Part shown: positions 1 to 64,000 of the stretch, piece by piece
Numbering within the stretch: position 1 is the first letter of the stretch
Layout: every line of letters starts with the position of its first letter
From: Acidobacteriota bacterium
Lineage (GTDB): Bacteria > Acidobacteriota > Blastocatellia > Pyrinomonadales > Pyrinomonadaceae
Direction: 5' to 3'
Assembly (NCBI GenBank): GCA_025463135.1
Contig: JAOAPY010000008.1
Coordinates: 1 to 64,000, forward strand
Length of the DNA stretch: 64,000 nucleotides
Translations under genes and position numbers: made by a program
The notes under the pieces: generated by a model
Told to the model about the DNA's origin: nothing
Databases searched by the model: none
The model's input: only the letters and a program-made list of their open reading frames with translations

Positions 1-534
1 CGGCGGCCGGCGTACGCCGAGTACTCAGCCGATCGCCGGAATGTAGTTGGGGGAGCGACGCTGGCAGAGCAAAAGCAAGAGTTTGCGACGGCGTTTGTGA
101 CGCGCGCCGAGTTTGTGGAACGGTACCTGAGCCAGACGACGGCCGAAACATTTGTCGATGCATTGCTCGTGAATGTGCAGCAGGCTTCCGGAGTGGATCT
201 GAGCGGTCAGCGCGAGAGTCTGATCGGCCGCTACAAGATGGGTGCGAATCGGAATGAAGGTCGGACGCTGGTGCTGCGCGAAGTCACAGAAAGCGCAGTG
301 GTGCGCGACGCGAATTACAACGCGGCATTTGTGCAGGTGGGATACTTCGGCTACTTGCATCGCAACGCGGAGCCGCAGGGATATGACTTCTGGCTGAATG
401 TGTTGAACTCAACCGGCAGCGGCGACGCGGCGAGCTATCGCGGGATGGTCTGCTCGTTCATTACCTCGACGGAATATCAGAGGCGCTTCAGCGCGGTCGT
501 CAGTCACTCGAACTCAGATTGCGGAGAGCAGTAA
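1..534 (+). CDS. DUF4214-type protein, C-terminal part (start lies before the window)
   Basis: The frame is open from base 1 to the TAA at 532-534, so the gene starts upstream; the GTG at 97 is only an internal codon. The C-terminal half reads YFGYLHRNAEPQGYDFWLN followed by FITSTEYQRRFS, which is the pattern of DUF4214 repeats (Y-x-x-x-L-x-R-x-P-x-x-x-G-x-x-F-W). These domains are found in large secreted or S-layer-like proteins; their role is not known. No enzymatic motif is visible. The stop codon sits at the edge of a short repeated word (cagtcggcagga) that starts immediately after it. Confidence 0.75.
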   Translation, partial: RRPAYAEYSADRRNVVGGATLAEQKQEFATAFVTRAEFVERYLSQTTAETFVDALLVNVQQASGVDLSGQRESLIGRYKMGANRNEGRTLVLREVTESAVVRDANYNAAFVQVGYFGYLHRNAEPQGYDFWLNVLNSTGSGDAASYRGMVCSFITSTEYQRRFSAVVSHSNSDCGEQ

Positions 535-759
535 GCAGTCGGCAGGAGCAGTCGGCAGGAAGAAGTCCGACGAGCTTTAGCTTGTCGTCGAGGTTGAGTA
601 AAGGCTCCTTCGAAGAAAAAATTAGCCGCGGACGAACGCGGATAAAAACGGATCTGAATTGCTTCCTGCTGATCCGGTGTTATCCGCTTTCATCCGCGGC
701 TTAACTATTTTGCGATAAAGGACTTCTCGCAGCTAACTTCTGCCTACTGCCTACCGCCC
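535..759. repeat. Short repeated words and a small palindrome between genes
   Basis: Directly after the DUF4214 stop comes a twofold repeat of cagtcggcagga, then a copy of the palindrome tccgacgagctttagcttgtcg (563-584, arms broken by mismatches), which belongs to the 'gacaaactttagtttgtc' family found elsewhere in the window. A second inverted pair, gcggacgaacgcggataaaa and its complement near 675-702, could form a longer hairpin. I see no gene here. Confidence 0.5.
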
Positions 760-1617
760 CTACCACCCCATCAGCCGGGCGATGGTCTGGACGGCGGTGG
801 GATCGTCGGGAAAGATTACCGGCATTTCTTTCGTCCGCGTGGTCCGCTCGCCCACGCGACGGGCCATGACTTTTACGGGACAGCCACAGGCGCTGTAAAC
901 AAGGGTCACTTCGCGCTCAGCCCCGTCTGGCCAAAAGTCACGAACCTTGACCGGCTTGTCCCGCAGTTTGGAATCCAGGACAGAACTAACGCCTCCCGAG
1001 CCATCGACAACCCACCCTGCTCCAGCATCGTCGCCAATATAAATTATCAAGTTCTTCGCCGGCGTAGCACCGGGCACGGGTGTGATCTTGCTGTTCCAAA
1101 GGACTTCGCCGGTGCGCCGAAAAACCAGGGAACCCTGTCCCGGTTTTTCACTGCTCACATGCATTGAGATGTGGAGTTTGCCACTGGGTGTGGGTTCGCC
1201 GTACGCGTCCAGGATCGCGAAGGTGCGGCCCGTGCCATCGGCGGGTTGGTAGCGGCGTTCAATTTCAGTGACAGCCTGAGCAATGCTGGGAATCCGTGGT
1301 CCAAAGTCAAGTTCGGCAGTAACCATGACTGCTTTGTTCACTTCCATTGTTGTGGCCACACCCGGCGGCACAATCGCAGTCGGCGGCAGCGCGGCCTCGT
1401 TCGGTTTCGCCTCGATTGTTTGAGCCTTGGTGCTGGATGCGGGAGTAGCTTTTGATCCCGCTTCACTTGTTGTGCCCTCACCCTGTTGTTTGAGGAAAAT
1501 AATGCCCACGATGAAAGCGAGGGCCACGAGGCCAATCATTGGCAAGGCCCAGGGTGACTGTTTCCTTTCGGGCGTCCCTTGCTTGTCGAACCCGCTGCTT
1601 TTCTTCTTCTTACTCAT
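760..1617 (-). CDS. Membrane-anchored protein of unknown function
   Basis: 285 residues. A Lys-rich start (MSKKKKSSG) is followed by one hydrophobic segment at about residues 24-42 (WALPMIGLVALAFIVGIIF), so this is probably an N-in single-pass protein with a periplasmic body. A Ser/Thr/Ala-rich linker leads to a globular part; one short stretch (YSACGCPVKVMARRVGERT) holds a C-x-C pair. I do not recognise a family. It lies 143 bases downstream of lon on the same strand, but a repeat separates them, so co-transcription is uncertain. Confidence 0.6.
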   Translation of the reverse strand: MSKKKKSSGFDKQGTPERKQSPWALPMIGLVALAFIVGIIFLKQQGEGTTSEAGSKATPASSTKAQTIEAKPNEAALPPTAIVPPGVATTMEVNKAVMVTAELDFGPRIPSIAQAVTEIERRYQPADGTGRTFAILDAYGEPTPSGKLHISMHVSSEKPGQGSLVFRRTGEVLWNSKITPVPGATPAKNLIIYIGDDAGAGWVVDGSGGVSSVLDSKLRDKPVKVRDFWPDGAEREVTLVYSACGCPVKVMARRVGERTTRTKEMPVIFPDDPTAVQTIARLMGW

Positions 1618-1676
1618 AAAAGTCTTCTATCAAATCTTGAGGCCACACCTTAGCTCACATTCGCTCGACCACAAGC

Positions 1677-1737
1677 GCTCCGTTTAGAACGCGGACTTGT
1701 CCGCCACGACGGGGCACAAGTGCCCCTCCCGAAACGG
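1677..1737. repeat. Palindromic repeat, family A (cgtttaga-gcggacttgtccgc ... gcacaagtgc)
   Basis: One of eight copies in the window. It begins ccgtttaga, then two short palindromes (gcggacttgtccgc and ggcacaagtgcc) and ends with the reverse complement of the start (tctctaaacgg in better copies). Other copies: 15128-15223, 20240-20292 (decayed), 25996-26120, 26977-27083, 28866-28977, 36618-36673, 53408-53500. Confidence 0.7.
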
Positions 1738-1760
1738 AAACTAGACTATGGTTCTTAGAC

Positions 1761-4292
1761 CTAAGCCGGACGCACCACAACCGGTTCACCCTCAGGCTGA
1801 CGTGTCGACCTTTCACGCGCAAGATCGAGGGGATTGAGCGGCGGTGGCGGGTTTGCCACCAGCACCTCGAGCGCGGCATCGATTGCTTCACTAATGCGCG
1901 ACACAAAAACCAGCTCCAGCTCTTTCCGCACCTCTTCGGGAATTTGTTCCGCGTCGCCTTCGTTGCGTGAGGGCAAAATGATGCGCCGAATGCCGGCCCG
2001 ATAAGCCGACAAAACTTTCTCTTTTATGCCGCCCACCGGAAACACCAAACCTGATAGCGTGATCTCGCCCGTCATCGACGTGTCCGGTCGCACGCGGCGT
2101 CCGGTATACAGCGATGCGAGCGCTGCCGTGATAGTTACGCCGGCGCTGGGCCCGTCCTTGGGAATAGCGCCGGCCGGTACATGCAGATGTACGCCGTAGT
2201 CTTTGAACATGGCCGGGCTGATACCGAACTCGGCGGCATGCGACCAGAGGTAAGACTGTGCCGCCTTTGCCGATTCCTGCATTACCTCGCCAAGTTGTCC
2301 GGTGATGGTCAGACCGCGGCCACCCGGGAGTAATGTCGCTTCGATAAAGAGGACTTCGCCGCCCAGTTCGGTCCAGGCCATGCCGGTGGCAACACCGGCC
2401 GGTAATTCCTTGCGCGCCTGTTCGGGATAAAACTTGGGCGCCCCCAGATAGTCGCGGACGTCTTTGTCATCCACGGTAACCGCCTCAGCTTTGCCCTGAG
2501 CGATCTGTAGCGCAACCTTGCGCGCCAGGCTGCCGATAGTTCGTTCGAGTTGGCGCACGCCGGCCTCGCGCGTGTAGCGGGTGGCAATCAATTCCAGCGC
2601 CGCGGGAGTGATCGTCAGTTGAGCCGGAGCCAGTCCGTTTTCCGTTGTTTGGCGCGGCAGCAGATAACGTATCGCTATCTGCAACTTCTCCTGATCGCTG
2701 TAGCCCGCCAGGCGGATCACTTCCATGCGATCGCGCAGGGGCAACGGGATGGGACCAAGCTGATTGGCGGTGGCGATAAAGAAAACCCTCGAAAGATCAA
2801 ACGGCAGATCGAGATAATGATCCCGAAAAGAATTGTTCTGTTGCGGATCCAGAATTTCCAACAGCGCCGAAGCCGGATCGCCGCGATAATCGGCGCCCAA
2901 CTTATCTATTTCGTCAAGCATCATCACGGGGTTATTTACGCTCGCCCGGCGAATCCCCTGAATGATGCGTCCGGGCATGGCGCCAATGTAGGTGCGGCGA
3001 TGGCCGCGCAGTTCCGCTTCATCACGAACGCCGCCCAGCGACATGCGCTCAAACGTGCGTCCCAGTGAGCGAGCAATCGAGCGGCCCAGCGAAGTCTTAC
3101 CGACACCGGGTGGTCCCACGAAACACAGGATGGGGCTTTTCGTATCAGGCCGCAGTTTGATCACCGCAAGGAATTCCAGGATCCTTTCTTTTACATCCTC
3201 GAGCCCGTAGTGATCTTCATCGAGAATTCTGCGCGCCTCATCGAGATCCAGCTTGTCCTCTGAGGATTTCTTCCAGGGTAGCTCGAGTACGTATTCCAGA
3301 TAGGTACGAATGACGTGATAGTCAGGCGCAGACGACGGCAGCCTCCCCAGACGCTTTAGTTCGCGCTCGGCTTCGGTGCGAACCTCATCCGGCAGGTCCG
3401 CCTTTTCCAAGCGCTCGCGCAGCAAGTCTGCTTCGGCCTGTTCACCGCTTTCATCCTCGCCCAACTCTTTCTGAATCGCTTTCAGTTGCTGTCGCAGCAC
3501 ATAGTCGCGCTGCGCCTTATCCATCTCTGTCTGTGCTTCAGAAGCAATTTTCGATCGCAACTGAATTATTTCCAGTTCGCGGGCGAGATAGGTATGGGCC
3601 AGCCGCAGCAACTCGTCAGCTGTGTTTGCTTCGAGCATTTTCTGCTCTTGTTCGACGCCAAGGTTCAGGATCGAGCCAAGGAAGTAGGCCAGGCGCACCG
3701 GTTCAACGGGACCCATCATGATGCCGCGCACTTCCGGGGGCACGCCGGGTAGTAACGCCAGCGCTTGCTGAATCATTGATTGCACATTGCGCTTGGCTGC
3801 TTCGACTTCTTCAGCGTCGATGACGGCAACTTCGGGAAGGATTCTAACGACTGCCCGCAGGTAGGGATCTTCATGCTTCCAGCCGAGAATCCGTATACGT
3901 TCCGTGCCCTGAGCAATGATGTGCATTGACTCTTCAACACGCTCCATGCGTTTGACCATGACCAGGGTGCCGACCTGGTAAAGATCGGCGGCGTTAGCGT
4001 CACCTGTGTTAATCGAATCGGCGCGCACGGTGACGCAGCCCAGCAGTTTTTCTGGAGTGGACAGGGCCGCCTCAACCGCCGCTACTGAACGCTGCCGGCC
4101 GACGGCCAGCGGCACCACTGTTTCAGGAAATAGAGTTGTATTCTGCAGCGGCAGGACCGCCACTTCGAAGGGCTCGCTCTCTTTAGGGACCTTCGGTTCT
4201 ACCTCCGCCAGCAGTTCAGGAAGAGCGGGTTCCTGCGGTTCGGAACTGACGGCCGGCGGTGTTGTTTCTTCAATATTTTCTATATCGGTCAT
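1761..4292 (-). CDS. lon: ATP-dependent protease Lon
   Basis: 843 residues, a normal length for bacterial Lon. An N-terminal LON substrate-binding domain begins near residue 43 (VAVLPLQNTTLFPETVVPL), preceded by an acidic tail of about 40 residues. The AAA+ module has Walker A GPPGVGKT (393-400) and Walker B MMLDEIDK. The protease domain carries the Ser-Lys dyad: PKDGPSAG with Ser716, and Lys759 in GGIKEK, 43 residues apart as in the E. coli enzyme. Lon degrades misfolded and short-lived regulatory proteins in the cytoplasm. It starts 28 bases after the hsp20 gene, so both are probably in one stress operon. Confidence 0.97.
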   Translation of the reverse strand: MTDIENIEETTPPAVSSEPQEPALPELLAEVEPKVPKESEPFEVAVLPLQNTTLFPETVVPLAVGRQRSVAAVEAALSTPEKLLGCVTVRADSINTGDANAADLYQVGTLVMVKRMERVEESMHIIAQGTERIRILGWKHEDPYLRAVVRILPEVAVIDAEEVEAAKRNVQSMIQQALALLPGVPPEVRGIMMGPVEPVRLAYFLGSILNLGVEQEQKMLEANTADELLRLAHTYLARELEIIQLRSKIASEAQTEMDKAQRDYVLRQQLKAIQKELGEDESGEQAEADLLRERLEKADLPDEVRTEAERELKRLGRLPSSAPDYHVIRTYLEYVLELPWKKSSEDKLDLDEARRILDEDHYGLEDVKERILEFLAVIKLRPDTKSPILCFVGPPGVGKTSLGRSIARSLGRTFERMSLGGVRDEAELRGHRRTYIGAMPGRIIQGIRRASVNNPVMMLDEIDKLGADYRGDPASALLEILDPQQNNSFRDHYLDLPFDLSRVFFIATANQLGPIPLPLRDRMEVIRLAGYSDQEKLQIAIRYLLPRQTTENGLAPAQLTITPAALELIATRYTREAGVRQLERTIGSLARKVALQIAQGKAEAVTVDDKDVRDYLGAPKFYPEQARKELPAGVATGMAWTELGGEVLFIEATLLPGGRGLTITGQLGEVMQESAKAAQSYLWSHAAEFGISPAMFKDYGVHLHVPAGAIPKDGPSAGVTITAALASLYTGRRVRPDTSMTGEITLSGLVFPVGGIKEKVLSAYRAGIRRIILPSRNEGDAEQIPEEVRKELELVFVSRISEAIDAALEVLVANPPPPLNPLDLARERSTRQPEGEPVVVRPA

Positions 4293-4320
4293 TAATTCAA
4301 CCTGGATAATTGGACCGCGC

Positions 4321-4677
4321 TCATTCGCAGCGCAATTTTATTACTAGCAGCCCATCGTGGTAATCGCGGGCGAGGGAAGCGCCGTGAATGGAACACGGGA
4401 ATTGAATCGACTTTTCAAAGCGGCTGTAGGTGATCTCCATCTGATGATACGTGTAGCCTTCCTGGTAAAAAGTGTCGCGTCGACAACCGCGGACGCGCAG
4501 GTTCGAGTCGACTACTTCAATCTCCAGTTCATCGAGGCAGACGCCGGCGAGATCCAGCTTCACGATCCATCCTTCGCTCGTGCGATAGACATCAGCAGCA
4601 GGATTCCAGAGTCGTCCGGAGGGACGCACCTGGCGGTCCATAGGCAACATGGAAAAACGACGATCACGATCAGGCAT
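4321..4677 (-). CDS. Small heat-shock protein, Hsp20/alpha-crystallin family
   Basis: 118 residues. The alpha-crystallin core is visible: WNPAADVYRTSEGWIVKLDLAG at the start, then LEIEVVDSNLRVRGCRRD and YSRFEKSIQFP, with the closing strand DGLLVIKLRCE. The IxI/V C-terminal tail of oligomerising Hsp20 proteins is absent or very short, so the protein ends almost at the core. It is an ATP-independent holdase for unfolded proteins. Its position just upstream of lon suggests that client holding and degradation are co-expressed. No clear ribosome-binding site precedes the ATG; a start at Met10 is possible. Confidence 0.9.
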   Translation of the reverse strand: MPDRDRRFSMLPMDRQVRPSGRLWNPAADVYRTSEGWIVKLDLAGVCLDELEIEVVDSNLRVRGCRRDTFYQEGYTYHQMEITYSRFEKSIQFPCSIHGASLARDYHDGLLVIKLRCE

Positions 4678-4727
4678 AGGAAGAGGATAGGAAAAAAAAG
4701 CGAAACGTGCAAAGAAGAGCAGAATCT

Positions 4728-5690
4728 TTACTTCTCAATCTCGGCAATCAATTGCACGCGAGCCGTGATGTCGAGCGAGCCCACTTCAATTGGTGTCGTT
4801 GCCTGCATCAATCGCAATCCGCCGTTAGCGGTCTCGAGCGGCCGCGGGCGGACAAAGCCCTCTTCCTGCACTTCCACGACACGAACCACTTTGCCGCCAA
4901 GCGCGGCTGCGATCACCTGGGCCTTGCTGACGGCGTTGCGCGTCGCTGCGGCCAGCGCTTGATCCCTTGCCGGACGATCCTGGCGCAGCGTGAAGGAAAC
5001 GCTGTCGATATCATTTGCTCCGGACTGTACGGCGGCATCAATAACCGAGCCCACTTTTGTCAAGTCGCTCATTCCGAGCGTGACGGTATTCCGGGCCTCA
5101 TAACCAGTGATAGTCGGGGGCTGGTTTTCTTTAAAGACCCGTTGCGGCTGAACGCTGTAACCGCCGGTTTTGATTTCGGCTCCCGCGCCGGCCGCGGCTT
5201 TCAGGGCGCGTACCACGGCGTCGGTGCGATTAGCATTTTCCTGTTGGGCATCAAGCGCTCGCTTGCCCTGAGTTACGACCGAAATCATGAGCAGTGCGGT
5301 GTCCGGTCGCGCCTGCAAGATTGACTCGCCGGTAACCATGACGCGGGTCATGCCGCTACCGGTGGCGCCGGCCGCGTCTGACCCGCCTGGTTCGAAAGGG
5401 CGCATTGAACGCGCTTCGAATGGCGTGCCCTCCATAAATATTGTCACTACACCGGTCTTGATCTCGCCGGCGGCCTCTACTTCAGTCCCTTCCGTAAACC
5501 ATCCCTCACTGGCGAACTTCTTTGCATTCAGAATCAGATACTTATCCTTGTCACTTACGACAACCCAACCGCCGGCCTCGACGGTCCTTTTCAATTTGCC
5601 GCGGATCGTGATCTCTGTGGCAAAAGCCTGGGTTGCCAACAATGCCAAAAGCGCGAGTGCGCTTAACACGACGATCGTTTTTCTCATCAT
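4728..5690 (-). CDS. Exported SIMPL-domain (DUF541) protein
   Basis: 320 residues from the ATG at 5690. This start is chosen over an upstream in-frame one because AAGGAAC lies just before it and a signal peptide follows at once (MMRKTIVVLSALALLALLATQAFA). A first part, residues about 25-95, resembles a small beta domain; the rest is the SIMPL domain, with the opening GxGxxxxxPDTALLMISVV-like pattern and IKTGGYSVQPQ, then the C-terminal strand ARVQLIAEIEK. SIMPL proteins are periplasmic or outer-membrane associated and their role is poorly defined. It lies 50 bases upstream of hsp20 on the same strand. Confidence 0.85.
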   Translation of the reverse strand: MMRKTIVVLSALALLALLATQAFATEITIRGKLKRTVEAGGWVVVSDKDKYLILNAKKFASEGWFTEGTEVEAAGEIKTGVVTIFMEGTPFEARSMRPFEPGGSDAAGATGSGMTRVMVTGESILQARPDTALLMISVVTQGKRALDAQQENANRTDAVVRALKAAAGAGAEIKTGGYSVQPQRVFKENQPPTITGYEARNTVTLGMSDLTKVGSVIDAAVQSGANDIDSVSFTLRQDRPARDQALAAATRNAVSKAQVIAAALGGKVVRVVEVQEEGFVRPRPLETANGGLRLMQATTPIEVGSLDITARVQLIAEIEK

Positions 5691-5711
5691 TTTAAGTTCC
5701 TTTGTGTTGCA

Positions 5712-5816
5712 CCTGGGACCGCACGCATCATGCGTGCTGAAGTCAGGAGAGAGACTTGCTATTCGACAAAGGTCTCCTGGCAACCCTCGGCCCGCTGGAA
5801 GCGTGCGGTCCCAGGG
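5712..5816. repeat. Palindromic repeat, family D (cctgggaccgcacgc ... gcgtgcggtcccaggg)
   Basis: The outer arms cctgggaccgcacgc and gcgtgcggtcccagg are inverted copies about 75 bases apart, with inner words cttccagcgtgc or catgctgcctgc in other copies. Further copies are at 8556-8658, 41366-41513 and, less similar, 36522-36590. It fills the space between the divergent SIMPL and Rieske genes, so promoters for both must lie in or beside it. Confidence 0.7.
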
Positions 5817-5868
5817 TCAACCCTGTTCGGTCGCTCTCTCCCGAAGCTTTTTGTTACGATTCTGCACG

Positions 5869-6243
5869 ATGCAATCGTTCAATATTAAGCCTGAGGACGC
5901 TGGAAAACCAAAGCACACTGCGCAGACCATCACCGTGGGGCGCATCGAGGATGTCCCCGCGGGGCGCTCGGCGACGGTCGAACTTCCCGACGGCGTGGAA
6001 TTGGCTTTGCACAATGTCAGTGGGGAATTCTACGCGACGGAGAATTTTTGCCCGCATCGCGGGGCGCCATTAGCTGAAGGTTACCTTTGCGGGCATGTCA
6101 TTGAATGTGGTTTGCACGGTTGGCAATTCGATGTGCGCGACGGAAAGTGCTTGACGGTTGATGAACCGATTAAGACCTATCGGGTAATGGTTGAGGATGG
6201 AGTGATTAAAGTAGAAGTCCAGTCGAGGCCCGAGAAGCTCTAG
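5869..6243 (+). CDS. Rieske [2Fe-2S] ferredoxin-like protein
   Basis: 124 residues from the ATG at 5869. The Rieske motif is complete: C61-P-H63 (CPHRGAPL) and C80-G-L-H83 (CGLHGW), which bind the cluster through two Cys and two His. No membrane segment or signal is present, so this is a soluble cytoplasmic Rieske protein like those of dioxygenase systems or the NirD subunit. No partner oxygenase or nitrite reductase is nearby. The frame is open far upstream, but this upstream part runs antisense through the SIMPL gene and repeat D and is not coding. Confidence 0.92.
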   Translation: MQSFNIKPEDAGKPKHTAQTITVGRIEDVPAGRSATVELPDGVELALHNVSGEFYATENFCPHRGAPLAEGYLCGHVIECGLHGWQFDVRDGKCLTVDEPIKTYRVMVEDGVIKVEVQSRPEKL

Positions 6244-6287
6244 GAAGCTCTGATCATGTGTCTCCCACGCGTAGGCTCTGAGGAAAA

Positions 6288-6307
6288 CCCCCAGCCGCCG
6301 CTGGGGG
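6288..6307. terminator. GC-rich hairpin, likely transcription terminator
   Basis: CCCCCAG (6288-6294), six-base loop, CTGGGGG (6301-6307). On the plus strand it is followed by TATTTGTAT and on the minus strand by a TTTT tract, so it could stop transcription from the Rieske gene and weakly from the other side. Confidence 0.5.
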
Positions 6308-6399
6308 TATTTGTATAAAGCTTATGGCGCAACGACACTTGATCAGAGTTTCATTCAGATAGTGGTAGTGCTCCATCAAGGTGTTGCTAAAAAGGGGAC

Positions 6400-6566
6400 G
6401 GTGGGTTGTCGTTGGAGCAGCAATAACGCCGAGAGGATCTGGTTTGCCCAGCGATTTTGTTCGGGAGCAGACCCACCCGCTACCGCAGGTGGTACTGACC
6501 TCATTGCCTCGCAGTAACTCGCCGGGCAGTCCTTTCTTTCTCAGCAACAGGCTAACGGAGCACTAC
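6400..6566. repeat. Repeat element F, copy 1 (core in one orientation)
   Basis: The core at 6403-6473 is the inverse of the core of copy 2 (37096-37166), while the right flank (6474-6566, containing gctaccgcaggtggtac and ctcgccgggcagtcc) is in the same orientation and nearly identical in both copies. The left arm is almost missing here. A third, partial copy of the right arm lies at 31698-31726. No open frame of note. Confidence 0.8.
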
Positions 6567-6590
6567 TCAGGTTGCCAGCCTGAAGTAGAC

Positions 6591-6618
6591 TAGCGACAAA
6601 CTAAAGTTTGTCGGACTT
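6591..6618. repeat. Palindrome of family C (gacaaactaaagtttgtc)
   Basis: An 18-base near-perfect palindrome, gacaaactaaagtttgtc. Related copies are at 48893-48912, 52069-52096, inside the molybdoenzyme gene at 43803-43826, at the end of the second SGNH gene (51996-52015), and in the larger elements at 34925-35023 and 61122-61223. Confidence 0.65.
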
Positions 6619-6642
6619 GACGTTTCTACCATCGATCGCCGT

Positions 6643-6885
6643 CTACGCATCCTCGCCATCGTTTCCAATCGCCTCGACCGGGCAACAAAGGACCGCCTCT
6701 TCGCATTTCAGCCGTTCTTCTTCGTTTTCCGGCTGCTTATAAACGAACGAATAACTGTTTTCGTCCGAGCGTTTGAAGTTATCCGGCGCAGTATCGCGGC
6801 ACACGTCACAGTCGATACATGATGAATCGACGTAGTACAGGCCGGGTTGTACGTTCTCTTTTACTTTGTCGCTTCTGTCGGGCAT
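6643..6885 (-). CDS. Small [4Fe-4S]-type ferredoxin
   Basis: 80 residues from the ATG at 6885 (MPDRSDKVKE). The frame continues upstream, but those codons come from low-complexity repeated sequence and are not likely translated. Cluster ligands: C23, C26 and C29 (CIDCDVC) with C68-P69 near the end (CCPVEAIG), the pattern of a single-cluster [4Fe-4S] or [3Fe-4S] ferredoxin. C61 and C67 are extra. It is a soluble electron carrier; its partner is not obvious. It lies downstream of fumC on the same strand with a gap of about 150 bases. Confidence 0.88.
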   Translation of the reverse strand: MPDRSDKVKENVQPGLYYVDSSCIDCDVCRDTAPDNFKRSDENSYSFVYKQPENEEERLKCEEAVLCCPVEAIGNDGEDA

Positions 6886-7036
6886 GGGGAATTGCGGATT
6901 GCTAATTTCGGATTGCGAATTTTTCAGGATGCTGATTGTTGAGTTTGCGGAAGCTTTAGTTTGGATCGCGGTTTCAGATTTCAAAACTTTAGATTTTGAG
7001 CAGCACACCAATCCGCATTCACGCAATCCGCAATTC

Positions 7037-8455
7037 TCAAGGGTGCGTCATTTCCTCGGGCCGGACATGCTTATCGAACTCTTCCGCGGTCAGAAACCCG
7101 AGTGCCACCGCGGACTCTTTCAAACTGATTTTTTTCTTGTGCGCATTCTTCGCCACCTGCGCCGCCTTATCATAGCCGATGTGTGGATTGAGCGCAGTGA
7201 CCAGCATCAGCGAATCTCTAACGTCTTTATCGATCTGTTCCCGATTCAACTCAATACCCTTGAGACAGTACTCAACAAAGCCATGTGATGCGTCCCGCAG
7301 CAATCGAATTGAGTGCAGCAGGTTGTGAATCATCACCGGCTTAAAAACGTTGAGCTCAAAGTTGCCCTGCGAACCGGCAAAGGTGATCGCCGCGTCGTTG
7401 CCGAAGACCTGGACCGCCACCATCGTCACCGCTTCGCTTTGGGTCGGATTGACTTTGCCGGGCATGATTGATGAGCCGGGTTCGTTTTCCGGCAACGTCA
7501 ACTCTCCCAGCCCGCAGCGTGGGCCGGAAGCCAGCCAGCGAATGTCGTTGGCGATTTTCATCAGCGAGCCGGCGAGTGTTTTGAGGGCACCGCTCGCGAA
7601 AACGATCTCATCGTGCGCGGAAAGGGCGGCAAACTTGTTGGGATGAGGCTTGAAGGGCAGCCCGGTTAGTTCCGCAATTTTTTTCGCGGCGCGCTCGCCA
7701 AATTCCGGATGAGAGTTGAGCCCGGTGCCCACGGCTGTGCCGCCGATGGCCAGCTCGAGCAATCCGGGATTGGCCAGTTTTAGCCGCTCGATATCGCGTT
7801 CGATCAAACTGGCCCAGCCGGACATCTCCTGCCCCACAGTCAAGGGAGTGGCATCCTGCAAGTGCGTTCGCCCGATCTTTACCACGTCAGCGAATTCTTT
7901 GGCCTTGGCATCGATGGCGGCGTGGACTTCCTGGATGGCCGGGATTAGCTTGTTCAACTCTTCCGCCGCGGCGATGTACATCGCCGTCGGGAAAGTGTCG
8001 TTCGACGATTGCGACATATTCACGTCGTCATTGGGATGAATCGGCTGCTTCGTGCCCATCGTGCCGCCGGCAATCTCAATGGCGCGATTTGAGATTACTT
8101 CGTTGGCGTTCATGTTTGTCTGGGTGCCGCTTCCGGTCTGCCACACGCGCAGTGGGAAGTGATCGTCAAGCTCGCCAGCGATGACCTCGTCGGCAGCCTG
8201 TACGATAAGCTTCAGCTTGTCGACCGGTAACTTACCAAGCTGCTCATTAACCATCGCCGCTGCTTTCTTGAGAATTCCCAGCGCGCGAATCATCTCTCGC
8301 GGCATCTTGTCGTCGCCGATATTGAAATGGAGCAAACTGCGTTCAGTCTGCGCGCCCCAATACTTGTCAGCGGGCACTTCGATGGCGCCCATTGAATCTG
8401 TTTCCGTGCGCGTTGGCGCATTATTAGGCGTTAATTCTGCGGCATTCCTGGACAT
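7037..8455 (-). CDS. fumC: Fumarate hydratase, class II
   Basis: 472 residues from the ATG at 8455 ([12 protein letters not shown]). The 38 codons before it have no homology expected for the family. It converts fumarate and water to (S)-malate in the TCA cycle, as a cytoplasmic, iron-free homotetramer. The conserved opening [20 protein letters not shown], the [10 protein letters not shown] segment and the superfamily signature [11 protein letters not shown] are all present. The length equals that of the usual class II enzyme. It is followed on the same strand by the ferredoxin gene. Confidence 0.96.
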
Positions 8456-8555
8456 CGCGGTGTTTATCTCAACTTGCCGGCCGGCGTAATCAGATTCGAA
8501 GAAAGCGTGACTGTTCTTTCGGGCATGAGAAGCATCGTGGCGGGCCGATTGTATA

Positions 8556-8658
8556 CCCTGGGAGCGCACGCTTCCAGCGTGCCGGAGGGGGAAAGTAACT
8601 CGCTAAAAAACAAAAGGCGTCCTACCAACCTCAGCACGCTGGCAGCGTGCGGGCCCAA
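8556..8658. repeat. Palindromic repeat, family D, second copy
   Basis: Arms ccctgggagcgcacgc and gcgtgcgggcccaag frame a loop with cttccagcgtgcc and its inverse cagcacgctggcagcg. It occupies the divergent space between fumC and the next gene (8456-8768); nothing else is recognisable there apart from the ribosome-binding site at 8752. Confidence 0.65.
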
Positions 8659-8768
8659 GTGAGGGACTTTTACCTTTATTTACGCGTTGTCTTTTGAAGA
8701 GTAATATTCGCGTCAGCACTGTCTCTTCCCACTTCACGCAGCACAGTTGCTAAGGAGGCAACCCACTC

Positions 8769-9683
8769 ATGAGCAAGTTTTCTGAACTCAACAGCCGCAG
8801 AGATTTCTTAAGAACAAGTGTGGCCGCGGCCGCCGGCCTGGGCTGTCTCAGCCTGAGCGTCAAAGCACAGCATGCGATGCTTAGTCCACTGTTCGAAGAT
8901 GCACCGAACACCCACAACATGATGGTCGTTGGCGCCAGGACCGTTTACATTTCGCACCTGCCGATGTTCGACAATGTTAACGCGCTTGGTACTGACTTTA
9001 CCTCGCCGCATCGTCGCCAGGTGATTATGGAGGCGACCTTCTCACGGAAAGGCCGTGACCTGACGTCGATTTACACGCAAGATCGTATGGACCATCCGAA
9101 AGAGAGGATGTATACGCTGAAGCCTTCGGAGTTTGTGCTGGGCCGTGTGGATCCGGGCGGCATGGCGCTGAAGAAATTCCGCGGCAAGGGCTTGTTTCGC
9201 GGCCATCTGGAAAGAGGCGGCTGTGCCATCCTCGGCTCTCCCGAAGACGATCCGGCAGACGGCTCGTTCGACGTCAACGTCAAAAACGTCGTTCACTTTC
9301 ACAAATTCGATCCCAAAGGAACAAAGCCCGCGCACCTGGAATATCTGCTGTTCGGCAAAGGGCCTGAATTGTTTCTGGCCCACTTCATCACGCTGCCCGA
9401 TGACTTTGATCAGATCGTTTCCGTAAAGGCGCCGGGGCATGGGCTGACGGACGCGCAACTCGGCCAGGGCCTGCACGTCGTGGTTGGCGACCGCGACAAC
9501 ACCGCGCTTACACGCATGAAGGAGAAGGATAAAGGCTCCGGCACGGTTCAACTTTCCGGCGCCGCGCCGAAGAGTGTTTCTTTTGAAGTCGTGCGAGAGT
9601 TTTATTTCGAAGAAAGCGAGCTGGCCACAAAGGTGAGCTTCGGTCAGACCGCTGAAGAGACGAAGTCAGGATTCCCGGATTAG
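8769..9683 (+). CDS. Tat-exported protein of unknown function
   Basis: 304 residues. It starts 12 bases after a strong AAGGAGG. The N-terminus has a twin-arginine signal: SRRDFLRTSVAAAAGLGCLSL, with R11-R12. The mature protein is soluble, without further membrane segments; it contains a His-rich start (NTHNMMVVGARTVYISHLPMF) and HFHKFD in the middle. Tat export usually means the protein folds, often with a metal or cofactor, before it is moved to the periplasm. I do not recognise the family. Confidence 0.8.
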   Translation: MSKFSELNSRRDFLRTSVAAAAGLGCLSLSVKAQHAMLSPLFEDAPNTHNMMVVGARTVYISHLPMFDNVNALGTDFTSPHRRQVIMEATFSRKGRDLTSIYTQDRMDHPKERMYTLKPSEFVLGRVDPGGMALKKFRGKGLFRGHLERGGCAILGSPEDDPADGSFDVNVKNVVHFHKFDPKGTKPAHLEYLLFGKGPELFLAHFITLPDDFDQIVSVKAPGHGLTDAQLGQGLHVVVGDRDNTALTRMKEKDKGSGTVQLSGAAPKSVSFEVVREFYFEESELATKVSFGQTAEETKSGFPD

Positions 9684-9769
9684 CGCTCTGCGGCGATGTG
9701 GGTGCGCAGCGATCTGTCAGAAAACATTTCGTCCTAACGGAGCGTGTTCGCGGGATAGGTTTTACGGGT

Positions 9770-9803
9770 GACTATAAACATCCGGCTCCGAACGGAGCCG
9801 GTT
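9770..9803. repeat. Short palindrome (ccggctccgaacggagccgg)
   Basis: The palindrome follows the word actataaacat, which also occurs in the repeat at 12021-12185. No gene is seen between 9684 and 9877. Confidence 0.5.
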
Positions 9804-9877
9804 GATTTACTAGATCTCCTCAAATGACAACAATGACAAAATGAGCACTGACAAATCACAAATGGAAAATGAGTTTG

Positions 9878-10255
9878 CTACTGCTCGTCACTCTCTATCG
9901 CCCCACCCGCCTCTTGCCATGCTTTCCAGCCGCCGGCCATTGAGAAGACGTTGGTGTAACCCATCTGCCGCAGAACGTCCGCGGCCAGCGCGGAGCGATA
10001 GCCGCCGCCGCAGTAAAGAATTAATTCAGTTGCTTTGTCGGGCACGGATGTTTCAATGTCGCGTTCGATGATGCCTTTGCCCAGGTGCTCAGCGCCGGCG
10101 GCATGCGCTGCTTGCCATTCATCGTCTTCGCGCACGTCGATCAATCTCACCTGTGAATCGGCGGCAAGTCGCGCCCGCGCTTCCTCAACTGTTACTTCGC
10201 GGATGCGGCTCTTGGCGTCGTTCACTACTTTAAGAAAGCCTTCCGAATGTTTCAT
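9878..10255 (-). CDS. Single-domain rhodanese (sulfurtransferase)
   Basis: 125 residues from the ATG at 10255, which has AGGAG about eight bases before it. The whole protein is one rhodanese domain: VRLIDVREDDEWQAAHAAGAEHLGKG, then the active-site loop YCGGGYRSALAA with Cys82 and the Arg-Ser of a classical CxxGxR-S loop, and SMAGGWKAW at the end. It moves sulfane sulfur from a donor to a thiophilic acceptor. No signal peptide, so it is cytoplasmic, unlike the two UGA-containing rhodaneses at 38-39 kb. Confidence 0.93.
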   Translation of the reverse strand: MKHSEGFLKVVNDAKSRIREVTVEEARARLAADSQVRLIDVREDDEWQAAHAAGAEHLGKGIIERDIETSVPDKATELILYCGGGYRSALAADVLRQMGYTNVFSMAGGWKAWQEAGGAIESDEQ

Positions 10256-10300
10256 CTTTGCTCCTGTGTACCGCAAGCTGCGACAACTTGCTCTACAGGT

Positions 10301-10370
10301 GTTTAGAGTACCGCCTTTTAGGCGGGCCTTCACGCCGGCGAAAAAGCCGACTGAAGTCGGTACTCTGAAC
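10301..10370. repeat. Inverted repeat with inner hairpins
   Basis: The outer words gtttagagtaccgcc and ggtactctgaac are inverted, with inner palindromes accgccttttaggcgg and gccgactgaagtcgg. A separate palindrome, ggcggacacacaggtccgcc, lies at 10511-10530. The stretch 10256-10557 has no other feature I can support besides the start region of the next gene. Confidence 0.55.
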
Positions 10371-10557
10371 GCCTGTTGTCAAACTTGGGCACCTCACAAA
10401 TGGCTGATTTGGTCGAATTCACGCGAGAGATTATAATGCGTGTCTTTTGAATGCACTAAAACTTCTACTGGTGGTCCTGTGTGGCCGTTCTTGATTTCGC
10501 CTAACACAAAGGCGGACACACAGGTCCGCCCTACTGATCAGAGAGGAATTTTTCACT

Positions 10558-11964
10558 TTGGCTAACGAACAATTTGATGTCGTCATTATAGGCAGCGGAC
10601 CGGGCGGGTATGTCGCCGCCATTCGCGCCGGGCAATTGGGACTAAAAGCTGCAATCGTGGAAAAAGACACGCGCCTGGGAGGCACTTGCACTTTGCGCGG
10701 TTGTATTCCTACCAAACAAATGCTGATGTCGGCGCACGTGTACGAGCAGATGCAGCATGCCGCGGATTTTGGCGTGCAAGCGTCGGGAATTCAACTCGCA
10801 TTCGTCGACGTACAAAAACGCAAAGATAAAGTCGTGCTCAAGAACTCCAAGGGCATTGAATTCCTGATGAAGAAGAACAAGGTCACGGTGATCAAGGGCA
10901 CCGGCCGTCTGGTTTTGCCAGGGAAGGTCGAAGTCACTAACGCTGAAGGCCAGAAGCAAGTGCTCGAGGCAAAGAACATCATTCTCGCTACCGGCTCAGT
11001 GGTGCGGCCGATTCTCGGATTCGAGACTGATGGCAAACAAGTAGTCAACAGCGATCACATTCTGGAATTGAAGGACGTTCCCAAGTCGCTCATCGTCATG
11101 GGCGCCGGCGCGGTGGGCTGTGAATTCGCATCAGTCTATTCGCGGTTCGGAGCCGAGACAACGATTGTCGAGTTGTTGCCGCGCCTGGTGCCGTTGGAAG
11201 ATGAAGAGGTATCGAAACAGCTGGAGCAGTCTTTTCGGAAGCGAAAAATCAAATCACAGCTGGGCACCAAACTCGAAAAAGTCGAAAAGACTGACACGGG
11301 CGTGGTCGTCACCGGCAAAGACGACAAAGGCCAGGACGTTAAGCTCGAGGCAGAGATGCTGCTGGTAGCGGTGGGCCGTATGCCTTACACCGAAGGTCTG
11401 GGGTTGGAGGGCACGAAGATCAAAATCGAGCGAGGCTTTGTGCAGGTCGACGAGTACCAGCAGACTGGCGAAAAAGGTGTCTACGCCATCGGTGACATCG
11501 TGCCCACGCCGCTGCTCGCGCACCTGGCTTCAAAGGAAGGCATCGTCGCCGTCGAACATCTCGCCGGACAAAAGGACGTGCGTCCCATCAATTTGAGACT
11601 GGTGCCCAATTGCACTTACTGCGATCCGGAAGTAGCTTCAGTCGGTCTCACTGAAGCGAAAGCAAAAGAGGCCGGCTATGATGTTGTAGTCGGCAAGTTT
11701 CCTTTTTCAGCTTCCGGCAAAGCCCGCATTCTGGGCGAGGAAGAGGGCTTTGTGAAGATTATAAGCGAGAAAAAGTACGACGAGATCCTCGGCGTGCACA
11801 TCATTGGACCACACGCGACGGAGTTGATTGCCGAAGCGTGCGTCGCCATGCAGCTCGAGTCGACAGCGGAAGAACTGGGCCGCACCATGCACGCGCACCC
11901 GACGGTCTCTGAAGCTGTAATGGAAGCAGCCGAAGGCGTGCATGGCCTGGCGGTGCATATTTAG
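10558..11964 (+). CDS. lpdA: Dihydrolipoyl dehydrogenase (E3)
   Basis: 468 residues from a TTG start at 10558, with GAGAGGAA about ten bases upstream. It reoxidises dihydrolipoyl groups of E2 with NAD+. Visible are the FAD-binding GSGPGGYVAA near the start, the redox disulfide C44/C49 (GGTCTLRGCIPTK), the NAD-binding GAGAVGCEFAS, the second FAD motif (YAIGDI) and the C-terminal active-site pair in HAHPTVSEAVMEA (His447, Glu452). It is the first gene of a cluster with E1alpha, E1beta and E2 downstream, though repeat-rich gaps separate the genes. Confidence 0.95.
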   Translation: MANEQFDVVIIGSGPGGYVAAIRAGQLGLKAAIVEKDTRLGGTCTLRGCIPTKQMLMSAHVYEQMQHAADFGVQASGIQLAFVDVQKRKDKVVLKNSKGIEFLMKKNKVTVIKGTGRLVLPGKVEVTNAEGQKQVLEAKNIILATGSVVRPILGFETDGKQVVNSDHILELKDVPKSLIVMGAGAVGCEFASVYSRFGAETTIVELLPRLVPLEDEEVSKQLEQSFRKRKIKSQLGTKLEKVEKTDTGVVVTGKDDKGQDVKLEAEMLLVAVGRMPYTEGLGLEGTKIKIERGFVQVDEYQQTGEKGVYAIGDIVPTPLLAHLASKEGIVAVEHLAGQKDVRPINLRLVPNCTYCDPEVASVGLTEAKAKEAGYDVVVGKFPFSASGKARILGEEEGFVKIISEKKYDEILGVHIIGPHATELIAEACVAMQLESTAEELGRTMHAHPTVSEAVMEAAEGVHGLAVHI

Positions 11965-12020
11965 CGAGGTTTTCTAATGCTCGCACCAAATGAATTTGTT
12001 TGTTGCGCTACTCTTCGTCC

Positions 12021-12185
12021 CGGAGAGACGAAATGTTCATAGAACCAACTCTCTGAACAGAATTGAAGCTCCAGCGGAGCGACATGTTGGCTTCGCTGAG
12101 ACCCATTGCGCTCCTCTGGAGCTAAGCAATTATTTTCGGCACCATGGGCTATAAACATTTGGCCGCTCTGCGGCTAAGGCACGGT
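12021..12185. repeat. Repeat block with several small hairpins
   Basis: Contains gctccagcggagc, its relative gctcctctggagc, and ggccgctctgcggc after ctataaacat. The same words in other order occur at 9770-9803. It separates E3 from E1alpha; no reading frame of interest is present. Confidence 0.5.
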
Positions 12186-12254
12186 TTGCATTAAAACTTT
12201 CGGCGAAGCGTAGAGATAGAGATCGCCAAAACAAATTAGGTTTCTAAGCAGTAG

Positions 12255-13394
12255 ATGGACAACGTAACGAAAACAAACTCCAGCAATCGGCGCCGTCGCC
12301 GTCCGCCCGGACGTGAGATCCGGATCTTCACCAAGTATGCGCCTCGCCGCGCGCCCGATGGCCAGGCACTCTCGTGTACAACCGATACCACGCTAAGGCC
12401 GGAGCAGTTGCTCGATCTCTATCGCTACTTAAAACTGACCCGCCTGGTCGAAGAGCGTCTGGTAAATCTTTACCGGCAAACCAAGGTGGTTGGCGGCGTA
12501 TTTCGTTCGCTGGGCCAGGAAGCCACCGCCGTCGGTTCCGCTTACGCCCTGCAACCACAGGATTTCCTGACACCGCTGATTCGCGATCTGGGCGCGGTCT
12601 TTGTCAAAGGCATCCGGCCGCGCGAGATTTTTGCACAGTACATGGCCAAGGCCTGGGGACCGTCGGGTGGGCGCGATTTGAACATTCACTTCGGCAGCGT
12701 GGAAAAGGGTTTTATCGGTCCCATCTCGCATCTGGGAGATATGATTCCGGTTATGACGGGCGTGTTGCTGGGCGCGCGCATGCAAAAGAAACGCATTGTC
12801 GGACTCGCATATATTGGCGACGGCGGCATGAGCACAGGTGCTTTTCATGAAGGCCTGAACTTCGCCGCGGTGCAACGCCTGCCTTTGCTTGTGCTGGCTG
12901 AGTACAACCACTACGCGTACTCGACGCCGACTTCGCTGCAAACAGCCGTGCGAGACCTGGCAGAGAAGGCGGCGGGCTATGGCATCCCGGGACACATCGT
13001 TGATGGAAACGATGTCATTGCCTGCTATGAAGTAACTAAACGAGCGGCCGAGTCGGCGCGCCGTCATGGCGGAGCAGTACTAATCGAAGCGAAGACTTAT
13101 CGTCGCAAGGGTCACGCTGAACACGACGACCAGCGCTATGTGCCGCAGGGTGAAATCGATTGGTGGGAGCAGCATAACGATCCGATCGATCGTTTTGAAC
13201 GCTTTCTCGCCGAGCATCAGGTGGCCGGCAAAGAGCAACTCGCGGAGATCACCGCGAGCGTACAGCGCGAGATTGATGAAGATGTTGAGTGGGCCGAAAG
13301 CTCGCCCATGCCCGATCCGGAGCAGGCGGCTTACGGCGTCTTTGATAATTCAATTGTGCCGCCGGCGCTAAGACCGAAGGTGCTGGAGAAATAG
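12255..13394 (+). CDS. 2-oxoacid dehydrogenase E1 component, alpha subunit
   Basis: 379 residues. It has the thiamine diphosphate motif starting G188-D-G190 (IGDGGMSTGAFHEGLNF) and closing with EYNHYAYSTP, plus YRRKGHAEHDDQRY in the phosphorylation-loop region. An Arg-rich leader of about 30 residues precedes the domain. With the beta subunit it decarboxylates a 2-oxo acid and passes the acyl group to E2. The two-subunit E1 fits either pyruvate or branched-chain 2-oxoacid dehydrogenase; sequence alone does not settle the substrate. The retropepsin-like gene follows 80 bases later. Confidence 0.92.
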   Translation: MDNVTKTNSSNRRRRRPPGREIRIFTKYAPRRAPDGQALSCTTDTTLRPEQLLDLYRYLKLTRLVEERLVNLYRQTKVVGGVFRSLGQEATAVGSAYALQPQDFLTPLIRDLGAVFVKGIRPREIFAQYMAKAWGPSGGRDLNIHFGSVEKGFIGPISHLGDMIPVMTGVLLGARMQKKRIVGLAYIGDGGMSTGAFHEGLNFAAVQRLPLLVLAEYNHYAYSTPTSLQTAVRDLAEKAAGYGIPGHIVDGNDVIACYEVTKRAAESARRHGGAVLIEAKTYRRKGHAEHDDQRYVPQGEIDWWEQHNDPIDRFERFLAEHQVAGKEQLAEITASVQREIDEDVEWAESSPMPDPEQAAYGVFDNSIVPPALRPKVLEK

Positions 13395-13474
13395 TTATGC
13401 TCATTCCAGCTGACAGACGGAAATCTAAACGTTTACCACCGCGTGATGTTAACCAACCCACCGGAGGAGACGAT

Positions 13475-13930
13475 ATGGGATTAGTCTATGCCGAACTGGA
13501 ACTGATAAGCAGCGATGATATCGCGTTGTATCACCGGGGCTTTCTTGCTGAAGCACAAATAAAATCGATTCGAGTGGAAGCGCTGGTTGACAGTGGCGCC
13601 TATCAAATGGTCATCAATGAACATGTCAAACGCCAACTTGGGTTGCGCGTGATTGAGGAACGCGTAGCCACGCTTGCTGATGAGAGCGAACTAAGAGTCG
13701 AAGTGGTGGGGCCAATAGAAATACGTTTCAAGAATCGCAGGACGGTGGCTGATGCGCTCGTGCTGCCGCACGCAACGGAGGTGCTCCTGGGCTCCGTTCC
13801 GATGGAAGATCTCGATGTCGTGATTGATCCAAAGCGCCAGACACTGGAAGTGAATCCGGCGAATCCCAACATTCCTGTAACCATTGTGAAACATGTAGGG
13901 GCGGACCTGTGTGTCCGCCCGGTCGCATGA
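13475..13930 (+). CDS. Retropepsin-like aspartic protease domain protein
   Basis: 151 residues from the ATG at 13475, which has GGAGGAGA just before it; an ATG at 13397 gives 26 more codons without a ribosome-binding site. VEALVDSGAYQMVINE carries the D-S/T-G catalytic motif, and a hydrophobic stretch (ADALVLPHATEVLLGSVPMEDLDVVID) matches the closing part of single-domain clan AA proteases, which work as dimers. Such genes are widespread in bacteria with unknown targets. The last residues (GADLCVRPVA) are encoded by a palindromic repeat, so the native C-terminus has been replaced or extended. It sits between the two E1 subunit genes. Confidence 0.78.
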   Translation: MGLVYAELELISSDDIALYHRGFLAEAQIKSIRVEALVDSGAYQMVINEHVKRQLGLRVIEERVATLADESELRVEVVGPIEIRFKNRRTVADALVLPHATEVLLGSVPMEDLDVVIDPKRQTLEVNPANPNIPVTIVKHVGADLCVRPVA

Positions 13931-13965
13931 TGAGGATATCAAGGGCGGACACGCAGGTCCGCCCC
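13895..13965. repeat. Palindrome pair (gggcggacctgtgtgtccgcc) across a gene end
   Basis: Two inverted palindromic copies, 13895-13920 and 13943-13965; the first is inside the retropepsin-like frame and provides its last codons. The same palindrome occurs at 10511-10530. Confidence 0.7.
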
Positions 13966-13973
13966 CACACTAA

Positions 13974-15002
13974 ATGGCAACAGCACTGAAAAAAGAACAC
14001 AAATCAGCCCGTCCGGAGCGCGGCGGCATGGCCACCTTTGTCGAGGCCATACGCCAGGGTATCTGGGAAGAGATGGAGCGCGACCCGACTGTCTTTGTCA
14101 TCGGTGAAGATGTCGGCGCTTATGGCGGCGCGTTCAAAGTCACGGACGGATTGATCGATCAGTTTGGTAACCAGCGAGTCATAGATACGCCGATCTCCGA
14201 AGGCGCGATTGTGGGCGCGGCGTGTGGCGCGGCGCTCCTGGGCATGCGCCCGGTTGCCGAATTCCAATTTATCGATTTCATCTCGGCCGGGTTCGACCTG
14301 CTGACCAACTATGCCGCCAAATGTCGTTATCGTTGGGGCGCCGGCATCGCCGCGGTGTTTCGTGGTCCAAGCGGCTCGGGCTTGCGCTCGGGTCCGTTTC
14401 ATTCGCTCAATCCGGAATCGTTCTTTCTGAACACGGCCGGGTTGAAAATTGTCGAGCCCTCGAGCGCTTACGACGCCAAGGGTTTGATCAAAGCAGCGAT
14501 CCGCGATCCTGATCCGGTGCTCTTCTTTGAGCACAAAAAACTCTACCGTTTGCCGCGCCTGCGCGAAGAGCTGCCGTCCGATGACTATATTGTTGAGTTG
14601 GGCAAGGCCCGCACGGTGCGTGAGGGACGCGACCTTTCGATTATTACTTTCGGAGCCACGGTCCTCACGGCGCTTGACGCGGCCGAAGAGCTCGAGAAGG
14701 AGGGTCTGGATGTCGAAATCCTGGATCTGCGCACTTTAGCTCCCCTTGATAAGCAGTCGATCCTGAACAGCGTCAGGAAAACCAGTAGAGCGATGGTGCT
14801 GCACGAAGCATCGCGCACCGGCGGGATCGGTGGCGAGATCGCGGCGCTGATAGGAGAGGAAGCTTTCGAGTGGCTCGATGCGCCCGTGGTGCGCGTCGCA
14901 TCGATCGATACACCGGTTCCCTATTCACCCCCGCTCGAGGATTATTATTTGCCGCAAACGAAAGATGTCGTTGACGCGGCGCGTAAATTGGCTGCGTACT
15001 GA
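13974..15002 (+). CDS. 2-oxoacid dehydrogenase E1 component, beta subunit
   Basis: 342 residues. The transketolase pyrimidine-binding domain (VFVIGEDVGAYGGAFKVTDGL, then DTPISEGAIVGAACGAALLG and AEFQFIDFI) is followed by the C-terminal domain with HEASRTGGIGGEIAALI. It pairs with the alpha subunit to form the E1 heterotetramer. The ATG at 13974 lies directly behind a repeat and has no strong ribosome-binding site; translation might depend on the upstream genes. A 7-bp word array starts right after its stop. Confidence 0.94.
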   Translation: MATALKKEHKSARPERGGMATFVEAIRQGIWEEMERDPTVFVIGEDVGAYGGAFKVTDGLIDQFGNQRVIDTPISEGAIVGAACGAALLGMRPVAEFQFIDFISAGFDLLTNYAAKCRYRWGAGIAAVFRGPSGSGLRSGPFHSLNPESFFLNTAGLKIVEPSSAYDAKGLIKAAIRDPDPVLFFEHKKLYRLPRLREELPSDDYIVELGKARTVREGRDLSIITFGATVLTALDAAEELEKEGLDVEILDLRTLAPLDKQSILNSVRKTSRAMVLHEASRTGGIGGEIAALIGEEAFEWLDAPVVRVASIDTPVPYSPPLEDYYLPQTKDVVDAARKLAAY

Positions 15003-15354
15003 GTGCTGATCTTTGGTCTTTGGTCTTTGGTCTTTGGTCTTTGGTCTTTGGTCTTTGATCTTTGGTCTTTGGTTCTTCGTTCTTTGGTGTTTGTACTTTG
15101 TACTTGATCGTTTCGCCTATTCGCGCTTCCGTTTGGAAAGCGGACTTGTCCGCTGGCGGCGCACTGGAGTTTTTTCCGGGTTGACCAAGCCGCAGCGAGG
15201 CGCACAAGTGCGCTGTCTAAACGCAGCCTGCAGAAGAACTCGAGGACGGAGGTTAACGAACTAAGAACCACGAACTAAGAACAAAGAACAAAGAACAAAG
15301 AACTAAGTACTATGAACAAAGGCAAAACAAAAAAACGAATCGTTCTGGAGACTT
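15003..15354. repeat. Two inverted 7-bp word arrays around a family A element
   Basis: From 15010 to about 15075 the unit ctttggt is repeated around nine times; from 15252 to 15313 the complementary-looking unit aagaac/aaagaac is repeated. A family A palindrome (15128-15223) lies between. The two arrays could pair into a long hairpin. The end of the stretch (TGGAGACTT before 15355) is the ribosome-binding site of the E2 gene. No gene is seen. Confidence 0.75.
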
Positions 15355-16911
15355 ATGGCTACTGAAGTAGTAATGCCGCAGATGGGTGAGTCCATTGCGG
15401 AAGGCACTATCACAAAATGGTTAAAGAACGTCGGCGATCGAGTTGAGCGCGACGAACCGCTTTTTGAAATATCCACCGATAAGGTCGACGCGGAAATCCC
15501 TTCGCCCGCTGCGGGTATCCTTACTGAGATCAAATTCAAGGAAGGCGATACCGTAGAAGTCAATAAAGTGATCGCGATACTCGACGGCGACGGAGCCGGC
15601 GCTTCGGCTGCCGCTACCACTGAAGCACCTGCCGCGCCGGCGCCAACGGAAGCGCGGGTGGAAGCACTCGCCGCGGCAGAGCCAAACGCACCGGTCGAGG
15701 ACGCTGCGCCGGTCCAGGCAGCAGCCAAAGCGCAGGAAGCTGAGACTCCCGCGCCACGATCGATTACGGACCAGGCTCTCGAAGCAAAAGAAGCTGCCGC
15801 GTCCAAAGTCGCAGCTCCGCAAGCGCCGGAGTCACCGGCCCCTGAAGCTCCGAAACCTGCAAGTGCGCCGGCTCAATCATCAGCGCCATCAGCGCCATCA
15901 GCGCCACCGGCGCCGCGAAGCGGAGATGGCGTCACTGTCGAAGATCTGCGTCGCACAAAGTCGAGTCCGCTCGTGCGCAAGATTGCTTCTGAACACGGCA
16001 TCGACATCGCCCGGCTTGAAGGCACGGGAATGAGTGGGCGCGTAACCAAGAACGATATCCTGAGCTTTATCGAGTCCGGTCCATCGGCAATCAAAACCCC
16101 ACCGTCACCTGCGGCTGCCCCTGCTCAACCCCAGGCAAAAGCAGTTCAGCCCCAGCGCGCAGCTGCTGCTGCTGAGCCTGCCGCGCTACCGCCTCCCAGA
16201 CCGATGGAGGGAGATCGAGTCGAGCAGATGAGCGTCATGCGGAAGAAGATTGCTGAGCACATGGTCCTCTCGCGTCGTACTTCTGCTCACGTAACCACTG
16301 TTTACGAGATCGATGTGACCAAGATCGCGCGTCTGCGCGATCAGCATAAAGCGGCATTCCTCGAACGCACCGGTACCAAGCTGACTTTCATGCCGTTCAT
16401 CTTTCAGGCATTAACCAAAGCTATCCGAAAGTTTCCGATCTTCAACGCCCAGCTGGCGGGCGATCAGATCATTTATAAGCGCGACATCAACCTCGGGATG
16501 GCTGTAGCGCTTGATTGGGGCTTGATTGTGCCGGTTATAAAACGCGCCGACGATCTGTCGATCTCCGGACTGGCGCGTGCGGCTAACGACCTGGCCGATC
16601 GGGCGCGCACTAAACAACTGAAGCCTGACGAAGTGGCCGGCGGCACTTTCACAGTCACCAATCCGGGCGTGTTCGGCGGGTTGTTTGGAACACCGATTAT
16701 CAATCAGCCGCAGGTTGCGATCCTCGGTGTAGGAAAGATCGAAAAACGCCCACGCGTATTGACGTCGAATGATGATGAAGACTATCTCGCCATTCGCTGG
16801 ATGGTTTATTTCGCGCTTAGTTTTGATCATCGAATCATCGATGGAGCAGATGCCGAGCGCTTTCTGGCGTATGTGAAAGAGCTTTTAGAAGAGGGAGAGT
16901 TCTCGCTGTAG
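15355..16911 (+). CDS. 2-oxoacid dehydrogenase E2, lipoamide acyltransferase
   Basis: 518 residues. The N-terminal lipoyl domain has the lipoylation site Lys43 (EISTDKVDAEIP). A long Ala/Pro-rich linker (about 85-200) follows, then the peripheral subunit-binding domain (from residue 203: SSPLVRKIASEHGIDIARL), a second linker, and the acyltransferase domain ending in DHRIIDGADAERFL with catalytic His492 and Asp496. It forms the core of the complex with E1 and E3 from the same cluster. Lipoylation would be done by LipB and LipA, whose genes lie 4 and 8 kb away. Substrate (pyruvate or branched-chain) is not decided. Confidence 0.95.
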   Translation: MATEVVMPQMGESIAEGTITKWLKNVGDRVERDEPLFEISTDKVDAEIPSPAAGILTEIKFKEGDTVEVNKVIAILDGDGAGASAAATTEAPAAPAPTEARVEALAAAEPNAPVEDAAPVQAAAKAQEAETPAPRSITDQALEAKEAAASKVAAPQAPESPAPEAPKPASAPAQSSAPSAPSAPPAPRSGDGVTVEDLRRTKSSPLVRKIASEHGIDIARLEGTGMSGRVTKNDILSFIESGPSAIKTPPSPAAAPAQPQAKAVQPQRAAAAAEPAALPPPRPMEGDRVEQMSVMRKKIAEHMVLSRRTSAHVTTVYEIDVTKIARLRDQHKAAFLERTGTKLTFMPFIFQALTKAIRKFPIFNAQLAGDQIIYKRDINLGMAVALDWGLIVPVIKRADDLSISGLARAANDLADRARTKQLKPDEVAGGTFTVTNPGVFGGLFGTPIINQPQVAILGVGKIEKRPRVLTSNDDEDYLAIRWMVYFALSFDHRIIDGADAERFLAYVKELLEEGEFSL

Positions 16912-16917
16912 AGAGGC

Positions 16918-16998
16918 AGCACAGACTTCAGTCTGTGGTCTTTGCGGTCCCCTCAATCGACTTAGAGCGAGCGAAACACAGACTGAAGTCTGTGCTAC
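16918..16998. repeat. Palindromic repeat, family B (gcacagacttcagtctgtg)
   Basis: The inverted arms agcacagacttcagtctgtg and cacagactgaagtctgtgct are about 45 bases apart, and each arm is itself palindromic. Copies: 19549-19625, 48920-48977, and a half copy at 53529-53553. The rest of 16999-17275 has no gene but holds a likely promoter. Confidence 0.75.
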
Positions 16999-17128
16999 AA
17001 AGGCGCGGCGACGGCCGGAAATACTGGCTTTGTCGCCGCTTTCTTGTGTAAATCGTGTTGCAATCACCCCCTCTTGTTGCGATCGATTAGCAATTGCGTG
17101 ACGAATCCGCCCAGAATCACAAAGTCTC

Positions 17129-17157
17129 TTGACATCAACTGTGGTTGGGCCTAGAAC
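17129..17157 (+). promoter_or_regulatory. Possible sigma70-type promoter of the OmpA-family gene
   Basis: A perfect TTGACA (17129-17134), a 17-bp spacer and TAGAAC (4 of 6 match to TATAAT) lie about 120 bases before the ATG at 17276. The ribosome-binding site AAAGGAGA follows near 17262. This is a motif match only. Confidence 0.4.
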
Positions 17158-17275
17158 TGTCCCTTCATGATGCAAGCAAGACAACGCAACATGACGATGG
17201 ATCGTCAGAAGTGAGACGGTTAGCGGCTCGCGGTAGCGTGCCATCGATTCTTATAATCAAAAGGAGACTATCTTT

Positions 17276-18301
17276 ATGGTAACAACCAGATTCAGAACGG
17301 TTGCCTCGACGGCTCTCGCTGTTAGCGTACTGCTGATTGCAGCTTCGATGGCTTTTTCGCAAAGCCCGACCACGAGCGCAAGTAATTCTCGCACAGTAGC
17401 CAGCGGGCAGAAAATGAAAATTAAAGGTGTCGTGGTTCGTCGCGATGCCGATACCTTCGTCGTTCGAGATGCGAATGGCGTCGACACAACCGTGCGCCTC
17501 AGCGACAGAAGCAGCGTGAAGTCCAATGGCGGCTTTCTCCGCAGTGGCAGCAACTACGCGCAAACAAACATTCTCCGCGGCCTAAATCTTGAAGTTGAAG
17601 GCCGGGGCGGATCATCAGGCGAATTGCTCGCCGACAAAATAAGATTTGCCGAAACCGACATGAGAGTGGCCCGCTCGGTCGAATCACGCGCCGCCCCGCT
17701 CGAGGAACGCGCCAGCAACACCGAAACCAAATTGGGCCAGGTTGAAGAAAATGCCCAGCGTCTTTCCGGTCAACTGGATGAGCTGGCCGCCGTTGCCAAC
17801 ACCGCCAAGGGCGGCGCCAAGGCTGCGCAGGAAACTGCGGATGCCGCGGTGGTGGGAGTGAATGAAACCAACGATCGTATCTCGGCGCTTGACGACTATG
17901 TGCCGCAGACTACGACTGCTGTGAATTTCAAAGTGAACAGTGCGATGCTTTCCGCCGACGCAAAAACGAAGTTGGACGAGCTTGCGACCAGAGCCCTGAA
18001 TACCAAGGGTTATGTGATCGAAGTTTCCGGCTTCACCGATGCGACCGGCAGCATTCAAAAGAACCGCCTGCTGAGCCAGAACAGGGCGGATGCTGTGATT
18101 CGTTATCTGGTTGAGAACCACCAGATTCCGCTGCGCCGGGTTGTCACGCCTTATGGCTATGGCAAATCGAATCCAGTAGCCGACAACACCACGCGCGAAG
18201 GGCGCGAGCAGAACCGCCGGGTCGAGATTAAGCTTCTGGTCAACAAGGGCCTGACGCAACCTGGACCGGCGATCAAGACGTCGACCAGCGGTACGGAGTA
18301 G
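17276..18301 (+). CDS. OmpA-family peptidoglycan-binding outer-membrane protein
   Basis: 341 residues. A signal peptide (about 1-32, ending SMAFSQ) is followed by a small beta domain (MKIKGVVVRRDADTFVVRD), a helical, probably coiled-coil region (residues about 145-205, LEERASNTETKLGQVEENAQ) and a C-terminal OmpA domain: VIEVSGFTDATGS, NRLLSQNRADAV and the closing GREQNRRVEIKL. This domain binds diaminopimelate in peptidoglycan. The N-terminal part is not an OmpA barrel, so the protein probably tethers something else to the wall. It is well placed behind a good ribosome-binding site. Confidence 0.88.
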   Translation: MVTTRFRTVASTALAVSVLLIAASMAFSQSPTTSASNSRTVASGQKMKIKGVVVRRDADTFVVRDANGVDTTVRLSDRSSVKSNGGFLRSGSNYAQTNILRGLNLEVEGRGGSSGELLADKIRFAETDMRVARSVESRAAPLEERASNTETKLGQVEENAQRLSGQLDELAAVANTAKGGAKAAQETADAAVVGVNETNDRISALDDYVPQTTTAVNFKVNSAMLSADAKTKLDELATRALNTKGYVIEVSGFTDATGSIQKNRLLSQNRADAVIRYLVENHQIPLRRVVTPYGYGKSNPVADNTTREGREQNRRVEIKLLVNKGLTQPGPAIKTSTSGTE

Positions 18302-18335
18302 TATTTAGTATCAGGGTCAACTAAGACGTAGCGAG

Positions 18336-18366
18336 CGGGTGTCAGTTGAATAGCATCTGACACCCG
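18336..18366 (+). terminator. Perfect 10-bp hairpin behind the OmpA-family gene
   Basis: CGGGTGTCAG (18336-18345), an 11-base loop, and CTGACACCCG (18357-18366). It is 35 bases after the stop codon. No strong T-run follows, so it might be an RNA-end stabiliser instead of an intrinsic terminator. Confidence 0.45.
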
Positions 18367-18447
18367 TTGTCGTCTTAAGCCAGGGGTATTATGCTGCTCC
18401 TGGTTTGTTAGCGAAGTTGTTAGCGAACAAAATGGGAACCCGACGCG

Positions 18448-19551
18448 ATGATTTTTAGGAAAAGCACAAAGTACTTGATGCCGGCGCTTCTTCTGGGAGC
18501 GCTGGCACTTTTTATTTTGGGGAATGTGGTGACGGCGCAGAATCCGCGCGTTTTGCCACCGCCGCCTCCACCCCCTCGATACAAACCAAAGCCTACGCCG
18601 ACCCCGACGCCGCTGCGGGATGAAGACTTCGAAGTTCTGCGCATCAGCTCGAACCTGGTGATGGCGCCCGTCTCAGTTGTGGACGCGAAGAACGAGCCGG
18701 TACGTGGTCTGCAGGCCAGTGACTTTCATCTCGAAGAGCAGGGACGACCGCAGCAGATCTCGCAGATCGGCAATCCTGATGAAGTGCCGCTGGAGATCGC
18801 TTTGTTGATTGATGTGTCGGGTAGTACCAACGCGCGATTTGTTTTTGAAAAGGAAGCAGCGGCCAGCTTTTTGAAGCAGGTCTTAAAACCTGTAGATCGA
18901 GCGACAGTCTACATGATTGATCGCAGCCCGGTCTTGAAGCTGATGGCCGCCAGTGCCGACCAGGCCAGCACGGGACTGCGGTCCATCGAGCCGGCCACCG
19001 ACAAGGGACCGACCGCTTTCTTTGACACGGTGCTGGAAGCCGCACAGTACCTGGCCAAGACCCCGGCCCAGCACCGGCGTGTGATCCTGGTGATCTCTGA
19101 CGGAGTAGACAATTACAGTGAGAAGATTAAGAAAGCGATTGGGGCCACCCGCGCCGAACAGGACGCTGCGGGAATCGAAGCTCGACAGCGAATCAACGAT
19201 CGCTTCCTCGCCGAAGTGCAGCGCGAGGTGCAAAAAGCCGACTCGGTGTTCTATTCAATCAATCCCGCCGGCGAGACAATGCACCTGAACGTCATGACCA
19301 AGCGGGGCCAGGATGGAATGCGGCAGATTGCCGATGCCACGGGTGGCAATGCGTTTGTGCCGGAGAAAACTGAAGATCTGGAACCGGTATTTAAACAAAT
19401 CGCCGCCGAGTTGCGCGGCCAATACCTGTTGCAGTACTACTCGAATTCGCAGACACCGGGTGGAGAGTTTCGCAGGATCGCAGTGTCGGTACCCACGCGC
19501 AGCGATGTTCGCGTCCGCGCCCGCCAGGGATACTATCCGAAAGGAAAGTAG
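18448..19551 (+). CDS. VWFA-domain protein of the acidobacterial type
   Basis: 367 residues. A signal or anchor segment (about 10-29) precedes a Pro-rich stretch with seven consecutive prolines and a Lys-Pro-Thr-Pro run. Then come EVLRISSNLVMAPVSVVD and VRGLQASDFHLEEQGRPQ, typical of VWFA-related proteins abundant in Acidobacteriota, and a von Willebrand A domain whose MIDAS starts at Asp122 (LLIDVSGSTN, D-x-S-x-S/T). It likely binds a partner protein through a metal ion in the periplasm. The TAG stop (19549-19551) is the first part of a family B repeat. Confidence 0.88.
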   Translation: MIFRKSTKYLMPALLLGALALFILGNVVTAQNPRVLPPPPPPPRYKPKPTPTPTPLRDEDFEVLRISSNLVMAPVSVVDAKNEPVRGLQASDFHLEEQGRPQQISQIGNPDEVPLEIALLIDVSGSTNARFVFEKEAAASFLKQVLKPVDRATVYMIDRSPVLKLMAASADQASTGLRSIEPATDKGPTAFFDTVLEAAQYLAKTPAQHRRVILVISDGVDNYSEKIKKAIGATRAEQDAAGIEARQRINDRFLAEVQREVQKADSVFYSINPAGETMHLNVMTKRGQDGMRQIADATGGNAFVPEKTEDLEPVFKQIAAELRGQYLLQYYSNSQTPGGEFRRIAVSVPTRSDVRVRARQGYYPKGK

Positions 19552-19625
19552 CACAGACTTCAGTCTGTATAGTCACCCAGGGTTCAAGTTTGAGGAACCA
19601 AAATCACAGACTGAAGTCTGGGCTA
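19549..19625. repeat. Palindromic repeat, family B, overlapping a stop codon
   Basis: The arm tagcacagacttcagtctgt starts within the stop codon of the VWFA gene; the inverted arm ends at 19625, three bases before the stop of the converging gene at 19628. Confidence 0.7.
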
Positions 19626-19627
19626 TC

Positions 19628-20149
19628 TCACTTCATATCCAGCAACACATCCGTCAACCGATTCACCACATTCAGGAGCGTCCGTCCTGCTTGATCGAAT
19701 TGATTAGCGGCCGCCAGTTGTTCGGCCTTGGCGGCGCCGTCGGCAACTCCAGCCAGCTTGTAGTAGTAGGCCACCAGTGTGGGTGTCGAGCGGAAATCAA
19801 TCTCCAGCTTGTCCAGGCCGGCACGCACGTCCCGCAGACTGCCCCTGACTTTCGTTTTACTTTCTTCAGTGGAAGTAATGATCGCGTCTGAGGCTTCCTT
19901 GCGTCTGATAGCGCCATCGGCCTGCTCCAGTCCCTTGGCCACGCCGCCGAGCACATAGATAAAGCGAGTAAGGTTCTTGATTTGATCTGCGAGTTGAGTC
20001 GCTCCCACGCGCACGGCATCGGCATCTCTTTGCGCGGCTGAGGTCGTAGCGCGCGGAGTGCGTTTGCTCGAAGTTCGTCTCTTCTGGGAAAAGGCGTTTA
20101 TCGGCAGCAGCGCCACACACAGCAGCGCGATAGTAAATGATTTCTTCAC
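19628..20149 (-). CDS. Exported protein of unknown function
   Basis: 173 residues from a GTG at 20149, with AGGAG nine bases before it. It has a signal peptide (MKKSFTIALLCVALLPINAFSQ) and a basic linker (KRRTSSKRTPRA); the mature part is predicted mostly helical (for example ADQIKNLTRFIYVLGGVAKGLEQ and DVRAGLDKLEIDF). No catalytic motif or known family was recognised. Confidence 0.75.
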   Translation of the reverse strand: MKKSFTIALLCVALLPINAFSQKRRTSSKRTPRATTSAAQRDADAVRVGATQLADQIKNLTRFIYVLGGVAKGLEQADGAIRRKEASDAIITSTEESKTKVRGSLRDVRAGLDKLEIDFRSTPTLVAYYYKLAGVADGAAKAEQLAAANQFDQAGRTLLNVVNRLTDVLLDMK

Positions 20150-20563
20150 GATGATTCTCCTGTTCGATGCAATATGCGGGAGTCTGAACTAAAACTAGCC
20201 GCCGCGGAGGTTGCCGTCAAGCGCGGGAGGTCTTCTGAAACGTTTAGAAAGCGCACTTGGGCGCCGGTCCAGGGCGCATAAGTAGAACGCAGAGTTGAAA
20301 GGCGAAGTCCCTGCCTGACTGTATGGTGAGTTGAGCGGCGACCGGTCCCGTTCCTGACTGTCCGGTGCTGACTTGAAAGATCTGAGTGCTGATATGGCTT
20401 TGAGATAATATCCTCATCACCTCGACTTCAATTTGGTGTCCTCCAACCTTAATAATTCACAGTCAGTAAGGGGACCCTGTCCCCGCAGACGCTGGTGTGG
20501 ATTCAAGTGTGAGTCAAGGCTCTCAGTTCTGGAACTTTCGCCAGGCTGTTAGAATGTCGACGT
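20150..20563. other. Gene-free stretch with decayed repeats
   Basis: Contains a decayed family A element (20240-20292), two similar words (cctgactgtatggtg and cctgactgtccggtg) and the palindrome ggggaccctgtcccc (20471-20485). No tRNA, no open frame with coding character and no clear promoter were seen. Confidence 0.45.
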
Positions 20564-21235
20564 ATGCCGCAAAGAGAAGTACTGGTCCAACGGCTTGGCC
20601 GAGTTGAATATGCCGCAGCATTGGCCATTCAAAAAGAAACCGAACGAGCAGTGCTGGCCGGCGCTCAACCAGACACCTTGCTCTTGCTGGAACACCCGCA
20701 TGTAATAACCGTGGGAAGGCGTGCTGATAATACCGGAATCTTATTACCGCCGGAACTCCTGAGGGCCCGCGGCGTCTCGGTGTTTGAGACGAATCGCGGC
20801 GGTAAACTTACCTATCACGGCCTGGGCCAGGTCGTCGGCTATCCAATTATCAATCTTAGTCCTGATCGCGAAGACGTCCATCGTTACGTGCGCGATCTTG
20901 AAGAAGCGCTGATCCGCACCTTGAACGATTTCGAGATTGAAGCGTTTACAATCAAGGGGCTGACCGGTGTGCATACCACCCAAGGCAAGGTCGCGGCGAT
21001 CGGCGTGCATCTGGCGCGTTGGGTGACCACGCATGGTTTTGCGCTTAACGTAAATACCGATCTCAGTTTCTTTGATCTGATCGTCGCTTGCGAAGGCGAG
21101 CCGGTAACTTCCATGAAAGAATTGCTGGGCGAGGAAATCGAGATGCAGATGGTTGAGGACCGCATCGCTTTGCGCTTTGCGGAAGTGTTTGATTTGAACA
21201 TACAAGAGTCCGACCGCGAGCTGTGTCCGGGGTAG
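20564..21235 (+). CDS. lipB: Lipoyl(octanoyl) transferase LipB
   Basis: 223 residues. It moves octanoate from octanoyl-ACP to the lipoyl domains of E2 proteins and of GcvH. The family motif RGGKLTYHGLGQVVGYPIINL is present with His84 (the usual THGPGQ Pro is Leu here), followed by GKVAAIGVHL with Lys142 and the catalytic Cys176 in LIVACEG, the Cys-Lys dyad. It stands near a complete 2-oxoacid dehydrogenase set and upstream of lipA. Confidence 0.95.
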   Translation: MPQREVLVQRLGRVEYAAALAIQKETERAVLAGAQPDTLLLLEHPHVITVGRRADNTGILLPPELLRARGVSVFETNRGGKLTYHGLGQVVGYPIINLSPDREDVHRYVRDLEEALIRTLNDFEIEAFTIKGLTGVHTTQGKVAAIGVHLARWVTTHGFALNVNTDLSFFDLIVACEGEPVTSMKELLGEEIEMQMVEDRIALRFAEVFDLNIQESDRELCPG

Positions 21236-21251
21236 TCATGCGGAAGGCATT

Positions 21252-21332
21252 CGTTTGCGTGCTTTGCGTCTTTGCGGGAGGATCCTCAAGGGCGAAAAAG
21301 AATTTCCCCCAAAAACGCAAAGCACACAAAGG
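21252..21332. repeat. Inverted repeat (tttgcgtgctttgcgtctttgcg ... acgcaaagcacacaaagg)
   Basis: Imperfect inverted arms, each made of the word tttgcg or its complement. A related element lies at 45816-45880 between the molybdoenzyme and the persulfide dioxygenase gene. Confidence 0.55.
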
Positions 21333-21383
21333 ATTTCATATGGCCCGGCAGACGTTGCAATTTACTGATCCACTCGATAACCA

Positions 21384-22355
21384 ATGCTGACCATTCAATC
21401 GATCAAAGAAGCTGCGGCGCGCATAGCCGGCCACATCCACCACACTCCCGTGATGACTTCGCGCGCTTTCGACAAAGTCGCTGGGAAACAAGTTTTTTTT
21501 AAGTGCGAGAACCTGCAGCGCGTTGGGGCTTTTAAGTTTCGCGGTGCGACGAACCGGATCCTTTCACTGACCGAAGAAGAAAAGCGGCGCGGTGTGATTG
21601 CTGTTTCATCCGGCAATCACGCGCAGGCGGTGGCATTGGCGGCCCGCGAAGCTGGTGTGCGCGCAGTTGTGGCGATTCCTGCCGACGCGCCGAAAATGAA
21701 GATCGCCGCCACACGCGAGTACGGCGCAGACATTCGTTTTTTTGATCGACTGGCCGACGACCGCGAAGCTTTCGGGCGAGACATTGCCGAACGCGAGGGG
21801 TTGGTGATGGTGCCGCCGTACGATGACTATCTGATCATGTCGGGCCAGGGGACTTGCGGTCTGGAGTTTCTGGAAGAGGTCTCGGACCTTGATTGCATCC
21901 TGACACCCTGCAGCGGCGGCGGGCTGTTTGCCGGCGTCAGCGTGGCCGCTCGCGCCTTGCATTCGCGCATTCGATGCTTTGCGGTGGAGCCGGAAACGGC
22001 CAACGACACTCAGCAGTCCATTGCGAAGGGCGAACGAGTAAGCATTGCGCCACCCTCGACCATCGCCGATGGCTTGCGAGTCCAAACGCCGGGTGCATTG
22101 ACCTTTCCCATCACGCAACAAAACGCCGAAGACGTGCTGACGGTTTCCGATGAAGAAATTGTCGAGACGCTGCGCTTCATTCTTATGCGACTAAAATTGT
22201 TGGTTGAGCCCTCAGGCGCGGCGGCGGCAGCGGCGGTATTTTTTAGAAAGCTGCCGAAAGATGTAGAGCGCGTTGGCGTGGTGATTTCAGGTGGCAACAT
22301 CGATAGCGATGCGCTTATGAAAATTTTGAGTCAGGAAGGAGCAGCAGGAGCATGA
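21384..22355 (+). CDS. Threonine/serine dehydratase-like PLP enzyme (fold type II)
   Basis: 323 residues. The PLP lysine is Lys51 (GAFKFRGATNRI); SSGNHAQAVALAAREAG and the phosphate-binding glycine loop CSGGGLFAGVSV follow in the usual order. The short length, without a C-terminal ACT regulatory domain, fits catabolic threonine ammonia-lyase or serine racemase/dehydratase, not biosynthetic IlvA. It would make 2-oxobutyrate or pyruvate, possible feed for the nearby dehydrogenase complex. Its TGA overlaps the ATG of the next small gene (ATGA). Confidence 0.9.
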   Translation: MLTIQSIKEAAARIAGHIHHTPVMTSRAFDKVAGKQVFFKCENLQRVGAFKFRGATNRILSLTEEEKRRGVIAVSSGNHAQAVALAAREAGVRAVVAIPADAPKMKIAATREYGADIRFFDRLADDREAFGRDIAEREGLVMVPPYDDYLIMSGQGTCGLEFLEEVSDLDCILTPCSGGGLFAGVSVAARALHSRIRCFAVEPETANDTQQSIAKGERVSIAPPSTIADGLRVQTPGALTFPITQQNAEDVLTVSDEEIVETLRFILMRLKLLVEPSGAAAAAAVFFRKLPKDVERVGVVISGGNIDSDALMKILSQEGAAGA

Positions 22356-22525
22356 ACGCATTATTTCTGATGGACCTGGCCCCCGATCCGGCGCCAAGGT
22401 CTTGCTTCGGAGTGGTTGTTCTGGGGATTATTGTCCTGTTAATTGTTGCCGCCATGATAGGCGGACTTGTATTTCTGCTGGTTTGGCGCAAGCGGCGCAA
22501 CCTGAGTGTGGGCCCGGCGCCGTAG
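22352..22525 (+). CDS. 57-residue single-pass membrane peptide, coupled to the dehydratase gene
   Basis: ATG at 22352 overlaps the dehydratase stop as ATGA, and GAAGGAGCAGCAGGAG upstream gives ribosome-binding sites. The product opens MNALFLMDLAPDPAPRSC, then has one membrane span of about 25 residues (VVVLGIIVLLIVAAMIGGL) and a basic cytoplasmic tail (WRKRRN). The arrangement suggests translational coupling. Function unknown; it may be a small membrane subunit or a chance frame, but the composition is typical of real membrane peptides. Confidence 0.55.
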   Translation: MNALFLMDLAPDPAPRSCFGVVVLGIIVLLIVAAMIGGLVFLLVWRKRRNLSVGPAP

Positions 22526-22668
22526 CGAATGTGTCTCAGTCGGGTGACTGACTTCCAAGGCGCGGGCAGTGCATATACTTAGCTCCGGCGGCGCGCGAAC
22601 CGCGACGTTGGTCAGTGTTTCACGTTTAGTGCGCTGCGCGTCCCGGCCGCGCAGTATAGCACGCACCC

Positions 22669-23064
22669 TCAGCCCAGTATCCCAAACCAGTGATAGGTGT
22701 TCAGGACTTCACCTGCGGCAAATGATGCCAGATTGGCAATTACGATAGTCGCCAGATCCCGCCACATTGAACGAGTACCAATTTCAGCCTCCTTGCCAAA
22801 AGCCAGCCAGAACAGAATGCACTCTGCCACTGGCGCAAAGGTTTCGGCAACGATTAAGAAGATGGCGCGCGATGAATGGACCAGGAGCAGCGGCAATACC
22901 AATGTGACGATGGGATAAGTGCAGGCCGTGAGCCAGATGCCGGCAAGGAGCCGCCGCCGCAAAGGGTGACGCGCGGACAAACCAACGACCAGGATCGGAG
23001 TTTCGATCAGAATCGTCAGCAGATAACCGAGCGGCAGGAAACGCCAGAGTTCGTTGGAGGACAT
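22669..23064 (-). CDS. Polytopic membrane protein, unknown function
   Basis: 131 residues with about four hydrophobic segments (LGYLLTILIETPILVVGL; TYPIVTLVLPLLLV; IFLIVAETFAPVAECILF; a last one near LATIVIANLASF). Acidic residues in the membrane (ILIETPI and AETFAPVAE) are notable. It is the last gene of a three-gene minus-strand membrane cluster. No family recognised. Confidence 0.65.
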   Translation of the reverse strand: MSSNELWRFLPLGYLLTILIETPILVVGLSARHPLRRRLLAGIWLTACTYPIVTLVLPLLLVHSSRAIFLIVAETFAPVAECILFWLAFGKEAEIGTRSMWRDLATIVIANLASFAAGEVLNTYHWFGILG

Positions 23065-23067
23065 TTT

Positions 23068-23148
23068 GATCAGTCGGCAGGAGGCAGACGGCAGGAGCAG
23101 AAGAACTGCCGCCCCGGCTGCCTCCTGCTCCCGCCGTTTGCCTCCTAT
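23068..23148. repeat. Inverted short words (cagtcggcaggaggc ... tgcctcctgctcccgcc)
   Basis: Words of the cggcaggag type followed by their inverted forms, separating two membrane genes. A related word repeat is at 535-560. Confidence 0.5.
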
Positions 23149-23152
23149 CGTT

Positions 23153-24190
23153 TCAAATCATTCGCAACAGGAACGGCGCTTCGGCCAGCACGTGAGCGAT
23201 CGCTACTGCGAAATAAATGTCTCGAGTAGCCGCATAGTTTGTCGAAAAACCAAACCAAAGCAACGCTACCAGGAATAAGCCAAGGATCAGAACGGCGCCA
23301 ATCAACTTTGGAAATCCGCGCGAATGCCGCGCGACGGGAATCGCCTTCACTTCCCACAGCGCTCCGCGCGCGCCGATGAGCGGCAGCGCCAACAGCCACA
23401 CACCGTAATGCAGCATCTCGAGAAAGACATGCAGCGAGACCAGCAGATGCGAGGAAACGTTGGGAAGAATCTCTGCGCCGGCGTGCTGTGTGACTCGCCA
23501 GGCCAATCCGTTATCGTCGGCGAGCGCTGATGTGCCGCTCAACTGCCAGACAATACCCGCGATTAATAAAGGCACCAACAACAAACAGCGGCGATAGATG
23601 CGAAGCCATTCCGGTCGCGTGCGGCGCAGATGACGATCGAGAAACCATAGCGCCACCAGGGGATGCAGATACACAATCGCCAGACTAAAAAGCTCAGGCA
23701 TCGCCCAGTTGATTGCTGCCAGAGCAAAGGCCACCGGCCAGGCCCAGCCCCAGTTTCTGCTTGCCTGCTGCTTGCCACGCAGCCAAACCAAAGTCGCGAT
23801 CCACAACAATAGAAAAGTATTCCACGTCGCGATGGCAGTGGGCCAGTCTTCGCCCGACCAGATCCTGGAATAGTAGAGGAGCGGCAGCGATAGATAAGCC
23901 ACTGTCAGCAAACCTATGCCGGCGAAGGCCACCAGAAAAAAGTTACGCGAGCGACCAAAACGTGCCGGCATTCGCATGAGAAAGTAACGCAGCTCGAACC
24001 AATTATGCGGACCGGCAAACAGGAACACCGTCACGATCGAAAACTGGAGCGGCACCCAGCTTGCCAACAGCGCCGACAGCAACGCGCACGCGATTATCAC
24101 GACGGCAAACAGCCGCGCGCTTAATCTTGTTCCCTGGCGCGCCTGTGCGGTGCGCCATTGGACCAGTTCGATATTCGCGGTCCTTTCCAA
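23153..24190 (-). CDS. Large polytopic membrane protein, unknown function
   Basis: 345 residues, probably starting at TTG 24190 with GAGGAA formed by the end of the upstream gene. I count eight to nine hydrophobic segments. Conserved-looking polar motifs lie near membrane edges: GPHNWFELRYFLMRMPARFGR after the second span and HVFLEMLHYGVWLL later. The His residues inside hydrophobic stretches could bind metal or heme, but I recognise no family. It follows the gene at 24195-24788 by four bases, so both form an operon. Confidence 0.75.
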   Translation of the reverse strand: MERTANIELVQWRTAQARQGTRLSARLFAVVIIACALLSALLASWVPLQFSIVTVFLFAGPHNWFELRYFLMRMPARFGRSRNFFLVAFAGIGLLTVAYLSLPLLYYSRIWSGEDWPTAIATWNTFLLLWIATLVWLRGKQQASRNWGWAWPVAFALAAINWAMPELFSLAIVYLHPLVALWFLDRHLRRTRPEWLRIYRRCLLLVPLLIAGIVWQLSGTSALADDNGLAWRVTQHAGAEILPNVSSHLLVSLHVFLEMLHYGVWLLALPLIGARGALWEVKAIPVARHSRGFPKLIGAVLILGLFLVALLWFGFSTNYAATRDIYFAVAIAHVLAEAPFLLRMI

Positions 24191-24194
24191 AGCC

Positions 24195-24788
24195 CTATTC
24201 CTCTTCGCCGTTATTACCTTTGGAGTTTCTGAGCGGAATGATCAGTTTCATTCCCTGGCCGTCGGGCATGATTTCAATATTCAGTCCGCCCTGCGTAGCA
24301 CGCCCTTCGCTCAGCGCCTTGGGCAGTCCTTTCCAGCGATAGTATCCCGGCGGGCCGGCATTTGCGCGCGTGATCACAGTTGCCGCGCCAATGATGGCGG
24401 TGCCCAACAGCATGGCGGCGATAACTTTGTGACTGCGACGTTGTCCTGAGCGCGCCAGCCATACGCCCGCGAACGACAATGACAGAAACAAGAATAAGCC
24501 CGCCATGATCGTACGCGTTGAGCTGTGGGTTATTCGCTGTACTGTCGACTGATCCGCCTGGACTGCTGCCAGAGCTTCACGCAGGTCCTTCAAGCTTTCC
24601 TGCGAGATCTGCAGGCGCGCTTCATAGGAATTAGAGTCAGGTACAATCGTGAGACCCGTGTGGAACACGACCTTGCCGTCTTTCTCAGGAGAGGAAGATG
24701 GTTTGGGTCGAGCGATGTCGGCGTTGGCATAGGCAACGCTTGCCAGCGCTATAAGGCCGGCGGCACAAAAAGTCAGCATTCGTTTCAT
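24195..24788 (-). CDS. Exported membrane protein, unknown function
   Basis: 197 residues from the ATG at 24788, which has GGAGG nine bases before it; the longer frame upstream lacks a site. There is a signal peptide (MKRMLTFCAAGLIALASVAYANA), a soluble part of about 80 residues, and two membrane spans (IMAGLFLFLSLSFAGVWLA and VIAAMLLGTAIIGAATVI), then a tail ending in NGEEE. It is the first gene of the membrane cluster. Family not recognised. Confidence 0.75.
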   Translation of the reverse strand: MKRMLTFCAAGLIALASVAYANADIARPKPSSSPEKDGKVVFHTGLTIVPDSNSYEARLQISQESLKDLREALAAVQADQSTVQRITHSSTRTIMAGLFLFLSLSFAGVWLARSGQRRSHKVIAAMLLGTAIIGAATVITRANAGPPGYYRWKGLPKALSEGRATQGGLNIEIMPDGQGMKLIIPLRNSKGNNGEEE

Positions 24789-25023
24789 TGGGTTTTTCCT
24801 CCGCTGCTTGCGATGCGATTCGCGATTAAAAGGCTGTGTGTGGCGGGCGCAGTATATCTCAAAGTCGTTTCGCGAGGTTGCCCAATTGCAATCCGCTCTT
24901 CTTGAATTCCTCATAGGCATCTGTTCGTGGAGGAGACGTCAATACTCTTGCTGCTTTAAGCGGTTGGTCCATGACGTGTTAGAATGAGGTTGCCTAAGAG
25001 AAGTCCAAAGGAAAACATACATT

Positions 25024-25953
25024 TTGTCTCGCGAACTACGAGTAATTTCCAATCCCCGGCCCCGCCAGCCAAAACCTGAATGGCTGAAGATTCGCCTGGG
25101 CGATCCGGCCAATCAGAATCATGTGCTCAAGTTGATCGACGGCTTGAATCTGCATACGGTTTGTCAGGAAGCGCGCTGTCCGAACATTTTCGAATGCTGG
25201 TCCGATCGTACCGCGACCTTCATGCTCGGCGGCGACATTTGCACACGCCACTGCGGGTTCTGTGCGGTCGGCAAGGGCGAGCCTGGAAAGCTCGATGCGG
25301 AAGAACCGCGGCACGTCGCGGAAGCGGTGCAACATCTAAATCTCGCCCATACAGTAATCACTTCAGTGAATCGCGACGATTTACCCGATGGCGGTGCGGC
25401 TCATTGGGCGGAAACAATTCGCCAGGTGCGTGCTCTCAATCCTGAATGCAAAGTCGAAGTCCTTATCCCTGATTTCAATGGCGACGAACAGGCGCTCAAT
25501 ATGGTTCTGGATGCGCTGCCGGACGTGCTCAATCACAACACCGAAACCATCGCGCGTCTTTACCGGCGCGTAAGGCCGGACGCGGGATACCAACAGTCGC
25601 TTACTTTGCTCGAGCGTGCCGCTCGGCGACGCGACCTGGAACAACGCGGCATGTTAACCAAGAGCGGCATCATGGTGGGCCTGGGCGAGACGTTCGACGA
25701 AGTGGTCGAGTTGATGAAAGATCTGCGCGCCGTCTCCTGCGACATCATGACCATCGGCCAGTATCTGCAACCTTACGAGAAGCGCTTGCCCGTCGAACGC
25801 TATGTCACGCCCGAAGAGTTTGCGCAGTGGCGCGACATTGGCATGACGCTCGGCTTCAAACACGTCGAATCGAGTCCCTTGACGCGCTCTTCCTATCACG
25901 CCCGCGAACAGGCCGCAGATCGCCCGGAGTCGGTTACATCCGCTGTGCAATAG
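25024..25953 (+). CDS. lipA: Lipoyl synthase LipA
   Basis: 309 residues from a TTG at 25024, with AAAGGAAA upstream. It is a radical-SAM enzyme that inserts two sulfurs into octanoyl groups on lipoyl domains. Both cluster motifs are intact: the auxiliary cluster ligands C47, C52 and C58 (CQEARCPNIFECW) and the radical-SAM ligands C73, C77 and C80 (CTRHCGFC). The Ser ligand at the C-terminus is in VESSPLTRSSYHA. It completes the lipoate pathway with lipB for the neighbouring E2. Confidence 0.97.
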   Translation: MSRELRVISNPRPRQPKPEWLKIRLGDPANQNHVLKLIDGLNLHTVCQEARCPNIFECWSDRTATFMLGGDICTRHCGFCAVGKGEPGKLDAEEPRHVAEAVQHLNLAHTVITSVNRDDLPDGGAAHWAETIRQVRALNPECKVEVLIPDFNGDEQALNMVLDALPDVLNHNTETIARLYRRVRPDAGYQQSLTLLERAARRRDLEQRGMLTKSGIMVGLGETFDEVVELMKDLRAVSCDIMTIGQYLQPYEKRLPVERYVTPEEFAQWRDIGMTLGFKHVESSPLTRSSYHAREQAADRPESVTSAVQ

Positions 25954-25995
25954 CACATGCTCCTTTGGCGAGCTGCCTAACTCAATCCAGTTCCT

Positions 25996-26120
25996 TCCGT
26001 TTAGAAAGCGCACATGTGCGCCTCGTCAGGTTAGGAATCCATGCTCAGTACTTCTGCTGTTGACGGCGGCGCACAAGTGCGCTCTCTAAGCGGCAGGTTG
26101 AAAGTGCACTCTCTAAACGG
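25996..26120. repeat. Palindromic repeat, family A, double copy
   Basis: Begins tccgtttagaaagcgcacatgtgcgc and ends with gtgcactctctaaacgg, with a second inner end ggcgcacaagtgcgctctctaagcgg. The rest of 25954-26300 has no gene I can support. Confidence 0.65.
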
Positions 26121-26300
26121 TTCTTTCTTGAGAAGTGCGGGCGTCCACTCTGCGTGAGCAATATCCCGACACTGCGTGGACGGCAAATTGCAGGAAGAGG
26201 AAAAATAGGAAGCCCGGCCACCCTGGATATCAATCCGCGCATCAGAAAATTCCAGACCCCAGCTTCTTATCCACCTTAACGAAACGCGGAGGATCGGCCC

Positions 26301-26933
26301 ATGAAGTTAATGAGCAGAGCGTTGGTCGCCCTCACGACCCTTTCAATGTTCAGCATCACCCTCGCAGGTAGTACCACACCCGATAAAGCGCTTGAAGAAA
26401 TTGCTTCCTATCGCCAATGGACCCGCATCAATCCGAAGCCTTTGCTGGTGGAGTTTCCTTCGGCGGGCGGTTGATTTTCGATATCCGGACCAGTCGGTGA
26501 CTGGTCACTACGACCAACCACGTCGGTTACCACCAGACTTCTGCTGGAAGGGGATAACATATACGTCGGGCGGCGACCGATTAAAGAGATTCCCAAACGC
26601 GATCCAAAGCATGACGGCAGCAGTTTTGGCGTGGTGTGGGTCAACAATATCGGGCGCGAGGCGATGACTTCTGAAAAGCCCGCTAAGTTCCCCTTGGGCT
26701 CGGTAATCGTACGCGAGAAATTCAAGCGCCAGGACGATACTCAACCGGAACTGGTGGCCGTAATGGTCAAGCGCGGTGCCGGCTTCAGTCCTAAAAGTGG
26801 GGATTGGGAATACTTACTGATCAACGGTGAGCTAACCAGGACTCGCGATCGGCAAAAGAAAGGCAGCTGCAGCGCTTGTCATTCTCAGCAGGAAGCCCGG
26901 GATTTTGTCTTCCCAGTTACGATTACGAAATAG
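26301..26933 (+). pseudogene. Cytochrome P460-like heme protein, interrupted by an in-frame TGA
   Basis: The frame starts with ATG 26301 (after GGAGGATCGGCCC) and a signal peptide (MKLMSRALVALTTLSMFSITLAG), then SYRQWTRINPKPLLVEF. A TGA at 26472-26474 interrupts it, but the same frame is open again to TAG 26931-26933. The second half has VVWVNNIGREAM, KFPLGSVIVREKF and the c-type heme site CSACH near the end, as in cytochrome P460 domains. The region around the stop (about 26460-26600) fits the family poorly, so a pair of frame errors or a genuine nonsense mutation is likely. A selenocysteine reading is not supported: no Cys is expected there. Confidence 0.65.
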
Positions 26934-26976
26934 TCCGGATCAAAACGTTTGGTAAAGCCCCTTCGTTGAACCCCGT

Positions 26977-27083
26977 CCGTTTAGAAGGTGCACTTGTGCG
27001 CCGCCGGCGTGCCATACTCAATCTGCGACGAACTTCTCTTGTACGCAGGCGGACAAGTCCGACGGACCCTTCGTTCTCTAAAC
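26977..27083. repeat. Palindromic repeat, family A
   Basis: Starts ccgtttagaaggtgcacttgtgcgc and ends cggacaagtccg ... ttctctaaac. It lies in front of the alcohol dehydrogenase gene, where the frame runs through it but is unlikely to be translated. Confidence 0.6.
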
Positions 27084-27127
27084 AACATGGCTTGCAATCG
27101 GAAACGAAAAACCTACAATCGCCAGTC

Positions 27128-28156
27128 ATGAAAGCAGTCATCTTCCGTCAACACGGCGGCCCGGAAGTCCTCGAGCCCGCCGAGGTTCCTGAACCAAAGC
27201 ACAAGGCCAACGAGGTCCTGGTCGAGGTGCGCGCCTGCGCCTTGAATCATCTCGATGTCTGGGTACGGGGCGGGTTGCCCGGTGTCAGTATTCCGCTACC
27301 GCACATCCTCGGCGACGACATCGCCGGCGTTGTCAGAGAAGCGGGCGAGCTTGTTAACTGGGTCAAGCCCGGGGACGAAGTTATGTTACATCCCGGTGTC
27401 TCCTGTGGGCATTGCGCCGCCTGCCTTCGCGGCCAGGATAATTTCTGCCCCGAGTATGACATTCTCGGTTATCGTCGCGACGGCGGTTATGCAGAGCTGG
27501 TAGCGGCTCCCGGCACGAACGTAATTCCAAAACCAAAATCAATCAACTGGACAGAAGCCGCGGCCCTGCCGCTGGTGACTGTGACTGCCTGGCACATGCT
27601 GGTCACGCGTGCCAACCTGCAGCCGGGCGAAGACGTTCTTATTCACGCAGCCGGCAGCGGCGTCGGTTCTATTGCGATTCAGATTGCCAAACTTCGTGGT
27701 GCGCGCGTCATTGCCACCGCGGGCTCAGATGAAAAGTTAGCGAAGGCAAAGGAGCTCGGCGCCGATGAACTGATCAACTACTCGCGCGCGGATTGGCCCA
27801 AAGAGGTTAAGCGATTGACGGATCGGCAAGGGGTGGACGTGGTCTTTGAACATACCGGCGCCGAAACCTGGCCCGGCTCGATTGCCTCCATGAAAAATGG
27901 CGGTCGCCTGGTCACTTGCGGGGCCACCAGCGGCTTTGACGCGCGTACGGATCTGCGGCAGATTTTTTATCGCCAGTTGACGATCCTGGGATCGTTTATG
28001 GGTTCAAAGGCTGAGCTGCTCGAAGCTATGAAGTTCGTCGAGCGAGGAGCGATTCGCGCCGTGATCGATCAGAGTATGCCGCTTGCTGAGGCGCGACGCG
28101 CGCATGAATTGATCGAGAATCGCGTGCAATTCGGTAAAGTTGTGTTGATTCCGTAA
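27128..28156 (+). CDS. Zinc-type alcohol dehydrogenase / quinone oxidoreductase family protein
   Basis: 342 residues from the ATG at 27128; the longer upstream frame only translates a repeat. The MDR fold begins MKAVIFRQHGGPEVLE. Structural zinc ligands C93, C96, C99 and C107 are present (CGHCAACLRGQDNFC), C37 could be a catalytic-zinc ligand, and HAAGSGVGSIAIQIAKLRGA binds NAD(P)H. The N-terminal PEVLE is typical of quinone oxidoreductases while the zinc loop is typical of alcohol dehydrogenases. Substrate not known. Confidence 0.9.
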   Translation: MKAVIFRQHGGPEVLEPAEVPEPKHKANEVLVEVRACALNHLDVWVRGGLPGVSIPLPHILGDDIAGVVREAGELVNWVKPGDEVMLHPGVSCGHCAACLRGQDNFCPEYDILGYRRDGGYAELVAAPGTNVIPKPKSINWTEAAALPLVTVTAWHMLVTRANLQPGEDVLIHAAGSGVGSIAIQIAKLRGARVIATAGSDEKLAKAKELGADELINYSRADWPKEVKRLTDRQGVDVVFEHTGAETWPGSIASMKNGGRLVTCGATSGFDARTDLRQIFYRQLTILGSFMGSKAELLEAMKFVERGAIRAVIDQSMPLAEARRAHELIENRVQFGKVVLIP

Positions 28157-28230
28157 CTGGCTGTTTCTTGCACCGATATTTGTGAGATTGGTTTGGACGC
28201 ACTTTGTGAACCCTTGGGCTTCTCTCATTC

Positions 28231-28376
28231 ACACCCCGTTTAAACGGGGTGGCCAGAGTCACCTGCTTATTCATAACCGTTTCAACGGTTTACTTACTTG
28301 ATCGAAAACCAGAAACCGTTGAAACGGTTAGCAAATCAATTTGGGTATCCCAGTCACCCGGTCTAAACCGGGTGTG
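28231..28376. repeat. Nested set of four short palindromes
   Basis: cacaccccgtttaaacgggg (28233 on), aaccgtttcaacggtt, aaccgttgaaacggtt, and acccggtctaaaccgggt at the end. Outer and inner palindromes are arranged symmetrically, so the whole 145 bp can fold as a cross. It lies between two converging genes. Confidence 0.65.
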
Positions 28377-28395
28377 AATAAGAGGGACGACCTCC

Positions 28396-28794
28396 TCACT
28401 TTCGCGAGTAGTCCTCGACCACAAACCGCTTCTTCAACAGACTCAGGTTCCCCTGCTCCAGATCAAAGTTCGTCCCCCCGATCACTTTCTTTCCTTCATC
28501 GGTCGTGACCCAGTCGACCACCTGCGGTGCAGTGGTCCGCAGATAGGCAGCATCGTCCTTATCCAGTGGCTTACCGTCCTTGCGTGAGAAAACCCAGACA
28601 TAAGTAAACTGGCTGTTGCGAACATACTGCATGTCGCGTTCAAAGGCCGAGCGTGGCGTTGGTTCGCTTTTGCTTTGAGACGGTGAGCTTTCGGTTGGGG
28701 GTGTGGCAACGTTGTTTCCGTTTCGCTTGCATCCGGCAAACAAGAGTATCAACCCGACCAGGGCAAGAGCACAGATTCTATTGGTAAATTTCAT
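28396..28794 (-). CDS. Small lipoprotein, unknown function
   Basis: About 132 residues from ATG 28794 (an ATG at 28803 is equally possible). The signal ends in a lipobox (LILLFAGCKR), so the protein is anchored by a lipidated Cys. A Ser/Pro/Thr-rich linker follows and then a small domain with FTYVWVFSRKDGKPLDKDDAAYL and VVDWVTTDEGKKVIGG. The longer frame upstream translates a family A repeat and is not used. No known family. Confidence 0.75.
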   Translation of the reverse strand: MKFTNRICALALVGLILLFAGCKRNGNNVATPPTESSPSQSKSEPTPRSAFERDMQYVRNSQFTYVWVFSRKDGKPLDKDDAAYLRTTAPQVVDWVTTDEGKKVIGGTNFDLEQGNLSLLKKRFVVEDYSRK

Positions 28795-28865
28795 TGTCGA
28801 CATTTTAAGCCCAGAAACCGCCAAACCCAAACTTCTTAGGTGCGAGCCATATCGCATAATGTTCC

Positions 28866-28977
28866 CGCGCACCTGTGCGCCCGTTGAGTTATTAGGTTCA
28901 AGCAGCCCGACAAATTCCTTCACATTCAACTGGTTGAATCCTTCGTGAGTCAGGCGCACAAGTGCGCTCTCTAAACG
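28866..28977. repeat. Palindromic repeat, family A
   Basis: gcgcacctgtgcgc at the left and ggcgcacaagtgcgctctctaaacg at the right, with an unrelated 60-base middle. Confidence 0.6.
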
Positions 28978-29027
28978 AAGCAATATACGTTTCGTTCCCT
29001 CTCCATGCGTTCATCCGAGCCCTCCAC

Positions 29028-30725
29028 TCACCCGCCGTTATCGTCTTCTTCATCCCCGCTTTCATCGATATTATTTTGGTCATTCTGATCAGGGGGTGGT
29101 TCAAGCTTCTGATCGCGCAGATGGAGCACCGTACAATCTTCGTCTTCATAAACAACTTCGAACCACCCGCTGTCCAGCGCATTGTTATAGAAGTCGGAGT
29201 GGATTTTCGTATTGTCGGTAAAGACGTAGTGTGAACCAAACCGATCGCGAATCAACGGTCCCGGATCTTTTTCTTTGCCCAGCGTGATCCGATCGTAGAG
29301 GCGCGATAGCTCGTTACTTCGATCGTAGAGATAGGTCGGATCCAGACCTGAGACGTAACGATGGGTCGGATCGAAATAGAACATTCGCGGAAAATCGTCC
29401 CAGTCCGTGTTAAAGACAATTTCACCCGCGGGCACATTCGAGCGCACCCATTGCATACCGGCTTTGTAATACTCGGGCGGCTCGCTGTCCGCGATATCTT
29501 TGATAGTGACACGCAAGTTCGCTCCCAGCACCATCGCCAGAATAATCGCGACGATGGCGGCCGCCAGCCATTCCCATAACTCTCGTCGCTGGCTCTTACG
29601 CGCGACCACAGGATGTTCGTGCACGTCAAGAAAAGGCTGCAGCTCGTCGAGCATGTCATTGGACAGCGTGGTAAAGGCAGAGCGCGCCCCGTCGAGCCAG
29701 GGCTGCACTGAAAACGCCGCAAACAGGATCGCAAAAGGTGGCCAGTATTCGGCAATCCGCCGCCAGCGCGCATTCAATATCATCAACAACGTCGCGAGCA
29801 GGAGAAAATAGAGCGAGTGATGAGCACGCTTGCGGTCGGCCGGATCAAAGGCGACGTAACCCACCACCATCGCCACACAGGCGACCGCAGAGTTACACAG
29901 AAATTCCCAGGATGTATATGGGTACCACTCCTGGCCCACCTTGGTTGAGAAATTGCCCAGCGTCAGTTTGATCTTCAGATGTTCGTAAAAGAGGGCCAGG
30001 TTATGTGGAAAGTAAGGATTGATAACAAAACCCGCGACCACACCGATCAGCACGAAGGCGACCGGTCGCCACTCAAAACGCTGCTCGCTCCAGCCAATGA
30101 CAATGCACCAGATGACAGCCGCGGCCAGCAGCAGCACAAACATGTCGTAGGTCAGCGTGAAGACGAACGACAGCGGCATGAGCAACCAGTACTTTTTACG
30201 AAATAGAAGCCAGCTGCCGATGATCAGATAGATGATCGCAAACGGCGGGGCCTTGGCCATATTCAGCCGAAAGAGGAATGGTGTGGAGCACGCCAGCAGG
30301 GCCACCAGCCAGACCAGTGCAAAGCGGATACGATTGCGGACCAGAAACCAATAGCACGAGAACACTGCCATGACGGCAAAGAGCAGTGAAGCCACTTTGG
30401 CGCCCAGGCGCAAATCGCGAAACCAGGTGAAAGGAATCTGAAAAACGTGAAAGAGAAAATGATGGTCAACATAGTCCCTGGAATTAAGCGTGGTGAGCGG
30501 CAACCAGATAAACCGGGGAAGATGATGAGCGCGCAACCCCTCCCATAACAGCCGGCTCCACATGATGTGGTAATACCCGTCGTAGTCGCCGCAACAAATA
30601 CTTTTAGTGGAAAACTGCAGCGGCCACAGCACCAGCGTAATGCCAACGGCGCCCGTGAGCAGCAGTGCCGCACGAATGGCTGACTCTGATCGAATAAAGC
30701 CGCTCAGCTTTGGCGAGAATTTCAT
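29028..30725 (-). CDS. Polytopic membrane protein, GT-C/STT3-like glycosyltransferase candidate
   Basis: 565 residues with about 10-11 membrane segments in the first 400, followed by a soluble domain and an acidic tail (ESGDEEDDNGG). Two loop motifs resemble GT-C glycosyltransferases, above all oligosaccharyltransferase STT3/AglB: an acidic D47-x-D49 with GDYDGYYHIMW after the first span, and YVDHHFLFHVF (D87-H-H) after the next. The soluble part has GEIVFNTDWDDFPRMFYFDP. This assignment is by motif position only. The ATG has no evident ribosome-binding site. Confidence 0.6.
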   Translation of the reverse strand: MKFSPKLSGFIRSESAIRAALLLTGAVGITLVLWPLQFSTKSICCGDYDGYYHIMWSRLLWEGLRAHHLPRFIWLPLTTLNSRDYVDHHFLFHVFQIPFTWFRDLRLGAKVASLLFAVMAVFSCYWFLVRNRIRFALVWLVALLACSTPFLFRLNMAKAPPFAIIYLIIGSWLLFRKKYWLLMPLSFVFTLTYDMFVLLLAAAVIWCIVIGWSEQRFEWRPVAFVLIGVVAGFVINPYFPHNLALFYEHLKIKLTLGNFSTKVGQEWYPYTSWEFLCNSAVACVAMVVGYVAFDPADRKRAHHSLYFLLLATLLMILNARWRRIAEYWPPFAILFAAFSVQPWLDGARSAFTTLSNDMLDELQPFLDVHEHPVVARKSQRRELWEWLAAAIVAIILAMVLGANLRVTIKDIADSEPPEYYKAGMQWVRSNVPAGEIVFNTDWDDFPRMFYFDPTHRYVSGLDPTYLYDRSNELSRLYDRITLGKEKDPGPLIRDRFGSHYVFTDNTKIHSDFYNNALDSGWFEVVYEDEDCTVLHLRDQKLEPPPDQNDQNNIDESGDEEDDNGG

Positions 30726-30750
30726 TTATTAAGGAGTCACTAAATGCGAG

Positions 30751-31287
30751 TCACGATTGACCTCGCAAGCGCTCGAGAAGCTGAAACAAGACATTCGGAT
30801 CGATAGGCTTGGTCAGATGGGCCGTGAAACCGGATTGCAGGGAGCGTTCGCGATCGTCGTATCTGGAAAAACCGGTCACCGCTACCAGGGGAACGGATTC
30901 ATAGCCGGGTATCGCGCGCAGGGCCCGGGCCAGTTCGTAGCCGTCCATTTGCGGCATTCCAATGTCCGAGACAATCACATCAAAGTGAGCGCACCGGGCA
31001 ACTTCAATGGCACTCTGAGCTGAATGGGAGGTGATCACTTCATAGCCGGCCAGGGTGAGAAAGGTCGATAGCATCTCAGTAACATCGGCAACGTCGTCGA
31101 CGACCAGCGCCCGAGGTTTGGCCTCTTTATCGTGCGGCGAGTCTTCGTCAAAACCGGGAAGGAGATCGTCAGAGAATCTATCCCGATCCAGGGGCTGAAA
31201 AAAGTTCGAAACATGAGAGGGAATGAATTGGACCCAAGGCGCGATCGAGCAGGCTTCAGACACCGAAACATAGTTGCACTTCATCAT
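30751..31287 (-). CDS. Stand-alone response-regulator receiver protein
   Basis: 178 residues. An N-terminal extension of about 55 residues without recognisable domain precedes a complete receiver domain: acidic pair in ALVVDDVADV, phosphoacceptor Asp108 (VIVSDIGMPQMDG), Thr in VAVTGFS, and Lys in LTKPID. No output domain is attached, so it works by protein-protein contact, as CheY-like or phosphorelay proteins do. No histidine kinase is next to it. Confidence 0.9.
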   Translation of the reverse strand: MMKCNYVSVSEACSIAPWVQFIPSHVSNFFQPLDRDRFSDDLLPGFDEDSPHDKEAKPRALVVDDVADVTEMLSTFLTLAGYEVITSHSAQSAIEVARCAHFDVIVSDIGMPQMDGYELARALRAIPGYESVPLVAVTGFSRYDDRERSLQSGFTAHLTKPIDPNVLFQLLERLRGQS

Positions 31288-31432
31288 TCAATCCCCTGTG
31301 GTTCGTTACTCCCGAGAATCCCGAATTGATTAGTTGGTCGCAATAATTTAGCCCAAATGAGGATTACTGTCCACGGATAGTTGACACTCATCAGTGGTAC
31401 TCCGGCTTTCGAATGGGAAGAAAATAAGTTCG

Positions 31433-31622
31433 TGCGGCCTTGCCGCCCCACAGTGCGGTAAGGCTCCGCCTTACCGTTGATGCTATTTTTCTTAAGAGGC
31501 TGTGCCTCCCCCTGAGCGGATGGAGGGCGCAGCCTCACAAAAAGAAATAGGATCATATTCTCGGTAAGGCATAGCCGGCATAGCCTTGCCGCACTGTGCG
31601 GCGGCACAGCCGCAGGAAACGA
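31433..31622. repeat. Composite of GC-rich inverted words (gcggccttgccgcc ... gccttgccgcactgtgcgg)
   Basis: Words ccgcacagtgcgg, ggtaaggctccgccttacc and ggtaaggcatagccggcatagcc pair with each other; gaggctgtgcctccccctgagcgg and its partner form an inner arm. A partial copy of element F follows at 31698-31726, just before the next gene. Nothing coding is seen in 31288-31735. Confidence 0.6.
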
Positions 31623-31735
31623 TAGGCCAGCATGATTGCCTCGCAAACACCTTCGGTGTATTTTGCTCGATAGACGGCAGGTATTGGCGGGTCAGCGACC
31701 CACCCGCTGACGCAGGTGGTACTGACAACTTTTTC

Positions 31736-32398
31736 ATGTATCCGACAGGAAATCTTTTTATTCCGGCTCCGCACGGGCAACTGGAAGCGATTCTTAAGCA
31801 GCCGCAGTTCGAGCCCGCGCTGGGCGTCGCGCTCGTTCTTCATCCGCACCCACTGGGCGGCGGTACGATGCACAATAAAGTTGTGTTCCGTGCGGCAAGC
31901 GCCTTGAACGATGCCGGCCTGTTAACTCTGCGCGTAAATTTTCGCGGGGTGGGCCGGAGTACCGGCATACATGACGAGGGCCGCGGCGAGCTTGATGATG
32001 TGCGAGTAGCGCTCGATTACCTGAGCGGAAAATATCCCGGCTTGCCAATCACATTGTGCGGGTTCTCGTTTGGCGCGCGCGTCGGTCTGGAAGTTGGCAT
32101 CGCCGACGCGCGTGTCGCTAACTTGATCAGTATCGGTACCCCCGTCGACAAGTATGATTTCGACTTCCTGACGAAGTGTCGCAAACCCATCCTGTTCGTT
32201 CACGGCAGTCGCGACGAGTTTGGTAATCCGGAAGGGTTGAAAAAATTGATTTCGCAACTTGACGCCGACCTCGACGTGGAACTTGTTGTTGTTGACAAAG
32301 CCGACCATTTTTTCAACGGCCATCTCGACGACCTGAAACAGGCGATAACTGACTGGGCTAAGAAAAGAATGCGCAGCAACGACCCAGCTAAGCCATGA
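31736..32398 (+). CDS. Alpha/beta hydrolase
   Basis: 220 residues from the ATG at 31736 (MYPTGNLFIPAPHGQLEAIL). The pattern is that of small dienelactone-hydrolase-like proteins: oxyanion region LHPHPLGGGTMHNKVV, nucleophile Ser111 in GFSFGA, acid in PILFVHGSRDEFG and His in KADHFFNG. Substrate unknown. The start lies directly behind a partial repeat F and no ribosome-binding site is visible. Its 3' end overlaps the converging DUF763 gene by 11 bases. Confidence 0.87.
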   Translation: MYPTGNLFIPAPHGQLEAILKQPQFEPALGVALVLHPHPLGGGTMHNKVVFRAASALNDAGLLTLRVNFRGVGRSTGIHDEGRGELDDVRVALDYLSGKYPGLPITLCGFSFGARVGLEVGIADARVANLISIGTPVDKYDFDFLTKCRKPILFVHGSRDEFGNPEGLKKLISQLDADLDVELVVVDKADHFFNGHLDDLKQAITDWAKKRMRSNDPAKP

Positions 32399-33500
32399 AG
32401 GGAAAATTTGCCTGGGGCTGCGCCCGGATTTCTACCGCGCGCACAAAACGTTCAAGCCGGCGAAAGCCGTCAAGTTTATCTTTATCGCCAACCTTAGCCG
32501 CGTCCAGCGAGGCGCGGAGAAACTCGATTGATTTATCGTAGGTCTTCAGGGGCACCGGAAAAGGATGGCCGTCCTTGCCGCCATGGGCGAAGGAAAACCG
32601 CGCGGGATCGGCAAAGCGCGTGGGCGAGCCGTGAACGACTTCAGCAACCAGGGCGAGCGATTGCAGCGTGCGCGGCCCCAGCTTTTCCAGAAGCAGCAGT
32701 TCCGCGAAGTCATGCAGGTCGCGTTCATAGGCAACGGCGAGCACGGCTCCCAGTCGTTTCAAATCCACGTTGGCCTCGCGAACTTCGTGATGCGCGGGCA
32801 TTCGTAAATGGCGCGCGGCGCTCAGAGTCTTTTCCGGAGGTTCGTGCGCGATGTCCAGCAGGGCGCCCTGCGCCGGCTTCGCTCCCGCCGCGACCAAATT
32901 CATGATCGTGCCCTGATTCTCGCCAACTATTCCGGTGTGTGGTTCGGCAACAAAGTCACGGACCGTCGCTGAGTGCCAGTGATAGCGGCGCGCCATGCCC
33001 CTCTGATCGCTCAATCCCTGCTGCACCACGGCCCACTCACCCGTGGATGTAACGACGAAGGTGTGAAGATAGATTTGAAAGCCGTCGGCGATCGCGTTGT
33101 TGTCGATGCGCGCAGTGAGCCGGCTGTTGCGGACCAGGGCTTCGCCGTCAAACCCGCGATGCTCGGCAATAGATCTCAGTTCCTGTGGCGTGTTTCGCGC
33201 GAACCTGCCGCGACCGCCGCAGATGTAAATACCAAGTTCATGCGCTCGCGGAGTAAGGCCGCGTTTGAGCGCCCACATGACCGAGGTAGTGATCCCCGAA
33301 GAGTGCCAGTCCATGCCCATTACCGCGCCCAGGGCCTGAAACCAAAAGGGATCGCTCAGGCGCGAGAGAAATGCAGAGGTACCGTAGTCGTGAACAATGG
33401 TTTCCGTTATCGCCGTGCCCAGTTTGGTCATCCGCTCTGTTAGCCAGTGCGGCACTCGGCCACCGTGGAGCGGAAGATCTGCAATACCTGATCGTTTCAT
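32388..33500 (-). CDS. DUF763 family protein
   Basis: 370 residues covering the full domain. The opening MKRSGIADLPLHGGRVPHWL and the motif DPFWFQALGAVMGMDWHSSGITT are typical of DUF763. Function is not established; the family is common in archaea and scattered bacteria. His and Asp/Glu are well represented, for example ARRYHWHS and VGENQGTIMNLVA. No genetic partner is evident. Confidence 0.9.
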   Translation of the reverse strand: MKRSGIADLPLHGGRVPHWLTERMTKLGTAITETIVHDYGTSAFLSRLSDPFWFQALGAVMGMDWHSSGITTSVMWALKRGLTPRAHELGIYICGGRGRFARNTPQELRSIAEHRGFDGEALVRNSRLTARIDNNAIADGFQIYLHTFVVTSTGEWAVVQQGLSDQRGMARRYHWHSATVRDFVAEPHTGIVGENQGTIMNLVAAGAKPAQGALLDIAHEPPEKTLSAARHLRMPAHHEVREANVDLKRLGAVLAVAYERDLHDFAELLLLEKLGPRTLQSLALVAEVVHGSPTRFADPARFSFAHGGKDGHPFPVPLKTYDKSIEFLRASLDAAKVGDKDKLDGFRRLERFVRAVEIRAQPQANFPFMA

Positions 33501-33570
33501 GATCTTAAATGAGGGTAGGGCCCAAATCTGTTTTTTACACCCTGCCTAATTGTGTCCGGTTGGCAACCTT

Positions 33571-34467
33571 TCATGGACCCAGACGACAGCGGCAAGGGAA
33601 GGTGGGATCGCCCAATTCTACCTGCAAGGTGGTGTGTTCAATCCCGAACCTCTGGTGCAACTCGTTTGCGGTCCTCGCCAGCAGCGCGTCATCGCAAACG
33701 GCCTGTGCCATGACGACGTGCGCAGTCAACGCGGCTTCGGTCGTGCTCACGCCCCAAACATGCAGGTCATGAACATCAACGCAGGTCGGCAAACCTGCCA
33801 GATATTCTTTGACACCCTTCATGTCTATTCCCTCAGGCACGGCATCAAGCGCCAGATTCACCGCGTCACGCAACAGTCCCCAGGTTCCATAGACAATAAA
33901 GACAACGATCACCAGACTGACAACCGGATCGAGCCAGAACCATCCGGTTCCCAAAATTGCCACGCCGGCCAGCACCACGCCCAGCGAGATAAGGGCGTCG
34001 CCGGCCATGTGGACAAAGGCCCCGCGAATATTCAAATCACCTTTGCGGCCCGACACGAACATGAGGGCAGTCCCCGCGTTTATGAGCACGCCGATTGAGG
34101 CCACCCAAATCACCGCTGCTTCCTTGATTGGACCAGGCTGATTGAGGCGATGCATGGCTTCCCAGGCAATAGCGCCGACACCGATCAGCAGGACCGCCGC
34201 ATTGATAAGCGCCGCCAGGATTGAGGAACGGCGAAATCCGTAGGTGCGTTCGGGTGTCGGCCCGCGGCGAGCGAGAATCATTGCTCCCCAGGCCAGCACC
34301 AGACCCAGCACGTCGCTGAGGTTATGTCCGGCATCGGCCACCAGCGCCAGGGAATGAGAGAGGTGCCCGTAAACGGCTTCGATAATCACAAAGCCCGAAT
34401 TTAGCGCGACGCCAATGGCAAAGGCGCGTCCATAATTTGACGAGGCATGATTATGTCCCTGTCCCAT
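33571..34467 (-). CDS. Cation diffusion facilitator (Zn/Co/Cd efflux)
   Basis: 298 residues from the ATG at 34467 (MGQGHNHASS); a TTG six codons earlier is possible. Six membrane segments and a cytoplasmic C-terminal domain. Metal-binding sites: HSLALVADAGHNLSDVLG in TM2 and HMAGDALISLGVV in TM5 (the H/D-x3-D pairs); the C-terminal domain has VDVHDLHVWGVS. It exports divalent cations in exchange for protons. It follows the DUF2277 gene by 35 bases. Confidence 0.93.
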   Translation of the reverse strand: MGQGHNHASSNYGRAFAIGVALNSGFVIIEAVYGHLSHSLALVADAGHNLSDVLGLVLAWGAMILARRGPTPERTYGFRRSSILAALINAAVLLIGVGAIAWEAMHRLNQPGPIKEAAVIWVASIGVLINAGTALMFVSGRKGDLNIRGAFVHMAGDALISLGVVLAGVAILGTGWFWLDPVVSLVIVVFIVYGTWGLLRDAVNLALDAVPEGIDMKGVKEYLAGLPTCVDVHDLHVWGVSTTEAALTAHVVMAQAVCDDALLARTANELHQRFGIEHTTLQVELGDPTFPCRCRLGP

Positions 34468-34502
34468 ACTTTCTTCTTGAGTCAAACCAACAGAGGGCTA
34501 TA

Positions 34503-34781
34503 TCAAGCGTCCGCCGAGCGAAAACGTTCCGCGGTCCTGGCGCGGGCCTTTGCCGCTTCAACCTGGCGGTCCCTTGGAGGAGCATTTGAGACCAGAGATT
34601 GCAGCAGCTCGTGGGCTGCGAGTGCAACCTGATCCACGGCGCGATTAAAAGCGAGCTCATTGGCCTTTGAAGGTTTGGTAAAGCCGCTGAGTTTGCGTAC
34701 GAATTGCAGCGAGGAGGCCTGAATTTCTTCGTTCGTTGCCGGCGGTTTGAAGTTGTGCAGGGTCTTGATGTTTCGACACAT
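34503..34781 (-). CDS. DUF2277 family protein
   Basis: 92 residues from ATG 34781 (MCRNIKTLHNFKPPATNEEI), with GAGGTG ten bases upstream; the in-frame GTG before it is part of that site. The sequence matches DUF2277 throughout: SSLQFVRKLSGFTKPSKANELAFNRAVD and NAPPRDRQVEAAKARARTAERF. No function is known. It is probably co-transcribed with the cation efflux gene. Confidence 0.9.
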   Translation of the reverse strand: MCRNIKTLHNFKPPATNEEIQASSLQFVRKLSGFTKPSKANELAFNRAVDQVALAAHELLQSLVSNAPPRDRQVEAAKARARTAERFRSADA

Positions 34782-34924
34782 AAAACTTTTCACCTCAAAT
34801 TAGAGCTACTGGCTGGCCCGCGCTTACAAATTCATTATCACAGAGCGGCGAGGCGCCGGAGCCCGAGCTTTCAATATCAATTTATCATTATCAATTAACA
34901 AACAAGAAGCTGCAGTGAGCATCA

Positions 34925-35023
34925 GGTAGTGGTGCAGTTTCGCGGCAAATGTCCGACAAACTTTAGTTTGTCGCGGCGTTACGACAAGCAAAAGCTCATC
35001 GGACATCAAACTGCACCAGTACC
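34925..35023. repeat. Composite repeat C, about 100 bp, copy 1
   Basis: An inverted copy of the element at 61122-61223. Order: gtggtgcagtttcgcggcaaat, the palindrome gacaaactttagtttgtc, gcggcgttacgacaagcaaaa, gctcatcggacatcaaactg, caccagtacc. A fragment (aatcaaactgcaccactacc) is at 39620-39640. The rest of 34782-35333 has no gene I can support. Confidence 0.8.
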
Positions 35024-35333
35024 TGAGCATCAAGTACGGAAGTGTCGAGGTGCGAATGTCCCGCCGGTTGATGGTAGTGTGCGGTTTTGCGATTATTCGA
35101 ACACCGCCCTGCGCTTGAGAACTCTGGTTACAGAACCGGGAGCGTGTAGCGACCTGATCCAACCTCCCTTACTTGTTAGTTGCTCATTACAGATTTGATA
35201 TCATCCGTTATGCTATGCGCAACGAGCGGCCCACACCAGCCGTCTCTTCGATCGCGTGGCCGTTACGAATGAGGTCTGTCTGACGAATCGGCAGAAACTG
35301 ATCTGGCTGATCGTCATGCTCGCAATCCAACCT

Positions 35334-36497
35334 ATGCTTACCACGCTGGCTATCTCCAACTATCGTTCGCTGCGGAACCTGCTGGTGCCGCTACGTCGAC
35401 TGAATCTGATTACCGGTCCCAATGGCAGTGGCAAGTCGAGTGTGTATCGGGCGCTGCGGTTGTTGGCTGACACAGCCCAGGGAGGCGTAATACCTTCGCT
35501 GGCTCGTGAAGGAGGATTGCAGTCGACGCTTTGGGCGGGACCGGAAAAACTAAGCGCCGCGGTGAAACGCGGCGAACACAAAGTGCAAGGCACGGTTCGC
35601 AAAGAGCGTGTCAATCTGCGTTTAGGTTTTGCCGGAGATGATTTTGGTTATGCGATTGACCTGGGTCTGCCTTCGCCCAGCACCTCGGCGTTTGCCCTCG
35701 ACCCGGAAATAAAAACCGAATGCATCTGGGCCGGTCCGGTCCTGCGTCCGGCCTCGCTGTTGGTGGAGCGGCGCACCTGGGTTGTGCGCACCAGACAAAG
35801 CGATGGCGAATGGGAAGTACTCTCGTACCAGCTCTCGAGCTTTGACAGCATGATGACGCAATTGGCCGATCCGCGAAATGCGCCCGAGATGCTTGTGCTG
35901 AGAGAGCAGATTCGCTCCTGGCGGTTTTATGATCACTTCCGCACCGACGTTGATGCTCCGGCGCGCCTGCCACAGATTGGCACACACACTCCGGTGCTCA
36001 GCAACGATGGTTCCGACTTGGCCGCGGCGCTGCAAACCATATTTGAAATCGGCGACGCGGTGGCCCTGAACGGTGCAGTGGCCGACGCCTTTCCCGGATC
36101 GAGCATCACGGTGTTGAATATTGAAGGGCGATTTGAAATTGCGATGAATCAGCACGGCCTGTTGCGATCACTGAGAGCTGCCGAACTGTCAGACGGAACC
36201 TTGCGATATCTGCTTTGGATAGCGGCCCTGCTGACGCCGAGGCCGCCCGGATTGCTGGTGCTGAACGAACCGGAGACAAGTTTGCATCCGGACCTGTTAC
36301 CGGCATTGGGCCGATTGATAGCTAACGCCGCCGCCGCGTCGCAGGTGCTGGTGGTTACGCATGCGCCAAAATTGATTGCCGCGCTTGAAGAGCAGCCGGA
36401 ATGCAATTCCGTGGTGCTGGAAAAGGAATTCGGGGAAACCAGGATCGTGGGAGTTGATAAACTCAACCTCCCCGTATGGCGCTGGGCGAGCCGGTGA
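35334..36497 (+). CDS. AAA ATPase of the AAA15/OLD-like type
   Basis: 387 residues from ATG 35334 (MLTTLAISNYRSLRNLLVPL); an ATG 18 bases before is possible. Walker A G28-PNGSGKSS, Walker B LLVLNEPETSLHP and the closing VLVVTHAPKLI are those of RecF/SMC-like predicted ATPases encoded as single genes. The TOPRIM nuclease domain of OLD proteins is not present. Some such ATPases act in defence with a partner nuclease, but no partner gene is next to it. Confidence 0.85.
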   Translation: MLTTLAISNYRSLRNLLVPLRRLNLITGPNGSGKSSVYRALRLLADTAQGGVIPSLAREGGLQSTLWAGPEKLSAAVKRGEHKVQGTVRKERVNLRLGFAGDDFGYAIDLGLPSPSTSAFALDPEIKTECIWAGPVLRPASLLVERRTWVVRTRQSDGEWEVLSYQLSSFDSMMTQLADPRNAPEMLVLREQIRSWRFYDHFRTDVDAPARLPQIGTHTPVLSNDGSDLAAALQTIFEIGDAVALNGAVADAFPGSSITVLNIEGRFEIAMNQHGLLRSLRAAELSDGTLRYLLWIAALLTPRPPGLLVLNEPETSLHPDLLPALGRLIANAAAASQVLVVTHAPKLIAALEEQPECNSVVLEKEFGETRIVGVDKLNLPVWRWASR

Positions 36498-36509
36498 ATG
36501 CGAATTTTG

Positions 36510-36673
36510 TACTGCAAAGGCTGCCAGTCTTCAGATGTTCGTAGGAGGGGCTCACCCGCACCAGCAGGCTGGCAGCCTGTTGTACATTGGCTTAAAGCTC
36601 TGGCTCAAAAATCCTTCCCGTTTAGAAGCGGACTTGTCCGCCCGCAGCCGGGCACAAGTGCTTATCTAAACGG
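36510..36673. repeat. Family D-like and family A repeats
   Basis: caaaggctgccagtcttcag with the inverted caggctggcagcctg (about 36515-36585), then a family A copy (36618-36673, ccgtttagaagcggacttgtccgc). Confidence 0.55.
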
Positions 36674-36729
36674 ATGTGATTAATCCTGCGTAATCTTATA
36701 TGCAGGGAAACACTGGCAGGTGTTTCCTT

Positions 36730-37020
36730 TCACTTACCAAAAAAGCCCGGATCCATCAGGTACCAGTTGATCAGTCCCGCGACGATGCCAATGGCAAACA
36801 CTATCAGGACGACGAGCTTTTCTTTGGTAGTGTTGGGCTTCCCGCCTTTGCCCGGGAAAAACATTAGATAGAGTCCGCCTATGCCGATGAGCGGACCGAA
36901 CGCGGCGAGCTTCAAAGAGTAAGTGCCCTCCTGAAGCAATTGACGCCAGTTGAAATAGATGAGGGCGATGGAAACCAGAATTAAGACTAAAGCAAGAATG
37001 CGTGCTTTCAAGAAAGCCAT
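36730..37020 (-). CDS. Small three-span membrane protein
   Basis: 96 residues. The ATG at 37020 has AGGAG at a good distance. Three hydrophobic segments: ILALVLILVSIALIYF, AFGPLIGIGGLYLMFF and LVVLIVFAIGIVAGLINW, with a short basic loop (PGKGGKPNTTKEK). Function unknown. Confidence 0.7.
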   Translation of the reverse strand: MAFLKARILALVLILVSIALIYFNWRQLLQEGTYSLKLAAFGPLIGIGGLYLMFFPGKGGKPNTTKEKLVVLIVFAIGIVAGLINWYLMDPGFFGK

Positions 37021-37069
37021 CTAATATGCTCCTGCGTGAATTTGAACTTGCCGCTTTCGAAGGCAATGG

Positions 37070-37259
37070 GGTCAGTACCACCTGCGGTAGCGGGTGGGTC
37101 TGCTCCCGAACAAGATCGCTGGGCAAACCAGATCCTCTCAGCGTTATTGGTGCTCCAACGACAACCCACCCGCTACCGCAGGTGGTACCGACCTCATTGC
37201 CTCGCAGTAACTCGCCGGGCAGTCCTTTCTTTCTCAGCAACACGCTAACGGAGCACTAC
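37070..37259. repeat. Repeat element F, copy 2 (core inverted relative to copy 1)
   Basis: Inverted arms of about 30 bases (37070-37099 and 37163-37193, containing acctgcggtagcgggtgggt and its complement) frame the core 37096-37166, which is the reverse complement of the core of copy 1 (6403-6473). The right flank 37167-37259 matches 6474-6566 in the same orientation. Confidence 0.8.
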
Positions 37260-37286
37260 TGTCGATCGTTGGATATTGCTCGGAAA

Positions 37287-37658
37287 TTAGGGGGCGAATA
37301 ACATGTAGAGAACCACGCCCAACACGCCTGCTCCAACGTACGCACCGATAAAACCCAAAATAATAAGCAGCCCTTTTGTGCCTCTGCTTTTAAGCAAATG
37401 ATAAGGCATTATGATTGGCCACGCGACGTAAAGAAACATCCCTATGTCAAAGGTACAGCTGAGGCTGCGCTTGCCTTTGTCGCGACGCAACCACCAACCC
37501 ATGAGCCAGAGAAAGCAGAGAGCATTTATCAGAATGAAAGCGGGCGGTGGATCGATCCCACTCGTGATGTAAACGCCCCGAGTGGTCTCGGCGACTATGA
37601 TGAATTCGTAGAGCAGTGCTGTCGGTGAAATGATTCGCGAGAATAGTGAGATCCTCAT
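37287..37658 (-). CDS. Small membrane protein, unknown function
   Basis: 123 residues with four probable membrane segments: TALLYEFIIVAE, FILINALCFLWLMGWWL, IGMFLYVAWPIIM and LLIILGFIGAYVGAGVLGVVLYM. A basic loop (RRDKGKRS) lies between the second and third. No family recognised. Confidence 0.65.
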   Translation of the reverse strand: MRISLFSRIISPTALLYEFIIVAETTRGVYITSGIDPPPAFILINALCFLWLMGWWLRRDKGKRSLSCTFDIGMFLYVAWPIIMPYHLLKSRGTKGLLIILGFIGAYVGAGVLGVVLYMLFAP

Positions 37659-37729
37659 GAGTGGTATCTCAAGAGCTCAAGCGATAATTAGAAGAGGCGC
37701 CCTTTGTGCTCTTAACGAGTCTGTGTCGA

Positions 37730-38137
37730 TCATTCGAAGTTACCGCAATCCATCAAACGGTTTCGCTTATAAGCCAAAATAAAGAACAGTTTTCCGGCGA
37801 GATAGACTTCTATTCGGCCATAGCCTTTTACTCTGGCGCCGTGTCCGCTGACCAGAGGATTCGTAGCTTTGCCATTCAAGTACTCCGTCACGGGTCCTAG
37901 TCTCTTCGCATTCAAACTACCGACCTTTTCACCGGTGCCCAATCGCGCGATCAGAATGATGCTGGTGTCTTTGTTACTCCTTGCCTCGATGGCCGCGTGA
38001 TCGAGCATTGCCAGCGCGTCCTCGCAGTTGTATCCAACGGACACGTTGTCTTGCGCCAAAACGGATTGCTTCGCACTCAGAAAGAAAGGCGTAACGGTCA
38101 AGCAAAGAGCGATCTTGACTATCGTTGATAAGTTCAT
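37730..38137 (-). CDS. Exported protein, unknown function
   Basis: 135 residues from ATG 38137 (MNLSTIVKIALCLTV), with a signal peptide of about 29 residues. The mature part is small and mixed alpha/beta; SIILIARLGTGEKVGSLNAKRL and GRIEVYLAGKLFFILAYKR are its best-defined segments and two Cys remain (NCEDAL; DCGNFE), perhaps as a disulfide. Sequence like 'NAKRLGPVTEYL' hints at an OmpA-like fold, but key residues are not evident. Confidence 0.65.
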   Translation of the reverse strand: MNLSTIVKIALCLTVTPFFLSAKQSVLAQDNVSVGYNCEDALAMLDHAAIEARSNKDTSIILIARLGTGEKVGSLNAKRLGPVTEYLNGKATNPLVSGHGARVKGYGRIEVYLAGKLFFILAYKRNRLMDCGNFE

Positions 38138-38323
38138 GAGAGTTCCATCCAATGCTTATTTCCGAGTGAGCCATTGTCCTCTTACTTAAACAAAATGCCT
38201 AACGTCTTTTACACCGCGAGCGGCAAAGCCGATCTCGCGGGTAGCGGCAGCGTTGAATGCCATTCAATCTTCGCAAATCCGGGGTGGCCTTACAGTTTGC
38301 GTTACAAGTTAGGGCCTGGCCCC

Positions 38324-38383
38324 AAAAAAATACAGAAGTGAAAAACTGAAACTCATGAATTGAGTCTCACGTTTTTCACTTCT
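38324..38383 (-). terminator. Strong intrinsic terminator behind the selenocysteine-rhodanese genes
   Basis: On the minus strand AGAAGTGAAAAAC (38383-38371) pairs perfectly with GTTTTTCACTTCT (38346-38334), 13 bp, and an inner arm lengthens it. It is followed by GTATTTTTTT with seven Ts. It lies about 50 bases behind the true stop of the first rhodanese gene, past its UGA, which supports that transcription and translation run to 38430. Confidence 0.7.
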
Positions 38384-38429
38384 GCCTTCTGCCTTCTGCC
38401 TTCTGCCTTCTGCCTTCTGCCTTCTGCCC
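38384..38429. repeat. 7-bp tandem array (tctgcct), about seven units
   Basis: Perfect heptamer tctgcct (agaaggc on the other strand) repeated between the terminator and the rhodanese stop codon, which it touches. Such 7-bp arrays at gene ends recur in the window. Confidence 0.8.
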
Positions 38430-38906
38430 TCAGTGCGATTCGTTCGGGTCCGATCCGGTGACCACTTCAAAGCCGGCTTTGACCATTGCGTCATAGCCGC
38501 CCAGGACTGCAGCCGCGTTATCGATACCTTTAGTTTTGAGATAGCCCACCGAACTGGCGGACGTATGTTCGGACGGTCAAGAGCAGTAGGTGACAATCAA
38601 CTTGTCACGTGGCAGCTCATCTATATGGGCCAGGATCTCGGTTGCGGGTATCAGCCGCGCCCCTTTGATGTGACCTGCCTTGTAGTTCGGCTCACCGCGC
38701 ACGTCGATGATGACGACGTCGTTTTTCGCCATCTCTTCCTTGACCTCTGCGGGCGTGATGCGGCGGGCGTTGTCACCAGGCGGTGGCGGCGTAGTAGTCT
38801 GCAGCGTAGATTTTGCGACCTTTGGCGTGGTCTCTCTGGAATTACAGGCAGTCAGCGCAAGAAGTCCAATTAGCACGGCTGCCGTTACTGAAATAAGAGG
38901 ACGCAT
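38430..38906 (-). CDS. Selenocysteine-containing rhodanese-like lipoprotein (UGA at codon 110 read through)
   Basis: 158 residues if UGA 38579-38577 is read as selenocysteine; 109 if it stops. ATG 38906 has GGAGGTG before it. A lipoprotein signal ends LLALTAC (lipid Cys21), then a Thr/Pro linker and a rhodanese domain: DVVIIDVRGEPNYKAGHIKGAR, then VTYCS-U110-PSEHTSA. Normal domain sequence continues after the UGA (NAAAVLGGYDAMVKAGFEVV). The next UGA at 38432-38430 ends it. I expect homologues to read C-x-C-P here, so Sec would replace the second Cys. It faces the periplasm and lies downstream of a paralogue with the same UGA. If the UGA were a stop, the product would lack the final third of the domain. 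Confidence 0.82.
38541..38566 (-). promoter_or_regulatory. Candidate bacterial SECIS hairpin of the first rhodanese
   Basis: Number the UGA as 1-3. Bases 18-24 (GUCCGCC) pair with 30-36 (GGUGGGC), including two G-U wobbles; three further pairs (AUA/UAU) continue across one bulged C. The five-base loop AGUUC starts 22 bases after the UGA and has G and U at its second and third place. Size, distance and the loop G agree with bacterial SECIS rules. Confidence 0.65.
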
Positions 38907-38990
38907 GAACACCTCCGGGACAATCAATCGACCGATAATTGTTACTTGATTGTCCGCAAGCTTGTCAAATCCAGTAGTGGTATTTGAAAA

Positions 38991-39040
38991 GTGGCACGGG
39001 CGTCCCGCCCGTGAAGACACGAGCCGGATGCTCGTGCCAC
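38991..39040. repeat. Palindromic repeat, family E (ggcacgggcgtcccgcccgtg)
   Basis: gtggcacgggcgtcccgccc followed by the inverted acgagccggatgctcgtgcc. Lies between the two rhodanese genes. A double copy is at 42156-42240. Confidence 0.65.
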
Positions 39041-39059
39041 ATCATCTACACCGTCAACC

Positions 39060-39509
39060 CTATTTGCTGGTCTCAGTTGCAAACCCAGCCTTGACCATAC
39101 CGTCATATCCACCGAGAACTGCAGCTGCATTCGTAATTCCCAATTCTTTCAGAGTCAGCACCGCACCGGCGCTGGTGTGTTCGGCCGGTCAAGAGCAGTA
39201 GGTGATAATCATCTTGTCCGCCGGTAATTCCTTTGCGCGGGCGCGAATATCAGAGAATGGAATGTTAAGCGCGTCTTTGATATGGCCGGCTTTGTATGAC
39301 GCTTCGCCGCGGACATCAACCAGGACTGCCTTGCTTTTATTCAAAAGCTCGCGCGCATCCTCAGGTTTAATCCGGCGCGCTCCATCAGCACTCTCCTGGA
39401 TCGCAGCGACGGCATCAGCCCGGATGAATGCGGCGCCGGGGCCGGCGATTGACGAGCAGACCGCCAGCCCTACAATCCCGGTGATAAAGCGCAGTTTGAG
39501 AGAAATCAT
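39060..39509 (-). CDS. Selenocysteine-containing rhodanese-like exported protein (UGA at codon 107 read through)
   Basis: 149 residues with UGA 39191-39189 read as selenocysteine; the true stop is TAG at 39062-39060. ATG 39509 has AAAGGAAG before it. A signal peptide (MISLKLRFITGIVGLAVCSSIAG) leads to the rhodanese domain: AVLVDVRGEASYKAGHIKDALNIP, IITYCS-U107-PAEHTSAGAV, then GITNAAAVLGGYDGMVKAGF. By eye it is about 60 percent identical to the downstream paralogue over the domain, also after the UGA. Conservation of both UGA and downstream frame in two diverged copies argues strongly against decay. Probably a periplasmic sulfane-sulfur transferase. Confidence 0.82.
39156..39174 (-). promoter_or_regulatory. 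Candidate bacterial SECIS hairpin of the second rhodanese
   Basis: Numbering from the UGA, 18-24 (CAGCGCC) pair with 30-36 (GGUGCUG), one G-U wobble; the loop GGUGC again starts 22 bases after the UGA and resembles the GGUCU loop of the E. coli fdhF element. Relative to the paralogue, pairs 18/36, 19/35 and 20/34 have all changed with pairing kept. Confidence 0.65.
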
Positions 39510-39714
39510 AGCGTTACTTCCTTTGCACAATAGATTCTCGGCAAAACATTTCTAACACTTTTGACGAAGCACCGCAAAAAATATAGCGCCCTGGCCCACA
39601 ATGGGAAATGCGTCTTACTAAATCAAACTGCACCACTACCGACAGGATTCTTTGATATTTCCCTTTTGCTTCGGCGTGATATAGTGGCCGCCGCTTCAAA
39701 ACAACTAATTGACT

Positions 39715-41358
39715 ATGTCCGAAACAACCGCGCGATCTCTATCGTCTGACGATTCTATGACCGACCAGGCCCCCCACATACAATGGGCCAAGGTCATTGA
39801 CCACACACGCTGTATTGGCTGTCACGCCTGCACGACTGCCTGTAAATCGGAAAACGAAGTACCACTGTCGGTAACGCGCACGTACGTAAAGCACGTTGAT
39901 GTCGGCGAGTTTCCGCAAACACGGCGCGCGCACCAGGTGACCCGCTGTAATCAATGTGCGCATGCGCCGTGTGTCACGGCCTGTCCGACCACGGCAATGT
40001 TCAAGCGCCCCGACGGCATCGTGGATTTTGACAAGTCGATCTGCATTGGCTGCAAAGCCTGCATGGCCGCCTGCCCCTACGACGCCATCTTCATCAATCC
40101 CGAAGATCATTCCGCCGAGAAATGTAATTTCTGCGCGCACCGCATTGACGTCGGGCTCGAGCCCGCCTGCGTCGTGGTTTGTCCCACCGAAGCAATTCTG
40201 GTGGGCGACATGAACGACGCGGAGTCAAAAGTTGCCCGCATCATCAATCGCGAGGCCGTTGCCGTGCGCCGTCCGGAGAAGGAAACGCTGCCCAAACTTT
40301 TCTACAAGGGCGCGCATCAGGCGACACTTGATCCGCTGGCGGCACGCCGGCCTGAGGGCGGACTCTTTATGTGGAGCGAGCAACTGCTCTCGAACGATCA
40401 CGTTGTGTCCGGCAATCCGAATTTCAATAACTCTTCAGCGGCGGCGTTGTTGAGCTATGACGTACCGCACACCATTCCCTGGGACTGGCGCGTAAGTCTT
40501 TACACCTGGACCAAGGGAATCTGCGCCGGCGTTTACCTGGTCGCCGCCATGCTGGTGCTGTTCGGGTTCATGAGGAGTGACTCAATCTTGTGGCTGTATG
40601 TGACGCCGATTGTTTCCGGTGCGTTTCTCGGCATCACCGGCGGCTTGTTGATCTGGGACCTGGAACATCCCGAGCGCTTCTATCTCATCTTCACACGGCC
40701 TCAGTGGAAAAGCTGGCTGGTCAAAGGCGCGTTCATAATTGCGGGTTACTCGATCGTGTTGTTGCTGCATTTCATGGCGAGTTTGTTGGGGAGACGAATC
40801 GTTCCCGATCCGTCTATGTCCGAGCTATTGATGGCTCCGTGGGCGACCTCATTGCAGTCGTGGCTGATTGTCTTCGGATTGCCGCTGGCGGCTTTGACGG
40901 CAATCTATACCGCCTATCTCTTTGCGCAAGCCAAGGCGCGTGACATGTGGCAGAACCCTTTGCTCCCGCCGCATCTGTTTGTGCAGGCGATGCTGCTGGG
41001 ATCCGCTGCGCTGCTGCCTTTCGCTGCCTGGTATCAAGCTGAAATTGTAACGCCGCTGTTGTGGCTTCTGGCGATCAGTACGCTCGTTCATCTTTTGATG
41101 ATCTGGGGCGAAGTTTCATTGACGCATCCGACAGCACATGCGCGCCTGGCAATTTGGGAAATGGTCCAAGGCCGTTACCGCAGTGACTTTTGGATGGGAA
41201 TTTTTTTATCGGTCCTGGGGGGAGCGCTGACGTGGCTGGCACTCCTTGGAGTCGTTAGTATCTCAATAGGCATCGGCAGCGCGCCGCTGGCTCTGATGGG
41301 AATGATGCTGTTCGAGCACGCGTACGTGCAAGCGGGCCAGTCAGTACCGCTCGCGTGA
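39715..41358 (+). CDS. Fused four-cluster ferredoxin and NrfD/PsrC-like quinone-binding membrane subunit
   Basis: 547 residues from ATG 39715 (a TTG two codons before is possible). The N-terminal part has four [4Fe-4S] motifs: CIGCHACTTAC (C33 on), CNQCAHAPCVTAC, CIGCKACMAAC and CNFCAHR...CVVVC, as in PsrB/NrfC/DmsB. From about residue 265 there are eight or nine membrane segments of the NrfD/PsrC type (WDWRVSLYTWTKGICAGVYLV, GLLIWDLEHPERF). The two parts are separate proteins in classic polysulfide reductases. No Tat signal is present, so the clusters should face the cytoplasm. It would carry electrons between the quinone pool and the molybdoenzyme encoded 1.5 kb downstream. Confidence 0.92.
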   Translation: MSETTARSLSSDDSMTDQAPHIQWAKVIDHTRCIGCHACTTACKSENEVPLSVTRTYVKHVDVGEFPQTRRAHQVTRCNQCAHAPCVTACPTTAMFKRPDGIVDFDKSICIGCKACMAACPYDAIFINPEDHSAEKCNFCAHRIDVGLEPACVVVCPTEAILVGDMNDAESKVARIINREAVAVRRPEKETLPKLFYKGAHQATLDPLAARRPEGGLFMWSEQLLSNDHVVSGNPNFNNSSAAALLSYDVPHTIPWDWRVSLYTWTKGICAGVYLVAAMLVLFGFMRSDSILWLYVTPIVSGAFLGITGGLLIWDLEHPERFYLIFTRPQWKSWLVKGAFIIAGYSIVLLLHFMASLLGRRIVPDPSMSELLMAPWATSLQSWLIVFGLPLAALTAIYTAYLFAQAKARDMWQNPLLPPHLFVQAMLLGSAALLPFAAWYQAEIVTPLLWLLAISTLVHLLMIWGEVSLTHPTAHARLAIWEMVQGRYRSDFWMGIFLSVLGGALTWLALLGVVSISIGIGSAPLALMGMMLFEHAYVQAGQSVPLA

Positions 41359-41365
41359 CACTAAG

Positions 41366-41513
41366 CCCTGGGACCGCAGGCATGCTGCCTGCCTCAACGT
41401 ACCGAGAAATCACCTAACTCCGCGCCGAACGGCTCGGTTGATGTTGTCGAATTTTTCTTTGCACAAAATTGGCGCCGCAACGTGGAAGCACGCAGGATGC
41501 GTGCGGTCCCAGC
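41366..41513. repeat. Palindromic repeat, family D, long copy
   Basis: Outer arms ccctgggaccgcaggcatgc and gcgtgcggtccca, inner gcatgctgcctgcct. It lies eight bases after the NrfD-like fusion gene. Confidence 0.6.
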
Positions 41514-41585
41514 GAGAGGAAAGAGCAAGGGGGATCAGTCCTCGCGAAGTTGTCACACGCAAACTAATTGACAGGAGAACAGCGA

Positions 41586-42149
41586 ATGAAAGTCAAGATG
41601 AATAGGCAACAACATTCTTCAGCGGTCATAGCCTTGCTCTTATTGATCGCCGCCGTGTTGGCCTGCAGTGCAGGCGATGAAACGACCAAGGCCAACAAAC
41701 TTGTCGATGAAGGCAACGCCGCGGTCCAGGAAGCCAAGACTCTTGTGACTGACGCCGAAGGGCTCAAGCAGAAAATGCTGCAGATGGATCTGAAGCACCT
41801 TGCCGATGCCCGGGCTACAGCAAAAGAGGCGATCCAGGCTTACGACAAGGCCAAGGAGAAGTGTAAAGAAGCTTCAAAGAAATATGAAGAGGCCAGCAAG
41901 CTTAAGATCAAGGACAAGTTTAAAGAATACCTGGCAGTCAAGGTGAAGGAGTATGACAAGCGCGCGGAACTTGTCGAGACCGCGAAAGGCACTCCGCAGG
42001 CATTGATCGACGCGAAAGATCGCTCGAGTTTTGTCGGTATGGCGAACGCTAATAACGCGCGCGTAGATAGGCTATCAAAAGAAGCGGACGACCTGGCGGC
42101 GCAAGCCGAAAAGCTCCAGAAAGATAACGCGGATCTCTTCAAGTCGTAA
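41586..42149 (+). CDS. Coiled-coil lipoprotein, unknown function
   Basis: 187 residues from ATG 41586, with AGGAGA upstream. The signal ends LIAAVLACSAG (lipobox, Cys near 27). The remainder is nearly all helical and charged, Lys/Glu/Ala-rich (KAKEKCKEASKKYEEASKLK; EADDLAAQAEKLQKDNADL), and probably forms a coiled coil. It stands between the two genes of the proposed molybdoenzyme complex, which may be accidental. Confidence 0.75.
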   Translation: MKVKMNRQQHSSAVIALLLLIAAVLACSAGDETTKANKLVDEGNAAVQEAKTLVTDAEGLKQKMLQMDLKHLADARATAKEAIQAYDKAKEKCKEASKKYEEASKLKIKDKFKEYLAVKVKEYDKRAELVETAKGTPQALIDAKDRSSFVGMANANNARVDRLSKEADDLAAQAEKLQKDNADLFKS

Positions 42150-42155
42150 TTTCAC

Positions 42156-42240
42156 GTGGCACGGGCATCCCGCCCGTGCGTGGGTCGGTGAAGCCCCGTG
42201 TGAGGCGGTCTGCTACACGGGCGTCCCGCCCGTAGATCCG
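42156..42240. repeat. Palindromic repeat, family E, double copy
   Basis: gtggcacgggcatcccgccc and ctacacgggcgtcccgcccg, flanking gggtcggtgaagccccg. Confidence 0.6.
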
Positions 42241-42329
42241 CGCGGCAGTACCTCGCCAAATTTTGGCTGCGTCGATCAATGAATGCGATAATGGAGCCGC
42301 CAAGATCTACAAGGTGGAGGGAATAATTG

Positions 42330-42560
42330 ATGTCAGAAAACTTCGATGAGGTGCTAAGCGCTGCCTTGCAACTTTCGCCCGGCGCCCGCGCGATGCTCGC
42401 CGACCATTTGCTCGAAAGCCTCGACTGGGAAGGCCAAGAACGAATCGACGCTGTCTGGGCTGAGGAAGCGGAACGCAGGGTACGAGCCATTGACGAAGGC
42501 CGGACTCAGTTGATCCCCGGCGAAGAGGTTATCGCCAAGCTTCGCTCCCGTGGCAAATAA
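42330..42560 (+). CDS. Addiction-module antitoxin component (CHP02574-type)
   Basis: 76 residues from ATG 42330. The opening MSENFDEVLSAALQLSPGARAMLADHLLESLDW is that of the short putative addiction-module family found before RelE/ParE toxins. It would neutralise the toxin and bind its own promoter. The TAA overlaps the toxin ATG by one base (TAATG). Confidence 0.85.
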   Translation: MSENFDEVLSAALQLSPGARAMLADHLLESLDWEGQERIDAVWAEEAERRVRAIDEGRTQLIPGEEVIAKLRSRGK

Positions 42561-42850
42561 TGAATCATCATTTCGAGCTTCATGCGCAGAGGGAGTATGA
42601 AGACGCGGTGGCATACTATGATGGTGTTAGCCCGCCGCTTGGAGATGACTTTATCAAAGAAGTCGAAAGAGTCATTTCGCAAATACTCAAGTTCCCTGAA
42701 GCTTGCCCAAAGTTGTCACCTTCGACGAGGCGTTGCCGCATAAAGCGCTTTCCTTACGGGCTTCTTTATCGCCTTAGGGAAGCTGACGTTGAAATCATCG
42801 CGGTGATGCATTTTAGTCGAGAACCAAACTATTGGGTGGATAGAGTGTGA
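42560..42850 (+). CDS. RelE/ParE-family toxin
   Basis: 96 residues. The fold signature is complete: HAQREYEDAVAYYDGVSPPLGDDFIKEVERVI, then RCRIKRFPYGLLYRLREADVEIIAVMHFSREPNYW, the usual end of ParE/RelE. ParE members poison gyrase and RelE members cleave mRNA; which one applies is not decided. Its UGA stop (42848-42850) overlaps the GTG start of the molybdoenzyme gene. Confidence 0.88.
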   Translation: MNHHFELHAQREYEDAVAYYDGVSPPLGDDFIKEVERVISQILKFPEACPKLSPSTRRCRIKRFPYGLLYRLREADVEIIAVMHFSREPNYWVDRV

Positions 42851-45813
42851 AGAACGAATCAATCCAACTTGTGAACGCTGCTCGCGAAGAGACCGAAGCG
42901 CGGGGCGAAACGTTTTACCCTGGCCCGAGCTGCAATCACCTCGCGGCATATCCGCCCAAAGAGCGCTGGGATGATTGGGTCGAGCTGGATTCGAAAGCCT
43001 GGCCCAAGCGGAAAGAGCGGCGCTATCAGCTCTTGCCGACTACCTGTTTCAACTGCGAGTCCGCGTGTGGCCTGCTTGCCTACATCGACAAAGCAACCAA
43101 TCAAATTCAGAAGTTTGAAGGTAATCCGGAACACCCCGGATCGCGTGGACGCAATTGCGCCAAAGGTCCGGCCACGTTGAATCAAATTACCGATCCCGAT
43201 CGCATTCTTTACCCGCTGAAGCGCGCGGGCAAACGCGGTGAAGGGCGTTGGGAGCGGGTGAGTTGGGACGCGGCACTCGATGACATTGCCGCGCGTATTC
43301 GCAAAGCAATCGTTGAAGATCGGCGCCAGGAAATCATGTATCACGTCGGCCGCCCCGGCGAGGATGGCTTCACGGAAAGAATTCTGGCCGCGTGGGGTAT
43401 TGACGGGCACAACTCGCACACAAACATTTGCTCGTCCGGCAGTCGTGAAGGCTATCAATTATGGATGGGTCTGGATCGGCCCAGCCCGGATCATGCTAAT
43501 GCAAAAGTCATTCTGCTGATCAGCGCGCATTTGGAATCGGGACACTACTTCAATCCACACGCGCAACGAGTCATCGACGGCAAAGCGAATGGCGCGAAGC
43601 TAATCGTGTTTGATACTCGTCTCTCAAACACGGCGACGCATGCCGATCATTTCATCTCGCCCATTCCCGGATCGGAAGCGGCGATTCTGCTGGCGATTGC
43701 GAACTATTTGATTCAACACAATCTGTACAACCGCGAGTTTGTGCGACGTTGGTGGAACTGGGCAGATTATCTTCGTTCCGAGTTTCGAGATTCGAGTTCC
43801 CTGTCCGACAAACTTCAGTTTGTCGACCAGGCGAGCCCGGAAAAACCTTCAGCAGGACCTGGCTTTGATGAATTCGAGCAGCTCTTGAAAGAGCTTTACA
43901 GTTCGTACACCTTCGCATATGCCGCGAGTGAATCAGGCGTCGATGCAAAAGTCCTGGAAGAGATTGCGAAGTTAGTAGCGACTGCGGGCACTCGATTCAG
44001 CAGCCACAATTGGCGCAGTGCTTCTTCAGGAGTCAGCGGCGGTTGGGCAGTGGCGCGCACGCTTTTCATGTTGAATGCGCTGCTGGGCGCGATTGCCACC
44101 GAAGGCGGTGTGTTCCCCAATGCCTGGAACAAGTTTGTGCCGCGGCCCATCTACACGCCGCCACACCCGAAGATGTGGAATGAAGTTACCTGGCCGAAGG
44201 AATATCCTCTCGCCATGAACGAGATGTCGTTTTTGCTGCCGCACTTTTTGAAAGATGGCCGCGCCAAACTCGATGTCTACTTCACGCGTGTCTACAACCC
44301 GGTGTGGACCAATCCGGACGGCTTCTCGTGGATCGAAGCGCTGACTGATCCCGAATTGATCGGCTGCTATGTTGCCATGACTCCAACCTGGAACGAGACG
44401 GCCTTCTTTGCCGACTACGTTTTGCCGATGGGGCATGGGTCCGAACGGCACGATATTCACTCCTACGAGACGCACGACGCACAATGGCTGGGCTTTCGCC
44501 AGCCGGTGATGCGCGCCGCGCGCGAGCGTCTCGGTGAAGAAATAAAAGACACACGCGAAGTAAATCCCGGCGAGGTTTGGGAAGAGAACGAGTTCTGGCT
44601 GGAACTTACCTGGCGCATCGATGCGGATGGAAGCCTCGGCATTCGCCAGTTTGTTGAATCGAAAAAGAATCCGGGCACGCGTCTGGGTATCGACGAATAT
44701 TACGAATGGATTTTTGATAATTCTGTGCCCGGTTTGCCTCAGAAGGCAGCCGCGGAAAACCTGACGCCGCTCGAATTCATGCGGCGTTATGGCGCCTTTG
44801 AAGTGAAACGGAAAGTGGGCGCGGTTTACGAAGAGACGGTTCCCGCGGAAGAGTTGGAAGACATGCGCGAAGATGCCGAGGGTCGTGTGTTCACGCGCGC
44901 GGCCAAACCTGCCTCGCCTAATATCGTTCCCCTGCCGACACCAGATGGCGATGAAGACGGACGCCGCCTTGCGGGTATCCACCTGAATGGCGAGATCAAG
45001 CGCGGCTTTCCCACGCCCAGTGGCCGGTTGGAATTCTTTTCGCGCACGCTGGCCGATTGGGGCTGGCCTGAATATGCGATACCTACTTACATCAAGAGCC
45101 ACGTGCATCGAGACAATCTCGAAGCAGATCAAACTATCCTGATCTCAACATTTAGATTGCCCGTGCAGATTCACACGCGCAGCGCTAATGCAAAATGGCT
45201 GGACGAAATCGCGCACACGAACCCGCTCTGGATTCACCCGACGTTTGCGGCCAGGCTGGGCGTTCGTACTGGAGAACTGCTGCGAGTCGAAACAGAGATC
45301 GGATACTTTGTCGTGGCCGCCTGGGTGACCGAGGGCATTCGTCCTGACGTGGTCGCCTGCAGCCACCACATGGGCCGTTGGAAGTTGACCGACGAGGGGC
45401 AGCGCCAGATGATGGCTACCGTTAAGCTGGACCACAATGAAAGCGAGTGGGGATTGAAACGCGAGCACGGGATAGAAGGTTATGAATCGTCTGACCCGGA
45501 CACCCTGCGCATTTGGTGGAAGGATGCCGGAATTCATCAAAACCTGACTTTCCCGGTCCATCCCGATCCCATATCAGGAATGCATTGTTGGCACCAGGCA
45601 GTGCGCGTGAAGCAGGCGCAGCCCGAAGATAAGCCGGGCGACATCTTTGTCGACACGAAAAAGTCGCGCGAGGTTTATCTAAAGTGGCTGGCAATGACTC
45701 GACCCGCGGACCAGCATTCACCCGACGCGACCCGGCGGCCCTACTGGATGCTGCGTCCATTAAAGCCGGCGCGTGAGTTTTACCGATTACCGACAGCCGT
45801 GAACGTTGAGTGA
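42847..45813 (+). CDS. Molybdopterin oxidoreductase catalytic subunit (PsrA/formate dehydrogenase-like)
   Basis: 988 residues from GTG 42847, overlapping the toxin stop. The N-terminal [4Fe-4S] is bound by C67, C70, C74 and C104 (CFNCESAC ... NCAKG). The probable molybdenum ligand is Cys195 (NICSSGSREGYQ). The C-terminal guanine-dinucleotide domain starts near IHTRSANAKWLDE. No Tat signal is seen, so the enzyme should be cytoplasmic. It should work with the cluster/NrfD fusion. Substrate is unknown: polysulfide, tetrathionate or another oxoanion is possible. Residues about 313-335 (SSSLSDKLQFVDQAS) are encoded by a family C palindrome in frame. Confidence 0.9.
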   Translation: MKNESIQLVNAAREETEARGETFYPGPSCNHLAAYPPKERWDDWVELDSKAWPKRKERRYQLLPTTCFNCESACGLLAYIDKATNQIQKFEGNPEHPGSRGRNCAKGPATLNQITDPDRILYPLKRAGKRGEGRWERVSWDAALDDIAARIRKAIVEDRRQEIMYHVGRPGEDGFTERILAAWGIDGHNSHTNICSSGSREGYQLWMGLDRPSPDHANAKVILLISAHLESGHYFNPHAQRVIDGKANGAKLIVFDTRLSNTATHADHFISPIPGSEAAILLAIANYLIQHNLYNREFVRRWWNWADYLRSEFRDSSSLSDKLQFVDQASPEKPSAGPGFDEFEQLLKELYSSYTFAYAASESGVDAKVLEEIAKLVATAGTRFSSHNWRSASSGVSGGWAVARTLFMLNALLGAIATEGGVFPNAWNKFVPRPIYTPPHPKMWNEVTWPKEYPLAMNEMSFLLPHFLKDGRAKLDVYFTRVYNPVWTNPDGFSWIEALTDPELIGCYVAMTPTWNETAFFADYVLPMGHGSERHDIHSYETHDAQWLGFRQPVMRAARERLGEEIKDTREVNPGEVWEENEFWLELTWRIDADGSLGIRQFVESKKNPGTRLGIDEYYEWIFDNSVPGLPQKAAAENLTPLEFMRRYGAFEVKRKVGAVYEETVPAEELEDMREDAEGRVFTRAAKPASPNIVPLPTPDGDEDGRRLAGIHLNGEIKRGFPTPSGRLEFFSRTLADWGWPEYAIPTYIKSHVHRDNLEADQTILISTFRLPVQIHTRSANAKWLDEIAHTNPLWIHPTFAARLGVRTGELLRVETEIGYFVVAAWVTEGIRPDVVACSHHMGRWKLTDEGQRQMMATVKLDHNESEWGLKREHGIEGYESSDPDTLRIWWKDAGIHQNLTFPVHPDPISGMHCWHQAVRVKQAQPEDKPGDIFVDTKKSREVYLKWLAMTRPADQHSPDATRRPYWMLRPLKPAREFYRLPTAVNVE

Positions 45814-45815
45814 TT

Positions 45816-45880
45816 CCTTTGCGTCGTTGCGCCTCTGCGGGAAACGGTTTTGCGCAAAGACGCAAAGGCCGCAAAGATAA
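45816..45880. repeat. Inverted repeat of tttgcg words
   Basis: cctttgcgtcgttgcgcctc and its partner gcgcaaagacgcaaaggccg enclose cgggaaacgg. Related to 21252-21332. Confidence 0.55.
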
Positions 45881-45890
45881 AGAGCACGTC

Positions 45891-47276
45891 ATGTACTTCA
45901 AACAGTTCTATCTCGCGTGCCTGGCGCATGCTTCGTACCTGATTGGCTCTGATGGCGAAGCAGCGGTTGTCGATCCGCAGCGCGATGTCGATCAGTACAT
46001 CAACGAGGCCGAGGCGCAAGGCTTGCGGATCAAGTATGTCATCGAAACTCACCTCCATGCGGATTTCGTCAGCGGGCATCGCGAGTTGGCCCAGCGTAGC
46101 GGCGCTCAAATAGTTTTTGGTGACAAGGCTGCCGCCCAATTCCCGCACCGGGCCGTCAAGGATGGCGACGAAATCAGAATTGGAAGAGTGAATCTGCGTG
46201 TCATCGCTACCCCCGGCCACACTCCGGAAAGTATCTGCCTTGTGATCACCGACACTGAAGTTTCCAACCAGCCACAGAAAGTGCTGACGGGTGACACATT
46301 GTTCATAGGTGACGTGGGCCGGCCCGATTTGGCAGGAGGCAAAGGCTTCACTGCCCAGGCCATGGCCGGCATGATGTACGACAGCCTACATCAGAAATTA
46401 CTTAAGCTTGATGACGGCGTCGAAGTTTATCCCGCGCACGGCGCCGGTTCGATGTGTGGACGCAGCATGTCACAGGAAAAGTCTTCGACGATTGGCGACC
46501 AGCGCAAATTTAATTATGCCCTTAAGCCTATGCCCAAAGAGCAGTTTATCTCGATGATGACAACCGATCTGCCCGAAGCCCCTGGTTATTTCCCGCGCGA
46601 TGCCGAGATTAACCGCACGGGCGCCGCGCCGCTCGATGCCCTGCCGCGACCGGCCGCGTTCTTGCCGGAAGAGGTCATGGATTACTTAGATGCCGGCTAT
46701 GTAGTTCTTGACGTGCGTTCGGCGGCGGAGTTTGGGGCCGGACACGTGCCGGGATCTCTCAACATCGGGTTAGGCGGGCAATTCGCGATTTGGGCGGGCT
46801 GTCTGATTCCGTTGACCGCGTCGATTGTGATCGTGGCTGAGTCGGAAGGTCAGGTTGATGAAGCGGTAGTGCGATTGGCACGGGTCGGAATTGAGAAGGT
46901 GAAGGGCTATCTGGATGAAGGAATGCTGGGTTGGTCCCAGGTCGGCTACGAGATAGCGACGCTGACCCAAATTACCGTGTCTGATTTGAATGAACTGATC
47001 AATAACGAAAGCGAATTACAGATCATCGACGTTCGCCGTCCGCCGGAATATGAGAGCGGCCATGTTCCCGGAGCTATTACCGCTCCGCTGGCTGGTTTAA
47101 GTGAGACCATCGCTAAATCGAATCTGAATCGTTCAAAGACTACTGCGGTTATCTGCGCCGGTGGTTATCGATCGAGCTCGGCCACCAGCCTTTTGCAGCA
47201 AATGGGATTCAGCGCTCTCTTGAATGTGACCGGCGGCACCGGCGCCTGGATTGGCGCGGGCCATGCGGTCGAGTGA
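45891..47276 (+). CDS. Persulfide dioxygenase-like metallo-beta-lactamase fused to two rhodanese domains
   Basis: 461 residues from ATG 45891 (MYFKQFYLACLAHASYLIGS). The MBL part has THLHADFVSGH (H54, H56, D58), TPGHTPESICL, GDTLFIGDVGRPDL and PAHGAGSMCG, as in ETHE1/Blh persulfide dioxygenases, which oxidise glutathione persulfide to sulfite. The first rhodanese domain (VVLDVRSAAEFGAGHVPGS) lacks an active-site Cys, having AESEG; the second has Cys422 in CAGGYRS. This is the known architecture of cytoplasmic sulfide-oxidation proteins. It lies 77 bases after the molybdoenzyme gene. Confidence 0.93.
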   Translation: MYFKQFYLACLAHASYLIGSDGEAAVVDPQRDVDQYINEAEAQGLRIKYVIETHLHADFVSGHRELAQRSGAQIVFGDKAAAQFPHRAVKDGDEIRIGRVNLRVIATPGHTPESICLVITDTEVSNQPQKVLTGDTLFIGDVGRPDLAGGKGFTAQAMAGMMYDSLHQKLLKLDDGVEVYPAHGAGSMCGRSMSQEKSSTIGDQRKFNYALKPMPKEQFISMMTTDLPEAPGYFPRDAEINRTGAAPLDALPRPAAFLPEEVMDYLDAGYVVLDVRSAAEFGAGHVPGSLNIGLGGQFAIWAGCLIPLTASIVIVAESEGQVDEAVVRLARVGIEKVKGYLDEGMLGWSQVGYEIATLTQITVSDLNELINNESELQIIDVRRPPEYESGHVPGAITAPLAGLSETIAKSNLNRSKTTAVICAGGYRSSSATSLLQQMGFSALLNVTGGTGAWIGAGHAVE

Positions 47277-47413
47277 CCTTGACGAGCTTGAAGAACGCCA
47301 AAGGCGTTCGCTAATTCCAGCCAGGGTATCCCTGGGACAACGAGGGTTCCCACATAACGCGGCGCGACCAATACGGTTTACACCGCCACTTCGCCTCAGC
47401 ATGATGGCGTCGC

Positions 47414-48625
47414 GTGAATAACTTTTCTACATTCGCCGTGCGGCCAACTTGCACGTGGGCTCTGTTGCTGTGCTTTGCAGTCGCCGTTGGGGGTCAATCC
47501 TCGCCGTCGAGGATCGTTCCGCCAAAAAACCTTCCGCACACGATTGAGAATGCGCCGGCGCTCGCGAATTTCTTTCGCGCCCTGCGCGCGAGCCAGTCCG
47601 CGCAACGGCTGGAGCCGGTGCGCATCATGCATTTTGGTGATTCGCATATCGCGGCGGACATTCTTACCGCCCAGATACGGCGCCGATTTCAGGAAGAGTT
47701 TGGCGACGGCGGCCCGGGTTACATCGTGCCTCGCAATCCCATGAGCACGCGTCGTCGGGGAGTTACCAGCGGCGCTTCGAATGGTTGGACCATCGAAGGA
47801 ATCGGTGGCCACGTTGCCGGCGATGGCATCTATGCCCCGGCCGGTATTGCGCTGGCCACCAACCTGGCATATGAAAAGGCATGGCTGCAGACTTCGGCCA
47901 ATCATTTTGAAGTTTATTACGTGAGCCAGCCAGGCGGCGGCAGTATAGACGTCACGGTCGATGGCGCAAGCGTCCTTGACGCCCCGCTTTCGCTTGTTTC
48001 ACGCTTGCCGCGGCTCAACTATTTTTCTTATGACGAACCGGTGGCGGACAATTATCGAGTTGAAGTGCGCACGGTTGCGCCGGGCAAAGTACGTGTATTG
48101 GGAATTGTGGCCGAACGGGTTAATCCGGGCGTGAGCTATGACGTGTTGGGCATTAACGGCGCGCGCGCCACGCGCCTGCTCGATTGGAATGCGGCCGCAT
48201 TCGCCGGCGTCCTGACGCAGCGCAAGCCTGATCTTATCATCCTGGCGTTTGGTACCAACGAGGCGGGCGATCCCGATTGGACGGCGGCAGCTCACCAACA
48301 AGTCTTCACACGAATCCTGCGCCGCTTGCACAACGCGGTACCGCGGGCCTCTATTTTGATCTATGGTCCACCCGAGCGTGCCGATAACCCACTGGCCGCC
48401 AGACGAATGCGCTTGGTAATTGAAAGTCAGCGACAAGCCGCCCTGGCCGGCAACGCTGCTTTCTGGAGTTCTTATGATGCCATGGGCGGGCCGGGCTCAA
48501 TGAATGCGTGGATAACCCGCGGATTAGGACAGGCCGATCACGTGCATTTGAGCGGGCCCGGATATGTCCGCATGGGCGATCTGTTTTATGAAGCTCTGAT
48601 GCGGGCATACCGTGGGGGTCAGTAG
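47414..48625 (+). CDS. Exported SGNH/GDSL hydrolase
   Basis: 403 residues from GTG 47414 (a signal peptide follows, about 1-27). Block I IMHFGDSHIAADILTAQ with Ser77, block III IILAFGTNEAGDP and the end block DHVHLSGPGY are of the SGNH type that adds or removes O-acetyl/O-acyl groups in polysaccharide loci. It precedes the MBOAT gene and is a paralogue of the SGNH protein at 50494. Its TAG stop lies within a 7-bp repeated word. Confidence 0.87.
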   Translation: MNNFSTFAVRPTCTWALLLCFAVAVGGQSSPSRIVPPKNLPHTIENAPALANFFRALRASQSAQRLEPVRIMHFGDSHIAADILTAQIRRRFQEEFGDGGPGYIVPRNPMSTRRRGVTSGASNGWTIEGIGGHVAGDGIYAPAGIALATNLAYEKAWLQTSANHFEVYYVSQPGGGSIDVTVDGASVLDAPLSLVSRLPRLNYFSYDEPVADNYRVEVRTVAPGKVRVLGIVAERVNPGVSYDVLGINGARATRLLDWNAAAFAGVLTQRKPDLIILAFGTNEAGDPDWTAAAHQQVFTRILRRLHNAVPRASILIYGPPERADNPLAARRMRLVIESQRQAALAGNAAFWSSYDAMGGPGSMNAWITRGLGQADHVHLSGPGYVRMGDLFYEALMRAYRGGQ

Positions 48626-48977
48626 TCAGTAGTCAGTTGTCAGTTGTTAGTAATCGAAGCTTAGCAATCAGAACCAGACGGTTGCTTTCGGATTGCTGCC
48701 ATCAACGATTACAACTGACCACGAACAACTGACCACGAACAACTGACAACCAACCACTGACAACTCCTCACTGTGGTAAACCACATTCATGATCGGTGAC
48801 TATACGCAATCGAGGACTACGGCTTTCCTTCACACCCACCGTTGCCTGGCCCGTAACGCAAACTCTTAATTAATTGAGAATAGTGAGCGTCCGACAAACT
48901 TGCGCTTTGTCGGTTTGAGCAGCACAGACTTCAGTCTATGTTCAGGTCGGCAAATCACTGACTGAAGTCCGTGCTAC
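48619..48977. repeat. Inverted heptamer arrays, family C palindrome and family B repeat
   Basis: agtcagt/agttgtc words (48619-48650) recur inverted as gaccacgaacaact (48716-48765). A family C palindrome is at 48890-48914 and family B at 48920-48977. No gene is seen in 48626-49022. Confidence 0.7.
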
Positions 48978-49022
48978 AGAAAGCAACGATAAGCTCAACA
49001 AGGTTGTCGGACAGGGGAACGA

Positions 49023-50450
49023 ATGCTTTTCACCAACGGTAACTACTTCATCTTTCTGGCTATCATTTTCTTCGCGTATTGGTTGCTCGCGACGAAGAGA
49101 AGCGTACCGGTAGTCTTCCTGCTGGCGGCCAGCTATTACTTTTATGCGCTGTGGAATCCTAAATTCCTGGGATTGATATTTCTGCTTTCGAGCGTCGATT
49201 TTGTAGTGGCATTGGGACTGGGCAAGCTCGGCAGTCGCGCGTTACGCAGGCTGCTGGTCGGTGTCAGCCTACTGACGGATATCGGCGTGCTGATTGTTTT
49301 CAAGTATTTCAATTTCTTTAGCGTCTCACTGACCGAGTTGCTGAGTCATGTAGGCTGGCGTCTCTCGCCGATTTCGCTTGGTAACTTAATTTTGCCGCTT
49401 GGTCTTTCGTTCATAACGTTCCGCTCGTTGAGCTATGTCATCGACGTTTACCGCGGCACCATCAAACCGACTTCTCACTATTTTGACTATCTCGCTTTTG
49501 TGGCTTTCTTTCCCACCGTCATTGCCGGACCGGTGGTACGCGCGGCGGATCTGTTGCCGCAATTTCGAGCCCGACCGGCGCTGTCCAGCGAGCAGGGCGC
49601 ACAGGCGATCTTTTTGATCATGCTCGGGCTCATAAAGAAAATCGCCATCGCCGATTTTCTGGGGAACAACCTCGTCGATCGCGTCTTTGATCAGCCGCAA
49701 CTCTATTCATCGCTGGAAACGCTCGCGGCGATTTACGGCTATGCGCTGCAAATCTACTGCGACTTTTCCGGCTACAGCGACATTGCGATCGGCTCGGCCA
49801 TGCTGTTGGGATTCAAGCTGCCGCTGAATTTTGACGCACCTTACCGGGCCGGAGATCTGCGAGACTTTTGGCGCCGCTGGCATATCTCACTTTCGACCTG
49901 GCTGTTCGATTATGTGTTCGTGTCGCTGGGAGGTTTGCGCAAGCGGCGCTTCAATCTCTATCGCAATCTGGTGCTGACGTTTTTGGTGGGCGGACTGTGG
50001 CATGGAGCGGCGTGGACATTTGTGATCTGGGGCGGACTGCACGGACTAGGGCTGTCATTGAATCACTGGTGGGCAGCGCGCCGCCGCTTGTCCAAGAGCG
50101 AGCGACGCGCGCCTAAGTGGTGGTCCAAAGCATTCGGCATAGCGGTGACGTTTCACTTTGTGTGTCTGACCTGGGTCGTATTTCGCGCCGAGGACATGGC
50201 GGGCGCGTGGCAGGTATTGAGGCGCCTGGGGGCGCTGCAATTTTCGACCGGCAACCTTTCCACCTCGATCCTGCTGGTGCTGGCCGTCGCTTATCTTTCG
50301 CACTGGTCGCCCAAAATCTTGACTGGACCAATCGACAAGTCCTGGGCGTGGCTGCCGGCTCCGGTCCAGGCGGCGTTGATCCTTTGCCTGGCAATCGGTC
50401 TTTACTATGTCGCCGGCGCGGAGGCGCAATTCATCTACGGCAATTTTTGA
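49023..50450 (+). CDS. MBOAT-family O-acyltransferase (AlgI/DltB-like)
   Basis: 475 residues with about 11 membrane segments. The MBOAT pattern is complete: LRDFWRRWHISLSTWLFDYVF and the catalytic His in LWHGAAWTFVIWGGLHGLG (near residue 325). Such proteins move acyl groups across the membrane to extracellular polysaccharides. Flanking SGNH genes are the usual partners (as AlgJ/AlgX or DltD), which accept the acyl group outside. What is unusual here is the ACP and ketoacyl synthase gene just behind. Confidence 0.94.
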   Translation: MLFTNGNYFIFLAIIFFAYWLLATKRSVPVVFLLAASYYFYALWNPKFLGLIFLLSSVDFVVALGLGKLGSRALRRLLVGVSLLTDIGVLIVFKYFNFFSVSLTELLSHVGWRLSPISLGNLILPLGLSFITFRSLSYVIDVYRGTIKPTSHYFDYLAFVAFFPTVIAGPVVRAADLLPQFRARPALSSEQGAQAIFLIMLGLIKKIAIADFLGNNLVDRVFDQPQLYSSLETLAAIYGYALQIYCDFSGYSDIAIGSAMLLGFKLPLNFDAPYRAGDLRDFWRRWHISLSTWLFDYVFVSLGGLRKRRFNLYRNLVLTFLVGGLWHGAAWTFVIWGGLHGLGLSLNHWWAARRRLSKSERRAPKWWSKAFGIAVTFHFVCLTWVVFRAEDMAGAWQVLRRLGALQFSTGNLSTSILLVLAVAYLSHWSPKILTGPIDKSWAWLPAPVQAALILCLAIGLYYVAGAEAQFIYGNF

Positions 50451-50493
50451 ACAAGTGCCCTCGGCCAATGTTGGACCAATTGGATGTCACACC

Positions 50494-52038
50494 ATGCAAC
50501 TGAATTCATCGATTCTTAAAACTGAGCTGGGCCGAGATGAGAGTACGAGTCGCAGAAGACTCTTCGCTTTCCTTCGACCAGGGCGCTCTCAACTCCTGGC
50601 GCTGAAACCGGCGCGCACGATTCTGTTTGTACTGCTCTTTGCCGCGGTGCCGGTTTTTATTCCGCGACTGCGAAATGCGCTCAGCCTGAAAGGTGAAAGC
50701 TATAGTCAGATGCTGCCGAATCCACGTGAGCTGCTGACGTTCAAAGCGAATCGAGCAGCGGCCGCGACGGTGATTCCCGGCACCGCCGCAATGGAGTCGA
50801 CGCCTGCGGAACAACAAACTGCAATCGATTTTACCGATCCCTGTGCCGCAAAACTCATTGACGATCCGGGTCGCGTACTCGACAGGTTTTACGCCTCGCT
50901 CTCGAGTACCGACGCAAAGAAAACCGGCGCCATAACGCGCATCAGCCACTATGGCGATTCGCCGATAACGAATGACGGCATCACGGGCACCGCGCGGCGG
51001 TTGTTGCAGGAACGCTTTGGTGATGCCGGTCACGGTTTCATTCTGATCGACCGCCCCTGGGCGTGGTATGGGCATCAGGCGATCACGTTCACCTCGGGTG
51101 GCGGTTGGACTGCCGACTCATTCATGAATCCGCGGGTAAGTGACGGTGCTTTCGGCCTCGGCGGCGTCACCTTCCGCGCTGAGGGCGCCGGTAAATACGC
51201 GCGTTACGCCACGGCCGGCACCGGCGACACGGGCAAGAACTTTTCGCGTCTGGAGGTTTACTACCTGACCCAACCCGGTGGCGGTCAATTCAGCGCCGGC
51301 GCGAACGGCGCGAACACTGAGACAGTCTCGACCGCGGGTGAATCCGCGAAATCGGGTTTCCATGAACTAAAGGCGGCACATCCCGGCGCCAATACTTTCG
51401 AGATAAAAACACTCGGCGGTAATGTGCGTCTATTCGGCGCGGTGCTGGAAAACGATGGACCGGGTGTTGTCTATGACAGCCTGGGTGTGAATGGAGCGTA
51501 TGCCGGCCTGCTCAAGAGCGTGATGAACGAACAGCATTGGGCTGAGCAGTTGCAGCACCGCAAACCCGATCTGGTGATCCTGAACTATGGCACAAATGAG
51601 AGTGAGTATGCGTCTGACGATCAAATGGCGCGCTATGAAAAGGATCTGCGCGAAGTAGTGCGCCGCGTTCACTCCGCTTTACTGTCGGTGCCGGTGCTGA
51701 TTATCACGCCAATGGATCGCGGTAAGCGAGCGGGTGGCGGCAAGGTAATCACCCTGGAGTCAATCCCCAAGATCGTAGAAATGCAGCAACGCGTGGCCCA
51801 CGATAGCGGGTGCGCCTTTTTCAACATGTTTGCGGCGATGGGTGGAGCGGGAACGATGGCGCGCTGGCACGCGGGAAAAAAGCATTTAGTCGGCGCCGAT
51901 CTGACGCACCCCAACGGGGACGGGGCAGAGACTGTCGGGGTCTTGATTTACGAGGCGCTGATCGATGGCTACGCAAAGTATGGCGCACGCATGTCCGTTA
52001 AGCTTCAGCTTGTCGCGACTGTGGATAAGAAGCATTAA
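50494..52038 (+). CDS. Membrane-anchored SGNH acyltransferase-like protein
   Basis: 514 residues from ATG 50494. One membrane segment (ILFVLLFAAVPVFIP, about 43-57), then a periplasmic SGNH domain: HYGDSPITNDG (Ser156), LVILNYGTNESEY and DLTHPNGDGAE near the end. A central beta domain (about 225-330) separates the blocks, as in the related SGNH1. It probably receives acyl groups exported by MBOAT. The last residues (MSVKLQLVATVDKKH) are encoded by a family C repeat (51996-52015). Confidence 0.85.
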   Translation: MQLNSSILKTELGRDESTSRRRLFAFLRPGRSQLLALKPARTILFVLLFAAVPVFIPRLRNALSLKGESYSQMLPNPRELLTFKANRAAAATVIPGTAAMESTPAEQQTAIDFTDPCAAKLIDDPGRVLDRFYASLSSTDAKKTGAITRISHYGDSPITNDGITGTARRLLQERFGDAGHGFILIDRPWAWYGHQAITFTSGGGWTADSFMNPRVSDGAFGLGGVTFRAEGAGKYARYATAGTGDTGKNFSRLEVYYLTQPGGGQFSAGANGANTETVSTAGESAKSGFHELKAAHPGANTFEIKTLGGNVRLFGAVLENDGPGVVYDSLGVNGAYAGLLKSVMNEQHWAEQLQHRKPDLVILNYGTNESEYASDDQMARYEKDLREVVRRVHSALLSVPVLIITPMDRGKRAGGGKVITLESIPKIVEMQQRVAHDSGCAFFNMFAAMGGAGTMARWHAGKKHLVGADLTHPNGDGAETVGVLIYEALIDGYAKYGARMSVKLQLVATVDKKH

Positions 52039-52068
52039 GCAAGGGAACGATCTGTGGCAATCCGAGAA

Positions 52069-52096
52069 TACGACAAACTGAAGTTTGTCGAACATT
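52069..52096. repeat. Family C palindrome
   Basis: gacaaactgaagtttgtcg between the SGNH and ACP genes. Confidence 0.6.
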
Positions 52097-52110
52097 AGAA
52101 GGAGCAAATC

Positions 52111-52359
52111 ATGCCTTTACCAAAAGCAGCGATAGACTTTGTGAACGAGAATGCGGAAAGCAACGGGGCCAACGATCCGGGACGCGTCGACGATCTCTTT
52201 AAGATGGGCGCGCTGGACAGCTTTGCGCTGGTCGACTTTGTCACTGTGTTGGAAGAGCACTGTGGCATTCAGGTACCGGATGCGGACGTCAATCCCGCGA
52301 ACTTTCGCACGCTCGAAGTCATTGAACGCTATGTTGCGTCGCGTCGCGCGGAGCAGTGA
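52111..52359 (+). CDS. Acyl carrier protein
   Basis: 82 residues. ATG 52111 has GAAGGAGC before it. The phosphopantetheine site is Ser37 in GALDSFALVDFV, and the helix III region reads VNPANFRTLEVIERYV. It is not the housekeeping AcpP (the motif would be DSLD); it is a specialised carrier. Its TGA overlaps the ATG of the ketoacyl synthase gene (TGATG), so the two proteins are made together. Confidence 0.92.
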   Translation: MPLPKAAIDFVNENAESNGANDPGRVDDLFKMGALDSFALVDFVTVLEEHCGIQVPDADVNPANFRTLEVIERYVASRRAEQ

Positions 52360-53360
52360 TGAAAACATTCATCACCGGGTCAGGGGCTTTTTTACCCGAC
52401 CATGTTGTCGACAACGAAGACCTGGTCGACAGGTTGGGTATTGATGCCGAGCGAATATTCAAGTCGTCCGGCATTCGCAGCCGGCGCTGGGCTGGAAGGG
52501 AAACGACGACAAGCTCGCTGGCCAACCGGGCGCTGGGGCGGGCCCTCGCTGATGCCGGGATAACGAGCGCCGCCGTCGACTATCTTCTTTTCGGCACGAT
52601 GACGCCCGATCGCTTCATTCCCGGCAGCGCACCGGCAGTCCAGAAAGCGATGGCTCTGCGAGAGATTCCCTGTCTCGATATTCGCGCGGCGTGTTGCAAC
52701 GCCCTCTACGCTCTGCAAGTGGCCAGCGCCCTGGTCACTGCAGGCGCGGCTGGTCGAGTAGCTATTTGTCTGGCCGAGATTCAATCGCGCTTTCTCGATC
52801 TCACCCCTGAGTCGGCGACGTTGTCGATGCTTTTCGGAGATGGTGCTGCAGCGCTCATCGTTTCTGCTGAGGCCGGCCCGAAGGCTTTGGAAATTGTCGA
52901 TGTCTTACTGGCGACCGACGGCAGTTATGTGGACGACCTCGGCATTCGCAGTCCCGGAACGGAATTCGGCAGTAGCAGATCCCACGATGTTGAGAATCGA
53001 ACAGACTTTGCGCCGCGCATGAATGGGCAGTCGGTAATCCTGCAGGCATCGCGGCGGATGGTTGCCGGCTGTCGCGCGTTGCTGGAACGCAATCAGCTCA
53101 GCGCGGAAAATGTGCGTTGGATTGTGCCACATCAGGCAAATGCTAACCTGCTGGCGCAAGTCGCAAGGGGTCTCGGTCTAACGAACGGCGCAGCGGAAAT
53201 GATCAATGTGCTGGAAGAGTATGGGAATACTTCATCGGCGTCGATGGGTATCGCGCTCGATACGCTGAGACGGTCCAGCAAGATCCGGGCGGGCGATTAT
53301 CTATTGCTGCCGGCCTTTGCCGCTGGTTTCACCTGGGGCGCAGCGTTGCTTAGGTCTTAG
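52359..53360 (+). CDS. Ketoacyl-ACP synthase III-like protein
   Basis: 333 residues from ATG 52359. The thiolase fold has catalytic Cys112 (DIRAACCNALYAL), His in IVPHQANANLL and Asn in EEYGNTSSAS, the full Cys-His-Asn triad. The Cys is followed by C-N where FabH has S-G/A-G, so substrate use may differ; such proteins can also be acyltransferases instead of condensing enzymes. It belongs to the MBOAT-SGNH-ACP gene set. The TAG stop lies in the first unit of a heptamer array. Confidence 0.9.
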   Translation: MKTFITGSGAFLPDHVVDNEDLVDRLGIDAERIFKSSGIRSRRWAGRETTTSSLANRALGRALADAGITSAAVDYLLFGTMTPDRFIPGSAPAVQKAMALREIPCLDIRAACCNALYALQVASALVTAGAAGRVAICLAEIQSRFLDLTPESATLSMLFGDGAAALIVSAEAGPKALEIVDVLLATDGSYVDDLGIRSPGTEFGSSRSHDVENRTDFAPRMNGQSVILQASRRMVAGCRALLERNQLSAENVRWIVPHQANANLLAQVARGLGLTNGAAEMINVLEEYGNTSSASMGIALDTLRRSSKIRAGDYLLLPAFAAGFTWGAALLRS

Positions 53361-53553
53361 GTCTTTGGTCTTAGGTCTTAGGTCTTTGAGTTCTAGCTCT
53401 GCGGTGGCCGTTGGATAGCGGACTTGTCCGCGGACGTTGGCGGGTCGAAGGCGGCTTGGTTTCTGCCAGCGAAGGGCGCACAAGTGCGCTCTCTAAACGG
53501 CAGCAGACAATAAAAGCCAAAAACCAATTGCAGACTGAAGTCTGCGCTACCAG
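53349..53553. repeat. Heptamer array, family A and half of family B
   Basis: Units ttaggtc/tttggtc from 53349 to about 53392, family A at 53408-53500 and a family B half (cagactgaagtctgcgcta) at 53530-53550, which contains the stop of the converging PEGA gene. Confidence 0.7.
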
Positions 53554-54491
53554 GGGCTTAGTTGCTCGCCCGCGGCCTGGCGGCGCAGCTGATCGATAAT
53601 TGATCGCACCGCGGGTGCGAGGCTGCCGTTGGGAGCAAGCTGCAAATACTTCTCATAAGCCGCGACGGCCTCTTTATATTTCTCCAGCTTTTCGTAAATC
53701 GCACCCACCAACTGGTAAATCACCGGTTCGGAATCCGAAAGTTGTTTGAGCGCCGTTTCAAATTCGGCGGCCGCGCCTTCGTACTGCCCACGCTCTTCAT
53801 AGACGCGCGCGAGACCGACATGCGCCTCCGGCTGAAAACCGCGCCCCTCGCGAATTGCTCGCTGAAAGGATTTGTGCGCCTCATCGGCAAACGCCATCTC
53901 GCGATAGATACGACCCTCTACTGCTGACGCTTCAGGATAAATCGCTCGCGAAACTCTGGCCGCTTCGATGGCCGCCAAAGCATCTTCATACTTGTTCAGT
54001 TCCAGCAGTACACGCGCCAGGCCGACCTGCGCAGCAGGATAGGCTGCGCGCTGTTTCAAAGCGTGGCGATAAAGTTCCACTGCTTGGCGGCGCGCATCGT
54101 CATCCTTCGCTTTCTCGCGTGCCTCTTCTGCTTGTTGAAAGGCCAGCTCCGCCGGGTCCGTACTCCGCACCAGTCTTACCGCAAGTTGTTTACTGCGACC
54201 CGGGACCAGGGGGACAGAAGTTTCTTTGAAGCCAACAGCGCGAATGCGCAACGTGTGACGACCAGAAGAGATTTTGTCGAGACCAAGTTGACCGGTGGCG
54301 TCGGTAGTGCCACGCCGGATCTCGTCGACCCAGACAATTGCGTTGGGTTCAGTCTTGATAATGAGTAAAGAGGATGGCACCCCACGCGGTTTTGCCGGCA
54401 AGCGCTTTTGCGCAAAGATCGAGGGGGCGGCGCCCATGAAGATAGCCACGGCTATGAGGAGACTTGGCCCAAATTTCTTCAAGAAGATCAT
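53547..54491 (-). CDS. PEGA-domain and TPR-repeat protein
   Basis: 314 residues. A signal peptide (about 1-28, ending PSIFAQ), then a PEGA domain (SLLIIKTEPNAIVWVDEIRRGTTDATGQLGL), then four to five TPR units from about 115 (AVELYRHALKQRAAYPAAQVGLARVLLELNKYEDALAAI). It is probably a periplasmic scaffold. No catalytic site is present. Confidence 0.87.
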   Translation of the reverse strand: MIFLKKFGPSLLIAVAIFMGAAPSIFAQKRLPAKPRGVPSSLLIIKTEPNAIVWVDEIRRGTTDATGQLGLDKISSGRHTLRIRAVGFKETSVPLVPGRSKQLAVRLVRSTDPAELAFQQAEEAREKAKDDDARRQAVELYRHALKQRAAYPAAQVGLARVLLELNKYEDALAAIEAARVSRAIYPEASAVEGRIYREMAFADEAHKSFQRAIREGRGFQPEAHVGLARVYEERGQYEGAAAEFETALKQLSDSEPVIYQLVGAIYEKLEKYKEAVAAYEKYLQLAPNGSLAPAVRSIIDQLRRQAAGEQLSPW

Positions 54492-54682
54492 TCAGCGACC
54501 ATTAGTGATTTGCCGGTCCGCTTGTCCAGGCTTGTCTTCGCCCCAAAGGGAGACGCAGCTCCTTTGAAGCAAGCAAAGTTAACTGAGTCCGGATATGTTC
54601 ATTGCCGTTGAAACCGGGTGAGAATGAGAGGGAACGCACTGCTTCTTAACAACTCCTGTTATTGAACGCACAGATCTTGTTC

Positions 54683-57037
54683 CTACTCTTCGTCGTCACT
54701 CATTACGCGGCGCTTGCGCACCGTTGGATTCGCGGGTTCCGTGGTCGGCGTTGCATTAGGTTCCGGCTGCGGCGGAGGGTTGACGGGACGCGACCCAACC
54801 TCCGGACGAAACTTACCGTTCTTGTCGTAGAGCCGCTCGTACTGAAGTCGATTACGCACCACGCCCTGGATATACAAACGCGTCTCTTTGAATGGAACTG
54901 CCTCGGCCCATTCGTCCATTTCCGCCGGCAGCGAGGCGCGCCATTGCGGTACGCGCATCGGTCCCGCATTGTATGCGGCGGCGACGTATTCGATGCGTCC
55001 AAACTTGTCGACCTGATCGCGCAGATAGGCTGTGCCCAGCTGAATATTAAGACGCGGCTCGTAGAGTGCGTCCGCGGTTATCGCGCGCTCAACGCCGTAC
55101 TTCTTAGCGGTCAGTCTACCTGTAGGCACCAGCACCTGCATCAGTCCGTAAGCGGCGGCGCCCGAACGCGAGCGCGGATTAAAGACTGTCTCTTGCCGGA
55201 TTAGACCCGCGACCTGAAACGGATCAAGATTTCGAACGCGCGATTCCTGCGAAATAATGTCCCAGTAAGCCAGCGGATAGAACACGTCCCATTCGTCACG
55301 CGTAAGCTCTTCCGGTTTCATCTGCGAATAATCAGGATAGCTCTTCTTCAGAATGTTCAGGGCGCGAACGTTGTCTTCCTGATTGCGATAGATGCGCGCC
55401 GTGGCGAGATTGATCCGCGGACTGAAGGGAGCCGCTTCCGACGCCCTGGCCATTTCTTCAAGCGCCCAGTCGTCGAGGCCGATATTCGAAAGTTGGTCCG
55501 CCCTGGTGATCGCAGCATCAGCCTCTGCACCAGCCGTTTCCTCAGCCACCGTCACGGTTTGCAAATTCGCAGTGGCGCGCCCGATCAGGGAATCAGCGGC
55601 AAAACTTTGCGGCGCTGTGTTTCCGCCCCGCGTCATCGCATCCAAACGCTGCTTCGCCAGATAGCCGTACCAGTTAGCGTCATAACGGCCCTGCATCGCC
55701 GCGTAAAGGGCGCGCGCCTCGGCCACTTTGCCCGAAGTTTCGGAATCGCGTGCTGCCCAATAACCGGCGCGACCACGATTGTCGGTATTCTTGTCGGCAT
55801 AGTAAGCAAGATGCTCAGTCAACTGGCGCGCCGATTCCTGAAAGTTCTTCGCGTCATGCGCCGCCCAGGCAAGATTAAACTGCGCTTGCGCAACTTCGGC
55901 CGAACCGGGAAAAGCATTGACCGCGGTCCGGTAAAGATTTACCGCCTCGCTGGAAACCTTTGCTTCGTCCGCGATTTGCCCGGCGTTCGTAATAGCGCGC
56001 GGGGTCCAGGAGCTCTTGGGGAATGCCCGTCGCATCTCTTCAATGGTCGTATGCACCTGTGGCCATTGCCGCGCGCGCGCATAGGTTTGGGTCAGGTTGT
56101 AGAGCGCCTCAGCGCGAGTTTCGCCGGCGGAAGTGGGCACGCTGTTCAGCGCTGTCGCTGCCTCGGCGGTTTTCCTCAGATATGAAGCGGCTATCCCGCG
56201 ACGCAACTGGGTTGGACCATTGGCAGTGTTGGGAAAGGCGGCGAACGCCTGGCCGTATGCTTCAAAAGCGTCCACGTATTTCTTTGCTTCGAAGAGATGG
56301 TCTGCTCGAGCCATCGCTTCTTCGGGGTTGCCCGCCGTCAGATTGCCGCCCAGGCGAGCAATGGCCGGCGCTGCAACGCTGCTTTCAGCCGCTGCGGGCG
56401 CGTAAAAATAGATACGCCGATAAGCGGCGACCGCCTTCGAGTTGTCCGCTTGCTGCTCGGCAGCTTTGGCTGTCAGCAGCAAGGCTGCGGCATCGTTTCT
56501 AGCAGCGAGATCGCGCAATGATGAAGGCATAGCGGCGGCGCCGCCGTTCTGTAGCAACAAATTGGCGGCACGCAAAACAGCATCACGCGCGCGGAATGAG
56601 GAAGGATAATCATTGGACAATTTTTCAAACGCGCTCTGAGCTTCAGACCGCTTTCCCGCCTGTTCCAGGGCATCGCCGCGCAGCAACAGCGCATAATCAC
56701 CGAGCGCCGTGTGATCGCGAATTACCGCAGCATCAAGCAGTGCCGCGGCACCCACAAAATCTTTGTTGCTTGTTTTCATACGCGCCCGCAACAACCGCGC
56801 GAGACCTGCCGCTTTGGTCCGCGGGTAATCGGATTCGATGCGCGCAACGGCATCCTCGGCCGGCAGCACACCATTCCGAGTCATCGCGCGCAGATTTTCG
56901 AGGGCCCTTAGTTCAGAGGAAGTTTGCTGTCGAGTGAAACAACTCGCACTCATGAACGGCGGTAGAGAGGCGCCGATCACGATGGCAATACCGATGATTA
57001 TCAATAGCCAGCGACGCTTACCAATTCCTTTTAACAA
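54683..57037 (-). CDS. Soluble lytic murein transglycosylase (Slt70-like)
   Basis: 784 residues. One N-terminal anchor or signal (WLLIIIGIAIVIGASL), a long helical superhelix of TPR-like units, and a C-terminal SLT domain: LIRQETVFNPRSRSGAAAYG with the catalytic Glu near residue 615, GLMQVLVPTG, LNIQLGTAYL and AAYNAGPMRV. It cleaves peptidoglycan glycan strands with formation of 1,6-anhydro ends. The C-terminus is a Pro/Glu linker and a basic end. Overlap with neighbours is none; it lies 34 bases after the GAF gene. Confidence 0.93.
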   Translation of the reverse strand: MLKGIGKRRWLLIIIGIAIVIGASLPPFMSASCFTRQQTSSELRALENLRAMTRNGVLPAEDAVARIESDYPRTKAAGLARLLRARMKTSNKDFVGAAALLDAAVIRDHTALGDYALLLRGDALEQAGKRSEAQSAFEKLSNDYPSSFRARDAVLRAANLLLQNGGAAAMPSSLRDLAARNDAAALLLTAKAAEQQADNSKAVAAYRRIYFYAPAAAESSVAAPAIARLGGNLTAGNPEEAMARADHLFEAKKYVDAFEAYGQAFAAFPNTANGPTQLRRGIAASYLRKTAEAATALNSVPTSAGETRAEALYNLTQTYARARQWPQVHTTIEEMRRAFPKSSWTPRAITNAGQIADEAKVSSEAVNLYRTAVNAFPGSAEVAQAQFNLAWAAHDAKNFQESARQLTEHLAYYADKNTDNRGRAGYWAARDSETSGKVAEARALYAAMQGRYDANWYGYLAKQRLDAMTRGGNTAPQSFAADSLIGRATANLQTVTVAEETAGAEADAAITRADQLSNIGLDDWALEEMARASEAAPFSPRINLATARIYRNQEDNVRALNILKKSYPDYSQMKPEELTRDEWDVFYPLAYWDIISQESRVRNLDPFQVAGLIRQETVFNPRSRSGAAAYGLMQVLVPTGRLTAKKYGVERAITADALYEPRLNIQLGTAYLRDQVDKFGRIEYVAAAYNAGPMRVPQWRASLPAEMDEWAEAVPFKETRLYIQGVVRNRLQYERLYDKNGKFRPEVGSRPVNPPPQPEPNATPTTEPANPTVRKRRVMSDDEE

Positions 57038-57071
57038 AACTCCTGGTAACTCCTGCTACAGATTTTCTGCC

Positions 57072-58529
57072 CTACGCTGACACAACCGTTCCCGGGTACG
57101 CCTCACCAAGTTTGGATGCATCACCTGCGGCCAAAGTATTGATTAGTTCGTGATGAAAATAATCGTATTTGGCCGTGACACCCGCTTTCACACGTTTGTC
57201 ATACATCTCGCGCGAGCGGTCGATATATTCGCGCAGTCGTTCGTAGAGATTTCCCTGAGTTCGGCCTTCAATCACCTTCTGCTCGTTGTAGAGTTTTATC
57301 TCAGAGACCAGCAGGCGGGCGAACCGGCGTGCGTCGTGGTGTTGTCGTTTCTCGTCTTCATCGGAAACATCGACGGGCAGCGCGGCATCATAGGTTCCGC
57401 GGCGCCGCCCTGATGAAGGTGCACCCGCAGTCCCAGCCGCAGGAGCGTCAGCCATTGAAAGAGTCTCGGCTGCGGGCTCTTCAACCATCGGCGATTCAAC
57501 CGGTGTCGGCTCAATTACGTCATACTCAATTGGAGTAGCCGCAGCGGACTCTGGTTCGGCTGCGGGTAGTTCAGCGTCCGGAAGAACAGCAACAGGTTCC
57601 GCGGTGGGCAATTCTTGTGACGCTTCTTCCGCAACAGGCTCTGCTTGACCAGGTTCATCGTATACGCGCACCGGAGTGTAAGCCGGCAAATCGGTTGGTG
57701 TAGCGGCTTCGGTCTCAGGCTCAGCCTCTGGCGCTGCCTCTTGTGAAGTCTGGGTAGGCTCTGGTGAAGGCTGCGACTTAACCGGGGCCTGCGAGACTGA
57801 AAGCAGCCCCACCGCCATTCCCGCCACGCGCACCAGAGTTTCGAGGGCTTCAAGATTAATAGCGTCAGCGTCGAGAGCGGCTGAATCCGCATAAAGCACT
57901 GCCACCGCCCGTCCGCGCACAACCAGGGGCACGGCAACTATTCGCTGTGGCGGCTGCTCGCTCAGGCGATTTAAAAGGAGGTGATCGTCCGCATGTGAGT
58001 TTGGGTTCCCGCTCCAGGTCGTGCGCGACTTTACGACTTCGCTGACCATCGTATCCGCAGACGAGGGAAAAGTGATCTGCTGCACGGAATTGTCACCGAC
58101 AGAGCCCTCCAGTCCACGCGCTCGCCAGCCGCGGATCTGATCGCCCTTTACTACAAAGAAGACAATACGCGGTGCAAAAGACGAGGCGCGATTCACCAGT
58201 GTCTTCAGGACTTCCGCTTGCGATTTTTGTCCTTCGATCTCTTCGATGGCGGCTTTGACAATCGCCATGTCGCTCGAGGCCTGCGTCCGAGTGGACTCAG
58301 AGGCGGCCAGTTCGATCCCGCGTTCGTGCGCGGCGCGCAGGTGTTCCGCTATGGAAGCCGCCAACGAGCCATCCCATTGCGCCTCACCTTCACTCTCCAG
58401 CACGCGCTTCAACGATTCGTTGAGCTGGGTCTGAAGCTGAGCAATCTCCTGCTTAATACCACTCAGACGGCTTTCGACGTAGCCTTCTATCTCACGACGT
58501 AAGCTTTCTTCCATTTGTTCGCTGACCAC
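57072..58529 (-). CDS. GAF-domain protein with coiled coil, unknown function
   Basis: 485 residues from GTG 58529, with CGGAGGAA nine bases before it; an ATG five codons later is the alternative. An N-terminal coiled coil (EGYVESRLSGIKQEIAQLQTQL) leads to a GAF domain (about 105-245; IVAVPLVVRGRAVAVLYAD), a long Pro/Glu/Ala linker (about 250-385), and a C-terminal helical part (KRQHHDARRFARLLVSEIKLYNEQKVIEG). Similar proteins with an FrzA/social-motility kind of C-terminus exist in Acidobacteriota; the function is not known. Confidence 0.8.
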   Translation of the reverse strand: MVSEQMEESLRREIEGYVESRLSGIKQEIAQLQTQLNESLKRVLESEGEAQWDGSLAASIAEHLRAAHERGIELAASESTRTQASSDMAIVKAAIEEIEGQKSQAEVLKTLVNRASSFAPRIVFFVVKGDQIRGWRARGLEGSVGDNSVQQITFPSSADTMVSEVVKSRTTWSGNPNSHADDHLLLNRLSEQPPQRIVAVPLVVRGRAVAVLYADSAALDADAINLEALETLVRVAGMAVGLLSVSQAPVKSQPSPEPTQTSQEAAPEAEPETEAATPTDLPAYTPVRVYDEPGQAEPVAEEASQELPTAEPVAVLPDAELPAAEPESAAATPIEYDVIEPTPVESPMVEEPAAETLSMADAPAAGTAGAPSSGRRRGTYDAALPVDVSDEDEKRQHHDARRFARLLVSEIKLYNEQKVIEGRTQGNLYERLREYIDRSREMYDKRVKAGVTAKYDYFHHELINTLAAGDASKLGEAYPGTVVSA

Positions 58530-58775
58530 TGTGTCGTTCCTCCGTTAGTTTACCGCTATGGATTCATCAGATTGCCTGGGCCAGGACTGCAATCGGGATT
58601 GTCTCATGTTTCACGAGACTTTGAGGGGCAAAACGTCTCTGACCCGATTATGGACGTGCTGGACGAAGCGAGTCAAGAAAAGCCTTTTCCAGGTAGTGTA
58701 CAACCACCTCCAGTGGAGGTCGTGTTGACACTACCGGAGTGCTGCGCTATAAATTTTCACGCTGCTTTATACCCA

Positions 58776-59183
58776 ATGCCTGCCCTGATACTCATCGCAG
58801 ACGACTACGAAGATAATCGAGAGCTTTTGCGCCTTATTCTGGTGACCGAAGACTACGAGGTCCTGGAGGCAAGCGATGGGCAGGAGTGTGTTGAGCTGAC
58901 GTTGCGCCACTTGCCCGATCTGATCATGATCGATCTTTCAATGCCCAAGCTCGACGGGTGGGAAGTATACCGTGCCCTCAGCACGAATCGGCGCACGAGC
59001 GAGATACCCTGCGTAGCCGTAAGTGCCTACGCCGAGGTGGAACGAACGCGGGCGTTGAACGCCGGCTTTAAGGGTTATCTGTCAAAGCCGTTCCGAACCG
59101 GCGAGCTGCTCGAGACGGTAGAACGTTTGCTTGCCGAAAATCGGGCCAGGCTAAGTATTGCCGAAGCGGCTAGTGAACTCTGA
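58776..59183 (+). CDS. Stand-alone response-regulator receiver protein
   Basis: 135 residues from ATG 58776 (MPALILIADDYEDNRELLRL). Phosphoacceptor Asp53 (LIMIDLSMPKLDGWE), Ser in AVSAYAE and Lys in YLSKPFR. There is no output domain. It diverges from the GAF-domain gene, a possible functional neighbour. The upstream frame (58515 on) is not needed. Confidence 0.88.
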   Translation: MPALILIADDYEDNRELLRLILVTEDYEVLEASDGQECVELTLRHLPDLIMIDLSMPKLDGWEVYRALSTNRRTSEIPCVAVSAYAEVERTRALNAGFKGYLSKPFRTGELLETVERLLAENRARLSIAEAASEL

Positions 59184-59220
59184 CTTGGGTTTCGACGCTC
59201 CAAAGCAAGTTGGCTCTACT

Positions 59221-59823
59221 ATGGGAGTTGCAAAGCTTACTGATCTAAACACACTGCTGCCTGAGAGCAAGTACGCCCGGATAGAACGCGAACGCCGCTA
59301 TCTTTTGCCAGACTTGCCGGCCGGGCTGTCGCGGGCCAGCCCTCACCTGCAAATAACCGACAACTACATCACCGGAACGCGTTTGCGCCTGCGCAAGGTG
59401 CGTGACCCACAAACAAACAAGTGGATTGCAAAGTTTACCCAGAAGTTCGCCTCCGATCCGACCGACCTTTCACGCACGCTAATCACCAATACTTATCTGA
59501 ATGCTTACGAGTACGAAGTGCTTTCAGTATTTGAGGCTAACGAGATTCGCAAAAATCGTTACAGGTTCGAATTCAACGACATCAAGTATTCGATCGATAT
59601 GTTCATCGGCGATCTGTTGGGGCTGGTGTTGGCGGAAGTGAGCTTTGCTGAGGATAAGGAGCTGGAGAGCTTTGTACCGCCATCGTTCGCGCTGGCTGAA
59701 GTGACGAACAATGAAACCTTCAGTGGAGCCCGGCTGTGTCATTTGAGTTTCGAGAACATCCGCGCAGAAGTTAAGCGCATGGGACTTTTCCCGGGGCATC
59801 GTCTTAGTTCGCAGCCGCACTGA
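59221..59823 (+). CDS. CYTH-domain protein
   Basis: 200 residues from ATG 59221. The CYTH signature RIERERRYLLPDL (E-x-E-x-R/K) is near the start, followed by TGTRLRLRKVRDPQTNKWIAKFTQK and EIRKNRYRFEFNDIKYSIDMF. CYTH enzymes bind triphosphates with a metal in a beta tunnel: inorganic triphosphatase, thiamine triphosphatase or class IV adenylyl cyclase. The activity here is open. Confidence 0.85.
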   Translation: MGVAKLTDLNTLLPESKYARIERERRYLLPDLPAGLSRASPHLQITDNYITGTRLRLRKVRDPQTNKWIAKFTQKFASDPTDLSRTLITNTYLNAYEYEVLSVFEANEIRKNRYRFEFNDIKYSIDMFIGDLLGLVLAEVSFAEDKELESFVPPSFALAEVTNNETFSGARLCHLSFENIRAEVKRMGLFPGHRLSSQPH

Positions 59824-59851
59824 TTTAAGTGTCTTTCCTAAGGAAGTAATA

Positions 59852-61033
59852 ATGACCCCACAGCGACTCAGCCTTTTTCTCTTTTTACTATTGGTTGTAA
59901 TCGCCGGCAGCGCCTGCGGCAAGAAGGGTAATGTTCCCCAGGCGCCGCCTCCGGGCGCGCCCGCCAATGCGGCTGCGCCTGAGCAATATCACCAGACTGA
60001 CGCCGCTACTCTCGCTATACCGCAAACGAAATTCTTCAAAGGCTCGATTGGAAGCAGGCTCGGTCTGCAGATGAAACTCACGCGCGATGGCGAACGACTC
60101 ACAGGAAATTATTCTTATCAAAAAGTCGGAACCAAAATTGATCTCAAAGGCACGATTGATAAGGACGGCAATCTGACCCTGGAAGAGCTTGATACCGGCG
60201 GCAAGCAAACAGGTCTCTTCAAAGGCAACTGGCTCACCGACAAAGATACCGGCCTGATTAGTGTGGTTGGTAATTGGGCCAAGCCCAACAGCGAAAAGAA
60301 GACGGCTTTTTCATTGCACGAAGAGTCGATCGAGTTTTCCGGTGGCGTGGAATTGGCCGCTAAACAAATCAAAGAGACGAACAAAAAACTCCATTATCAA
60401 ATTGAGGCTGACTATCCACAGGCAGCGGGCGCGGTCGACAACCGGTTTGAAAAGTTCAATCAGGAAGCAAGAAACCTGGTCACGAGACAAGTCAGCGAAT
60501 TCAAGAAGCAAATGGTTGGGGACGCGAAAGATGTTGCGACAGAGCCAATTCCCGCGGTGGAAGATAAATCATCTGTGCCGGGAAGCACTTTGGAAATCGG
60601 CTACAACATCGCCCTCGCGAAGGACGATCTGATCAGTATTCAATTTGATCTCGGAAGTTACAGCAGCGGCGCGGCGCATCCCAACTCTTCTTCCGCTGTT
60701 CTCAACTATGATGTGAAAGCAGGCAAGGTGCTAAAGCTCGCTGACCTCTTCAATCCCGGCGCCAAATACCTGGCAACGCTCTCGTCATACTGCATCAGGG
60801 ATCTTAAGAAGCAGAAAGACAAGCTACCGGATGATGCACAGATCGACAGTGGCGCCGCCGCCCAGTCCAAAAACTATCAGAGTTGGACCATCACGAAAAA
60901 GGGATTGGAAATAACCTTTGACGCCTATCAGGTGGGATCTTACGCCGCGGGACCGCAGAGCGTCGTCGTTCCCTACTCGGCGTTGAAAGAAATAATACGG
61001 TCGGATGGGCCACTCGCTCAGTTCGTGAAATAA
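59852..61033 (+). CDS. Lipoprotein with DUF3298/DUF4163-like domain
   Basis: 393 residues. The signal ends VVIAGSACGKK (lipobox), followed by a Pro/Ala linker. A beta domain (about 60-145; LGLQMKLTRDGERLTGNYSY) is followed by a domain with YQIEADYPQ, ISIQFDLGSYSSGAAHPNSSSAVLNYDVKAGKVLKLADLF and a DUF3298-like end (WTITKKGLEITFDAYQVGSYAAGPQSVVVPYSAL). This domain occurs in RsiV-type anti-sigma factors and secreted proteins and binds lysozyme or peptidoglycan in some. No role assigned. Confidence 0.85.
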   Translation: MTPQRLSLFLFLLLVVIAGSACGKKGNVPQAPPPGAPANAAAPEQYHQTDAATLAIPQTKFFKGSIGSRLGLQMKLTRDGERLTGNYSYQKVGTKIDLKGTIDKDGNLTLEELDTGGKQTGLFKGNWLTDKDTGLISVVGNWAKPNSEKKTAFSLHEESIEFSGGVELAAKQIKETNKKLHYQIEADYPQAAGAVDNRFEKFNQEARNLVTRQVSEFKKQMVGDAKDVATEPIPAVEDKSSVPGSTLEIGYNIALAKDDLISIQFDLGSYSSGAAHPNSSSAVLNYDVKAGKVLKLADLFNPGAKYLATLSSYCIRDLKKQKDKLPDDAQIDSGAAAQSKNYQSWTITKKGLEITFDAYQVGSYAAGPQSVVVPYSALKEIIRSDGPLAQFVK

Positions 61034-61121
61034 AACCTCATCGTAGGCGTCGAGTCCGATAAGCTTCTTCAGCTTGTCGTCGGCGTTCCGTAAATACTCT
61101 GTAAAAAGGCTAACCACAAGC

Positions 61122-61223
61122 CGGTAGTGAGTCAGTTTGATGTCCGATAAGCTTTATTGCTTGTCGTAACGCGGCGACAAACTAAAGTTTGTCGGACATT
61201 TGCCGCGAAACTGATCCACTACT
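61122..61223. repeat. Composite repeat C, about 100 bp, copy 2
   Basis: gtagtgagtcagtttgatgt, ccgataagctttattgcttg, gcggcgacaaactaaagttt, then tttgccgcgaaactgatccac. It is nearly the reverse complement of 34925-35023. A shorter family C copy precedes it (61056-61080). Confidence 0.8.
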
Positions 61224-61245
61224 CCACAAGCCTGACGGGTTGCCC

Positions 61246-62514
61246 TTACGCCGCCTCGCCTACTCTGCTCCCTGCATAGTCGGATGCATGTGTGCGCATG
61301 AAATAAACAGCCAGCAGAAAAGCGAGAAACATGATCGCCGCTCCGGTCCAGAAAGTAACAAAGAGTGAGTGGTCGCTCATGTTGTGTGTCAGGCCGTCCG
61401 CGCCACGACGCGCAATTGAACTGTGAATCAGCACGGCTGCCAGCAAAGGTCCGACAGCCCGCGCCAAGCTGGCAGTTGACTGTGTAACTCCCAACACCCC
61501 TCCCTGCTCAGCCGCGCTGACGCTCTTTGAGGCCAGACTTAAGAGAGCCGGAGTGGCAAGTGAATTTCCCATTGAAAAGATGCCGCCGCCGGCCAACAAC
61601 GCCAGCAATCCGCCCACCGCGGGACCTACAAAGGGAATCGCAAAAAGACTGGCGGCGAAACAAAGCGCGCCGACGACTACCAGCGGCAACTCGCCAAACT
61701 TTTTCACTAAACGCCCAATCAGTCCGCCCTGAATTATCACCGCAATGACGCCCACATAAGCAAAGAGGTAGCCAGTGTGTTGGGCGTCATAGCCAAAACG
61801 AAAAATCGTGTAAAGAGAAAACGCCGTAGTCATAATTGAGAAGGCGACGATGAACAAAAAATAAATGCCAAGCACAAAGCCCAGACGTGGTTGGGCAATT
61901 GATCGGATCAACTGTTTGAAGCCGCGCCCGCCCGCGGCCGAGACCCGAGCGGGATGATCGGCGGTTACCGTCTCAGGCAGGGTAAAGTAAAGCAGCGTGG
62001 CATTCGCAAAACATAAGCAAGCCGCAAATAAAAACGGCACCGCGATACCCCACCGGCTCAGGATGCCTCCTATGGCTGGGCCGAAAACAAAGCCAAGACC
62101 AAAAGCGGCGCCCAATAGTCCCATGCCTTTGGCGCGATCCTCTTTGGTAGTAATGTCGGCGATGTAGGCTTGAGCGGTTGAAATATTTCCACCGGTGATT
62201 CCGTCCAGAATTCGTCCTACAAAGAGCATCCACAGCGTCGTCGCAAACCCAAGAATAAGAAACCCGATTCCGGTTCCGATAATGGAAATGAGCAGCACGG
62301 GCCGCCGGCCATACTTATCCGAGAGCCGTCCCAGGATCGGCGAAAACACCAGCTGCATAATTGAGTAGGAGGCGAACAGCAGACCTACCGTGCGCGGAGT
62401 GGCATTAAAGCGAGTGCCTTCAGCATAGAAAGGCAGAACGGGAATGACGATGCCGAATCCGACAAGATCGATAAAAACAGTAGTGAAGATTACGACGAGT
62501 GGCGAGCGTTTCAT
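61246..62514 (-). CDS. MFS transporter, TetA-like drug efflux subfamily
   Basis: 422 residues with 12 membrane segments. The start VIFTTVFIDLVGFGIVIPVLP and motif A GRLSDKYGRRPVLL between spans 2 and 3 match the DHA1 family that includes TetA; motif C is seen in GLGFVFGPAIGGILS. It is likely a proton-driven exporter of small molecules. Substrate unknown. Confidence 0.92.
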   Translation of the reverse strand: MKRSPLVVIFTTVFIDLVGFGIVIPVLPFYAEGTRFNATPRTVGLLFASYSIMQLVFSPILGRLSDKYGRRPVLLISIIGTGIGFLILGFATTLWMLFVGRILDGITGGNISTAQAYIADITTKEDRAKGMGLLGAAFGLGFVFGPAIGGILSRWGIAVPFLFAACLCFANATLLYFTLPETVTADHPARVSAAGGRGFKQLIRSIAQPRLGFVLGIYFLFIVAFSIMTTAFSLYTIFRFGYDAQHTGYLFAYVGVIAVIIQGGLIGRLVKKFGELPLVVVGALCFAASLFAIPFVGPAVGGLLALLAGGGIFSMGNSLATPALLSLASKSVSAAEQGGVLGVTQSTASLARAVGPLLAAVLIHSSIARRGADGLTHNMSDHSLFVTFWTGAAIMFLAFLLAVYFMRTHASDYAGSRVGEAA

Positions 62515-62528
62515 GAATCAGAACTATA

Positions 62529-62643
62529 GGTCTTTGGACTTTGGTTTTTGGTCTTTGATTTTTGTCTTCCTAAAAAGGGCGTCAAGGTCTGAAGGTGAAT
62601 GCGATACTAAGAAAAAATAAAGACCCAAGACCAAAAACCAAAG
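62529..62643. repeat. Inverted heptamer words around MFS and DoxX genes
   Basis: ggtctttggactttggttttt (62529 on) and its inverted form aagacccaagaccaaaaacc (62615-62643), a potential hairpin of two 7-bp arrays. Confidence 0.65.
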
Positions 62644-62651
62644 GCCAGGCA

Positions 62652-63092
62652 TTATCGTCGTCTTCCTCCCGACCCACTGAGTCCCAAATCAACCGAAAGC
62701 GCGCCGCCGCCGGAGACGAGCAGTGCGAGGCAACCTGCGAGCAGCACCAGTGGGTACTCAAATCCTTTGGGTGCGAAAAAGATGGGCCAGTGAACGCCGG
62801 CAACCGCGACCAACATGGTGCAGGCAAGGAAAAATGCACCTACCCTCGTGAGCAATCCTAATAGCAACAGCAGGCCGCCAATCAATTCAGATACGGCTGC
62901 CGCCCCCATCCACAACCATGCGGGCCGCATGAAGGGATAAGGAGCAGATAACGAGGTGAAGCCTTTCAGGCCTGGTCCGCCAAAGCTTCCCAGCACCTTT
63001 TGCGAGCCGTGAGCCAGAAAGATAATGCCCACCGCCAGCCGAAGCGGAACCGTGAACCAGGTCGAAGAAGTAGCGATCAATCTTCTGAACAT
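62652..63092 (-). CDS. DoxX family membrane protein
   Basis: 146 residues, four membrane segments. The opening PLRLAVGIIFLAHGSQKVLGSFGGPGL is the DoxX pattern, with ELIGGLLLLLGLLTRVGAF later and a C-terminal Gly-rich end. DoxX proteins are linked to thiosulfate:quinone reduction in archaea and to redox stress in actinobacteria; no direct function can be assigned. Confidence 0.9.
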   Translation of the reverse strand: MFRRLIATSSTWFTVPLRLAVGIIFLAHGSQKVLGSFGGPGLKGFTSLSAPYPFMRPAWLWMGAAAVSELIGGLLLLLGLLTRVGAFFLACTMLVAVAGVHWPIFFAPKGFEYPLVLLAGCLALLVSGGGALSVDLGLSGSGGRRR

Positions 63093-63282
63093 CAGCGCAC
63101 CTCTTTAGCAGTTTGTTTCAGGAGCCTCATGATATTAATTTATCTCATGCGAAATGTCGCGCCGTGTGGCGGCCGCTTTGATTAATGACAATTACTCCTG
63201 ACACTTGCCTCTTCTCGATCGTCGCGTATAGTAATCGATTTTTAGAAATCTTCTAGTTCGATAGCGTAGGCAGACTTACACT

Positions 63283-63831
63283 ATGCCCTCAATAGAGACT
63301 GCCAGATTGTATTTGCGAATGTTTCGCGACGAAGATCTCGATCAGCTGGTAACTTTGCTGGCTGACGCCGATGTTGTTCGCTACGTTGGCAACGGCCTGC
63401 CCATCCCGCGCGAGGAGTCAGAGAACGCGCTGCACAGTATCATCCGCCATTGGGACAATCATGGCTTTGGCCGCTGGGCCATCATCGATAAGGAAGCGCG
63501 GGAATTCATCGGCTTTGGAGGCCTGCGATCACTCCTGGGAACTCCGGAGGTGGTCTATCATCTGGCAAAGCGCTACTGGGGCCGGGGGCTGGCTACGGAA
63601 ATTGCCCGAGCGAGTCTGCGCTTCGGTTTTGAAGATCGTAAGTTTGATCGCATTGTCGCGGTCGCCAAACCGGACAACGCAGCTTCGATTCATGTAATGG
63701 AAAAAGCCGGCATGAAGTTCGAAATGAATACCTCCTATTATGATATCGATGTCGTCCAGTACCGTATCAATCGATCGGAATTTTCGATTGATAATTCACC
63801 CTACACTTTGCTGCGCGAAAGCGCTGGCTAG
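63283..63831 (+). CDS. GNAT acetyltransferase (RimJ/RimL type)
   Basis: 182 residues. The family pattern begins METARLYLR-like (IETARLYLRMFRDEDLDQLV), then FGRWAIIDKEAREFIGFGGL, YHLAKRYWGRGLATEIARA (acetyl-CoA loop) and VAKPDNAASIHVMEKAGMKF. It transfers an acetyl group to an N-terminus or small molecule. Confidence 0.93.
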   Translation: MPSIETARLYLRMFRDEDLDQLVTLLADADVVRYVGNGLPIPREESENALHSIIRHWDNHGFGRWAIIDKEAREFIGFGGLRSLLGTPEVVYHLAKRYWGRGLATEIARASLRFGFEDRKFDRIVAVAKPDNAASIHVMEKAGMKFEMNTSYYDIDVVQYRINRSEFSIDNSPYTLLRESAG

Positions 63832-63879
63832 GTTCGGCGAGGGGCTGTTAGAATGCCGCTAACGAAGGAAAACCTGGTC

Positions 63880-64000
63880 ATGAGTCAAGCCTTATTCGAA
63901 CCCATTGTAGAGCCGGCTCAAACTGAATCTTCAGTGATACTCCACCTGCGACCTGCCGTCGATCTCACCGACGACGAGTTTTTCGCTCTGTGCGCGATCA
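63880..64000 (+). CDS. Uma2-family protein (N-terminal part, runs out of the window)
   Basis: ATG 63880 with GAAGGAAA before it; the frame is open to the window end. The first 40 residues read MSQALFEPIVEP ... LTDDEFFALCAI, as in Uma2 (DUF820) proteins, a restriction-endonuclease-like fold. The catalytic motifs lie outside the window. Confidence 0.6.
   Translation, partial: MSQALFEPIVEPAQTESSVILHLRPAVDLTDDEFFALCAI

Follow-up and report, generated by a model that had tools for sequence, protein, structure and literature searches.

Tandem free and lipid-anchored Cys-x-Sec rhodaneses predicted in an Acidobacteriota bacterium

Results

Two adjacent rhodanese genes with an in-frame UGA

The window, a stretch of 64,000 nucleotides from an Acidobacteriota bacterium (contig JAOAPY010000008.1), contains two rhodanese genes, here called copy A and copy B, which lie 153 bp apart on the minus strand. 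Their features are as follows.

39060..39509, minus: copy A, predicted exported selenocysteine (Sec) rhodanese, 149 codons, ATG at 39509, TAG at 39060-39062
39420..39509, minus: predicted signal peptide of copy A, hydrophobic, no canonical lipobox by eye, hence free and exported
39189..39191, minus: in-frame UGA of copy A, codon 107, loop YCS-U-P, read as selenocysteine
39156..39174, minus: SECIS hairpin of copy A, covering nt 15-33 downstream of the UGA, loop GGUGC on a stem of 7 bp
38430..38906, minus: copy B, predicted lipid-anchored Sec-rhodanese, ATG at 38906, terminal UGA at 38430-38432 lacking a SECIS core
38844..38906, minus: predicted lipoprotein signal peptide of copy B, lipobox LTA-C
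38577..38579, minus: in-frame UGA of copy B, codon 110, loop YCS-U-P, read as selenocysteine
38544..38562, minus: SECIS hairpin of copy B, loop AGUUC on the stem GUCCGCC/GGUGGGC

The original prediction, which did not give the strand, had placed the UGA of copy A at codon 107 in a Tyr-Cys-Ser-UGA-Pro loop with a TAG at the end of the gene, and the reading frame confirms this. It had also described a UGA in the same loop of the neighbouring copy, as is found at codon 110 of copy B. The two proteins are 48-49% identical overall; for the 38 codons upstream of the UGA the figure is 61% and for the 38 downstream of it 71%, and thus the identity of about 60% given previously is true of the rhodanese domain only. 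Both copies are rhodaneses according to PF00581 (59.6 bits for copy A and 57.3 bits for copy B; gathering threshold 22.2). A short run of TTCTGCC repeats lies directly beyond the stop of copy B (38400-38430). The genome of the window (G000) encodes a third, more distant rhodanese (L136, near 2374-2727 of C24), whose loop, YCACP, has no Sec and whose N-terminus resembles a signal sequence.

A structure model of copy A was obtained from a 7-sequence alignment, with a mean pLDDT of 81.6 and blocks above 90 from residue 41 onward. In the model, a strand (residues 100-104) leads into the loop (105-110), which is followed by a helix (111-122). The best structural matches of the model are rhodaneses: 3tp9 (Z 16.9), 5ve3 (Z 16.8), which is the rhodanese domain of a persulfide-dioxygenase fusion, and 1gmx (GlpE, Z 15.0). 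All seven rows of the alignment have Cys105, which occupies what we take to be the canonical position of the rhodanese nucleophile; Sec107 is at loop position 3.

The UGA and the frame behind it are conserved

Among 119 genomes of the order to which the window belongs, 113 contain a match at E <= 1e-8; a single-protein scan of the contig collection confirmed only three distant rhodaneses (L047-L049). The fetched loci hold 131 rhodanese domain matches, of which 108 have a TGA, and 107 of these 108 TGAs, a count that takes in a few duplicates, are located at [YF]C-x-U. The counts below refer to a set of 112 distinct loops, 101 with UGA and 11 with Cys. A Glu is present at position 110 (codon columns +7 to +9) in all 101 Sec copies.

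The sole TGA off this site (1/108) lies in a YCSSPTU loop of L113 (G036 C8, minus strand), in the first of two rhodanese domains and three residues beyond the usual site. A strong hairpin comes after it (stem CGCCGCC/GGCGGCG, loop containing G), but without the usual core spacing, and a YCTU copy adjoins this domain. The UGA of the YCSSPTU loop may mark a second Sec position, in line with the C-x4-C loops found in L047. The latter locus (L047:3875-5387, Elusimicrobiota CP096137.1) contains three consecutive rhodanese frames with YCGxxTC loops, another two-cysteine loop type.

Behind the UGA, the frame of the 101 Sec copies stays open for a median of 43 codons, the two shortest reaching contig ends, and is closed by TAA in 51 copies, TAG in 35, TGA in 13 and no stop in 2. 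Codons after the UGA show 0.54 synonymous versus 0.18 nonsynonymous differences per site in 209 pooled and mutually non-independent pairs of relatives, and the corresponding values for the codons before it are 0.66 and 0.20. Between copies A and B, dN is 0.29 and dS is 1.38 after the UGA. An excess of silent changes after the UGA, which had been put forward as a check, is therefore present, and these substitution patterns show purifying selection on the reading frame downstream of the UGA.

The two UGAs had been considered very unlikely to reflect decay or sequencing error, a judgement upheld by the 101 distinct copies that keep the UGA at one residue. A pseudogene or sequencing error was rejected in view of the conserved UGA residue, the SECIS described below and the constrained downstream frame.

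A bacterial-type SECIS core follows the UGA

A core of the bacterial type, GCC-nGnnn-GG, occupies +19 to +28 after the UGA in 100 of the 101 distinct Sec copies, so that the Ala codon at the core is always GCC in the Ala-bearing ones; L030, the sole Sec copy without the core, has ACC instead of GCC. Only two of the 11 Cys copies keep the core (L022 and L031), the other nine having GCA, GCG or a different residue. None of the 13 terminal UGAs has a core. Among the 2166 TGAs on both strands of the window, four have the core at the exact spacing in a chance test, and two of these four belong to copies A and B. The apical-loop G is conserved in the SECIS of the Sec copies, and bacterial SECIS elements are described with a conserved G in the loop (in a part of PMC1088965).

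An unsupervised consensus fold gave five pairs, joining +17 to +21 with +27 to +31. For the seven proposed pairs, 81% of the cells pair versus 27-52% with the partners slid, and versus a mean of 74% and a maximum of 77% in 1000 shuffled-partner controls. Changes on both sides of the stem were observed at +17/+31 (GC 58, CG 8) and +18/+30 (CG 54, UA 29), and include a Ser codon switch from AGY to TCC that leaves the amino acid unchanged. The outer two stem pairs are poorly kept (60/97 and 38/97). A single-sequence fold of the copy A hairpin closes one pair beyond the 7-bp stem; the 42 nt after the UGA, folded singly, are not unusually stable (z -0.55 and -0.64). Rfam returned no match in the whole window at the gathering threshold, which says nothing against a SECIS of such type.

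Selenocysteine machinery is associated with the UGA

The genome of the window (6.48 Mb, completeness 100) has SelB (364 bits), SelA (523.6 bits), SelD (353.6 bits) and tRNA-Sec (69.7 bits), all over the cut-offs. Its SelD match (L134, G000 C42:181825-182751) contains an in-frame TGA as well, and thus SelD is probably a selenoprotein too. Across the order, SelB exceeds the cut-off in 86 of the 98 genomes whose best match has the TGA versus 2 of the 9 without it (Fisher p = 5.6e-5). These nine include G019, whose rhodanese lacks the motif, and G095 and G101, in which SelB is present. No SelB over the cut-off was found in any of six genomes with a single match and a CxC loop (G052, G063, G065, G066, G068 and G079; G052 and G079 are drafts less than 90% complete). 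SelB over the cut-off is missing from 12 TGA genomes, eight of them drafts less than 90% complete; the other four (G016, G054, G099 and G102) are not below that level. The Cys copies L022 and L031, with the core, and L119 and L120, without it, come from genomes with SelB. In three genomes of one genus, a Sec-rhodanese gene follows selB in the same orientation, at a distance of 183-254 bp (G112 C14:831301-833866, G113 C777 and G117 C180).

Together, the machinery, the SECIS, the conservation of the UGA, the Cys replacements and the association with SelB strongly support selenocysteine, and not decay, at both UGAs.

Free and lipid-anchored copies recur in tandem pairs

At the end of its signal peptide, copy B matches a lenient lipobox pattern (MRPLISVTAAVLIGLLALTAC), from which lipidation is predicted. 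The N-terminal sequences support copy B as a predicted lipoprotein and copy A as a predicted soluble exported protein, in agreement with the earlier claim of one lipid-anchored and one free copy. By the same lenient pattern, a lipobox is present in 72 of the 101 Sec copies; of the rest, 25 begin with a plain hydrophobic stretch and 4 have neither feature.

Tandem YC-x-U pairs are found in seven genomes (G000, G001, G104, G028, G074, G044 and G073), and the split recurs among them. Exactly one copy is a lipoprotein by pattern in five pairs (G000, G001, G104, G028 and G073; start codons of the G104 and G028 copies were picked by eye), and in the other two (G074 and G044) one copy has, by eye, a Cys after an imperfect lipobox (LPLAC and VFAC). 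The free copy is upstream in G000, G001, G104, G028 and G074, and downstream in G044 and G073. In a tree built from few columns, with 38 of 108 inner branches open, the free copies of G000, G001 and G104 group together (92/94, just below the support mark), while both members of the G044, G073 and G074 pairs fall within a separate 55-row clade (100/100). These separate clades imply at least two duplications.

Relation to known rhodanese families

Rhodanese selenoproteins have been divided into five forms, of which form 3, CxU, corresponds to NF041203 (2026 review, PMC13188914, in part); the CxU form is also listed in a 2022 review, which in the part concerned places rhodanese selenoproteins under ‘predicted’ (PMC9312934). 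Copies A and B share the Cys-x-Sec loop of this family (NF041203 rhodanese_LYCAU, ‘rhodanese-like form 3’), both as YCSU, but differ from it in their tandem arrangement of a free and a lipid-anchored protein and in their scores, 62.6-69.4 bits for copy A and 63.0-70.7 bits for copy B in two scans. Assignment to NF041203 as such was rejected, these scores being far under its cut-off of 115. NF041203 was matched at E <= 1e-15 by 85 of the 247 genomes sampled from the phylum, and its cut-off was exceeded in one. To our knowledge, no rhodanese selenoprotein has a tested function.

GlpE and PspE have the same single-domain rhodanese fold and canonical catalytic Cys, but contain no Sec, whereas copies A and B carry a second chalcogen at loop position 3 and are predicted to be exported; GlpE is cytoplasmic. 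TsoB (NF045694), a double selenoprotein resembling a rhodanese/DsbD fusion, is likewise a rhodanese-type selenoprotein, but the two copies score 21.8 and 18.9 bits against its cut-off of 805. ExtH, the rhodanese of a selenite/tellurite operon, matched copy B only, at E = 0.0048.

In open-licence PMC papers, we found no description of tandem or lipid-anchored Sec-rhodaneses. The pair had originally been called unusual, which holds for its tandem layout and not for the proteins singly, as CxU Sec-rhodaneses are already catalogued and most genomes of the order have one. The pair itself is well supported, and it differs from the known CxU Sec-rhodaneses in family score and in the tandem free and anchored layout.

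Putative sulfur genes lie beside the pair

Divergent from the pair, the plus strand encodes the following genes.

39715..41358, plus: 4Fe-4S subunit (TtrB/DsrO-like) fused to an NrfD membrane subunit, Tat motif not seen by eye
42847..45813, plus: catalytic subunit of a molybdopterin oxidoreductase, closest to PhsA in NCBIfam though under the cut-off, Tat motif not seen by eye
45885..47276, plus: metallo-beta-lactamase/rhodanese fusion, with Lactamase_B and two rhodanese stretches

Neither the complex nor the fusion reaches an NCBIfam cut-off. The fusion scores 62.9 bits against NF040641 sulfurtransferase/dioxygenase (cut-off 625), and our guess is that it may be a persulfide dioxygenase-like protein. 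The neighbouring complex resembles the sulfite dehydrogenase SoeABC and PsrABC in its molybdopterin, 4Fe-4S and NrfD subunits, but differs in the fusion of the Fe-S and NrfD parts and in reaching no NCBIfam cut-off; the names SoeA, SoeB and SoeC are absent among the NCBIfam matches listed for it. SoeABC faces the cytoplasm (PMC8076601, in part). As in SoeABC, neither subunit of the window has a Tat motif by eye, so a cytoplasm-facing, SoeABC-like complex would fit. Among the papers listed for SoeABC, persulfide dioxygenase and rhodanese together, none appeared to deal with the present arrangement, the accessible part of PMC11507549 included.

A Sec-rhodanese is divergent to the FeS/NrfD gene in 13 of the 37 genomes with a close form of the latter, a count from which broken contigs may hide others, and within 8 kb on the same strand in two more. 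All four genes are found in the window and in L140, L141, L142, L148 and L149 (5/16 loci compared). G027 and G028 carry sulfate-type ABC transporter genes in between; the G028 binding protein is over the cut-off of sulfate-binding TIGR00971 (180.3 versus 155.5 bits), and the permease and ATPase are below their own cut-offs. L138, L139, L143 and L144 have the FeS/NrfD and molybdopterin genes with no Sec-rhodanese in the stretch.

A 31-row sister clade (94/93) shows another linkage, which was looked for in 105 loci: in 27 of its 28 loci, a Bcp-type peroxiredoxin gene precedes the rhodanese gene in the same orientation. The linked loci include L080:3048-3506, L104:2135-2593 and 25 others, and the L080 peroxiredoxin is over the NF006960 thiol peroxidase cut-off. 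Since this clade is linked to peroxiredoxin and the tandem pair of G001 (L127) is without these sulfur neighbours, the link to sulfur oxidation is not universal.

Discussion

We propose a model for the two proteins, the chemical steps of which are inferred. The UGA would be decoded as selenocysteine by SelA, SelB, SelD and tRNA-Sec under the direction of the hairpin 15-33 nt downstream, a step that is very well supported. Cys105 would then accept sulfane sulfur, with thiosulfate, a persulfide or a polysulfide as the donor, and Sec107 may attack the Cys persulfide, so that sulfide is released or the sulfur is passed on and an S-Se bond is left, which an exported thiol reductant could reset. On this view, both proteins would act on sulfane sulfur beyond the cytoplasmic membrane and would either feed or protect a pathway of the neighbouring genes, in which, we guess, sulfite is formed by a persulfide dioxygenase and then oxidised by the NrfD/molybdopterin complex. 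As Cys and Sec occur together in one loop, redox turnover appears more plausible than simple transfer. The reading we favour, at about an even chance, is an exported Cys-x-Sec persulfide or thiosulfate redox enzyme. More tentatively, and with distinctly lower confidence, the soluble and anchored copies may be the two halves of an exported system by which sulfane sulfur is reduced or relayed to serve the sulfur-oxidising genes next to them, in which case the split between them, having evolved more than once, would itself be functional.

Several other explanations were weighed. That the UGA is a true stop, ending both genes in decaying or truncated products, agrees with the standard code, which halts both frames there; it is nonetheless extremely improbable, since 101 distinct copies across the order keep the UGA with an open, constrained frame behind it, and the SECIS and the Sec machinery are present. 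A plain sulfur relay, as suggested in the original prediction, would have the soluble copy take up sulfane sulfur and hand it to the anchored copy, Sec speeding the transfer with no net reduction. The predicted rhodanese fold with its conserved canonical Cys, the sulfur-gene neighbours and the free-plus-anchored split, seen in five pairs by pattern and two by eye and arisen at least twice on the tree, all speak for such a relay. However, tandem pairs occur in only seven genomes and the other fetched loci have one copy, so that a relay is not needed for function; the order of the free and anchored copies also differs among lineages, and two chalcogens in one loop suggest redox chemistry. We regard a plain relay as rather doubtful; the CxU pair is explained no less well by redox chemistry.

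Alternatively, the CxU rhodanese might serve in redox defence, as an exported reductase of peroxide, of disulfides or under persulfide stress that is co-expressed with peroxiredoxins, sulfur transfer being incidental. The peroxiredoxin linkage in the 31-row clade points this way, as does the fact that selenoproteins of known function are mostly redox enzymes (PMC9312934, in part). On the other hand, no export signal is apparent in the L080 peroxiredoxin, while most of the rhodaneses carry one, and the copies of the window adjoin other genes; this explanation appears unlikely for them. An exported Cys-x-Sec enzyme of persulfide or thiosulfate redox chemistry remains our preferred reading.

Under annotation with the standard code, both genes end at the UGA. 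The natural Cys replacements track the loss of SelB. With a UGA-containing family across most genomes of the order, tandem pairs, these Cys replacements and recurring neighbours, the question of what selenium does in a sulfurtransferase fold becomes directly testable on matched Sec and Cys proteins.
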